DNA of 64,000 nucleotides from positions 27,926,790 to 27,990,789 of the forward strand of contig CM066913.1 of assembly GCA_033964015.1 (NCBI GenBank), read 5' to 3'. Shown here piece after piece: positions 1 to 64,000 of this stretch. The notes under the pieces are model-generated. The model searched no databases and had not been told where the DNA came from. It saw only the letters and a list, made by a program, of their open reading frames with translations. Each line of letters starts with the position of its first letter. The stretch's first letter is position 1. The stretch is from Scolanthus callimorphus. Taxonomy: Eukaryota; Cnidaria; Anthozoa; Actiniaria; Edwardsiidae. Position numbers and translations under genes: made by a program.

Positions 1-796
1 CCGTCTCCGCAGGATCTGCTCCACCGATGAATCTTTCCAGCAACGATGCGACGAGCTTGCATCCCACCTCCACAGGAGAGGCTACAAACAAGACCTCGTG
101 AGACAAAACATCACAAGAGCCGAGGCTTTGACGATCCGCCAACAACAGTCCAAAAGCAGCCGCCGTGTGCTCATTGTACTTAATACCATCCCCTTCTAAG
201 GAATGCCTCCCGCATAATCAATCAGGCTTTCCCCATTCTCAAGGTATCGGAGAGGATGCAATGCGTAATCAAAGAACCACCCATGGTAGCTTTCAGACGT
301 CCTCCGAATCTGAGGGATATTCTAGTGAAAGCACGAGTTCCTTGCGGTGAAACCAACGACGGAGGCATGGCACGGTGCGATGATAAAAGATGCGGGACGT
401 GCGAGTTCGTAGATGTCTCAAACACATTCACCAGTCCCACAACCGGCAGGACCTACAAGATCAACAGCAAGATGGATTGTAAATCCAAGAATATCGTATA
501 TTTGATCAGCTGCAAGAGATGCGGAATGCAGTATGTAGGGAAACCAAGAACCCCCTTCATACTAGATTTCGCGCCCGCAAGTGTACTGTCAAGAACTCTC
601 AGAGGTACGCAGATACTTGCGTCCAGTTGCTGCACACTTCAGTCCCACAAACACCGGACACAGCTTACAAGACCTTAGGATCAAAGGTATCAAGAAGGTC
701 TCGAATGTAAAGGACCTCGTCTCTGTAGAAGGCAGCTGGATTGACAGGCTGAAAACCATGTCGCCAGATGGTATCAGTCTGAGAGAAGAACTCTGA
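1..796 (+). pseudogene. Penelope-like retroelement: C-terminal RT/linker and GIY-YIG region, frameshifted
   Basis: Several frames together give the C-terminal part of a Penelope-like polyprotein. First comes the end of the RT thumb (RLRRICSTDESFQQRCDELA...), then a linker ending MVAFRRPPNLRDILVKARVP, a cysteine cluster (CDDKRCGTCEF), and the GIY-YIG nuclease start NIVYLISCKRCGMQYVGK. It closes with GSWIDRLKTMSPDGISLREE and a stop at 796. At least three frame changes (near 180, 540 and 660) make it inactive. The 5' part of the element is outside the window; the probable 3' UTR lies at 840-1065 and 3215-3530. Confidence 0.85.
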
Positions 797-839
797 TTCA
801 CGAACTCTGTATTCATTATCAGCGTTAGGATTTTAGTTT

Positions 840-990
840 TAGGTTTTGTAGGTTTTTATAGTTTTTCCTGTTTGTTTGCTTTTTATTTATTTATTCACTT
901 ACTTGTTCATCTTCTTATTTTATTTTATTTATTTATTTATATTAATAATTTTTTTAATAATTTTATTATTATTATTTTTATTTATTTATG

Positions 991-1065
<75 letters not shown>
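840..1065 (+). repeat. AT-rich 3' UTR of the Penelope-like element ending in a (TA)n tract
   Basis: After the polyprotein stop the sequence becomes T/A-rich and ends in an uninterrupted TA run at about 995-1066. The run is cut by a foldback insertion and resumes at 3215-3230. Open frames of poly-Tyr/Ile here are translations of the microsatellite. Confidence 0.8.
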
Positions 1066-1069
<4 letters not shown>

Positions 1070-2916
1070 CGGTTTACAAAAATTCTGTCTGAGAAGTATA
1101 TAAGTATATCGCCGATTGATACCTTCGCATGCTCAATGCACTTCAATTATATTATTTCTCTGTTTAGACTTTGTTGCTGACTGTTTTTAGCTTTTTCCAT
1201 GCATATAGTGTGCCTGCTATCCGTAGTTTGGGAGACGTTTGGAGTTTCCCGAAACGCCTTTTCGGCTGGAGGAAACGCCATTGCAAGAACGCGTAACTGA
1301 AACCCTAGATTTTGCTGCTGTTTTTAACGAAATGTTTATTTTATTCAATCTATGGAATTAGAATAGGTTTTATTCATGTGTTACCGTTATTGGTGATCAA
1401 CAGGTATCTCTGAGGAAGATGAATTTGACGTGTTTTAATGACTAATTAAATATTCAAAACGCCGTCTTCTTCGCAATGCACGTTTTAGTAGAACGCGGAA
1501 TTGGCGTTTTCTCTTTTCGAAATTTAACTTTTCTACGAGATTTAACTTTTCTGCACTGAGTGTATAGAGCGGAAGTTATGGGAGTTATAAATCTCTGTCA
1601 TCGTTATCAGTTTAGTCTGTTGTAATCGATGGAGCTATGTACTGGCAGTGAGAAGCCATTTCGCAGTAGTTCTTCCCCGGGGTTCTTCCCACTCGGCATT
1701 TGAGTAAATAACGTCTCATTCACCGCTTACATTTTTTCGCTCAAAGTTTTTCATTCAAAGAATTTTAAACCCCTTCACTCATTCCAGAAGCAATCTAATT
1801 AATTTTCCAGGCCGATTTATCTCTGTGTTGGAAAAAGTACGTTTATAATCGATAAAAGATTAAAATGTATTTCTCTTTACGGTCTAATTATAAATTCAAA
1901 AAATAAAAACTTTTCCTGGATTTAAATAGAGTTCATTTCTTTGTATTTTTTTGTCATCGGAAAGTAGTCCCGATGTTTCCGAAATAAAAGACACTCAAAA
2001 CACTCTCTATAATATTAATGTGGTGCGAAAAAACTTACTTCAGTTTCCTTATATTTATTTCTTCTATTTTTTGATCCAAGGAATATTTTTCATAATTTTG
2101 AATTTATAATTAGACCGAAAAGAGAAACAAAATCTTAATTTTGATGTAATTTTGATTTTGATAAATTAATTAATTAGATCATTTCGGGCATGGGGTAGGA
2201 GAGTTACAAAAAATATATTTTGAATGACAAACTTTGAATATTGGTTAATGCTGGTGAATGATTTATTTATTCAAATGCAGAGTGGGGAAGAACAACTGCG
2301 AAATGGCTTCCTTCACTGTCACCGAGACTTTGGATGTACACAGCTCTCAATCGATTAAAATAGAATAAACTGACATCGAAAACGGAGATTATAACTCTTA
2401 TAACTTCCCCACTATACAGTGAGTGTTTGTTCTTTTCCGTGGAAAAATCAAATTTCGAAAAGATAAAGGCAATGTCGCGTTCTACTAAAACGTGCTTTGC
2501 GTAGAAGACGCCGTTTTGAATATTTAATTAGTCATTAAATACACGTCAAATTCACCTTTCTCAGAGATACCTGTTGATCACCACTACCGAGAACACATAA
2601 ATAAAACCAATTCTAAATCCATAGATTGAATAAAATAAACATTTCGTTAAAAACAGCAGCAAAATCTAGGGTTTCAGTTACGCGTTCTTGCAACGGCGTT
2701 TCATCCAGCCGAGAAGGCGTTTCGCGAAACTTTAAAAGTCTCCCAAACAACGCATGGCGGGCACATTATATGCATGGAAAAAGCTAAAAACAGTCAGCAA
2801 CAAAGCCTAAACAGAGAAATAATATAATTGAAGTGCATTGAGCATGCGAAGGTATCAATCGGCGATATACTTATATACTTATATACTTTTCAAACAGAAT
2901 TTTTGCAAACCGCTGT
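1066..2916. mobile_element. Foldback element with ~0.85-kb inverted arms inserted in (TA)n
   Basis: The left arm starts ACAGCGGTTTACAAAAATTC and its reverse complement, with a few substitutions, ends the right arm at 2916. The arms match through to the centre near 1950-2080, for example the shared GGTCTAATTATAAATTC segment and the GAAATGGCTTC / GAAGCCATTTC pair. No ORF is present. TA repeats on both sides are consistent with a TA target. Confidence 0.85.
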
Positions 2917-2924
2917 ATATTTAA

Positions 2925-3027
2925 CAATTAGACCTCAAGGCCGAATGTGCTATGATGAATAGACCATGAGGCCGAAGGCCGAATGGTCTATTGATATCAT
3001 AGCACATGAGGACGAGAGGTCTAATTG
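2925..3027. repeat. Near-perfect palindrome with GAGGCCGAAGGCCGA tip
   Basis: CAATTAGACCT at 2925 pairs with AGGTCTAATTG ending at 3027; inner arms GTGCTATGAT/ATCATAGCAC and ATAGACCAT/ATGGTCTAT also pair. The tip at about 2969-2983 is GC-rich and self-complementary. It is one of six such hairpins in the window. Confidence 0.85.
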
Positions 3028-3030
3028 TTT

Positions 3031-3214
3031 TAGTATAAACCAACTAGTTGGTCGGTTTTGGCAATGAATGCCATTATTTTATGTTGAAAAAATCAAGTTT
3101 TCTTGCAAAGAAAGGTGGTGGTTTTGCCAGGCACGGTCTATCACTAATAGACCATTAGTAGCTCAGCCAATCAGAATGTAGGATTTGTAATAGACCATTA
3201 GTTGGTTTATACTA
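3031..3214. repeat. Short terminal-inverted-repeat element next to the palindrome
   Basis: TAGTATAAACCAACTAGTTG at 3031 pairs with GTTGGTTTATACTA ending at 3214, and the GACCATTAG motif recurs inside. The (TA)n tract resumes straight after 3214, so this and the two preceding units form one block inserted in the microsatellite. Confidence 0.7.
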
Positions 3215-3530
3215 AATATATATATATATATTTATTATTTTTTTATTTATCATCCATTTGTTTACACTTTTGTTTTTTCATAGCATCCGTTTATTGTTAC
3301 CTCTTCCGTGCGCGCGCGAGCGCGCAGACACCACATTGTATTCCGCGTCATTGTAATTGATTTCAGTAACCGCCTTGAAGAAGGACTGAATAAAGAGTCC
3401 GAAACGTTGGCAATAATAACTCCGTTAGTCTCTCTTTCTTTTTATCATTCATATTTTCATCAGGAAAAGCTGCTGAATGTATTTCCGAGTTTTTGTTTGT
3501 TGCTTAGACATTTTGAATTCCACTTATAAA
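3215..3530 (+). mobile_element. 3' end of the first Penelope-like element with degenerate hammerhead-like motif
   Basis: The sequence at 3374-3410 reads TTGAAGA, then a hairpin GGACT...AGTCC, then GAAACGTTGG. This resembles the hammerhead ribozyme core (CUGANGA - stem II - GAAA) known from Penelope-like elements, with the first core C changed to T, so it is probably inactive. It fits as the continuation of the element starting at 1, split by the 1066-3214 insertions. Confidence 0.55.
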
Positions 3531-4302
3531 ACTGCCCATTGTTTGGTGATTAATCAAGCAAAGACGGGATCGGCCTATTTACAAAATTGTCGACAACATT
3601 TAGGGGTGGACCATTAGAAATTAGGGGAGGGGGGGGGGTGGCACTTGTTTTGCGTATGAATGTTTTTTCGGGGTTCAAATTGTGCAATAATTTTTATTCG
3701 GACTCGAAGGCCATGTACGAATTTTTTTTTTCGCAGACACAAAATATCTTGTATACACGTTATAAATACATACCGAAACTTGTCAGAGAGAGAAGTATAG
3801 ACAGTGGGAAAGGATCAACCCACTAGGGGTAGAGGGGAAAGGATAAACCCACTAGGGGTAGAGAGTAGACCTGTTCACGTGGCATTCCATTCCCACAGGC
3901 CGTCCAAAACCTATTGCTGTATGTATACGCATCAACAAAATTTTCTTATACTATATTTATATTGGTTCAGAAATGGATTAAGAAAATCCTTTTGCTGTAT
4001 GTATAGGTACAACAAATTTTCTTATGCTATATTTTTATTGGTTTTGTTAAAAAAGAATGCTGTTAAAGGGAGGCTGTCACGATACGCGCATGCTCCAGGA
4101 ACGATCACTGAGCAAAACTATTTAGACCATCCTATCAGAAAACTATTGAAGAATATGTAAAACGTAAACATTTCATCGGATGGATCGAGAAATAGCGAGA
4201 TTAAAACGGATTATTTTTGTGGTTTTCAGCCTTCGCTGGCCGTCGTTACGGGACGATACTTCTTTGGTATAAAATCGAATCAATAAATTGAAAAAGTGTC
4301 AG

Positions 4303-4345
4303 TATAATTTAATACAAACGTTTCGGGCATGACCCTTCATCAGTG
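4303..4345 (-). ncRNA. Hammerhead-ribozyme-like motif of the Penelope-like element
   Basis: On the minus strand, CTGATGA is followed by AGGGTCATGCCC (stem II with GGG/CCC) and GAAACGTTTGTA. The core CUGAUGA...GAAA is intact. AC...GU around a GUUU loop would form the two-base stem III typical of minimal type I hammerheads in Penelope-like elements, with cleavage after the A of GUA. Stem I pairing looks poor and the base next to A9 does not pair, so activity is uncertain. Confidence 0.55.
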
Positions 4346-5640
4346 TATAAAAAGGCGGTATTCGCCATGCTAAAATCCTAACGGAAAAGCGCGCGCTAAA
4401 TACAATAAGCGCGCGCGCTCTAGATGAGTTCGAACAGTCAGAGATAGTGGAAATTGATGTTGAGTCCACGTGGGCTAAGAGTTCCCAAGTTAAAGATAAG
4501 TTCCATCTCCTGGTGTTTGCGTTGGTAGTTGTCCCCGTGGCTTAAACAGAGGCTGCATGCCCTAAGATTGTCAATAGAGTGCGATGCAGAGTTAAAATGT
4601 TCGGCCACGGGGAAACCAGGAGATTTGTTCTTGATACTGCGAAGGTGCTCTCCAACTCGTTCGCGTAAAGAACGACCGGTTTCACCAATGTACAGAGAAG
4701 TACAACGGGTGCAGCTGATGCAATACACCACATTCTCAGACCGACAGATGAAGCGATCGTTGATGGTGTATCTGCTTTTGGGACCCTGTATGGGAAGTGG
4801 TCTGAGAAGTGGTGTGTTTGCACGTCTGATAGCGTGGGCGGTTACACGGGAACGTTCCGGCATCCGATGATGTTGACGAACCGACACAAGAGTGCACGAG
4901 GATATCCCTGAGATTCTTGTCGCGGCGGTAGGATATAAGTGGCGACTCAGGGAAAATCCTGCGTGTGTCTGGATCAGTGGTTAAGATGTTCATGAGTATC
5001 TGTTTGGTAATGGCGTTAAAGTTGTTGTAAGTACCAACGGAACGCGGTCTGTGCTGTCCTCATGCCGGGATGCCGTAAGGGCGTCTTGACGTGTAACTGT
5101 TAAAACTCTGTTAAGGTCATTCTCGAATTGTGCAGCTGGATAACTACGAGCTGTGAAGAAATGTTGCATCTCTCTAGACTTGACGAGGAAGTCGTTATCA
5201 TCTGAACAGAGACGGCGGAGACGGAGAAACTGGCTGTATGGGATAGCCCGTTTACAATGGCCGGGGTGGTGTGACGTAAAGTCGAGGTAGTTGTGTGTGT
5301 CAGTCTCTTTGTAGTATATTGATGTCTGAGTGCTGTGATTGGATATTCGCAACTGGATGTCGAGAAAAGGCAGTCCGAGTTCACTGATGGTAGAAGTAAA
5401 CTCCAGGGCAGGATGGAAATTGGAGACGTACTCTATAAATCCTTCAAGATCACGACGATCACATTGCGCAGCACCCACTACGTCATCAATGTAACGCTTC
5501 TGAAGTTGAGGGAAAAAGCCGGTGAACTGCGTGCGGATTTGCTCTTCTACATATCCAACGAAGAGACATGCATAGTTAGGGCCCATTTTACTGCCCATAG
5601 CAACACAACTTCTTTGTTTTGAGATGCGCAGAACAGCTGC
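4310..5640 (-). pseudogene. 5'-truncated Penelope-like element: RT C-terminal half plus GIY-YIG endonuclease
   Basis: On the minus strand, the RT palm motifs VAMGSKMGPNYACLFVGYVE and YIDDV (catalytic Asp pair, about 5493-5479) are followed by the thumb and a linker. The GIY-YIG domain comes next: ENVVYCISCTRCTSLYIGET, GRSLRERVGEHL and AEHFN, ending at the stop near 4438. Frameshifts near 5030 and 4790 split it into three open pieces, so it is not functional. The fingers and N-terminus are missing. The family copies itself by target-primed reverse transcription. Confidence 0.9.
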
Positions 5641-6541
5641 GCAGTTGCGTGACAGCCTCCCTTTAAACGTTTTCGCCATCCCCCGGCCCCTATTTGACCT
5701 AGTAGAAGATTTTTAGCGCGCCCGAATTTTGATAAACGCATTTAATCAAGCCTCAGAGAAAGGGTAGACGAACATTCCATTTTTTGTGTTTTTGTGTCTA
5801 GTAAACAAAGCCTGTAGGTTTTACTATCAAGCGCGCAACTGCGCGCCGCAAATTACGAAATTATTATTATTCATTTGTGTGAAGCGGTCCAAATGAGGAA
5901 TTTGTATACTTGTAACGTCGAACTCACGCTTACCTATAGTGGTCTTCTTTCGAACATAGTGACTGCCTGCCAAGCCTATCACTGCAGGGCATTTTTTGGA
6001 GAGTTTATTTTTCCTCGGCAAGATACACTTGTTCTTGTAAACGGCGCGAGGGTAGTTTCTTCGTTGCGTGAGTTCTCACCGACTATATATTTAATGTTAT
6101 TTTGCGCGCCGAAATTTTTATTTTAATAAAAGTATTAATTAAAAGTATTTGGTGAAGTGAAGTAGAAAAATGCAAATGATAGAAAAGTTGCTGGAATAAC
6201 TACTTCAGACATCTTTTTAACTAGAGCCCAAGCCATGTCTTTGTAAGATTTTTTTCCAGCTTGAATCTCTGCAATATTTTGTTTTTTGAGGATTGGCCTT
6301 GCGCAAATGTTTTATTGGGAATTGCCACCCCCCTCCCCCCAACTTCTAATGGTCCACCCCTTATCTTCTAGGTTAAGTCCCTCTCAATGTGTCTGCGGTG
6401 GTGTTCATTTTGGATTATCACAAAATTCGTCACTGAAATAAAGTGAAGTGTATTGTGTATTTACTATAAGTGCGCCCGGACTAGGATTTTCAATAAAACA
6501 GTTATTGTCGAATAAACAGATACTGACTGGTTTTATTGCAG

Positions 6542-6620
6542 CAAGAGGTGCAGCTTCATTCCAAGATTACCCGCAGAAAAGAGGAAGCCACTACAACAGC
6601 GTCTTCTACATATTGGAGAG
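6542..6620 (+). CDS. HUWE1: HUWE1 exon 1 of window
   Basis: Acceptor ttttattgcag, donor gtatat. The exon starts with one base that completes a codon (phase 2 entry) and ends in phase 0. It encodes [20 protein letters not shown] followed by LLHIGE, matching the human segment [20 protein letters not shown] and what follows. It is the most upstream exon found; the preceding 6.5 kb shows none. Confidence 0.9.
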
Positions 6621-9600
6621 GTATATTATACTGTTCAGTTACTCCCGAGGGTAATAGTTTTCAAGACCGTAGCTAGAAATTTTTGTCTGGGGGGCAAGCC
6701 TTGGTCATCCTTTGTTTTTGGTTCAACAGTAAAACACAACGAAAACTTTGAAGTGAAAAAAGAAAAAAACGAAATCATAACGTTGATTGACTCGCGCGGG
6801 CTCACCGTTAATGTCTTTTTCCGTAAACTGGGATACTTACTTTTCCTGTGATGTGAGAGATTCGGCACAGTTCACACAGGGAGCTCACCCTTCCGGTAAA
6901 ATAAAAATAAATGTGTTATTTTGATATTTTCTACTCTGTTATTTCATCTGTCAATGGGAGTCCTGTGTATTGTTTAAGCTCTTGGACCCTAGGGAGCGAG
7001 ATTACGTCAAGCTTCTTTCTGATTGGCCATTGTCAGTAATTTTCATAACAAAGGAAACCATTGACCTTCACAACTACTGTATTAGCGTGACCGTTCTGGC
7101 TCATTGAGCCGTAAGAGGAGGCAAATTTGTCTTGCTGGAATGTGAGAAACTCACTCAAATTTGCATGAAAATTACAACTTTTTAAAACTGAACTAGCTGA
7201 AGAGACTTGAGCGGAACGATAAGCAAGAGAAAACGTAACGTTGGAAACGTAAATTTTTTCTCGCGCGAACATTGCCCTCCTAATATGCTTAAGTTTAAGT
7301 TCTGTGAGTAGGAAGAAAATTCGCCACCAGAATCGCATTGTGAAGCTTTTTTCGTGTTCAGAAGTGTGGTTTGCGAAATCGCCCCAAAACTTGAAGTTTG
7401 CGTTTATGTTTGTCAGGGAAAATCAAAACCACTTTTGGACGTCAAAATTGGTAGAGTTGTAGTTGAATATCTTGGGAATACGTTGGCAGTCAGTAACTTA
7501 TTCATTTGGTAGAAAAATGCAAGTATATTCCATGAATACTGGACGACGCGCAAAAAAAGTAGAATTTTACAGTCAAAAAAGTCGCCTTGAATTATTTGAA
7601 ATCGGCTCGGTGAATGCCGTCTAAACTTCGTGTAGGGCTAGACAAATGTGTAAGGAGTAAGGCTCAGTGTGTCATTTCAAAAGTTTAGATCGAATAGCAA
7701 TTCAGATGCTGTCAATCAAAAGTGTGCTCCCCCGTGTAACGTTGCTATGGTAACCCCTATAACAATAAAAAAATATCACTACTAATTTCAATCTTTCTCC
7801 AGTAAGTGGTCGAAGTTTCGTTTTGACAGCTTTTTGCATTTCGGAGTTACAATCGCATAAAGTCAATTGGTCAAGCCCGAGAAAAATTGTAGGCAGCCTC
7901 CTTAAAACAATAGATAATTTGTTATTTGAAAGCGTAATGAGGCGGTATCTTTTGAAAAAAATGTAATCGACGCGACCCTAATTCGACGTATGCCCTAGGC
8001 CTAAGAGTTATCAACCGACCACCGAGGCAATTAGCGATATATCATCCTGAGGCCGTAGGCCGAAGGTGATAAATCGCTAATTGCCGAGGTGGGAGGTTGA
8101 TAACTGACTTATTTCATTGTTGGGAAGGTTTCCAAAATAACAACAACAAAGAGCTAACTGTTTTCTTTCGTGTTTGAAAGAATGTGCCCTATAGACAAAG
8201 GAGAAAATAGTTCATGTTTTCTGTTACATCATTAAAACGTTTTCCTGTAACTGGGGTTTGCTATGCTAATGATTTTGCAAAATGCTAATGAGATGGTTTG
8301 TCTGCTAACAGTTCTAAGCACGTCAGAGGTCAGCAATGCAAGGAATCCACCTAAAAACCTATTCTAAAACTCTAAGGAAAATGCTTTAGACTTCCGTTTT
8401 GTAACCTTCACAGTGACTTTTTGTGCTTTTGGACTTTGTTTTCTCCTTCCTGTCGAAAATGAATTGAACACGCGGCAATCCCCGCTCTGCGAAGCGTGAA
8501 AGTGGTTACTTCTCGTTTAAAAAAAATTCTCAGGATATGATGGACTTCTATCAATTTGTCGGGTCATGTATTTCGTTTTGTCCTCAACTTACACAATTAC
8601 TTGTGATAACTTTGCCCTGTGTCGCAACTGCGTTAAAAAAGTTTGGTTTGATCAACACTGTTCAAACTAATTAGGATTTCGAACGGCCGCGCGGCGTAAT
8701 TTTAAATTTGCTTTCAACATAAAGCAAATCTGCTTTAAGTCGTCTTCTATTCTTTTTCCACGAATATTCGTCATTTAAGATGTCCGGCTTTGCCTTGGAA
8801 ACCAGAGGCTCGAGGTCCGAATAATTAAAATTTTCTATCGTAGCGAGAACATTTTAGGCAAGGTCGAGCGCAGTGACACTAGGACAAATAGCGAACAGGA
8901 ACACGGCTATATCTATGTGCTGTAGATACATTTGTTTTTATATCGTGCATGCCCTAGACTGCTGCAGTGATACGGTAACAAATTTGAAAATAAACAAGAG
9001 TTTGTTTGAATTTTTAGCCATCTTCATCTTGAACAATGTTCGAGAAATGAATCCAAAAAAAGAATCAGTGGAAAAATATAGAGCGAAATTGTGCTCTCAT
9101 CCAAGGACGAGGCAGTATCGGATACGGATGGTGCTGATGGCAAAAATACCCCCCCCCAAAAAAACCGAATTTGCAACTGAGGCGCTGATAGCACACATGG
9201 ACATGTGCGCAACGGCGGTGAATATTATTGCTTAAGTTGGCCAGCTTCTCAACAGGTCTCTATGCATACCCAGTGAAGAAAAACTAGTGAGAACACACCA
9301 AGAACGTTTGAAAACTCGGTTAACAAAGCGACTTTGATGTTGTAGTTTCCAGATGAAATGATTTGTCTCCAGAAATGAATTGTCAAGGTTTTCATAATTG
9401 TTTGAAAAATATATCGCTTTTGCAGAATTAGTTTGGACTTTTATTGTATTCCGAAAGAGAATGCCAAGAAAATCGTCTACTCAGTACAGATTTACTTCTG
9501 TTGAAAACAAATTCAAAACTACCCGCGCGGCAAACTTTTCTTTTGAACGCAATTTGACAACAATTTTTAGTTTTCACTCTTCGCATGTTCGACTAAAACG

Positions 9601-12600
9601 GGACTTCCAAAATCACAAAAAATCTCTGTCAAGGTTACAAAACGAAAGTCTAAAGCATTTTTCCTAGAGTTTTAGAAGAAGATTTAGGTGGATCCTTGTA
9701 TTACTGACCTCTGTCGTTCTTAGCAGACAAACGAGCTCATTAGCGATTTTGCAAAACTCATTAGCATAGCAAACCCCAGTTACGGGAAAACGTTCTAATT
9801 CTGTCCCATCGGGAAAAAGGTTACGACATTGTTTGTTTAGTTTTCCTAGCTTTAAAAGCACAAAAAGAATCATATTTTAGTGCATGCTATTGCTGAAAAA
9901 TACGTGTTACGCTTTTTGAAATGTACATTTACAACAATACTATCGCAAATACCAGCGAATTCCTGGAATTTTGGATTTTTTCAAGTGCACTTTAACAATG
10001 GATTGCCCCTTGTATTATTTCAACCAAGCATTACATCATTCTATGTTATTGAGGCAAAATTTGAATTTGAATTTGACAGTCAACTGAAACGCTGTTGTCA
10101 TTTGCGTAAGTCTTGTAAGTCGACGGGAAAGTTAAGCGAATTTCTAGTTACAATGGATAGTAGTGATGAGGATTTGTGGATTACGCAAAACACATTTTCG
10201 CAGTCTGCTCCCTGATTTTGATTTACTGGATCGATTTTGGGCATAGAGGAGAATGAAGAGCGAACTGGACAACAAGCCTTTGATGAAAGAGAGCAGAGTG
10301 CTTGCGCGGAGACGAAGCAAAGGTGAGTTATATGACTAACACACCATGAATAGTCAAGTAGTTAAAAGCCGGGAAGGGATTTGATATCAGTAGGGAAGAG
10401 GTGGGGCTGATATGAATTGAATTTGATTGCTTATTTGATCGGAGTGATGTAAATTAAAATGCAAGGTTGATAACTGCGTGATCGGTGTGATATACATTAA
10501 AATTCCATGTTATCAACCTTGCATTTTAATATATATCACACCGATCAGCACTTATCAACCCCTTAAGCAATGAAATTCTATTCATATCAGCCCCACCTCT
10601 TCCCTACTCTTATCAAATCCCTTCTCGTCTTTTAGCTACTTGACTATTCATTAGTGTGTTAGTCATATATCTCACCTTGGAGAACAATGGAATCCGTACC
10701 AACTATGTAATAATGTAGATTATTGCCAATAATTGTTGAGTAAAAGTCTGGGGATATAACAATGTAGATTGTTATTAGCTCGTGTTTATTCGATCAAAGC
10801 GCGCGCTCTGATTGGTTCTATCATGGCCACGTGGTAAAGTACAAACTCAAGTGTAGCCCGCGCGGGCGACATCTCGGGATCATCTCGTCTCGGGAAACAT
10901 CGAGATTCTCTGGAAAAGAGATTCTCGCTGTTTCCCTCGGGAGCAGTCATATTATTGATCGTGTTTTATTTAGTGAAAGTCTAGGGATATAACAATTTAG
11001 ATTATTGACCGTTTTCTTCACTGATCGGATTCTTGGATTCCAACAGATGTATGAAAAGGTTGTTAACGTCACTGTTTTTTATTTTACAGAGCTGGGGTGG
11101 TGTAAATGGAGGGTTTTCTCTGGCGGAATGTTGCAAAGACAAGCCACTGAAGGTATGTGATGTACAATAAACAAAATTGGTTGCCACCCAGTTCAGATCA
11201 CCTGACGATTCATATATACAAGAAGACAGAAGACAGCCCGTCACTTCGTGACGCTAGAAGAATTTTGTTTAGGCATTACATTAAGGTCGGGTAAATGTCT
11301 CAAATTTGCAAAACATTTCACAATTTTGCCGTAATTTTGCATTTTTCAAAGCATTTCCTTTTCTTCAGAAAACGCAACAGTTCTTGAAGGATCGAAGTTG
11401 TATGAACAGTGCTGATTGGCTGAAATGACCGGCGAATGGGCGCTAGCTCGATTGTCAAATGTTGTGTTTGTTGTCGTACGAAAATTTGAGTTATTATTGG
11501 ACTCCATTTAGACTTCATTTATTACAGACTTATTAAAAGCACATTAAACAATTACTTTATGCAGGGATTTCTTTGACTTTTGAGCTTTGTGTTTTTATAA
11601 TTTTTGAGCGGCACAACTGTGTTTTTGCGAAGGCTTCTGTGGTTTTCTTTTCCAAGAAGCTGTCTCGTATTCAGTTATTTCGAAAGGGGTGGGCAATTGT
11701 TTAGCTCAAGACAACAATTTAGTTTCTACATTTTATTTGTCTAGTAAAAGTTTTTAAATTCTAGAGCTTTCGAAAGATAGAGAATCCATGTTTTGCTTTT
11801 TGAGAAGCACATCCTCGTGATGTGCGTGACTGAGGGCACAAAGCTGTGGTCATGGAAGCCGTTTCAGTGTTGCTCTCGGACAGACTGATTTAGCCAATCA
11901 AAAACGTTTGCGCAGACATGTACCTCGATTATAATAGTATAGTGTATTTTTTAGGGGGGGGGACCATTGTTCATTTTGTACATACTTTCATGCGCTCGGA
12001 CATGTGCGAGAAATTGGACAATTGTTTCCTCCCAAATGAATCATCACGTGACTTGAATTGGGTGGCAACAAGACATAAACACCGTTGGCCTGCTCCATCA
12101 TATGATGGACAGATAGATAGATAAATAGATGACTTTATTAAAACCATGGCACTAAGCCAGGCGGCTGAATTACGGTCTAAATTACAAAAAATCTAAAAAA
12201 ATTAAAACTATACTAATAAGTTTAATATAAAAACGACTGATAAAATGCATAATATATTTTTGCCTTCATATACACTCGTTGGAAAGAAAATTGTTAAAAC
12301 GAGAAATACATAATACTAGCTGATGCCCGTGAGAAATTCACGGAAATTTTAGCCTGCTAGCTGGCTCTCCATTGTTTTTTTTTTATATTTCATTTTTTGG
12401 CCCGCGGGATTCTTTTTTCAAACCTTATAAACATGATTTACAAACCTCCCCTCAACATAGAACCTCCTTGCTCCATGCTGAAATAAATCTGAAGTGAGCC
12501 CCCCAATAATTTTTTTCCGCACTGTTCCGTCCCTGATTTTGGTGCGAAAATCACGCGCGTCTCTCTTATCAAATCGGTCAAAGAACCCGCTAAAATTGAA

Positions 12601-15600
12601 GACGCAAGTCTATTACATAAAAACCCTTAGAATTTGGAATTTTTTGTTTGTACATGTAGCATATCCCCAGCACAAGGGTAGAGAAGAAACAGGTCAAGTA
12701 AAACTTGTTTTGTTTATTTATGGTCTAAGCGCGCGCTGCAGTGCGAAGAAAGGCAGTGCCAGTGTTGTACGTTTGTTCAAGCTTGAATGAAAATTTTTTC
12801 TCAGCTCAAAGCTTTCGAATTAAAATTATCCCTATACATAACTGTAAGTAATCTGTAACAGAACCATTAAGGTCTGAATGTCTATGGTGCTTTTGTCTGA
12901 GCGAACTGAGTTCTTTTTTAGTTTCTGTGTGAGTGATTTCAACATGGCGGCATGGCGGCTTCTTGAATTAGAACTTAGCTCAAGGTCAATCTTTTCCGAC
13001 AAAAACACGCTCACTGGTGTGATTTCCTCCTTTTTGTCAGATTTGTGAACTTCGTTTCTCGGTACAGCGTCAGAATTTCTATTTTAAGAGAATATTATTT
13101 ATGGCTTTGTGTGTGAAAATCTTTCATTTCGACTAACCCGCGTAGCGAACCAAAGGCAGTGGTAAGTTTGTTCAAACTTAAATGAAAATTTTTCTCAACT
13201 CAAAGCTTTCGAATTAGAAAGCCCTGTACATGCCTTTAAGGAGGCTGCCTACAATTTTTTCTGCCCTCGGCCACTAAACTTTGTTTGCCTGCTGTTCAAG
13301 TACACGAACTTGTACCGGTCTGAGCTTTCAAATGGTTACCCTGGAGGGTTTGAACTTTATTGTAATGTGTATTTTGTTGTGATCGGAGTTGCTATAGCAA
13401 CGTAATAACCACACCCCTGTTTGTTATTAGGGGCCAGTAGACGCGTTACTCGATCTAAACTTTTAAAATGACACCCCTCACACTAATCCCTGAGTAGCAG
13501 ACAATAATCCCAGTAAGTTTGGAGGGAATTCATTGGGCCGATTTTATGTTATACGAGAGGTCTTTTTTAAAGCTCCAAAATGTCAAAATTATTATGCCGC
13601 AAAGATTTCCTGTAAAAAGAATGGCTGATATTTGTGTAATTATAAGATCCTTGCCGCCCGAATTATCTACAAACCCAATGCAATATGTCAGCCAAATTTC
13701 CCTTCTTATAATGCTTTCGATTTTGTTTGGCATGTGTTCAAGTATCGACAAGTAAACTGCAAGAGTTGAGAAATTTTGGCCAGAATTCTAAATCTTACGT
13801 TTTTCTCCTCTGACAAAAATCCCATATGTCAATTCTTTTGCAACTTGCGTAAATTATTATTGAATATATACCAAAGATAACACCAAAGTCTTGAGTTCAT
13901 TGAAGTATTTTAAGGCACCGAGAAAAAATCCAAACTTCATAGCAAAGCGTCTACTGGCCCCTAATAATAAACAAGGGTGTGGCTATTACGTTGCTATAGC
14001 AACTCCGATCACAACAAAATACACATTACAATAAAGTTCAAACCCTCCAGGGTAACCATGTGAAAGCTCAGACCGGTACAAGTTTGTGTACTTGAACAGC
14101 AGGCAAACAAAGTTTGGTGGTCGAGGGCAGAAAAAATTGTAGGCAGCCTCCTTAAGGAATCTGTAACAGAACCATTTAGGACCATTTAGAACCATTTAGA
14201 ACCTTTTTAGTTTCTGTGGGAGATTTCAACATGGCGGCGATGGCGGCTTTGTCCCTCGCTTAAGAAATCACTTGAATTAGAACTTTGTCCAAAGTAAATC
14301 TTTTCCGACAAAAGACACGCCCATTGTCCAGATTTCCACCTTCTCTTCAGGTTTGTGAACTTCTTTTGGCGGCACAAAGCCGCCATTTGAGGGGGTTATT
14401 ATTTCAGATTTTTTATTGAGTTTGGGAGGTTTAGGAAACTAAGCGATCTTACGATTCCATATGAGAGCATTGGATAAATCTCGAATCGTGTGAAAAGTTC
14501 CTTGAATAAATGTTTTGATTTGGAATGGAAAAGTCAGATCCAAGTTTCCAGAAAGTTGCAAACTCTGAATCTTGTTAAACCACGATTAGAGTTTTCTCGT
14601 TATTTATCTCGTGTAGTCAATGTCCAATGTAGACAAGCGGCTACAAAATTTAGAGTTTCTGCACATCGATTCCCGGTTGAAGCTGGAAGATTCACGGGGA
14701 CCGATTATAACTTGAGGAAGTGTGCTTTCTGTGATTTAGATGAGGTCGGAGATGAATTACATTATTTTTCGTTTTGTTCAAATGAAGAAATTTCTAAAAT
14801 AAGGAGTTACTTTTTGCATAGCCTGAAGGGTGTGAATTCAACGTTCTCTCTTTTCAGTGATAGAGATCTGTTTGTTTATTATGTATCTATGATAGATGAA
14901 TCGATAATTCCTTTAACAGCTAGATTTAAAATGTGTCAATTTGAGTTGTTATAAATATGTATGTGCTTCCCATGTACCTAGTAAGGTTTAAGTGGAATAA
15001 AGGATTATTATTATTATTATTATTATTATATAAGATTCTGTTATTCAATGAGGCAATTTTATAGACTGTAGCGCTGTCCAGAAAAGCATTCCAGTCTTAC
15101 CACATATGCTGTTATAGTGTCATTAATAAACTGAACACATATGTAGAATTTACATGCCCGTTTTATACATGCTACTTTCCTTACTGATAGATCTTTCTAA
15201 GACCCTGTCAGCCTTTGTATTCCTATTAGGAAATACCAAAACGATATGCGTATGTGACGGGAAAGGCTGAGGCAGCGATTTACCTTGTCTACATGTGATC
15301 AGAGATTTCCTACGATCGTAAAAGTATACATTTAGAATCTAAAGAGCTTTTCTGAACAGTGCTACAGTCCATAAAATTGCCTCATTACATAACAGAATCT
15401 CATTAAATAACAAAAGAATATAATTAAAAAACAAAAATCTGGCAAATTAGGGCCGTGGGACACTTTTTCGAGCTGTTAATATCTAAAACCAGTTTCTAGA
15501 CATTCTAAGGATTCCAAAAAAAGTACTTCTCGTTTCTAGTTCCGGGGGTGCTCGTGGACCCCCTCTACCGACTAGACTATAATGATCTCCCGTGTCTAGT

Positions 15601-18600
15601 CGGTAGTCCTTAGCCACTATATAGCAATTTCCATTCCCGAACTCTGGATTATTATTGGAAATACCTTTCAATGATTTGCCCACCGTTCAAAATTTGAAGC
15701 AAATGCGTTTTCGTATTCAAATATAGGATCTCCAGCTCTGGGGAAAGGAAACCTAAAATTTCGTTCGTCCCGACGTCCTGGGTCCCCCAAGGATGAACAT
15801 TGAGGTGCTTCATCAAGCAAAGTAATACCTGCTGGCCACTGGGCAAGTTGGGGCAGTGATTGTTTGGTTCACACTACTCCCAGATAGCTTAGAAAAACGA
15901 AGATAATTAGCACAGTGTAGGGTTCGTGTCAGACTTCAGTATTCGGGTCAAGGGAGGGGAACTTGTCTTACATCTCTAAGAAAAGTGCCAAACATCTTGA
16001 TAGTTGGTTGTTTCTTATTAGGAATTCCCGCCCAGTGCTGGTGATGCCCATTTCGAATTCTACACTCAGGGAGAGGAAAACCGGCCTGCAGAACAAGTGG
16101 TACGTATGAACACTCGTTGCCTGTCTTCCAAGATGGCGTGCCTACTTGTTATCTGCCAAATAATATGCCTGTTAGTTTGACATTCTGTTTCTCTTGGTGT
16201 GTAGACGAACACCTTGTCAGATGCACCTGTTACGATGCGATGCATCAGCATACTAGCGTAGCCACCCTGAAAAGTGTTATGCATGTTTCTTAGCCAATCG
16301 ACGTGCAACATACAATTCTTTGATTTTCAGCTAATTTGCTTGCCAAGGTCCAGACATTTAGGAGTTTGCGAAGGAAGTCTTTAGAACTTTATTTAATTAT
16401 TTCACATTTGGTCCCAAGCACTGCTTAAATTAGACTAGCCGGTAGTTTAGTCGAGATGGTTAATATGTAACATGTATTCCATATGGAACAAGCCTATTGT
16501 TGTAGAAACAGCAGATAGCCGCTGGTGACCAGCAACTACACGAAACATGGATATATTTTCTGAGCGTTCACTGAATCGAAACGGCAAAATTGCAAATAAC
16601 CAAGACTAGAGACGAGTTTCTTGTCTTGAGCGTGGATCCCTGTTCTTCTGTGATCACGCGAAAAAACGTTTTTGAAGTAGAACGTTTGGCGATAATAAGC
16701 CGACTAGTTTCTGACTAGACATAAAGTTTTTTCTGATGAGAAACTCGTCTCAGACGGGAAACTCGTCTCTAGTGTGAATTCGGCTAATGATATGGTTTCT
16801 AGGGTTAGGTCGAGGTTAAGTATACGACGGCGTTTGTTAAAATTGAATGTGAAGAATATTGTTTGGAAACGTTTCGAATACTTCTGGCCACCGTGGCTAC
16901 AGTTTGACGCTCTAACAACTAACCACCCCTCGCCATTAACTCATATCAACATTTTCAGACCAAACGTTTCCATGTGGGTCTAGAACTTCGTTCGCAGCAT
17001 CTTAATCTCGGGGTTTTATTCAGTGCTTCTTTATATGCAGTCGTGTGCCTATGTTGTCAAGTGACATACCAGTTTCATGGCGCTTTGGACGCTGCATTAA
17101 CCGATTGTCTTGTGTTCGAAAAAGCTGAAGACCTCCAGTCAAATGTTATTTCTGCTAACAACTCTACAGTGAATATAAATGTTGATGATGAGACCAGATC
17201 ACGCCCATCTAAGTTCATTTTCTACAGTCAGTATGCTCATGTTTATTGTAATTCGTCGGTTAAACCGTTTGCCTGTGAAAACAATGCAAACGTATATCTT
17301 ACCAATGTGAACATTTTAAATGGTCTCAGGGTTACCTTGAAAGGCCCAAAATGCAGTAAAACGCGGTACGTGCTCATGTGATGTGCTCACGTGCTCATGT
17401 GATGTGACGTCATCAAATCTTTATTTGAGCTCCGCTTTAACGTATGGCTAAATCTATATTGTGTATTTTTGTTTTCAACAGTATTTTGTAAACCAGTTCT
17501 ATAACTGTAGCCAACCCTTGTTTAAATAATTGTATTTTATTTATTTTTTTGTTCAGGACAAGGAAAGTGAAAGCCAGGTGTGCTGTATTCATGTTGACAA
17601 ATTGTACCAGGTAGGAATGTTTGAGTTTTTCCTCCACCTATTTAACAATTAGTCGGCAAAATATTGGTGAATAGTCACCGAGACGAAGTCTAACGTCTTA
17701 GTATAATTACTCAAGTGATTGGTCGAGAAGTTCGTCATGTTTTGCTAGGTGAATATAACATTGAAAGCTTAAAAGTCACTTGAGTAATTATACTAAAACA
17801 ATTAGTCGCCTCAGGCTCAGTAAATATCGGCGAATAGTTGTCTTCTGTACATGACATATATCCCGCGATATCCGTCATCTGAGAGAAATAAGATGTGTTG
17901 TTCTCGTAAAAATTTTGCAAAAGTAATGTTTTTTTTTTCATGTTTTTTTTTGTGCTATCGATGTGCTGAATAATAAAAGCATTATCCTGCTCGATTTTGC
18001 AGAACAACGTATGATTTAGCCAACTCGGGAACCTGCCGTGCAATCTTGCAATACAAAACTTTTTTTTATTGTTTTCCTGACTGAAAATTCGACAGGTTGC
18101 CTTGCTGGTATATTAAAACACCTCAATTGAAATAGAATAAGTGCTAACTATTTACTTCTTTGAGAAAACACGTGATTTTCGCACCAAAATCATGGACGGA
18201 TCAGTGCAAAAAAACAACAACAAATTTTTGAAGGGGGTCTATGTTGAGGGAAGGTTATTTGTAAATCATGTTTATAATAGTATTAATAGCTGAGGTTGTT
18301 TATTGAAGGGGGAACTCAGGGAAATCATGCCCCCTCAGTATGTACGTTGTGATTTTTCTAAGAGAATACTATAACAGTAAACTAAATTCCGTGAATTTTT
18401 CACGGGCATCAGCTAGTTTAATATATTATACAACTACATTAATTCTTATTTTGCATGTAGTTTTCAGAGAACCCTGGCGAGGTGATGGAGCAGTTGATGG
18501 CCTATTACAAAGTGCCCCTAGATAAACAGGTATATGACGATTAATTAATAGGTCTTGCAAACCCGGCAAACTTCAAAGGGGGCTGGATGTGGAAAGGGGG

Positions 18601-21600
18601 GTGATATTGACCCTGCACAATCTTTTGTTTCATGCTTATCTTATATGCATGCCTGGTTGTACACTGAATCTTACTGGCTGAATTTTGGTACTTATGTACC
18701 GTGACCCTGCAGAGACAAAAGGATTCCTCTGAAAAAGTGAACAAAGAGATAGTACAATAACAGGGTGTCAGGTTTCCTAACCATTCCCCGCTATAAACTA
18801 TGGGCAAATCAAGTACTGTTATCAGTGAAAGACCGTGGTGAGTGATCATTTTGACAAAGGATGTGTATAACAGTATTTAAAGTGACTCCAACAAAAGTAA
18901 ATGCGTTTTTCAGTAATTTTTTAACTCGCTCTCATCGCGTCAAAAATGGTCGGATATTTTTGAGATTTGGATATGTTAAACCTCAATCGTTGGCACTTTT
19001 AACTATTTGTTCGATTTATTTTTAAGAGCCGCATTTGCTTATGCGAGCCGATGTTCTAACAGTAGTATTTTTACAAAAGTCCCTCCTGTGCGAAAAATCT
19101 TCGCGCAATTTTTCTGAAACTTTTGATTTGGTGTTATTCGACCTTTGTTTTTGTCATTCAAGTTTGAAGAAAATCCTACTAGCGAAAATTGCAGTACAGA
19201 TAGAGCCAAAAATGACCATGAAAGTGGAGCAATATCAATGTGCCCTTCGAAATTAATCCTTTTTTTTCTACGATTTAAGAACTCATCCATTCGCCATTGT
19301 TCCTGAGGTTCGGTTCAAAATTTCATGGCCGTAGCTGTACAGATAGATTCGCGATTACTATTTATTCAGGAGCAGATAGAAGTTAAAAAGTTAGAAAAAT
19401 GAAAACAAACCAAATTCCTTCATTTCTTGAAGTTGCGCGCAAAAAAAAACCGCAATTGTTTATCACCGCCTCTGAAATCTGGTCTGTCATTTTATATCTA
19501 GCGCCGATCGAGATAAACTAAATAGCTCTATCTTGTACTGCAATTTTCGCTCGTAGAATTTTCTTCAAACTTGAATGACAAAGAAACGAAGGTCAGAAGT
19601 TTCAGAAAAATTGCGTGAAGGTTTTTCGCACAGGAGGGACTTTTGTAAAAATACCACTGTTAGAAGATCGGCTCGCATAAGCAAATGCGGCTCTTAAAAA
19701 TTAATTGGAGTAAATAGTTAAAAGCGCCAATAGTCGAGGTTTAACATATCCAGAGCTAAAACCACATTTGACGCGACGCGAGCGAGAATGAAAAACGCGT
19801 TTCCTTTTGTTGGAGTCACCGTAACGTTGTGTATCAGGTTGGATTATTGTCCCGAGTCAGACTTGCTAAACATTTCCCAGACTACACTGAGCGACTGCGG
19901 TGTGTCCAAGCTCGACTGTGGGCTATTTCCGTCCTTGGTGAGTTTTTGTTGTTAATTTTCTGCTAGCTAAGGATCGTTATTGTTCATTTACTTAAGGTGA
20001 TTCCGTTGAAAAGTTGTACTACCTAGATTTTTTTCAAACTTGGTACAATTGATGCCCATGCAGAGGACATTCAAAAATGCAATAAACAGATGGGGTCACA
20101 ATGCTCGTTTCTGCGCTGCTGGACCGTTATTTACGTGATATTTGACTGTTTGACGAATAGGCTGAATTCCACTGGGAAAAACTGCCCATTGTTTGGTGGT
20201 TTGTTTGTACCGAATCTAGACCACATTGCAATGCAATCCACGACTTCCGGTGTATCTCAAAAAGGCCTATTGTGTTCGAAATTCAAACATTATGAAAAAG
20301 GTTGCTTTTCCTCACCCATAATAAGGATATTAGTTGGTATTTTAACTTTGTTTAGGTAATTATCTAATATTCTCTCAGGAGTTTGATCCGATTGGGCTAA
20401 TGCTCACTCCACGCTTGCTCCAAAGTACATAGTTTTACGCACATTAGGCCGAAAAAAAAAACTACTACCTAAATTTTTTTCTGCTTAGAATATATTGTCT
20501 GTAGCGGTATGATGGTCGATTTCAGAGAAAAAACATTGGGGATCACCATCCTTGTTTTTCTGTAATATCACTAAAACCATAAATCGCGCGCTTTTTATGT
20601 TGTTTGTTTGGCCTTATTTTGCTCGAGCGCGCACTTTTCAACGGTTATTTCGAAAAAATGCCATTCTCGTACCCAGAGCTCCCCGGCTCGTCTGCTCGCA
20701 GGGGACGTCCATTTGAGGGCTGTCGCTGATTGGCTGATTTTGAGCGTTGGAGCATGCGCTGAAAGGTCTATCTCTCAGCGGCTCTGTATTAAATCTCGCG
20801 CATGCGTCAGTGGCTGTCGCAAGAGCCTCCCCCGCGAGGTAACGAGCCGGGGAGCTCTGGGTTCGGGAATGACAAAATGCGCGCGCGACCGTGCGCAAAA
20901 CAGATGCGCTGTGCAATTCAGGGGAATCACCTTAACTTACTTATGAGATTCCATAATGTAATCGTCACCCCTTTAACCAATAATGTTGTGTGATTTGTTT
21001 AATTAGTTTACTCTAATGTCAGCCAAGACATCCAGAAATCCCTCATGTACCAGGGGTTTGTGGAGGAAGTGGTAGATCTGCTGAAAGTGGATGACTCCAG
21101 ATTACTGGTAGGTGTTGGTCAGCAGCTGCACGACCTACCAATCTGAAACAATAGAATATAGCTGTTTCATCAGGATTTCCAAACACCGGGAAACTGGTTG
21201 AAAAGGCAAAGCCAAATTTTGATTGAGCTAGACAACCCTAAACGACCACGCTTCTACGTCACCGTTATCATGGAGGTCGGGTTCAAATCCCGTTGGAAGC
21301 CTGAATTCTATTTTTTTTTTCAGGTCTTCTAATTTCTGGCGATCGCTTAGATTGCTTCTTGATAATTTCCTTTCTATAATACTGTATAACAACTCTTTTT
21401 AATTCGTGACAGGATATTAAAACTGCTGCCATCAGACTTCTCACCTCTGTGATTCACCTCCAGTACAACCCCAGGTATGGTTTTTATCATTTGTTATCAA
21501 ATTTCCACTTTTCAAATTTTTGTCCTTCACTGAAAGGGCTATTTAGTGAAGCATTGAAGCATGTCAGTACAAACGTTGGGGAAATCGGAGCACGTCCCTG

Positions 21601-24600
21601 ATCGGAGTTAGTATCACGTGAAAATCGGGCTACTATATAGTCCTAGGGATCAGGTTCCGAGGTAGCAATAATGAACATTGGCTACCTTAATATAGGAAAT
21701 TAAACTAAAGTGATATTTTGTGCCTTTTTTAAAGTGCCACTCAAGGCTGAAAAAAAAAATAAGGAAGAAAATGACGTCACAACAAGACTGGGGGAAAAGA
21801 GGCCAACAATGTTCTATGTATAATTCTGTTTGGGATAGTTAGATTCACTTCAAGCTTGGTAATAACAAAGAAGAACCAAGACCTCATACATCCGTATGCT
21901 AATTAGTGTTTCCATAGTAACGCGTTTGGCTCTAGAAGTGATTCCTGGAAAAATAGGTAAAATCTGTGAAATATTATGAACGTCTTCGAAACTTCTTGTT
22001 TTGTTTGTCAACACAACTCAGAGTATTTTTAGTCAGGCGGCTAAACTCAAATTTTATTGCGAATTGTGCGTTTTCTGATAAAAGCATGAAACTTTCCAGG
22101 ATGAGACTTCAGAGGGTACTTGTGAATTTTTGATTGGGAGGCATCTCTGAAAAGTCATTTTTACAGCAATATTTTAGACAATAAGGGCGGCCATTGTTCA
22201 GCCGCCATCTTGTCCTTTGTTATTCGTGAGTTTCGTGGCACTTGGGCTCTTATTCTACGAGATAAATTTATAGAGTGTAGCGCCAGATAGACAAAACTCT
22301 AAAGATTTATGGCGAAGAGAACGATCATTGGAATATGACAAGTGAACATTTGATATCTAAATTACTTTTCTAGATGTTTTCTTCCATTTACGAAAACATG
22401 TTTTCGAATTCCCAGTCAGACACTTTTCCGGAGATAGAAAAGGAAAAGAAATCAGGAAAAATATCGGGATTCTTCCGCACACAGGTTGATATCAACTTGC
22501 GACATAGCTACCAGAATATAGACCATATGTGCCAAGGTATTTATTGCCTGTGAATGAAACAAAGTTGCAGGGATTTTGCTGCAGAGTCTGGAGAATCACT
22601 TCACTGACTTGTACATTAAGTGCCGCAAATCTCATGAATAACAAAGGACAAGATGGCGGCTGAACAATAGCTTTGCAAGTTATCTAAATAATTCCTGTAA
22701 AAAGAATTTTCAGAGATGCCTCCCAATCAAAAATTGAGGAGTACCCCTAGGCCAATCATACTGGAAAATTTCATGCTTTTATCAAAAAACGCACAACCAG
22801 TTGGCTTAGCCGCCTGACTATTTGGCACAGTATTGTAGCACTTCACTTGTACGTGAATAAGTTTCAGATTTTTCGTATTTTTCTAAACAGACAGCCCCAG
22901 TGCCAATAGTGTTACCATGGAAACGGTAATAAACATGTCAGAAGTTTTGGTCCTTCTTTGTTATTACCAAGTTTTAAAGGGGCACTCGCACGCTTGCCTG
23001 ACAAGCAAATCATTCAAATCGCAATCCAATTCCATCCTCTTTATAATAGACAAAAACACTATAGATTTGTATTGATTCAACATTTAAAAGGTTATTTAAC
23101 AAACCTGGAATGTTATTTTGGTTTTTTGACAGGTTGTACAAAAATTAAGCGTGCGAGTGCCCCTTTAAGTGAATGTAACTATCCCAAACAGAATTATACA
23201 TAAAACATTGTTGGCCTCTTTTGCCTTAGTCTGGTTGTGACGTCATTTTTTGCTAATTTGCATAAGTAAAAATCTTGAATATCTCTGTAACCAAAAGAGC
23301 TATGAACGCGAAATAAACGACATTGTTCCTTATTTTGAATGTGCAATCAAATAAGCCATTAAACGTTTAGCTATGAGTGGCACTTATTAAGGTAGCCAAT
23401 GCTCATTATTGCTACCTCGGAACCTGATCCCTAGGACTATATTGTTCAAAATGCATGCAAAATTACAAATTCGCGAATGCCCCTCTGTGACGTAGCACAT
23501 GCTATACTGGGAAAGGGTTAAAGGTGAAATTGCAGCCAAAAGTTGATAAAGATTCAAAAGTCTGCTTGAAAGTCCCTTCCTTGGTTGTTGCATCTTACGT
23601 GACCACCAGTACAGCAGATTCTATTGCTTATAATAATAATGTATACAACTACTCCCAGTCACAGACTGGATTTCAGCTGCCAGGAACCGAGAACCTTCCA
23701 TTAATTGATTTTCTTACTGCTAGATTGAACACCCTAGTGGAGTATGCAGGCATTGCTTCATATCATGGTTTTCTTCCCAGCCTTATGAGGACGTGCATAC
23801 AGACATTAACCGGTATTTAATAAAACATGTGAAACGTATGTGTTGCTCTTGGCCTTGTCGTGTTGGCCTTGTCTTGTTGGCCTTGGCTTGTTGGCCTTGG
23901 CTTGTTGGCCTTGTCGTGTTTGCCTTGTCGTGTTTGCCTTGTCGTGTTGGTCTTGGCGTCCTTGTTGGCATTGTCGTGTTGGCCTTGGGTTTGGCATGTT
24001 GGCTTTGGCTTATTGGCCTTGTCATCCTTGTTGGCCTTGTCTTGTTGGCTTTGGCTTATTGGCCTTGTCATGTTGGCCTTGGCGTGTTGGCCTTGGCGTG
24101 TTGGCCTTGTCATGTTGGCCTTGGCGTGTTGGCCTTGGCTTTGGCTTGTTGGCCTTTGCATGTTGGCTTTGGCTTGTTGGCCTTGTCGTCCTTGTTGGTC
24201 TTAGCATGTTGGCCTTGTCGTGTTGGCCTTGTCGTGTTGGCCTTGTTGTGTTGGCCTTGTCATGTTAGCCTTGGCGTGTTAGTATTGGCGTGTTGCCCTT
24301 GGCTTGTTGGCCTTGTCATGTTGGCATTGGCGTGTTGGCCTTGTCGTGTTGGCCTTGGATTGTTGGCCATGTCTTGTTAGCCTTGTCTTGTTGGCCTTGT
24401 CGTGTCGGCCTTGTCGTGTCGGCCTTGTCGTGTCGGCCTTGTCGTGTCGGCATTGTAGTGTCGGCGTTGTCATGTCGGCATTGTCGTGTCGGCATTGTCG
24501 TGTCGGCATTCTTGTGATGGCATTGTTGTGATGGCATTGGCATGTTGGCATTGGGCTGTTCCAAAAAAAATCCGTACCCCCCTATCGAGGAACTCCAAAT

Positions 24601-27600
24601 TTTAACAAATTTACCCCTGTGGAAATTCCAGACTCCTGTAAAACCCCTGTAGAAATTTGAAGCAACCCCTGTGGAAATTCCTCATTCTCTTGTGGGCCTG
24701 TGGAAATTCCACAGTTGCAAATATATATAATACCCTGTGGAAATTCCAGGGTGAAATGAATTGCCCTGTGGAAATTCCAGGGTCAAAATCACAGACCCTT
24801 TGGAAATTCCAGGGTCAAGTCAACAAACCCTGTGGAAATTCCAGGGTGAAACACAGCGACCCCTGTGGAATTTCCAGGTTCTTCGATAGGGGGTACGTTT
24901 TGGAACAGCCCATTGTCGTGTTGGCATTGGCCCGCTGGCATTTTTAAATAAAAACCAGTCCGCATCTTAGAGATCAGACATCTTGTAAGTGCTTACAAAC
25001 ATTTGCAGAGACCGTCTGCAAAAGCGACATTCGAGGCTTTGGACTCAGCGTAATATTGCGTCAAAGAATTACAGTGAATTGTTCATACATACTGCGGGAA
25101 TATGAAATCGCTCATGACTCTGAGCTCAAAGGCGCGTGGAGGCTGGTAGTCAGTGGAGCCAGAGAGAGAATTCTATGGAATTCTACATTAACGAGTTGCC
25201 AATTACTTTGATTTGTTGGTGTTATTCTCTTCCAGATGCGTCGCAAAACCCTTATCCGATGTCTTTTTCAACCGCTTTGTTTTCACTGGTTTATCACTTG
25301 GCCTGCTTTGAAATAGGTGAGTATCACTCGTATCCACTCATGGGGTAGTTTCCAGTCAGGAAACCTTGTAAATGATAGCATGTTACGAAAGCAGATATAA
25401 CGAGGCTGCTTTTTACAGGAAGTGATGCTCTTGTGTCCAGTGGACTGATAGAATCCTTACTAAGGGTGATCGATTTCCCAGGAGAGGATGAACATCTCAC
25501 GGTAAGTAGCGAATCTGGGTGTTTATCTAGGGTTATCTTGTTTCCGACACTCAAATACATTCTATTGCATAGGTTTTATTGTAGCAATAACAACATCGGA
25601 AACGGGAAGAATTTACAGATTCTAGAATTTTATGATAAAATACTCTTTAGCTCAGAAAAAAATAGGTTCTTATATGCGGGCTTTTAATGTATTGATATTG
25701 CCACTACTCTCACTGACGCTGTTATTTTAAGCCATTGTTATTTTTGCAGTTTGTGACCAGAGCTGTTCGTATTATGGACTGGATCGGAAACACTGCAAAT
25801 GTGTCTGGCTATCAAAATGGACTGACAGCCGTAATTAATAGACTCGAGGTATGGCTTAAAAGTGGTAAATATGGTGAATATGTTGGATTGTTTGTTTGTG
25901 TCAAAGTGCACAATATCATTGATTTAGATAAGCATTTACCATTAGAACTAGTATAGGAAGCCCGGAGGAGAAAAATAATCTAAGCCTTCGCCCACACGAA
26001 TGGGTTTTGAAAAGATGCGCATCAACACTGGAGTTGTTCCGCGTAGGAACCTTAGAGATGCAAATGAGCAAGCCTTTTGTTTCCGGTTGACCAGATTCAA
26101 TTGGAAACAAAAGGCTCGCTTCATTTGCATCTCTAACATTCTTACGTGGAACAACTCCACTACTTCGTTTCTGAGCAGTTACCTCGGCGTCTTTGAAACT
26201 AGTTTTGACGCTTTGTAGTGTTGACGGGAGGCCTTACAGGATAAAAAGTTATAGATTTTCTAAAAATTATGACGTGATGTGGACGCCGTTTATATAACAA
26301 CACTAGTAAAACGGCAAGCGTGTGTGATTACAGTACACGTACGGTCACATGCTACCCATTCTCGTACCCAGAGCTCCTCTGCCAGTCACCTCGTTTGGAA
26401 GGCTCTGGTGCCCGGGGGGGGGGGGGGGGGGGGGGGGACTCGAAGGTTAAAATGCTAGGGGTGACCGTCGGGAAACTCGAATTTCCACCCTAAAAAATAC
26501 CTGGTGGGAAAAAATTTCCACCCTAAAAAATACCCCTCAGTCTGAAAATACCCTAAAAAAACCCCACAACTTTAACAGATTGAATTTTATTCTGGCCGTT
26601 TATTTGATATACATCAAATGTATCCTCTCGAGTTTCGAATACACTATCATTCTTTCAAATAAGGACCTATGTACCTTATTTGCGTGAGAACCCCCTAAAA
26701 AATAACTATTTTTTCTTACCATACCGTAAGAAATTTGAAAATAAACAAGAGTTTGTTTGATTTGTTAGCCACCTGCATCTTGAACCGTGTTCCAGAAATG
26801 AATCGAAGAAAAGAATCAGTGGAAGAATCTAAACGCCCACTCAACGTAGGCAGCAGGCGGCGCAGGAAAAAATAGAGCGAAATTTTGTGCTCTCATCCGA
26901 GGACGACGAGGCGGTATCGGATTCGGATGGTGCTGATGGCAAAAATAAAAGAAAAAAGAAAAAGACGGACTTTGCAACTGAGACGCAGATAGCACACATG
27001 GATATGTGCGCAATGGCAGTGAAAATTATTGCTTAAGTTAATTGACCAGCTTTTCAACAGATCTATGCATACTCAGTGAAGAAAAACTAGGGAGAACACC
27101 AAGAACGTTGGAAAAGTCGGATAGCAAAGCGATTTTGATGTTGTTATTTCCAGATGAAGTGATTTCTCTCCTAGAAACGAATTGTCAAGAGTTTCCTAAA
27201 TTTTTGAAAAATAAATCGCTTTTGCAGAATTAGTTTGGACTTTTATTTTATTCCAAAAGAAAATGCCAGGAAATTTCTCAATACAGATTTGCTTCTGTTG
27301 AAAACAAATTCAAAGCTACCCGCGCGTTCGGAATCCTAATAAGTAAGCAGGAAGTTTTTGTGTTGATCAAAACAAACTTTTCTTTTGAGCGCAATTTTAC
27401 AACAATTTTTATTGAGTTTTCACTCTTATGTTCGGGATTTCCAAAATCTCAAAAATCGCTGTAAAGGTTACAAAACGGAAGTCTAAAGCATTGTTCCTAT
27501 AGTTTTAGAATAAGTTTTTAGGTGGATTCCTTGTATTACTGACCTCTGACGTGCTTAGCAGACAAAGCTCATTTGCATTTTGCAAAACTCATTAGCATAG

Positions 27601-30600
27601 CAAACCCCAGTTACGGGAAAACATTCTATTACACCATCATTGCTATCACAGTCATTTAGCTTGTTAATATGCTCATGGAAATGCAACCTTTTATTTGTCT
27701 CTAAAGTGACCTATAATCGGCCAAATGAAATTAGGGCAGTTGTGAAAACTTATATTTTCAAAAGGGCAAAACATGATTCACTGTTCTATTGCTCGTTGGC
27801 ACTTTTAGCGAGAGCTACAACTAGTATAAATATATATACATGGCTGTCGTGAAACCGATCGCAAAGTAATTATAAACAATTATTGGATGAGGTTTTTGTG
27901 ATTTCCAGAATAAACATTGTCGAGACAAGGGGAATAAGGCGAGGCCGTAAGGCCGAGCCTGATTCCACTTGGCGAGATATTGTTTATTCTGGAAATCACA
28001 AAAACCGAATTCAATAATTGTTTTATTATACATTGATTCAGTGAAAATACTTTTTTTCTGTCAAGCAATTTCTTTTACACAAGCGCCTTGTTAAATAGGG
28101 GAAACATTCAAGGGCTGTAGTCCCATGAAACATTGCGCGCGTAGGATCAAGAATCAGCATGCTGATTCTTGGAGACCCTTAAAGTGCGTGATTCCCAAAG
28201 TAAAGCGCGCGCTTTTAGCCAATCAGAATCGAGATAGTGAGTACAATGTATAATAATACCAATTCTGAACAAAACCTATAGCAGTAATTACAAAGTAATT
28301 GCGAATTACTCACGACAGTCATGTGAAATCTGCTCTATTGCATGAAGACCAAATTTTTATACTGAGCATAATTGACTTAAAAGCGAACTAGTTTTACCTT
28401 TTTCGTTGTTTGAAAAAAATCGTCTTCGCATGACTTGAGAGCAATGAGCCCACCTTCGAACAGAAATTCAAGCTCTGTTTTCCCGTGAAAGCCCTATTAT
28501 GAGAGATGTCTATTGGCTGATTGCAATTTTAAACCGCACCGGAGGGTCGAGGACCTCCCTTAAAAATCCCCACTCCCTGGAATTTCCACTCGTGAATCAG
28601 ACCCTCTGTCCTGGAATTTCCAGCCACATAAAGGACCCCCTCCCCTGGAATTTCCATTTTTTATGGCAAATACCGCTGGAAAATCTATTTTGGGATAAAA
28701 TGTCCCTGGACGTCCCCTTTTTACCCATCCCATGACGCAAACTCGTCAACAAACTTGTCAGGAATGCAGTGTTTACTATGCAGACGCATAGCCTCGCTTC
28801 TATGAACGCTAGGATAGTTTAAGTGTGACATAAAACATAAAAATAGGAGAAAGTCCCAATTCAGTCTCGTTACATCTCGTTACATCACGCTATCATCTCG
28901 TGCTCTCAACTCTCCTGCGTGTGCTTCCACAACTAGATATGCGCTAAGCATGGACTATTTCTTTATTACTCTTCAGCATGAGGTAAAGATCTGTATACCA
29001 TTCCACGGAGGAATCCTTTCGGCAGAGCTCCCACAGTCCTCACAGGATTCTACAACCAGCATGGAGATCGGCGAAGCCGCCTCACCGTCCAAGATTGTTC
29101 CTATGGAGACAGAGCAAGCAGGACCCAGCAGTACTTTGTCAGAGGGCGGAATGGAGGAAGAGGAGAATACATCAAGTGGCATTGCTGTGCCCCTGTTGCA
29201 CAAGAGGTTAGCCTGCATAGGTGTCTGCCACAGAGAGCAGCACTTATAAAGGCCTTGCTGAGTTTCTTGAAGAAGGTCATACCAGATCCAGCTTTCTCAG
29301 AGAGTATACGAAATAGTAAGTGATCAGGTCTTCGCATGTTTTATTCACTTTCCTTGGTGCCTTTCCCTTCCATCTTAAGTACAGTAGAACTCTGGTTCCT
29401 ATTGCTGTTTTGTTCCCCGCATACTACAGAGATCTTCAATAGAGACTTTAAAAATACGCATTTCAGTTCCTTTCTCTTTCTTTCACTAATTTTGAGTAAA
29501 ATATATCTCGCTAAAAGGGCCGAATAAGAAACAAATTAGCCGTCAATAATCTCGAGCCTTAGTTGTCTTCGAAATGATATTTTGCGAGATTACTTAAAAT
29601 TTTAAGTTTGCGTTGATATTCATAAAGGAAAATCAAAAGCTTTTCCTGGCACTAAATTTGGCAGAGAAGTAGTTGTGTACCTTGGGATGAATTTTTCGGT
29701 CAGAGATTTCGCTAGACTTACAAAATCCATTATTTTCCAACAAAAGCTCATGATGTAAATGCGTGAAACGCTGAGTTTGGGGTATATCCGCGCCAAAAAC
29801 TGACCAATAACAGCCTTCGCCGAAGACTGCAACAGCTCGCATTTATTACCAGAATAGGGAGTTTAGATTCAAAAGAAGAGAAGAAAAGGTCAGGCTTCAA
29901 AAAAAAAAAAAAAAAAAACAGAAGTGAAGATTTCGCTTCGCATTTAACAAGTCGCAATACAACAACTTCAATTCGTGAAGATGGTTCAAGGATTTTGCAG
30001 CCGACCATTACTCAAGCGGAAAGAAGTACAGGAAAGCAAAGTTCTGCGCTGCCTGGTTCAAGTTTCTCGCTAACGTTTTGCCGGATTTCGCAGAATATGT
30101 AAATTAGGCAAATCTAAGAATAACTACACTCGGGAAAACGGGGTGAGTCGAGAACAATGCTCATTTCACGCTTTTACATCATTTCAAAAGCAAAAAAGTC
30201 ATGGAATAACTGCAAATTGGCTTGGAGAATTTTCTCCAAACTTCGTCTTAGACAATACGATTAGCGTTAGTAGTATACAGAATAGCGGTTTTAGCGCGGG
30301 TGGATCGGCGGATCCACCGTGGAAGTGGAATTATAGCTATATCAGGACCGGAAGTGATGTCATTCTCGAAAACAATAGGTTGTCCAGACTTGTCCGCACA
30401 TCAGATGGACTTGACCAGACATGCTCAAACCGGAGATTGGGATGATAATTATTTAAGAGGGTTCGGGTTTAAATATCTTTTAGTTATATAATATGTTTGG
30501 TTAATTATTAAAGGTTTTATGGGATAATTAGTAGTTAGAAATTATAGTATACTATTTTAATACCAATAGCTAGATAAGAAAAACAAATATGAATTATATA

Positions 30601-33600
30601 TAAATTATATATAGCATAGTTGTAGTTAATAATATTAAAAGAAGGAAACATGGGGTTTGATGAGTACGAAATCGTACTGATTTTGGGGTTAAAACATGAA
30701 AACAAGGCTAAAGCCCAGCGAAGCGTGGACACGCTTTGGTTACCTTTTGGTTTCCCTTTGGTTACCCCGCGGTCACCCTTTGGTTTCGGCCTTTGGTTAC
30801 CCCTTGGTTACTCCGTGTTTATCCTTTAGTTACCCTGTAGTTATAAATGTCCCTCCGTAAAGGGTTCTAAAACGGTCCTGTGAAGACGAGGAGGAGAAGG
30901 AGAAGGGCTATTCTGTGAGGATGAGGAGGGGAGGAGGAGGAGTGCTATTCAGTGAGGAGGAGGGGCAAACAAAGGGACATTATAAAAATGCTTCTTAATA
31001 TTCTACACTGCTGCGGGCGTGACGGGCGCTATAGCTGGCGTGACGGGCGCTGTCGCGGGCGTTACGGGCGTTGTAGCGGGTGTTGACGGGCGTTGACTGG
31101 CGCTGTAGCGGGCGTTGATGGGCGTTGTAGTGGACGTGACGGGCGTTGTAGCGGACGTGACGGGCGTTGACGGGCGTTGTAGCGGACGTGACGGGCGTTG
31201 ACGGGCGTCCTTGCGGGCTCGGGTGCTACGGGCGTCTTGCGAGCGTCCTGCGGGCGCTCGGGCATTGCTGTGATGTATTGCGGAATCCAGGGTTTCTGTG
31301 GGGTTTCTCTAGGGTTTCTGTGGGGTTTCTCTAGGGTTTCTGTGAGGGTTCTGTAGGGGTTCTGTGCCCGCTATAGCGCCCGTCACGCCCGCAAGACGCC
31401 CGCAAGACGCCCGCAGCAGTGTAGAATATTAAGAAGCATTTTTATAATGTCCCTTTGTTTGCCCCTCCTCCTCACTGAATAGCACTCCTCCTCCCCTCCT
31501 CATCCTCACAGAATAGCCCTTCTTCTTCTCCTCCTCGTCTTCACAGGACCGTTTTAGAACCCTTTACGGAGGGACATTTATAACTACAGGGTAACTAAAG
31601 GATAAACACGGGGTAACCAAAGGGTAACCACGGGGTAGCCATGGGGTAACCACTGGGTAACCAAAGGGAAACCAAAGGGTGACCGCGGGGTAACCAAAGG
31701 GAAACCAAAAGGTAACCAAAGCGTGTCCACGCTTCGCTGGGCTTTAGCCTTGTTTTCATGTTTTAACCCCAAAATCAGTACGATTTCGTACTCATCAAAC
31801 CCCATTTTTCCTTCTTTTGATATTATTAACTACAACTATGCTATATATAATTTATATATAATTCATATTTGTTTTTCTTATCTAGCTATTGGTATTAAAA
31901 TAGTATACTATAATTTCTAACTACTAATTATCCCATAAAACCTTTAATAATTAACCAACCATATTATATAACTAAAAGATATTCAAACCCGAACCCTCTT
32001 CAATAATTATCATCCCAATCTCCGGTTTGAGCATGTCTGGTCAAGTCCATCTGATGTGCGGACAAGTCTGGACAACCTATTGTTTTCGAGAATGACATCA
32101 CTTCCGGTCCTGATATAGCTATAATTCCACTTCCACGGTGGATCCACCGATCCACCCTGATCCACCCGCGCTAAAACCGCTATTATACTACTAGCGTTAG
32201 GTTTGTTATTTTAAAAGTTTAGATCGAATATATGTATCGTTTCTATAGAAACTCTGATTACAGTAAATCAGCATGATCACGAACTTAAATCTTTCTTGGC
32301 AGCAAGTAGCCAAAATATCAAAGTAGCCATGCACTTAACAAAATAACCACTGCATGGGTCCTGTTTCACCTGAGGCCTGCCTCATCTGAGTTTGCAAATG
32401 CTATATTTTGTTTCAGTAATGGATGGTTCTCTTCCAAATTCACTGAAGTACATTATCAGCAATGTAGAATACTATGGACCAGTCTTGTTTCTTGGAGGTA
32501 AGTTATTTGTAACAGAGTTATTACAACCAAGCTAAGAACTACGATTTTCCTACTTGCCTGAACAAACTGACAATTATAATCGCAGAAGTCGACTAGACGT
32601 GCGATTTTGCACTTACGATAACTGCGATTTTTATAATTCTGGAACTCCCACTTTACATTTCCGAACTCCAACTGCGTTTTGTCTTCCGTCCATCAAACAC
32701 GACAGGCGCATGGACTTTCTCTAAGTTTTGTTTGCATTTTATGGTGGAACATGTGGTTTTAAGGTGGCTCCCGAGCATTTATTGCAGAAATAGACCTCAA
32801 CTTCTAGCGTATGTTTGACCTTGAAAAAATCTTCCGATTTCCATAATTGTTCTCACAGAGCTTAAGCAACCTTTGCACTACCAAATGGTGTAGTTCATTT
32901 GATATATTAAGCTCGTCTGTTTGGGATATTTTAAATTTTCCAAAGGAGGTGTTTTTAGAATAATTGTTATAACTTGAAAATTCGACCGTGAATGATCTTA
33001 CTATCAGCTAAAAACGCATCCATAGTAATAAGGGTTTACTCAGAGAAATGCCCAGGTCGGCTTTTCCCATGCGATTTACCTATAAAATGTCTTATTCCGC
33101 TTCTGTTTAGTGTGCCGAGCGCGGATATCAGAAAAGTAAGAGAGCTCTTCAGGATTATATCGGCTAATGTTCACTCTTAATTATATAAAAGAGAAAATAG
33201 AATCGAGTATCTACAGAAAGCGATATTTAATAAACGAATGAGAGCAGCTTCTTGTCCAGAATGTGCTGTTGCTATAATATTCAATTCGAGCTCGAAATAA
33301 CTAAATTGCTGGAATTGTTTCGTAAGTTTCTTTCGTGAGAGGTAGAGTACAACCAACTGAGAAGACTTACCAAGTTTGGGCTCGGTCTTTCCAGTACTAT
33401 GTTGAGAAACATTATCCCAAAGGAGTCACTGTTTCGTTGCTCCAACACAAACGCCAAGAAAATCCATATGTTATGAGCGCAGTGTTCTCGCCTCAGTGCA
33501 CTTCGCTAAATTCTTCATGATGACAGTTTAAGGTGACTCATTCGAAATTCAAAATGCACCCAACTGTGTCTTTAGCGCAAAGTTGCGACGGCAAACTCAA

Positions 33601-36600
33601 GGCCATAACGTTTGTGTTTTTTCTTCAATTTTTATCATTCGTTTTTTAAATCCTACTTTAATGATGTATAGATATGTTTTTGAGAACCGATGTTCTTGAA
33701 AACATTTTAGAAGTCACAATCTAAATTTTGGCAAGGCCCTAATTTGATATTCAAGTCGTACTAGAAAATAAAATTGCCGTTTTTTTTGGCCTCAAATTCC
33801 AGGAATCGATTCCAGTTGAAGTAACCTCAAATCAAGCTAAGTTACAGAAAATTCGTCGGAACAGAAACGCGGTAATAAAAATGCCGTCAACTATGGTCAA
33901 CTATGGCCAAATTAGAACGCCGATTCTGCTTGGCTTGAAGTGAATTTTAATAGTGCTCCGAAAACATATTATTTTGGGCTCTTCCGCTGGCTCTGTGTTG
34001 TATAGTAATGCATTAAACGTTACCGCAGGTCCGATTGCAAATACCATGAACTACTAAAATGTTCGAACATTATCTACCGAGGAAACAAATTGTGAAAGCG
34101 CAATGAATTTATTACAAGAATGTCGCGTTAAAATGTGTCGTTATTACGTATTATTTCTTGCTAAGATGTATATAGACGAGAAGCTTGTGGCATTGGTAAA
34201 ATTTAGTAAACAATTTTTAACATCATACGTTGCTATTTGATATAGAAGAAAATTCTTAAAGTTACGACATTCGCCCTGGTCTTGCATGCAGATTTGAAGC
34301 TCTCTTGTTTATGAATGGTAATGAAATCTCGCATTTTGCCAGGGGGAGCACAGTAGGCAAACTCTACTCATCGAACAAAGAAAACTTTTATCGTCGCGAC
34401 TTTTTTTGTTCCATAGGGACTTTAACAAACAATTGCTATATTCGGAGCGTGATTGCTATTGATTACATTTGGCCTAAAGAGTTCCCCCTTGAGAAACGGG
34501 AGATTTCATTATGATTCATAAACAAGAAGAGCTCCAAATCTGCGTGCAAGACCAGAGGGCGTCTTAACTTTGCAATTTTCTTCTATACCAAATAAGGACA
34601 TATAATGGTCAAACCTGGTTACTAAGTTTTACCAATGCCACAAGCTTCTCGTCTATATACATCTTAGCAAGAAATTATACGTAATAACCTGAAAAAACGG
34701 CACATTTTAATGCGATATTCTTGTAATAAATTCATTGCGCTTTCACAATTTCTTTCCACGGTAGATAATGTTCGAACATTTTAGTAGTTCATGGTATTTG
34801 CAATCGGACCTGCGATAAAGTTTAATGCATTACTATACAACATAGTGCCGGCGGAAGAGCCCAAAATAATGAGTTTTGTCGGAGCACTATTAAAATTCAC
34901 TTCAAGCCCAAGCAGAATCGGCGTTCTAATTTGGCCATAGTTGACGGCATTTTTATTACCGCGTTTCTGTTCCGACGAATTTTCTGTAACTTAGCTTGAT
35001 TTGAGATTACTTCAACTGGAATCGATTCCTGGAATTTGAGCCAAAAAAAGCGGCAATTGTTTTTTTCTAGTACGACCTGAATATGAAATTAGGGCCTCCC
35101 AAAAATTTAGATTGTGAAGATCGGTTGTTAATAACTTATTTAGACATCATTAAAGTAGGATTTGAAAAAGAATGATATAATAGAGGAGAAAACACGAAAG
35201 TTATGGCCTTGAGTTTGCCGTCGCAACTTTGCGCTCAAGGCACAGTTGGGTGCATTTTGAATTTCGAATGAGTCACCTTAATGAAATAAATTAGAATAAG
35301 TTTTATCAAGAGTTTTTTTTATGAGGGCGAAGGCTTTAATCAGACAACAAACAGGTGCAGTGCAAAATTTAGAACCAACAGCACTGAACCAAATCATTTT
35401 ATTTATGAACGGGTTCGAAAATAAGCTACAGAAAAAAAAAAACTGTTTATCAAGTCCCTACATTTTCAATCCTTGCAATTTCCACCGGCCGGCCGGCTTT
35501 ATGACGAGTTCAATTTCCGACTTGTTAGCCATGTTTTTAATAAATTTAGACATGAAAATCTTCCTTGAGCGAAGCAAATCTTCCCGCTCTTTCGGCGAGT
35601 TCAAAACATGGGGAAGTCCCGTTCGCTCTGTAGAACGGCTTTTACGTCATGAAAACATGTAAAGAGAAATTGAAAATTATCGTCAAAATATCCTTTACAT
35701 TTTAGTGTTTGATTGAGATTAAAACGCGATTGATTTGCTAAAAAAAAAATGTTTCTCGCGAAAGGAAATGGCCAAGTGGATTTTTTTGTCGGCCTAAAAA
35801 TGACGTGAGCATGCACAATCCATAGAAATCGATCAATCAGAGCGCGCGTTATATCGTGTCTATTTTATAAGGGTATATATCCCTGGCCTAGAAGGTAATT
35901 TGTCATAGTGCCTTATTGGTATTGGACTTCTGGCATACACTAATGAGCATGTGGGTCTGCGATTTGTAAGCATAATGGACGGAATGACAGGTGTTCAGAA
36001 CACAAGGATTGCCAACGTTACGGACGTTTATTTTCAGTCCTTCTCTAGGGTGATTTGCAATAGCGCAGGATTGAAAGAACCATATAATATTTTAAATATT
36101 TAGGAATTTGACTGCTTTCGTTAAATTAACTTAGAAAATCGTCGCATATTTTGTAGGTTCTGAAAGGCGGTCTTCCCGGCACCAGATTTTCAGTATGCCT
36201 TCGCTCCAAAATGGTGAAATAAAATGTTGGTTAACTTTAATTCCGCTGCTGAGAGAGCCCAACGTGGAAGTCAATTGAGCGCTAAATTGACCTTTTGACT
36301 CAATCAATTCATGAGCCGTAAATTATCAAAAGACACTAATAATCCTTGCGGTGTGTGCTCTCCCGTGTTGGCGAATGTTTGCATCTTTTCGTGTAGATGG
36401 ACAGAAACAATGCTAAAACTCTACGTGTGGACGCGAATTTATTCTCAGTTCAAAAAAGTTTCGTTTTCAAACGAAACGATTTCGTGAGGTTGAGACCTAA
36501 GAACAGATAACTTTCGTCATAAAACGAGGAGTGTCGTAGGATTGTTCGTTTCGCATTAAGGTGGCCCGCGGGTAAGCATTTGTCTGACGACACATATTTT

Positions 36601-39600
36601 GCAAGGCCAATCATTGGCTCTCAGTTTTATCTGATCGCCACAAAATTTTGCGTACCTACTGGCCAATGATTCTATTTTGTAATAAATAAAACGAAATTAC
36701 GATTACAATAACTTAACCGGTGCAAAATGCTTGGAAACAAAACGTTCATTTTTGCTTTCTTCGTGATTTTTCAAAAAACAGAGTTGCAAATGACTTGGTA
36801 TTGCATGTACGAAGTCCCTTACAATTCTACTTCATTGAAGCACAAGGTACTCTCCATTGAGACCACACACTCCGAGAAATTCACAAGGCTCAAAATTAAA
36901 CACAGAAATATTTGTCCCATACGTATTTAGCTAATGCGTATAGCTAAAATCGTCGTACTAAATATTCGCACTCACCATATAGTAGTCAACTCTTTCGCTA
37001 AGGCCATGATAGAGTTATCTCGAACAAACCATCGTTATGCCATAATGCACACATCTGTTGCCAAACTATTGAGAATAATAGATAAAATAAAGCATTCTCA
37101 TCATATGTCCGTACCAGACCATTCTAGCCGCCCTCCTGCGAATGCGAAGTAAAGGAAACGAAGATGAAGTACCTTGCTAAGTCTGAGTCATTTTCTACCA
37201 TACGGGTTCGAGAGCTTAGCACGCAAAGTTGGCCATTTTGAGACTTTGTAAAACGCATTGATTGCAGCAGACAGAGAAACACCAGCTATTTGTTGATGAA
37301 GGCATCTGTCGCGTGATGAAGGGATTTGTCGTCGTCTCAGTTTCGATCAGTTGATCATGCTACGGGTTAATTAGAATTGAAATTAAATTCTTGCTGCTGT
37401 AAATGTGGCACATTAAATTCCATTACTCCTGAGGGACTGAAGAACAAATAAAAAAAAATAATAACAATATTCTAAACTCTATGTAAAAACCTATATAAAT
37501 ATTCATTCATAAATATTAAATATACAATACATATATTTTATCAAATTTAAGAAATAGATTTCGACTTGCTTTGAGAAAATATGGCAACAAAAAGTCTCTA
37601 GACCAATCAGATTAAAGAAGAACAATGGAGGGAGAGGTTCCCCACATACAAAGTCTTTTAAAATTGCATATCCTGTCTGTGAGTACCACATGTGCTTATG
37701 TCTCCCTAAAATTCCTCAAACGTTTTTCTAGCAATAGTGATTTTACTGATTTTTATGTCTAAGCCAATGAATTTGCCTATATTTTCAATAAAAATTAATT
37801 GAATTCCAGCATGCTTTGCCGTTGGCTTGCCTAGTTCTTATACGGACCATTACTTAAATATTAGGGAGTTTTGGATTTTTCCCGCACAGAGAACAGTTCT
37901 ATTGATAGTACTGTAATTGTATTTGTGTTGCCGTTGTCATACACTTGTCTAGTGACAAATTGTCGGTCCGTTACAGCTACAGATGTGGTGACTGTCTATG
38001 TGTTCCATGAGCCCTCGTTACTCTCATCCTTACAAGATAATGGCTTGACTGGTGTGGTTATGAAGTCATTGGTGGTCAAAGATGTGAGTACAAGGTTTTG
38101 TTTGTGTCATCTACACTTGCGCGAGATAACCTTCTTAAAGTGCTACTTTGCCGTTAAGAGGAAGATAATGTGCAATTTAGCGAGGTCAATGACGAAATTT
38201 TATCCATTAAGTATTTGGCAAAACATGGATTGATAGTGGCGTTTCTCTATGAATATAAGTCTAATTGGAGTTTGTGGCGCGCGGTCCTGGGTACGAAACG
38301 GACTAATTCCGGACCATCGCCATACAAACCTCTCTATTTTTGGCCGTTTTGATTGCCCCCAAACGTGTGTAAAAATATTTTTAAGCTCAAAATTGTCGAG
38401 GTGTGGACTGATTGTCTTCGCTGGATCAGATTTTCTGGCACGTAAGCTCGTGGGGGAGGCTCTGGTGACAGCCACTGACGCCTGGCGAGATTTAAAGGCA
38501 CATCACCACCGGGAGCCTTTGTGCCCCGTTTTCTTTTGTTTTCAAATTGATCCATTGTTTTTCGGGTGCTCTGATTGGCTAAGAGTCCGCAAAGGCTCCC
38601 GGTTAGTGATGGGCCTTTAATACAGAACCGCTGAGAGAAAGACCTTTCAGCGCATGCTCCAACGCTCAAAATCAGCCAATCAGCAACGGCCCTCAAATTG
38701 ATGTCCCCAGAGCCTCCCCTGCGAGCAGACGAGCCGGGGAGCTCTGGGTACGAGCATGTGTTTGCTTGTGTTGTGTTAGATCCCTGCCATGCGCGAGGTG
38801 CTGTCAGATTGTGATAGTGTTTGCTTGTGTTGTGTTTGCTTGTGTTGTGTTAGATCCCTGCCATGCGCCAGAACTGTCAGATTGTGATATTGTTTGCTTG
38901 TGTTGTGTTAGATCGCTGCCATGCGCGAGGTGCTGTCAGATTGTGATAGTGTTTTCTTGTGTTGTGCTAGATCCCTGCCATGCGCGAGGACTGTCAGATT
39001 GTGATATTGTTTAATTGTGTTGTGTTAGATCGCTGCCATCCGCGAGGTTCTGTCAGATTGTGATATTGTCTGCTTGTGTTGTGTTAGATCCCTGCCATGC
39101 GCGAGGTGCTATCCTCTTTGCCAAGCGTTCTGAGTGCCCTTGTCTTAACAATCGAGGACTGCAAGCCTTCATGGACTGCCAGCCATTCGACAAACTGTTC
39201 AGAGTGATGCTATCCCCAGAGTATTTACCAGCTATGCGGAGGAAAAAGGCCACTGAAGAACTAGGTATTGTTTCTGCATTGCCTCTAGGGCATCTTCAAG
39301 GTTGGAGTATACAGGGCAAGCCTCAATCCATCGCCAAGGGTTATATTGTTCGGCTTAGGACTCACAACACAAAATGACAGCTCAGATGTGTTTCCGACTC
39401 AACATTGATCTGATGCAGTTTCCCACATATAATAGTCTAACAGCATTTCCTTCTTGGAAAACCTGTGATTCCGATAAAATTTTGTTTGACGTACGATTTT
39501 GTACTTTTTTTTTCGAAGGAGAGACAGCATCAAACTTGGGCATAGCCATGGATGAGCTAATGCGACACCAGCCAACCCTGAAAACGGATACGATGAAAGC

Positions 39601-42600
39601 CATAGTCAAGGTAATATAACGATTTTTTGACAGTATTGTGGTGTTTATTGGTGAATTTGGCATTGGTGGTATCTCCAGCTAGCTTTCATCAATAGCATAG
39701 CTGGTCGTTATAACAATGCTATAGCACAGTTGCCTGCTTGCTGCATCGTTGGGGGTGGCTTCCATCACGGGTCATCACCCTGGGCTTTGCAGGAAAATTT
39801 TAAGCTGGCTCAATATAGTTGATTCCACATAATGGAAATCGCCCGACCGTTAAAATCGTTAAAATGGCATAATTTGACGACAAATAGTCCTATCTTTACA
39901 AGTGATACCTCTTCAAGTTATGATTTAAAAAATATATACTTTTTACATTTCTTAAAAAAATCATAGCGGATACACAGAATTGGCTCTAAAATCGACCCGT
40001 TTTAGAATTTCAAAAATCCCCGACACGTTTTTTTTCGAACACAACTAAGCCCATGGTAAAATGTTGTTAAAAAAAGAAAGCAGTGTATATTCGCGTATGT
40101 GGAACTCTCAAAAGTTTAACTGGTGCATCGAAAAGGGAACTCACTTAAAATCTGTGTCTTATCAAATTTGATAAAATAACACCCAAAAATGTCGCGCGCT
40201 GATTGGTCGAGAGCCGTGTTTGTAAGAGAGTACAAAGATACGGGTGTGACGTCACATCTAATCCATGAGGACCTTGTATTGTCTGCCAGTGCGAAGGCGG
40301 GAGAAAAACTCGAAAACAGCTGAAAAAAAAACGTTCTGAAATCCAAAATTAGCTGTCAATCATTGGAAAAAACAGACATCAAAAGCTACTAAAGAGACTA
40401 GACTTTACTGAAAAGGCATGAGGGTTATCTTTTAAACAAAGATGCAGTGCTACTACTACCACTACGGTTTATTTAACCACGGTAAAAAAAAAAATCAGTG
40501 TACAAGAGTAATACAAATTATTAATTTAAATAAAGCCTACTACTGAACTGTTTTACATGATTGCCGTGGTGGAAGCCAGTCAGTAAAACCGGTGGATTTC
40601 CCGTTTGAATTGCCCAAGGGATGCGCTAGATTTTATATGGGGCGGCAGGTCATTCCATAATTTGGCGCCGCTGTAGGAAAAACAGCGCTTACCAAAGTCT
40701 GTTCGCGGTTTGGGAAGGGATAGTTTCCGCACAGAATCTCGTAACACATATTTCGAGCGACGAGGGTCGAAAAGGTTTTGGAGGTACGATGGAGCCAGGC
40801 CGTTTAGGGACTTGTACATCAATACAGCTTTTTGTTTCTGCCTACGTACAGCTAGAGTGTCCCAATTTAGGCTGGCTCGCAGGTTGCTTGATCGAGTTTC
40901 ATAGGTCGCTTTCATAATAACCCTCGCCGCCCGATTCTGTAGTTTTGGAATTTTCTCAATCAGGAAGTTGCTGAGACCATCCCACACCACGCTACAATAG
41001 TCGAAATAGGGTGGTATGAAGGCCTTGTATATGAACAGCAACCGTCTGAGAAACAAACGGCCTCACCCGCTTCAGAGCACCTATAGCCGATGCGACCTTT
41101 TTACATAACTCATGAATCTGGTCCTTCCATGAGAGCCGATCATCAATAAATGATCCCTAAGGAATGGGTGCTGAATGGGACTCGAGTTATTGTCAAAACT
41201 GTGGAGAAATGAACATTTTTGAGCTCAAGAATTGGATATCTTTCACCGTGAACTTGCATTAACGGAGTTCGTAGACTAGATGTGAAGCTTCTCGTTTGCT
41301 GATGGAATGGTTTCCCCAAAAATTGCCTTGGTAAACAAAGAAACGACCTTTGTCAGCCGAACGAACAATTTGCCGGTAAGAATGTCATTGCCATCTCAAC
41401 ACACGGTTTGTGATGTTGTTTATTACTTTTGTTCTCTATTTTCTGTTTTTATGTATTAATCACCGCTTTCAGTCTAATAAAAAGAAAACTATTTATGCCA
41501 AAAAGAGAAAAACATTGTCAATTTACGGCCCTGTCAGCCACGCGACTCACGCTTGAGTGAGGCAGAAAAGCCATCAAATTTAGCGATGTTAGGAGAATTT
41601 AGATCTCGACAAACTTTTAAAACATGTTTTAGTTATTTTATAAAAGCAATAAAACTCTCTGCTCTCTCTTACAAACACTCGGGGAATGTTGGTCGAACAG
41701 ATAAACAGATAGATCGCCTACTGCTCGTGACTTTCGAGTTTTTATCACTTCTCCCAACATCCCCCTCGTGTTTGTAAGAGAGAACAGAGACACGAGGGAA
41801 ATAGTTTTATTGCTTAAAAAGAAATAAAGTTTCATAGTTGAGTTGAATAAATAAGCTTTAAAATGAGGTATTACTTGTCAAGATACGACTTTTTTTTCGC
41901 GAAATTATGCCATTTTAACGAAAAATACGACCAAGATAGTCAATAGTCATTTATTTTTCTAGTAGGGCCTGAATATGAAATTAGGGCCTCACAAAAATTT
42001 GATTGTGACTTCTAGAAATGTTTCCATGAAGATCGGTTGTTATTAACTTATCTTTACATCATGAAAGCCTGTTTTCCATATAGTCGTATCTGTCGTATCA
42101 GTCAAACGTGAAACAAAATAATAATTACAATTTCCATCGTTTTATGGTGGACTGATGCGACAGATAAGACTATATGGAAACCAGGCCTTAAGTAGGATAA
42201 AAAAAAAAAGAATGATAACGATAGAGGAAAAGACACAAAAGTTATGGCCTTGAGTTTGGCGACGCAGCTTTGCACTCTAGATAAGGTTGGGTGCGTTTTG
42301 AATTTCGAATGAGTCACCTTAATAAAATCTCAAATTGATAATTTCTCTGTTTCCTGCTTACTAAGTTTGAATTCCGTTTTCATTGGTTCCAGATTCTGGA
42401 TCAGCTTTGTGCCCTTGGCCAAGACACCAAGAACATCGGATACAAGATCAACGATACAACAAAGGACGAAGAGACGGAAATCGGGACGGCTCAAGCACCC
42501 AACCTACATAGTGTTCTGTCTCACCCTAGTGAAGATAACATGACAGATGATGAATATGATGATGATGACCGATATAGCTTCACAAGTGCGTCCAGCTCCA

Positions 42601-45600
42601 AAGCATCGCCTGATTTGGAGAGTAATAAGGACAAGGATAACTTAAGGTGGGTGCTCTAGATGCCTTGCAGTTTTAGCAGATTGAGTTGCAACCACTACGC
42701 TAAAATGTATAAATGAGTTATTTATTATCCAACAACTATACACATCGCAATACAAATATCGCGGGATTTTTTATACTCGTTCAAGTCTTACTTCGATGTA
42801 TTTTTACTCTTCAGTGCAGTCTCAAGGGCTGGGCAGTTATATTAATAATTTATTTATAACAGTTTTTATAGGAGCAAGCACGCGTAGAAGATACCGAACT
42901 ACCATCCCATATAGCTAAAAGTTTCGGTTTGTTGGACCAGTGTTCACGAACCCCTTAAATATTCCCTATAGTTCCCATTTTTAGCGTCCTCGAATTTTTT
43001 CTGTTCTATAACTTCTCTTTCTGTTGCTTGAGTAAAATATTTAAAGTGCATATCACCCTGAAAAGAGTGAAATGGGACAAATAGTAAAGGACAATAAAGG
43101 CAACTTACCGAAAACTTTTTTCGATTTCATTGAAAAATGAATATTTTACAGATTTCTGAATTATTTCCTTCAACGAAGACGGCCGCGCTAAAAAGGGCCT
43201 GGGTCGAATGACGTGGCGAGAGGTATTGTTCTCTTATAGTTCATCAAGTTTGAACAAAGAAAATCACAACCGTGGAGGAGGGTTTGATACCTCATCTTAA
43301 TTTGCATAGAATTTTGAGATTATATTCCTTCTTTTTCTCGACATTAAATCATTCGTTTGAGAAGCTATATCAAACACTAGTTGGAGTTTTTGATCAGGAT
43401 TTGAAAAACCTCGAAGTTGGTTAAAAAACTCGGCTTTGCCTTGTTTGTTCAGCCAACTTCACAGTGTTTGGAAATCCTAATCAAACACGCTCTCTAGTGT
43501 TTGATATGTTACTTCAAACATTCAAAAAACGAAATAATTTGCATGTATAGATGTTAACAAGCGTATCAAAATTAGTTTCTCTTGTGCATCCGTGGAAGAT
43601 TATATACTGTAGTGCACTTCTCTCTGAATCTACATTTGAGTGACAGCTGAAAACAATACCTCCGGACATGTCACAAGAAAGCTCGACCCGGTAATCCCAT
43701 GATCGGCCTGTTAGCCACAGGGTGACCAAAGGGCAAAATTGGCCACTTTTGGCAGCTCGTACTGAGCTGGGGGTTTATCCAAATCGCACGTATCATCGGG
43801 GATGCTCGGCCCAGATTCTGAACCCCTTACTCTTCTTATACCAATTTTAGAGCAGAAAAGGTACCACTTTCTTATACCAAAGCCGAAAAAGGTACTCCTT
43901 TCTTATACCAAGCCTGAAAAAGGTACCCCTGTCTAATACCAAAGAGGCTTTTTGCTCTGTTAAAAAAGAAATGGTTTTGCTCTCTTGCGTTGCGGTTGAA
44001 AAACCAGTGAAATACAGACCCTTTTTATACCAAAATAACAATTTTCCCCTTCTGTATAAGCAGTCCAGCATGAAAACCCTACCCCTTTCTTATCCCGATC
44101 GGACTTGTTTAGGTACACATTCGCTTGGATTAACGTTTATCCCCAAAGTGTTTATTTATACACATTGCTTCGTCCTATTTTTATAGAACGAAGATATTGT
44201 GATATACCAAATCAGTGAATAGTCATTTTCGCGCGCTCTGATTGGTTCCTGAAATAGTAGATATCCAACACTATTTACTGTTTTGAGAAAACTCTCAAAA
44301 TGGCGGCTCGTTTCGCGAGAGATTTACGTTTGGATGTTTTAATGTACTGTATTTCAATCTACTGATTTGGTATATACTAAACAACTATCCCCCTCAGGGT
44401 CGGTGCCTAGCGGTGGATATATATCTCGACGCTTCGCGTCTCGGTATATATCCGCCACTATTCACCTCCTCTTTGAGGGATAGTTGTTAAATAGTCATGT
44501 CAGAAGATTGATGATAATCGTCAATTCAAAGGCGACTAAGATTTGATGATAATCATCAATTCGTTTTAGTGACCATGTTGTTTTTCTCAAAATCATATCT
44601 TTCAATTTTGCTCAAAATGTCGATATTTCTTTTTGTTCACTAGAAGAGTTTACTTTACATACGAAGAATCTCGAAACCATTTTTGGGTCCTGTCACACGT
44701 GACTAATACGCGGTTCATCCATTGGTCACTTAATTATCTGCTACGAACATAACCACATAGTGATGCCTTCGGCCTTCTCGCCAATCCCATGTATTATGTA
44801 CGGTTTCAGGAATGCCGAGGAAGAAAAGAGAACCATTGTTCCCCTAACTGACTACATCCTGAATGTGATGAAGTTCGTTGACGCTATCCTGAGTAATAAC
44901 TCCACTGATGATCACTGTCAGGAATTTGTACGACACAGAGGATTGTTTCCTCTTATTAGAATACTTGGCTTACCGAATCTCCCACTGGATTTTGCATCGT
45001 CACCGTCCTGCCAGTCTGTGTCAAGTGTCTGCAAGTCTTTATTGGTAAGAAAGTGTAGACCGATAGTGTCAAAAATAGGAGGCTCAACAAAACACGGCAA
45101 GGTATACATCTTCCGTTTTGTGCAGTTCTGATGAAGAAATGTAACGAGTGGCATTTTTAGTTCACAAGGCAGATGTAACAAAATATAGTTGCCATAAAGT
45201 ACTCCCGTGTCGCTTTTCGGTCACACAACCCATACTGTTTACTTGACAAATAATTTTAAAAGTGGTAGACAACTGGACCCGCTGACCCAATTTCGAAAAA
45301 AAAATTGTTTTATTGCATACAAAGTTTCAGAACGATACGGGATAATGCGAACGAGATATAGCGATTACAATCTCAAGTTGCACCAACTGGGCCCCATGCA
45401 GTATAGTATATATATTGCGGTGCAACAGTGATTTGTTATTGTGTCCACCCATTATTTGTATATTATACCTTAATAAAAAGGAAGAGCTGGACACTCCCTC
45501 CAGATGGCAAAAAAAAAACACGCTAGAGTAATCACCGTGATAACTGATGACGTACACTGGTGTAAACAATAGTGTAACAACGACGTTTGATATTAACATT

Positions 45601-48600
45601 GTGAATTCCTCAGATGCTTGCCCACGAGCCCCAGGTACTGAAGCAAGGCCTACAACTGCTAAAAGACGTACTTGTCCAGCTACAACCATTGACGTACAAC
45701 CCAGCTGAGAGCAATGACCTTTCAGTCTGCCATGAGGTGGTATCTGCTGCCAAGCCATCCCAAGCTATGCACTCGCCTCAGCAGACACCTTTGTTGCATG
45801 CTGTCACTGCTGTCCATGCCTACATATCCATGTTCCTTTATGTTTGTCGCGCCGGGCAGGTGAGAATGCTAAAGGTGTTTATGCTTGCTTCACAATACGC
45901 CATTAAAACTGGATCACTACGGCTCTATCCATTTCGTTCAGCACTGCTGCTATTTAAAGCACTCCTAGATTGCGTTGCTTTCTTTTGGTCCGGTTATCAT
46001 TATTGCTTTGAATACTCAATAAATTGTCTGTTTGTCTGTTGCATAACGCCATTGTTTGTTGTAATTTGGATCCCACTTTCTTGCTTATTTCGTTCTCTTT
46101 GGAGAAAACAGTTTCTTCGCTGTGGAGAAAGTTGAGTTAATTCTTCACAATGAATACAAATTGTACGCCATCACGTGTATCCTAATATACAATTATAAGT
46201 ACCAATAACAACAGCCATCACGGGAAAACAACGCTAGAGTAAAACCCACTTTGAAAATAAGATGCATTCATTTCGACTTTTCTAACTGCAGACAGACCTG
46301 CGCACGATGTGTGTGAACCACTGGGGGTCTGAGCTGGGAGTGTTATTACTCAAGCAGCTAGGAGAGCTTTACATGTCGTTACAGTGGGAGATGACGGTGC
46401 TGGAAGCCGTCGTCAAGGAAGAGAATGACATAGCAAAGGACAGCAAAGATACAGCGGAGTTGGCAGGTATGATTTGAATACAGTTTGTATACTTGCTGGG
46501 GGCAAAGCGAATACACGCGTGGAAGAGTTACTAAGAGTTTGTTTTAATCGGAATAACAAATTTGAGTAACAAATCTAAATATTTTCATTTGTGTTTGACG
46601 CCCATTTAAGTGGTACGGTACGGCTTAATGGAGAAGCCCACACATAGCGAGCTGTAACATTTTTGTTCCCAATGTATTTCTACTCTTGTAGCAAACCAGT
46701 TAAAAAACATGACTAGTACCTCCATGGAACAAAACGCAGTGCCAGGAACCAACAAATCCAACGAGGATCACAAGTCGCCCTTACAGCCATCACAGCGGCG
46801 CATAATAAAACAACTCCTGCTGTTGATGTCAAACGTAAGCAAGTCGATGGCGGAGTTCTTTAGCCTGCTATTACGGTTAAGTGTGGGTACCGCCCAGCGC
46901 CAGAGGCGCACACCTCATGGTGTCATCACCCCCGGAGTGCCCTCTGTTAGCGCCAGAAAGATCACGTCACAGCTGTGCAAGGTGCTACTTGAAGCGTTGT
47001 CGTGGCAGGGTCCAGCTTCTGATAAGTCGATTCCTGGATTGAGGTAAAGAGTGCTTTTTATTATAGGATTATTCAAAGCGTCAGGAGGCTAGATTCTGCT
47101 AAGAAAATAGCACGAAAAAAGCGATATCGCACGAGTCGCGCATTGACTGGAAGCAGCGAGGTGGTACTCACTACCGTCACATGCGAGTTTTCCGACGTAT
47201 TTTTCTTTACTTATAACGTTTTGCATTTGGCTACTTTGCACTATGGTTTATAGAGAAACACGTCGAATTATCTATTTTTCAACTGATTTTGATCAATATT
47301 TCTGATAATATGAGCAATTTTATCTCCTTACCGGGTGGGGTCTGGTAACTAGTCAAACGCAAGATTCCTTTCTTTTGCAAAAAAACCCACTTGCACTCTC
47401 CCAATATCAAAAATTCGAACGGTACATAACAGTTGGAAAAATCACCAGTCACAACGTTTATAATAAAAACCTTTCTTTTAGAAATGCCATTTGCAAGTGT
47501 TTCTGATAACACACCTGACCCTGTAGGTTCAAATCTAGTGAGCCTTTGGCAGTTAAGTTGGCTGCGTAGTCAATCACAATCGTGTGAGCCAATCCGATCC
47601 TTGTTCAGTGCACTCCTTTGGCTTGTTTTTCGAGACATGTCGCAACAGACATGTCGCACTAGGCGAAACTAGGAAAGGATCTGATTGGCTCACGAGTTTG
47701 ATTGACTACGCTTGATTTTCTTGACAAAAAACTGAAAAAATGGTCTTCGAAACGCTCTTGGCCTATTTCTTCAAACTTATAGTCTGACCTCATTGGCGTT
47801 GGTATTGCGAAAGGTTATCTTGCATGTCTGGGTGGATTCTTCAACTCAAAAACTGGGGCCGCCATTTCGTTGCCATGGAAGCGTCAATTTAAACAAAACA
47901 TGTAAACACATATAACGATCAATTGCATGTTTCTTGTAAAGTGGCTTGCCTTTCTGTGTATGTATAGCACGTGAGATACAGACCATACCAGACCGAAGAG
48001 TCAACTAAAAACTGCTATAAGCCACCTTAGAGTGCAAATTTTCTTAGTTTTTTTATTAATAACACGCAATGGCAGTGGTTCAAAATACCTATTTTTTTTG
48101 CAAAATACAGACAACGCTTCAAATCTACTAAGATACCTATTGTCTTGAATAAATTCCCGTTGATTTGCGATAAATGTGAAACTAATCGCGCGCTTAAATT
48201 ATCTGAAAAACAGAAAAAATGAAGAACTTTTTCTAAACTGTAATGAATTTCTTCCGAATTGCATAAATTACAAAAATAACATAGTGAGTTTTAAATCTCG
48301 TGTGTTATAGCCGAAATCTACCTCGTCGGTGCGAATGGAATCTCAGATGTATAGGTTTAAATAGTTTGAGCAAAAAACCTTGATTTTTTTTAAATGTAAA
48401 CGAAGAAATTAGAAACAAACTTCGGTAGCAATCACATTTGCTGTCGTTTGTTTAGATATGTAAATTTTATGAAGTGGGGGACAAAACTTTCAGTAAACTT
48501 CACGCCATTGCTAAACTCTCTCAAAATAGGCTATAAGTCCGGGCAATAGACCAAATGACTGCAATTTTACTAGACCACACATCTGTAGTTTCTTAGTGCA

Positions 48601-51600
48601 ATAAGGCTTATGGTTATCTATATATTAGAGGAAATGCAAACCCCGGTCGTATTATTATGCTTTAAATTTTGGTGGGGGACAATGCTTTCAGTAAACTTCG
48701 AAATTTTATATTTCCAAGAACTTATTTCCGATCTCAGTCAGAATGCCACATTTCGACATAAAAATCTATAGACCACAGTTGGCTCAGTTTGTTTCATTGC
48801 GGCGTTGCTTATTTTGACAATAAATCTAAAAAACCTGAAATACGCTAAAATTATCAAATTTTTGGGACACGAAAATGGCAAAGACGTTTTCACTAATAAT
48901 ATCGAAGAAGATGCATACATTGAAGAAAATACCATATAAGTTATTTCATTTAGGATTGGAACTTCGATTTATGGCAAATTTGCGTTGTATGTTTTATCCA
49001 TAAAGAAATAAGTTAAAATATTTTTACACCAGGCGCTGAACGTGTGACGCTGGGACATGCAAATTTGCATAAAAACAGAGATATTTATAATGATTTTTCG
49101 ATCCTAAAAAACTCTTTTTCACAAAAATTATTTTTCCAGGGAAAGATGAGTATTAGGTGCATAGACTTGTGCTTAGAGAATGAGCTTACTGTAAACCGAT
49201 GCTTTAAAAATTGATTTTAACGGCAAAAATTGGCGAGTGAGTACCACCTCGCTGCTTCCAGTCATTATATCTCGTTCCAAATGTCCACACAAAAGAAATG
49301 TCACACGATTCTATATAAACACGAAAACCTTGATATCTTCACACGTGAAAATAACACACTTGCCTATGCGCCATGCTCGATTTTTAGGTTTTACCGAAAT
49401 AAAATTAGAATTTGGTATCTCAATGATGTTTATATAATAAACAGAACATTACATGGCCGCTTGAAGATACGAATTTTCTTTTCGTGTTAAGAATTTATTC
49501 CACTGCGTTCGCTGCGCCCACTCGTGAGATACATTTTCAATATTCAAAGATTAAATTCGTATCTCCGCGCGGCCATGTAATATCCTCTATTTACCCGCCA
49601 TGTAATAATTTTTTTTTTCATTCTTCCGAAAATTTAAAAATGGACAACTATTCACGGTTGCAAGAATTTACGCTTGTTAGAAGAGTGCAGCTAACATATC
49701 TCTTATACGTTTTGGGGTTTGCAAATTCCTGTATATTATTAGTGTCGTAGAGGTAATATATTTACAATCCGTATATTAGAACTAGTGATTTCAGAACCTA
49801 CAGGCTGAAGCTTGGCATTTAAATACCCAAAAATATAAGAACCTTAGCAGCCTGCCAAAGAAAAATAGGTGGGAAAAAGTGGGTTCATAAAAAAAGAGAG
49901 GAAAACCCGAGATTTCTAACCGACTTCGAGGTGTTTGGAAATCCTGATGAAAAACGCTGTCGGGGTTTTTGAAATTCTTCTCAAACGAATTATTTAATGC
50001 CGAGTAAAAGAAGGAATAAAACCTGAAAATCTATGCAAATTAAGCCTATCCTAACTTCCTTCGCGCTTCTTTGTTTAAGCTTGATGAGAAGAAGAAATCA
50101 ATTGGTTGCAAAATGTGACATAACGGTTGACGAAGCACCCGTGCTGCTGCCTCGTCATAATTTGCGAACCTCACTCATTGACACATTTTCAATTTTCTGT
50201 TTCATTTGATTTTTCAACAGGTTGCATTTCTACGTTGCTGCCATAAATCTTGCATCCAAATTGTTGTTTGATGATAAGAAGTTCCCTTATCATCTGATGT
50301 TGCAGCAGTTTATGGACTCTGGCGCCCTTGAAAGCCTTTTTGAGTACGTATACTCCTTTCACGACAAATGCCATTTCAGGAAAAATCTTGCCTACCCCAT
50401 CCCCTACCCTATATTCTCTTGTAAGTGCTACAAAAAAAAAACGTTAGCTTCAACTAGAACACTTTCTGTAAGGTAAACACAAATAAACAAGCAGCCTATT
50501 ACTTCAAAATATGCGACATAACATGGTGTGATATCAAAAAAAGACCACATCTCTGTACCTTTTCAAAATACAAGCATATCCATCAACGGAGCCATCAACG
50601 TATGTTGATTGATAGATGTAAATCAAAACTCGACGAAGTAGTCGGTCACGTTACAACATTTTCTATAACTCCTCTCGACATACGAATTTTAAAGTACTGC
50701 TTTCAGGCCATCTTTTCATTTTCGAGTCCAAACGGAAGTTTGGTACTTCTAGCGAGCGCTTTAGAATTCGGAGAAACAAACCTCAGCCGGTTTGTAAACT
50801 CATCAAAGCCAATGTTTACGCTATAGAATCACAAATCCATCGTAAATAAAATGCAAGATGATGATAATAAATATTTTATGAACTCTATTCGTAGGACATC
50901 CTAAATTATCAAGATAGTTAGCTAATTCATTACCAAATTACATTCTTTTTATAAACGTAAGTATAAGATTGCCAATAAATGTGATTGCGAAGACACGTAG
51001 TCCAGTCCCTGAACTCTCCTTCGCGGCACCGTTGTTGCCTGTGGTCGCCGAAGCGCATTTCCCTTTCGTAAACGGTCGTTGCCTTTTAGAACGGTCGTTG
51101 CCATTTTTGTGAACGGTCGATGCCTTTTCAGAAAGGTCGTTGCCATTTCTGATCCCTTGGGACAGTTAGTAATTATCATATATATAGCTTCGTTCTATAG
51201 ATGAACAGGGGACTTTTTTGTTTATGCCATGCGCAATAACCGCTGCTCTCCAAGTTTACATTGCAGACTCAACTCAGGGAAAAGCACTGTTGAGTATCAC
51301 GAATTTGTAATCAAATAGCGCTCTATTTCTATTTCTCGTTTGTTTTGTTTTTATTCTGAAAGCGGGAAGGATAAAATAAAACGTTTATTCAGCTGCCTGT
51401 ATATTGCAAATCAAAATTGTTTGATTTTAGGATCTGTGGACCTTCATCTGCGACTGTTTAAACTGGGTCAGACTGAAATTCAGACTGCAAGTGCAAGAAA
51501 AATGACGTTGTTTTTGTTTAGCAATCGTAACGATTTCCTTTTTTATCCTAGCAGTTTACCCTGATATTTCGGGGCCTTCCAGTGGAATTAGATCAAGTGG

Positions 51601-54600
51601 AAAGATGTCATAGTTTTGGGTTGACAAATACAAGTTCTGCACCATGCAGATACACAAATTTTGCTTGAAAAACCTGGTCACACTAAAAAATGTCATGGTG
51701 ACCAAACAAACATGTTGATTAGTTTGTGTGATAACCTTATTAGAAAATGTCTGGACAAGTTTCACCATAACCTATCCTGGAATTCAATCGATTTGACTAC
51801 TGATGATTTACAACCCCAGTTTTTGTATCCAACCAAGCTGGGATTTTGTCAAACAATGTGTAAATACCCAGACTGAAGGGTACACACCATGGAAATACAA
51901 GCTCAGTTTTCACCACCCTTCCCTGGGATTAAATGGTGGATTATGTCCATGAAAAGGATGAGACTCCAAATTGGTGAACTTTTTATTGTGCTATTTATAA
52001 CTAACAGAGTATTCTGACAAGTTCTGTAATAGTGGAACCTGGGCAGTTGACAAAATTACACCTGCTGACAACATTGGGTTTTGAGGTGGCAACATAATTT
52101 TCACAAGAAAAATTGAATCAAAGAGGATTTTGATACAGCACTGTGATGTTCTTCTAAGCAGTAAACTATCTGTAGTGAAAACTCTTAAAAGTAGCCCCTT
52201 AGTTCTACTTCTGAAAATCAATCGATGAAATGCTCTCGTAATACTGTAACATCTAACACGTTGCATCCCTGAACCACCAGCACTTGTGCTAGAAATTGCT
52301 ATTTGGTTGCAGGATGCAGTTGTTTTGTGTCATCCAGACAAGAATGGCATTATGTTCCTTTTGTGAATTGGGCATATACATGTACACCTACACCTTCGGA
52401 ACCTGCAACAAACAATGCACAACAAGTTACTTCTGAATGTCCTACCCTCAATTATATCTTTTATCAGGTGCTTCTAAAAAACTTTCCTTTTTAATGCATA
52501 GTAACTAGGAGAAGTGTAATGAAATTGTATTATTACAGTCACACAGGTTGTTCTCTTTGCTCTTAACACTGATGGACAACACTGATGGACAACTTTGGTA
52601 TCAAATTGCAATTTCTCGTGAGCAACTTTAATTTGCCACATGTCTGAGCACTGGAGGGGCAGACCATAATTGAACGATTTTGGAAACAAAATATTTCGAG
52701 TTCTGGTACAATATCGTGAAGACAGATACAAAAGATTTTTTGGAATTTGATTCAAGCAAGTTGTCCATCAATGTTGCTAGGCAATATTACAAAATTGTAG
52801 GGAAGAGAACATCTCGTTTCACTGTAACATGATCTACAATTTCCACTCACAAGTCAAATGGTTTATCAAAAAATCCAATTTCTCACCAAATTTATTTTTA
52901 AATTCAGTAGTATACACAACTAGCAGTGCTTTTTTATACCAGCTCAGATCTCAATTTATTTTGCTTTCTGGGCTAACAAACTGAGCACTTCAGTTCTTGC
53001 AACAGCTGTTTCAGTGAAAATATTTCTAAGGAGCATGCCCAAGCATAGGTGTCCTGTAGGTGAACACACCAAAAAATCCTTAACTTCCCCCATTATTTCC
53101 AAAAAATTAGCACCACACAATGAAGACATATAGAATGTAGTTTTGTTTTCGAGAGATACTTCAGTGGTACAACGAGCAATTTTCGAAAAATGTCCAATTA
53201 ATTAATATTCATGAGACAACATTTTCAAGCAGATTTTAGAACTCGAGTGAAGACCCGATTTTGCTGCCGATCTCAAGGAAATCAAATGGTTTCATTTAAA
53301 CTGGGTCCTAGAAACTGCGTGTGACTTATTTCCAGATCTAATATTCCCCGTGAGGAAAGTGGGAGTCCAAGAACAACAACCACTGAAACTCATGTGCGTA
53401 ACTGTCGAACCAAAAACACATAACTTCCCCCATTTTCTGTTTCATCCCCGTTAGATAAACGAATTTCAAAATGATAGTACTTCCATTTTTCACTGACAAC
53501 TCTGTGGTACAACGACTAGATTTTGAAAGCACATTCTGGCAAGACGATAAGAAATCGGCTTTTTGCATTACAGCAAGGAAGCTCAACGAAAGATTTCACA
53601 AAACCCCTTGGTGCGATTTCTCAAAGAGAGACCTACATAAGCCAACAGTAATTAAAAGCTTACCTTGGCGGATAATTTGACACTTCACCTTTCAGTTGGT
53701 GGCAGAAAGTTAACTTGGGAATTCCACCACAGATCACAGACATCCGCCATATTAAATCGAAATCCTTGAATAGAGCTGCTTTGCCGAAGCGAATAGCGTA
53801 GCAATCTCAAGCTCAAACTGCTCAAAATTCATTCCCCAAGTACAAATATTGTTTCTGTTGAACTCCGTTTGTGGTTTACATTACTTATTCCCGCATAAAA
53901 GTGGAGAAATTAACTCGGGCGACACGACAACAAACCAGCATTTGCTCATCTGAAGACAAATCAGGCCGTGCATCTGCGCATGCGTCACATAAAGGACCCC
54001 TGCTCTATAGATGCTAATGAAAGATAGTACAAATCCAATTAAAAAGCACCTCCAACCCAGCGAATTCACTCGTAGCGCACTGGTTAGGGTTTGGGTTAGT
54101 AATTGGGTTACCGGTTAGGGTTAGGGTTCTAAACAGGGTAGAATTTATACAATATTTTTTCCTTTTACCTTGACTGAGACATATCAAAAATAAAACGTGA
54201 AAATTTTCTAAGTGTCGTCCAAATGGCAACGACCGTTTACGAAAGGGAAATGCGCGTCGCCGAAAGGAGAGTCCAGAAACCTTTGTATGCGCATGCGCTA
54301 GATCTGACCAAGAACTTTTTTTGTTAGTGTGCATGATCCAAATACCGCTCTCGGAGATTGTCTGTTGAATTTTCGCGGATACGGTCACCCAAGTTCTTGC
54401 TAAGATCTAGCGCATGCGCATGCAAAGGTTTCTGGACTCTCCTTTCGGCGACCACAGGTAACAACGGAGCCGCGAAGGAGAGTTCAGGGAATGGACTAGA
54501 AGTCACGCCGAGCAAGTTTCTGGTTTTGTCGACAGGCCCCAGGCGACAAAATCGAATTTCTCAAATAATTCATAAAATCGATCCTATTCCAAAACTAGGT

Positions 54601-57600
54601 TTTGATTTTGTTGTGCATTCACTCTTATCGACCTACAATCGGTCAACTGAGACAAGTGATGCTTGTGGGCCGCTGAGATATATGTCCCGGCGTAACTAAT
54701 TGATAAAAATTGATCATCAGTTTCCAGTTGATAAGCAATTGATTGGCAATTGATATCAATTAGTAAATTGATTATCAACAGTTACAGGCAAATGATAGCC
54801 AATTCATACTCACTCGGATTTTGAACATTACCAATTGTTATCAATTGCTGATCCAATTGATAATCAAGAAAAAGTTGTTTATAAACCAAATAGATTTATT
54901 TGGTTTTATTTATTTGGAAGAACTGGTCAAATGTCCCCTTGACTCTCGAAGATTTAAGGGGAGAAAAGGTATCAATTTTATCAATTGTTGATCAATTCCA
55001 CTGACTGAGATTTTGGCTATCAATTGCTTATATACCAATTGATAATCAATTGACTAATTGATTATCAATTGGTACCAATTAGCAATTTTATCAATTAGTT
55101 ACGCCTGGATATGTGAAACACAAACCTATTGCATTTTAGAAAGTTTAAGGGAATCGTTCCAGCATTGTGCCTTGACCTTCCTCGGTTCTATTCCAGGCTA
55201 CATGCCAGTCAAAGTGTAAAGGCAGTGTTTTTAATGGAAATAGATAGTCCCAAATCTAATCTGTTCATCTGCGAAATAACGTCTCGCGAAGGGATGGTCA
55301 TGTAATTTGATGAATAAAATATCTCATTTCGTCCTCAGGCAATTCCGTTGGGTGCTCACCCAGGGCGGTAAAGTACCAATTGATCTGGCAGCTGGACACC
55401 CGCTCATCCCGGAAGGTACTGAGGAAATGGTAGATGCGTGGCTTTCTTTCGTGGATAAGCTTGTCAACCCTAAAGCCGTACTAGACTCCCCTCATAATCT
55501 GCCCACTCACTCTAGTGTCGAAGGTTTTGTGGAGTTCAAACCCGTCCAGTTTCTCATCAAAGCTCAGAAGGTACATAGAAAATATATGGTAATAGGCCAT
55601 TTGCACTAACTGTGTCACGTGACCCCAACTACCTCTTAACGAGATGTTTTGTCAAAATCAATTCCAGAAATACAAAGAACCAATTGATATTAGTCAGAAA
55701 CTCAAGTTTCAGCATAAAATCTCTAACCTGGAGCAAATGGCAGCGAGTTGAATTGTCAATATTTTATTCAGAATGTATGGGATTTGGGTCACGTGACCCA
55801 GTTAGTGCAAATGGCCTATTTAGCACTCCCAGATAATATTTGTACTCACACAAGGCCGGCATCCAGAAAATACCAAAATAGAGGAGGATCCTTTGTTTAC
55901 AATTTGAGCTCATTAGCATAAACAATGTTCAGGATCAAACCGTTCGAGGGAGCTATAAAATGATGAGTTCTGAATATCAGTAGGGGACTGTATATGAAAC
56001 ATAATTAGAAAATTGCAAGTTGATATCTCGAATTCTAAGCGCGTGGTGCAACGTTCAATTTAGAGGAAACATGTGAGCGTTTTGCCTCAATGATTTCACG
56101 CAATTTTGAAAAGCTTCATCTAGCCTAAAAACATGATATGGAAACAGGTCAAGACTTTCTTAAGAGTAAAAAATGAACTTATTTTGAGCTTTTCGTTGCA
56201 TTTTCAAAGCTAGATGCAGCGTTTTAAGACAGATTTTTTTAGAACTTCGAGCAATTATTCGTTATAAGGCCCTCGAAATAAGGCCCTCTATCAATGTAGT
56301 AGAATCAAGGATCCTAAAAATCCTAAAAGTATTGTTTAGGAAACCTAAAAATCGTAAGAATCCTAAAAAACCTAAAAATCCTAAAGGGAGCATAAGTTAT
56401 GATTTTTAGGATATCTTTAGGTCTTTAGTTATGTAGTAGACACAAGGATCCTAAAAATCCTAAAAGTGTTGTTTAGGAAACCTAAAAATCCTTAGAAAAC
56501 TAAAAAACCTAAAGATCCTAAAGGAGCATAAGTTATGCTTTTTAGGATATCTTTAGGTCCTAAGAAAACTAAAAACCCTAAAAATCCTAAAGGGAGCATA
56601 ATTTATGATTTTTAGGATATCTTTATGTCTTTAGGTTTTTTAGGATTCCTAAAAATCCTAAAGCCAGTCCATTTCTTGACATAAGTGCACTGCACGGCAC
56701 TGACCTTATAATCAAAGGGCGTCATTGAACGAGGTTTTTGATTGAAATTGTTGCGTTGCAGAGGGCATTCGTTTCTATGGGTCACTTGTGGGGACATAAG
56801 CCATTGAAGGTCCAGACAGCAGAGAATGTGCTTTCGATATTATGCCACGTACTGCAAGGAGAAGGGATGATCAACGATAAGCTAGGCAGTAACAAGGCAG
56901 GAACGTCTACAGCAGCTCCGTCAGTGACAGCACCCGCAGCTGGATCATCTAATAGGGCGGCACCTACCCCGCAGGCCGAGATAAACGAGCAGCACCTCCA
57001 ACAGGTATCACATGACTCTGTTGTATCCAGCCATTATATGTAAGCCTGATTCTAACGACATGATGAGATGACAACTAATTACTCGAGTGACTGCGCGCTG
57101 ATTGGCCCGAGGATCAATATTTTGTCTACTTTTGCTATTCGCCTTTGTCAGAGCGCCGCTATTTGTTTTCCACAATGACCCGCCAAGGCAGAAAAAAGCA
57201 ATGAGCCAATCAACTTTTCGGTTCTTAAACAATAAAAAGACTACTTTTTGATAGTTTGGTCAACGTTTGTACCATAAATCAGGTTTCGCTTTTCAACATG
57301 AGCAAAAACCCGCACGCTGCTTGGCCTCGTTTCCATGCTGAATAAATCGGCTGAAAAATTCAAGATGGCGCTTGTGCGACAAAGGCGAATTATTACCTGC
57401 CGGTGACTATATCATTGAAGCATTGGGAGTTTTGTTATGATCGCGAAAAATTCCAACAAAAACAAGTTTCACTTGAGCAATTAGAGCGAATTATGACTGT
57501 AGTGAAACCAATCGCAAAGTGATTAGACCGATTCTGAATAAAACCTATAGGAGTGATTCCAAAGTAATTGCGAATTACTCGCGACAGTCATCTGAAATCC

Positions 57601-60600
57601 GCTCTATTGGCGGGAAAGAGAGTCATCATCACGTTGATAAATTTTCAACACCGTTTACAGTCAGAAGACATGAAGCGTGCCCCTCTACAGTTGAATATTC
57701 AATTCACTATTCCATTATTGATTTCATTGCTCAATCCAAAAATGGCACTATTCAATTCAATATTAAAAATGTTATAGCCGTTGCAAATCAAAAAACTCGT
57801 TCACTGTCTATGATTCCATGGCCTTTTTTGAGCAAAAAAGAGTGCAGAATGTTTCCAGAGCAGACGCACAGGCGCCTAACCGTGCAAGAGAACATGCATT
57901 GTCATGGAATCGTAAACAAAACAAAAAAAAACGAGTTCCGATTTGCAACGGCTACAACATTTTCAATATTGAATTGAAAAATGCATTTTTAGATTGAATA
58001 ATGAAATCAATAATGGAATAGTGAATTGAAGATCCAACTCTAGGGGGCACGCTTCATGTCTTTTGACTGTAATAGAAATTGCTAAGTGAACGACCTAATG
58101 GATGATTCGCTCTCTTTCCTTCTGAAATGCCTTTGAAATGTAACACAACTACTGACATGAATTTTTTTTTTTTCATATTTAAATTGTTGCTTGGACTTAC
58201 TCTTCCTTCAGCTTATGGATATGGGTTTCACGCGTGAGCATGCGCGGAACGCTATCCTTAACACGACCAGTCTTGAGCAGGCAACAGAGTACATCCTCAC
58301 ACATCCATTCCAAGCTGTGACATCTGCTACACCTTCTACCGAGCAAACGGTAAGTGGAAACGGACTTCCAGTGAATGTTGTCCATGGCTCAAAATTAAGA
58401 GATGTTTCTCAGTCCTTTTTCTGTTTGCTCGTTACTCAATCAACAACACGTGACTTCATAGCGACGGTAACTACGGGAATACGAGTTTACATTTTTATCG
58501 AAGAGAGAGCCGCGTTGCATTTGCATCTTATAACTGTTTTACCATTTAAAGTCACGAATAACATGGTTTAATATTTTGCTTTATTATATAGCAACGATAT
58601 TACGCGCGCTCTGATTGGTCGATTTGCGGTCCATATTTTCCCGTACGGACCGCAAGTGGAAAGCACAAAACAACTAGTTACAACTGGTTACTTGCTTTTG
58701 CTTACACGGTGCTAAACCGTCAAGACACCGGTCTAATATTTTTCTGTACGGACCAAGGACGAACTCAATAAGATTTTTATTATTGGCGCCATTTTGCAAA
58801 TTTTCGCGCCAATCAATGGTTTCCCGCCAGTTTTCGACACACGCGCGCCGCTTCCATTCATGTTCATTTTGCATCGAGTCGTGAAAACAACTCAGTACAA
58901 CTTTATGCGAGCAAGACAAGCTCTTTTTATGACTTTTTATGACACCGAAGAAATGATTGTGGGACATTTTAACAGTTCTGAAAACGAAAATTCACTTCAA
59001 CTTCAGATGCAAGCGAACGGCACTGGGAAACGACAATCTTGCTGGGTTTTTTTTTTTTGACGAATAACTGAATATGAATACTCGGCAAAGGTGGATTGCA
59101 AAGTGCTGGGTCACTGGGTCTACAGAAAACATTCTAAGGAAATCTAAATGAATTGAAATCTGCTGATTGTGGAAAAACTTTGAATCAAAACAGAGAGCTG
59201 AGAGAGAGAGTTTGAGAAAAAATAGCGTGCTGTAAGTGAGTGCTTGAGCTTTGAGAACAAATTTTCAAACAGGGCAATTCAACTGATGGTAAGCAAATCG
59301 TTTTAGAATTTATGTCCTAAAGAGACACTGTAGAACTGTATATGCAAAGGATATTTATATATCCTTTTCCTTGCTCTGTTGTTTGTAAAATAATTTTATC
59401 CCCGCGTGAACTAAAACTCGATTTCGCTAGAAATTCTCGACAGTAAACTCACTTTTTTCACCGTTTTGGCGTCTTTTATACTTCTATAACTTTGTGATTT
59501 TTTCAAAGCTACAAAATCAAATTACAATAACCATAATAAACAAAAGCTACGACATATAAAATGGCCCCAAAATCACTTTGTTTCCTTGAAATAAAATTGG
59601 TTTGCATTTATTTTGACTTACTTTTGAGGTGAAAGACAATGTTTCTTAGTTCTTTTTCTTTCTGAAGTCTCTTAATAAAAATATACTAAATCAGTTTTTC
59701 TTTTTTACATTTTCCGTTGTTGTTTCGTTCTTGTTGTTTTGAATGGATATTTTTTTATTGAACTCGAGTTTGGTTATAAAAAAAAAATTGTAATTGCGCG
59801 CTCTGTTTACACAAAATGTTTCCGTGATCTTTCCGCTCTTCATTTTTGTCGCCCCCAGCGCAAAAAAAGTCAAATGCTATATAATAAAGATCTTATTAAC
59901 CTCGCTAGCTCGGGCAAAACGGTAACTTATGGATCCTCGAATTTTACCGCCTTTCTTATGGCCCTCGCGCTTTGCGCTCGGGCCATAAGAAGGCGGAAAA
60001 ATTATCGGTCCATAAGTTACCGTATGGCCCTCGCGCTCGGTTAATAAGAGGTATATATAGATTCTTTGTTTTACAACAGAATCAGCTCAATGTTAGCTGT
60101 AGCGTCGGAGCAGAGTTTGTCGACTGCTTTCATGCCCGAGCTTCATGTTGACTTACAATACTGGTTTATTAACTGATACCAAAAATAACACTTGGAATCA
60201 TTGTTGTGTTGATATGTTGTCTAGATTAATTAATCATCAGTTGTGACTATCAGCTAGCTTAAAGCATAATATGTTTCGATGCACTGCCCAAATATGGTCA
60301 TTGGAACGCCAATAGCTACCTTCTGCACATGACATATATCCTGCGATATCCGTCGTTTGAGGGAAATATGATGTGTTGAGCTCGTATTTAATACGCAAAC
60401 GTAAATCATTTCTCGGATTTTTTGTGCTATCGATGTGCTGAATAATAAAACCATTATCCTGCTCGATTTTTGCAGAATATCGTCTGATTTAGTCAACTCG
60501 TGACTGCGTCCCTCGTTGGCTATAAGTATCAGACGATATTCTGCGCAATCTCGCAGGATAATGGTTAATTATCTGATCAGTAGTCTTTTATTCTTTTTGT

Positions 60601-62588: not shown

Positions 62589-64000
62589 GTAATCCTAGCA
62601 CATTTTCTTGGTATCTTCGCAATCTGCACGATCACCACATACATATTAGAGAAACTGATGACAAAATGTGCGACTCTGGCTCCAGTGATTACTGTTTCAT
62701 GTTTGTTTGACTGTTAACCCCCTTTGACTATCATTAACACGCCCCGGGAACCAAAGAGCAGTCTGATCTCTTCAAATCCTCAAACGAATTTCAGCCTCGT
62801 AGACTCATTGACAAACATGATACTAGTTCTCTTTTTCTGGATAACAAAATAAATCTTTCCCCTAAAAATATTTTGCAGTAATTAATTTTAGGTATAGATA
62901 TAGGTTAATTTTGCTAACATTGGCAAATTTAGTTTTTTCTATTTTTCGTGACGTAGCTATCTCAGCACGTGCGTCCAACTTGATTGGCTAAGTACAACTG
63001 GCTTTCAAGTTAGGGACGGAGCTAGCCAACCAATCGCGAAAGCCTGGAAAAAATTTGGAGAGGTTTTTAGCAATTCAATTGTGACGAAAAAAATTCTATT
63101 TCGGGTCGGACCTGTTTTAAAATATTGACGGAGATGATAGACGCATGTAGTATTGAGAAAACCATGTGCGAGATTTTTTCTTTTCTTTTCCAAATTGATT
63201 TTATGAGTAATTTTCCATTAAAAAACGTAAAAATTACGAAGTTTACCTTTAGAACCTGATATTTTGAAAAATATTTTGCAAATCAAGAATCCCACACGCG
63301 GTTTTTTAGAACATCCATCTGTTATCTGATTCAGTTTAGAGCGGTGGTGTTTATTTAATCCCAGACATCCTGCACCTTATAGCAAACACACTACTTTTTT
63401 GTTTGCAGCCCAAAATCTTGAGTTTAGTAATGCATTTCACTAAATAGTCTATACGTCCAAAAACATTCTTTTAGCTTTAAAATGATATCAAATTCGGCTT
63501 TTTGGTTCAATTCTTGGGTTTCAATCACGTGACTTTTGCGCGTAATTTTGCTTCCGGTTTGAATCAGCTGGAGGTCAAGATGAAGAAGTTTTCTGAAGTT
63601 CACAGCGAAAATTCAAATTTAGTAGCTACATTTTCTAGAAAATCACAACTATAAATGAACGATTCGTATTTAAACTAAATCCTAGTGTAAATACAAATTT
63701 ATAGCGATTGGATGGTCGGGTTTTGCTTTTTTAGCCAGTTTTAACTGTGGTAAATGAGTAAAACTTAAGAAACTGGCTGATATTTAAGCAGCGTTTTTTT
63801 CAAATGCTTGATGTTTTCACTCATTTGGCTTGAAAAATAATAATTGTAATGAAAAATAGATATGTAATAGGGTTGAGAAACATTTATATGCTCCTTCTGT
63901 TCTTTGTTTCTGGACGGAAGACCTGAGAAACAGAAGTTTTTGAAGACGGTAAGCTGAGTACTAGACTTGATTGCTGTTTTTTTGTCAAATTGAAATGAAC
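62589..64000. other. Intron after exon 28, no further exon recognised
   Basis: AT-rich. I looked for the next HUWE1 segment (after LLKQVVNQVWEAADVL in human) and did not find it, so it lies beyond 64000 or is too diverged. No clear TIR element. Confidence 0.5.

Follow-up and report, generated by a model that had tools for sequence, protein, structure and literature searches.

The window, by which we mean the whole 64-kb stretch of DNA analysed here, carries exons of HUWE1, and one of these exons is preceded by a tandem array of 3' splice sites. HUWE1 was identified by collinear similarity, in that 27 introns and 26 internal exons (54 to 352 nt, 3,799 nt together) were matched to HUWE1 of Nematostella and Actinia, and human HUWE1 chains in the PDB align over this stretch with chain residues 558-683 (E 3.3e-56). 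Among four proteins compared, the fourth of which is unnamed, the summed match scores are highest for Nematostella, followed by Actinia and then Acropora, which places the animal among the cnidarians, close to sea anemones; further protein searches gave a best identity of 80% over 82 residues, and at most 77% among the best 120 of 196 matches. All 27 introns are GT-AG, although 26 of them were chosen with a GT or GC donor and an AG acceptor required, and a 102-nt intron was added by eye. Exon 15 (37977..38083, + strand), delimited by spliced comparison with Nematostella and Actinia, ends in ...SLVVKD with the donor GAT/gtgagt in phase 0. It is followed by intron 15 (38084..39087, + strand; 1004 nt, phase 0), which contains the array, and by exon 16 (39088..39264, + strand; 177 nt), which ends in ...EELG with the donor TAG/gtattg. 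We keep the name exon 16 from the preliminary description, but the number counts exons recognised within the window and does not give the exon's place in the gene, since residues 1-148 of the orthologues have no match in the 64-kb window. By homology the junction reads ...SLVVKD/IPAMREVL... with the acceptor at 39088 in phase 0, and the protein at this point is 90-93% identical to sea anemone proteins. The gene, the junction at 39088 and the decoy character of the upstream copies, as first proposed, are correct, the junction being placed by orthologue proteins with a phase-0 intron.

The array (38759-39109) comprises six copies of a 58-59 bp module, in the order branch-point segment (GTCAGATTGTGATA), TG-rich tract, acceptor AG and an exon head of up to 23 nt, and copy 6 is the true HUWE1 intron/exon junction. 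The motif TGTGTTGTGYTAGATCSCTGCC has six matches in the 64-kb window, all within 38767-39096, whereas 100 shuffles give 0.00 on average, and TRF run on the window returns an array of period 59 with 4.7 copies and 88% matches. These two results confirm the five look-alike acceptors in tandem before exon 16 that the preliminary description had noticed, and the exon-like starts that it gave for copies 1 to 6 (38780, 38854, 38912, 38971, 39029 and 39088) are all correct. Its spacing of about 58 bp applies to the last four intervals, but the first is longer (start to start 74, 58, 59, 58 and 59 nt), and the most distal copy would add 308 nt, not 310, to the exon, the others adding 234, 176, 117 and 59 nt. 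The repeated part of the exon does reach the 23 bases claimed for it, but the head is identical to exon 16 in copy 1 alone, with 4, 1, 2 and 3 differences in copies 2-5.

All copies lie on the + strand. Copy 1 (38759..38817) has a tract, an AG and a 23-nt exon head, followed by a branch-point segment that is the one serving copy 2. A partial tract duplication of 15 nt (38818..38832) precedes copy 2 and lengthens its tract. Copy 2 (38833..38890), copy 3 (38891..38949), copy 4 (38950..39007) and copy 5 (39008..39066) follow, and copy 6 (39067..39109) consists of the true acceptor and exon head. The sequence of copy 4 is TGTGTTGTGCTAG, with CTAG in place of TTAG. Branch-point candidates were ranked with a simple score of our own, built on the yUnAy consensus. 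By this score, a candidate GTGAT lies 24 nt from the end of the AG in copies 3 to 6, and at 39 nt in copy 2 because of the extra 15-nt tract piece; copy 5 has in addition a higher-scoring TTAAT at 14 nt. Copy 1 is without a good candidate (best 4.5, compared with at least 6.5 elsewhere in the array). Copies 2 and 4 also carry a TAG, 2 nt past the candidate branch point.

The direction of change at the junction was judged from homologues, of which we used 240 among the matches listed (the best 120 of 651 and the best 120 of 196). The junction is covered by 228 of the 240, and 219 of these 228 align without gaps to a distance of 5 residues from it; the remaining nine have six insertions (5-29 residues) and three deletions (2-4). 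Six peptides derived from the array occur in none of the 240 homologues among the matches listed. Because nearly all of the homologues that cover the junction are ungapped there, and all lack the array-derived peptides, we treat 39088 as the ancestral acceptor and regard the five upstream ones as derived. Pairs of copies diverge by 2-14%, the dimer of copies 2 and 3 is repeated in copies 4 and 5 at 93%, and the copies nearest to the true junction are copy 1 (1/43 differences) and copy 3 (2/43).

A MITE-like element (38437..38758) adjoins copy 1 with its right end. Pieces of it are matched by blastn to 20662-20871 at 84-87% identity, and its left end is shorter than that of this relative at 20.66-20.87 kb. 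At 38491-38620 there is a nested 120-bp element with inverted ends (38496-38615) and TTTAA on either side, and the relative at 20.7 kb has the corresponding empty site, GATTTAATACAG (read by eye). These flanks, together with the empty site, suggest that the nested element is a TTAA-targeting (piggyBac-like) MITE. The adjoining element, the duplicated branch-point segment, the lack of a branch-point candidate in copy 1 and a frame break in exon 16, discussed below, were all absent from the preliminary description. Other repeats are found elsewhere in the window. A HUWE1 intron contains a large inverted repeat at about 30250-32210, with arms at about 30.25-30.84 and 31.59-32.21 kb (by eye, from reading frames) and short tandem repeats between them, and it resembles a foldback element. 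A 14-bp unit, TTGGCCTTGTCGTG, is repeated over 705 bp at 23849-24553, in an array that begins 37 nt past the donor at 23812. On the - strand, frames at 4438-5712 resemble, by eye only, a Penelope-like reverse transcriptase that ends in a tail of the GIY-YIG type.

The strength of the six acceptors was scored with a profile built from the other 26 acceptors in HUWE1, which covers neither branch points nor enhancers. Copies 1-6 score 3.84, 3.84, 3.84, 4.27, 4.11 and 4.65, so that the true site is highest and the acceptors are, as had been claimed, nearly alike in this gene-derived profile. The profile is small and weakly selective, with 7-10% of the window's + strand AGs matching or exceeding the six; an AG inside exon 16 (39232) scores 4.89, above the true site, and one at 38161 scores 4.30, above all five decoys. 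For this gene the scores are modest, the true acceptor outscoring just 8 of 26 others (leave-one-out). With so little difference in score between the decoys and the true site, the decoys could be used to a substantial extent.

Splicing to a decoy would produce an exon of 236, 294, 353, 411 or 485 nt, compared with 177 nt when the last copy is used. The preliminary description expected such products to be mostly out of frame, which is an understatement: two of the five added lengths are multiples of three, yet all five readings run into a stop codon (38885, 38944, 39002, 39061 and 39131). Every one of these stops lies inside the lengthened exon, 379 to 133 nt upstream of its donor, as in poison splicing, where a stop precedes the next junction by a good distance. 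All of them also precede the frame break in exon 16 and are therefore independent of it. In animals, messages with such premature stops are degraded by nonsense-mediated decay, and decoy messages should meet this fate. As a control, decoys were invented at the same distances before other acceptors of the gene; of these 116, 110 ran into a stop, and in 16 of 20 introns this held for all five positions. Premature stops are ordinary for intron sequence and, given this control, those of the array are no sign of design.

Nor does the position of the array point to design, since in 19.6% of trials a 351-bp array placed at random covered one of 54 junctions. Of 23 arrays in the window, merged by hand from 40 TRF rows with a 26-bp ATT run left out, one overlaps a junction. 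Across the five decoys, 16 of 295 sites depart from their consensus, and none of the AG letters has changed. Without selection this outcome has P = 0.57, so AG retention in the five copies is no sign of selection for the decoys, a reading that was rejected. In the exon heads of the decoys 10 of 115 sites differ from the consensus; for the tract, NAG and branch segments together the figure is 5 of 175, a count that left out one tract column with one more difference. This leans towards constraint on the signals, although several of the changes are shared through descent, and the differences from consensus across the five decoys show no clear signature of selection.

We consider it probable, if well short of certain, that the array arose when a complete 3' splice site was duplicated in tandem, that it is tolerated because the last copy wins, and that it is mostly a neutral passenger. 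One tandem duplication would have copied the branch-point segment, the TG-rich tract and the AG along with the opening 23 nt of the exon, and dimer-wise expansion afterwards would have led to six modules; copy 1 probably lost its branch-point segment, or had it interrupted, through the MITE-like element. Near-equal acceptors would compete in the RNA, and copies 2-6 look like five self-contained competitors because each has a candidate branch point followed by its own AG. In the scanning view, as set out in PMC1431707, the first AG after the chosen branch point is used and AGs closer than about 12-15 nt can be bypassed; the TAG in copies 2 and 4 falls within this limit and would therefore be bypassable. 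We infer that the last copy serves as the acceptor of most transcripts, since its product, with an exon of 177 nt, is the sole readable one. Exon length would favour it as well, the decoy exons of 236-485 nt being set against internal exons of 54-352 nt in the window. Choice of an upstream copy would produce a longer exon with a stop and a message that is degraded, and the cost of the array would be some unproductive splicing, leaking into decay.

One alternative is that the decoys are used on purpose to turn off HUWE1, as a switch made of poison acceptors, perhaps via factors that bind the UG-rich tract. Factors that bind UGU are exemplified by CELF. The stops in 5/5 decoys, 133-379 nt before the exon donor, and the near equality of the six acceptors are consistent with such a switch, as is the composition of the tracts, with 6 G at -20 to -5 in the true tract and 5-6 in the decoys, compared with 0-4 in the other 26 acceptors. 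Against this, the invented decoys stop in nearly every case and the real ones bear no clear signature of selection, and we regard the switch as unlikely. The regulatory role raised in the preliminary description finds no support in these tests, given that the stops are ordinary, the position is not improbable and a complementary sequence in the next intron, considered below, is not energetically special. There is a similarly small chance that the array reinforces splicing, the repeated branch-point and tract modules concentrating splicing factors at a weak acceptor so that the last AG benefits. The low rank of the true acceptor is in keeping with this, and the exon 15 donor (3.52) scores above only 2 of 26 others. 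In copies 2-6, however, the first AG met after the candidate branch point is the copy's own, barring the bypassable TAG of copies 2 and 4, and simple scanning would therefore pick that upstream AG instead of benefiting the last.

That the array is an assembly artefact, or that this HUWE1 is a dead gene copy, seems to us quite improbable. In its favour are one-base frame breaks in 2 of the 26 internal exons: in exon 16 at about 39138-39141, where SAL is read in one frame and CLNN in another, and in exon 13 at about 29190 (29186-29200), beside a run of C. Since both are one base long and lie beside short single-base runs, they suggest read errors more than decay, and we conclude that they are probably errors of the reads or the assembly. 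In the remaining 24 internal exons the frame is open, without stops, and the phase is kept; with two breaks in 3,799 nt, true gene death is a less likely explanation of the exon 16 break than read error. The divergence of 2-14% between copies is unlike a misassembled repeat, and the GT-AG introns also argue against a dead copy, within the limits set by how junctions were chosen. The possibility that the decoys rescue the frame of exon 16 was rejected, since making up for a one-base loss would take an added length of 1 mod 3 and the decoys add 2, 0, 2, 0 and 2 mod 3. It is scarcely credible that acceptor choice is Dscam-like, with a single complement in the following intron pairing each time with only one tract. 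In favour of this, CACAACACAA, which is complementary to all six copies, has a single + strand match in 64 kb (39363-39372, in the next intron), though the word was picked only after an earlier analysis had flagged it. As a docking RNA, however, it is energetically ordinary: pairing energies span -16.3 to -18.3 over the six copies, the consensus tract gives -16.5, and of 2544 windows taken every 25 nt, 6 bind the consensus as strongly or more so. Sampling every 5 nt yields more such windows, one of them in exon 17 at about 39555 (-20.2).

The array represents a natural competition experiment, in which six near-identical 3' splice sites stand in a row before an exon of a conserved gene and differ mainly in position, and all but one have their own candidate branch point. 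Counts of junction reads would show how far position alone decides the choice of acceptor, outside the usual model animals, and the array could also show how much splicing noise cells tolerate. A more speculative idea, to which we give little credence, is that the array acts as a brake tuned by copy number, the number of poison acceptors setting the share of HUWE1 pre-mRNA that is spliced unproductively. If this were true, the dose of this ubiquitin ligase would be tuned by differences in array length from one individual to another. Unless the decoys prove to be used in RNA, we would rate the importance of the array as moderate.

Several known systems share features with this array. Close tandem acceptors lie within about 12 nt of each other, a range that the spacing of 58-74 nt in HUWE1 exceeds, and new introns can arise by tandem duplication. 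NAGNAG and other tandem acceptors, as abstracted in PMC3250501, likewise have several acceptors competing for one exon, but there they are a few nt apart, whereas in the HUWE1 array each widely spaced copy has its own tract and every decoy leads to a stop. Poison exons that act as switches through nonsense-mediated decay, such as that of ATM in the excerpt of PMC4702124, likewise introduce a stop by splice choice; in HUWE1, the exon would instead be lengthened via duplicated acceptors, and decoy use is a prediction. Intron gain in Drosophila, for which the record of PMC2809761 names tandem duplication, also involves duplication across splice signals, but in HUWE1 no new intron results and the acceptor junction itself is duplicated.

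Among the matches listed, which comprise open-access titles and the starts of abstracts, none reports a tandem array of 3' splice sites, and the nearest known precedent in these partial texts is the minisatellite of human IFI6 (6-16/G1P3), which supplies several splice donor sites. Turri, Cuin and Porter reportedly described in 1995 that this minisatellite provides multiple donor sites. The excerpted accounts have repeat units of IFI6 used as splice donors (PMC4526556; IFI6 entry also PMC3618361), with alternative messages arising from these units, whereas the upstream units of the HUWE1 array are candidate acceptors. The likeness is that a tandem repeat sits at an exon/intron junction and several units offer one kind of splice site, and in HUWE1, too, there are tandem units at a junction, each with a splice site. 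The difference is that the units of IFI6 offer donors, while those of HUWE1 offer acceptors, together with a tract, a candidate branch point and the head of an exon.
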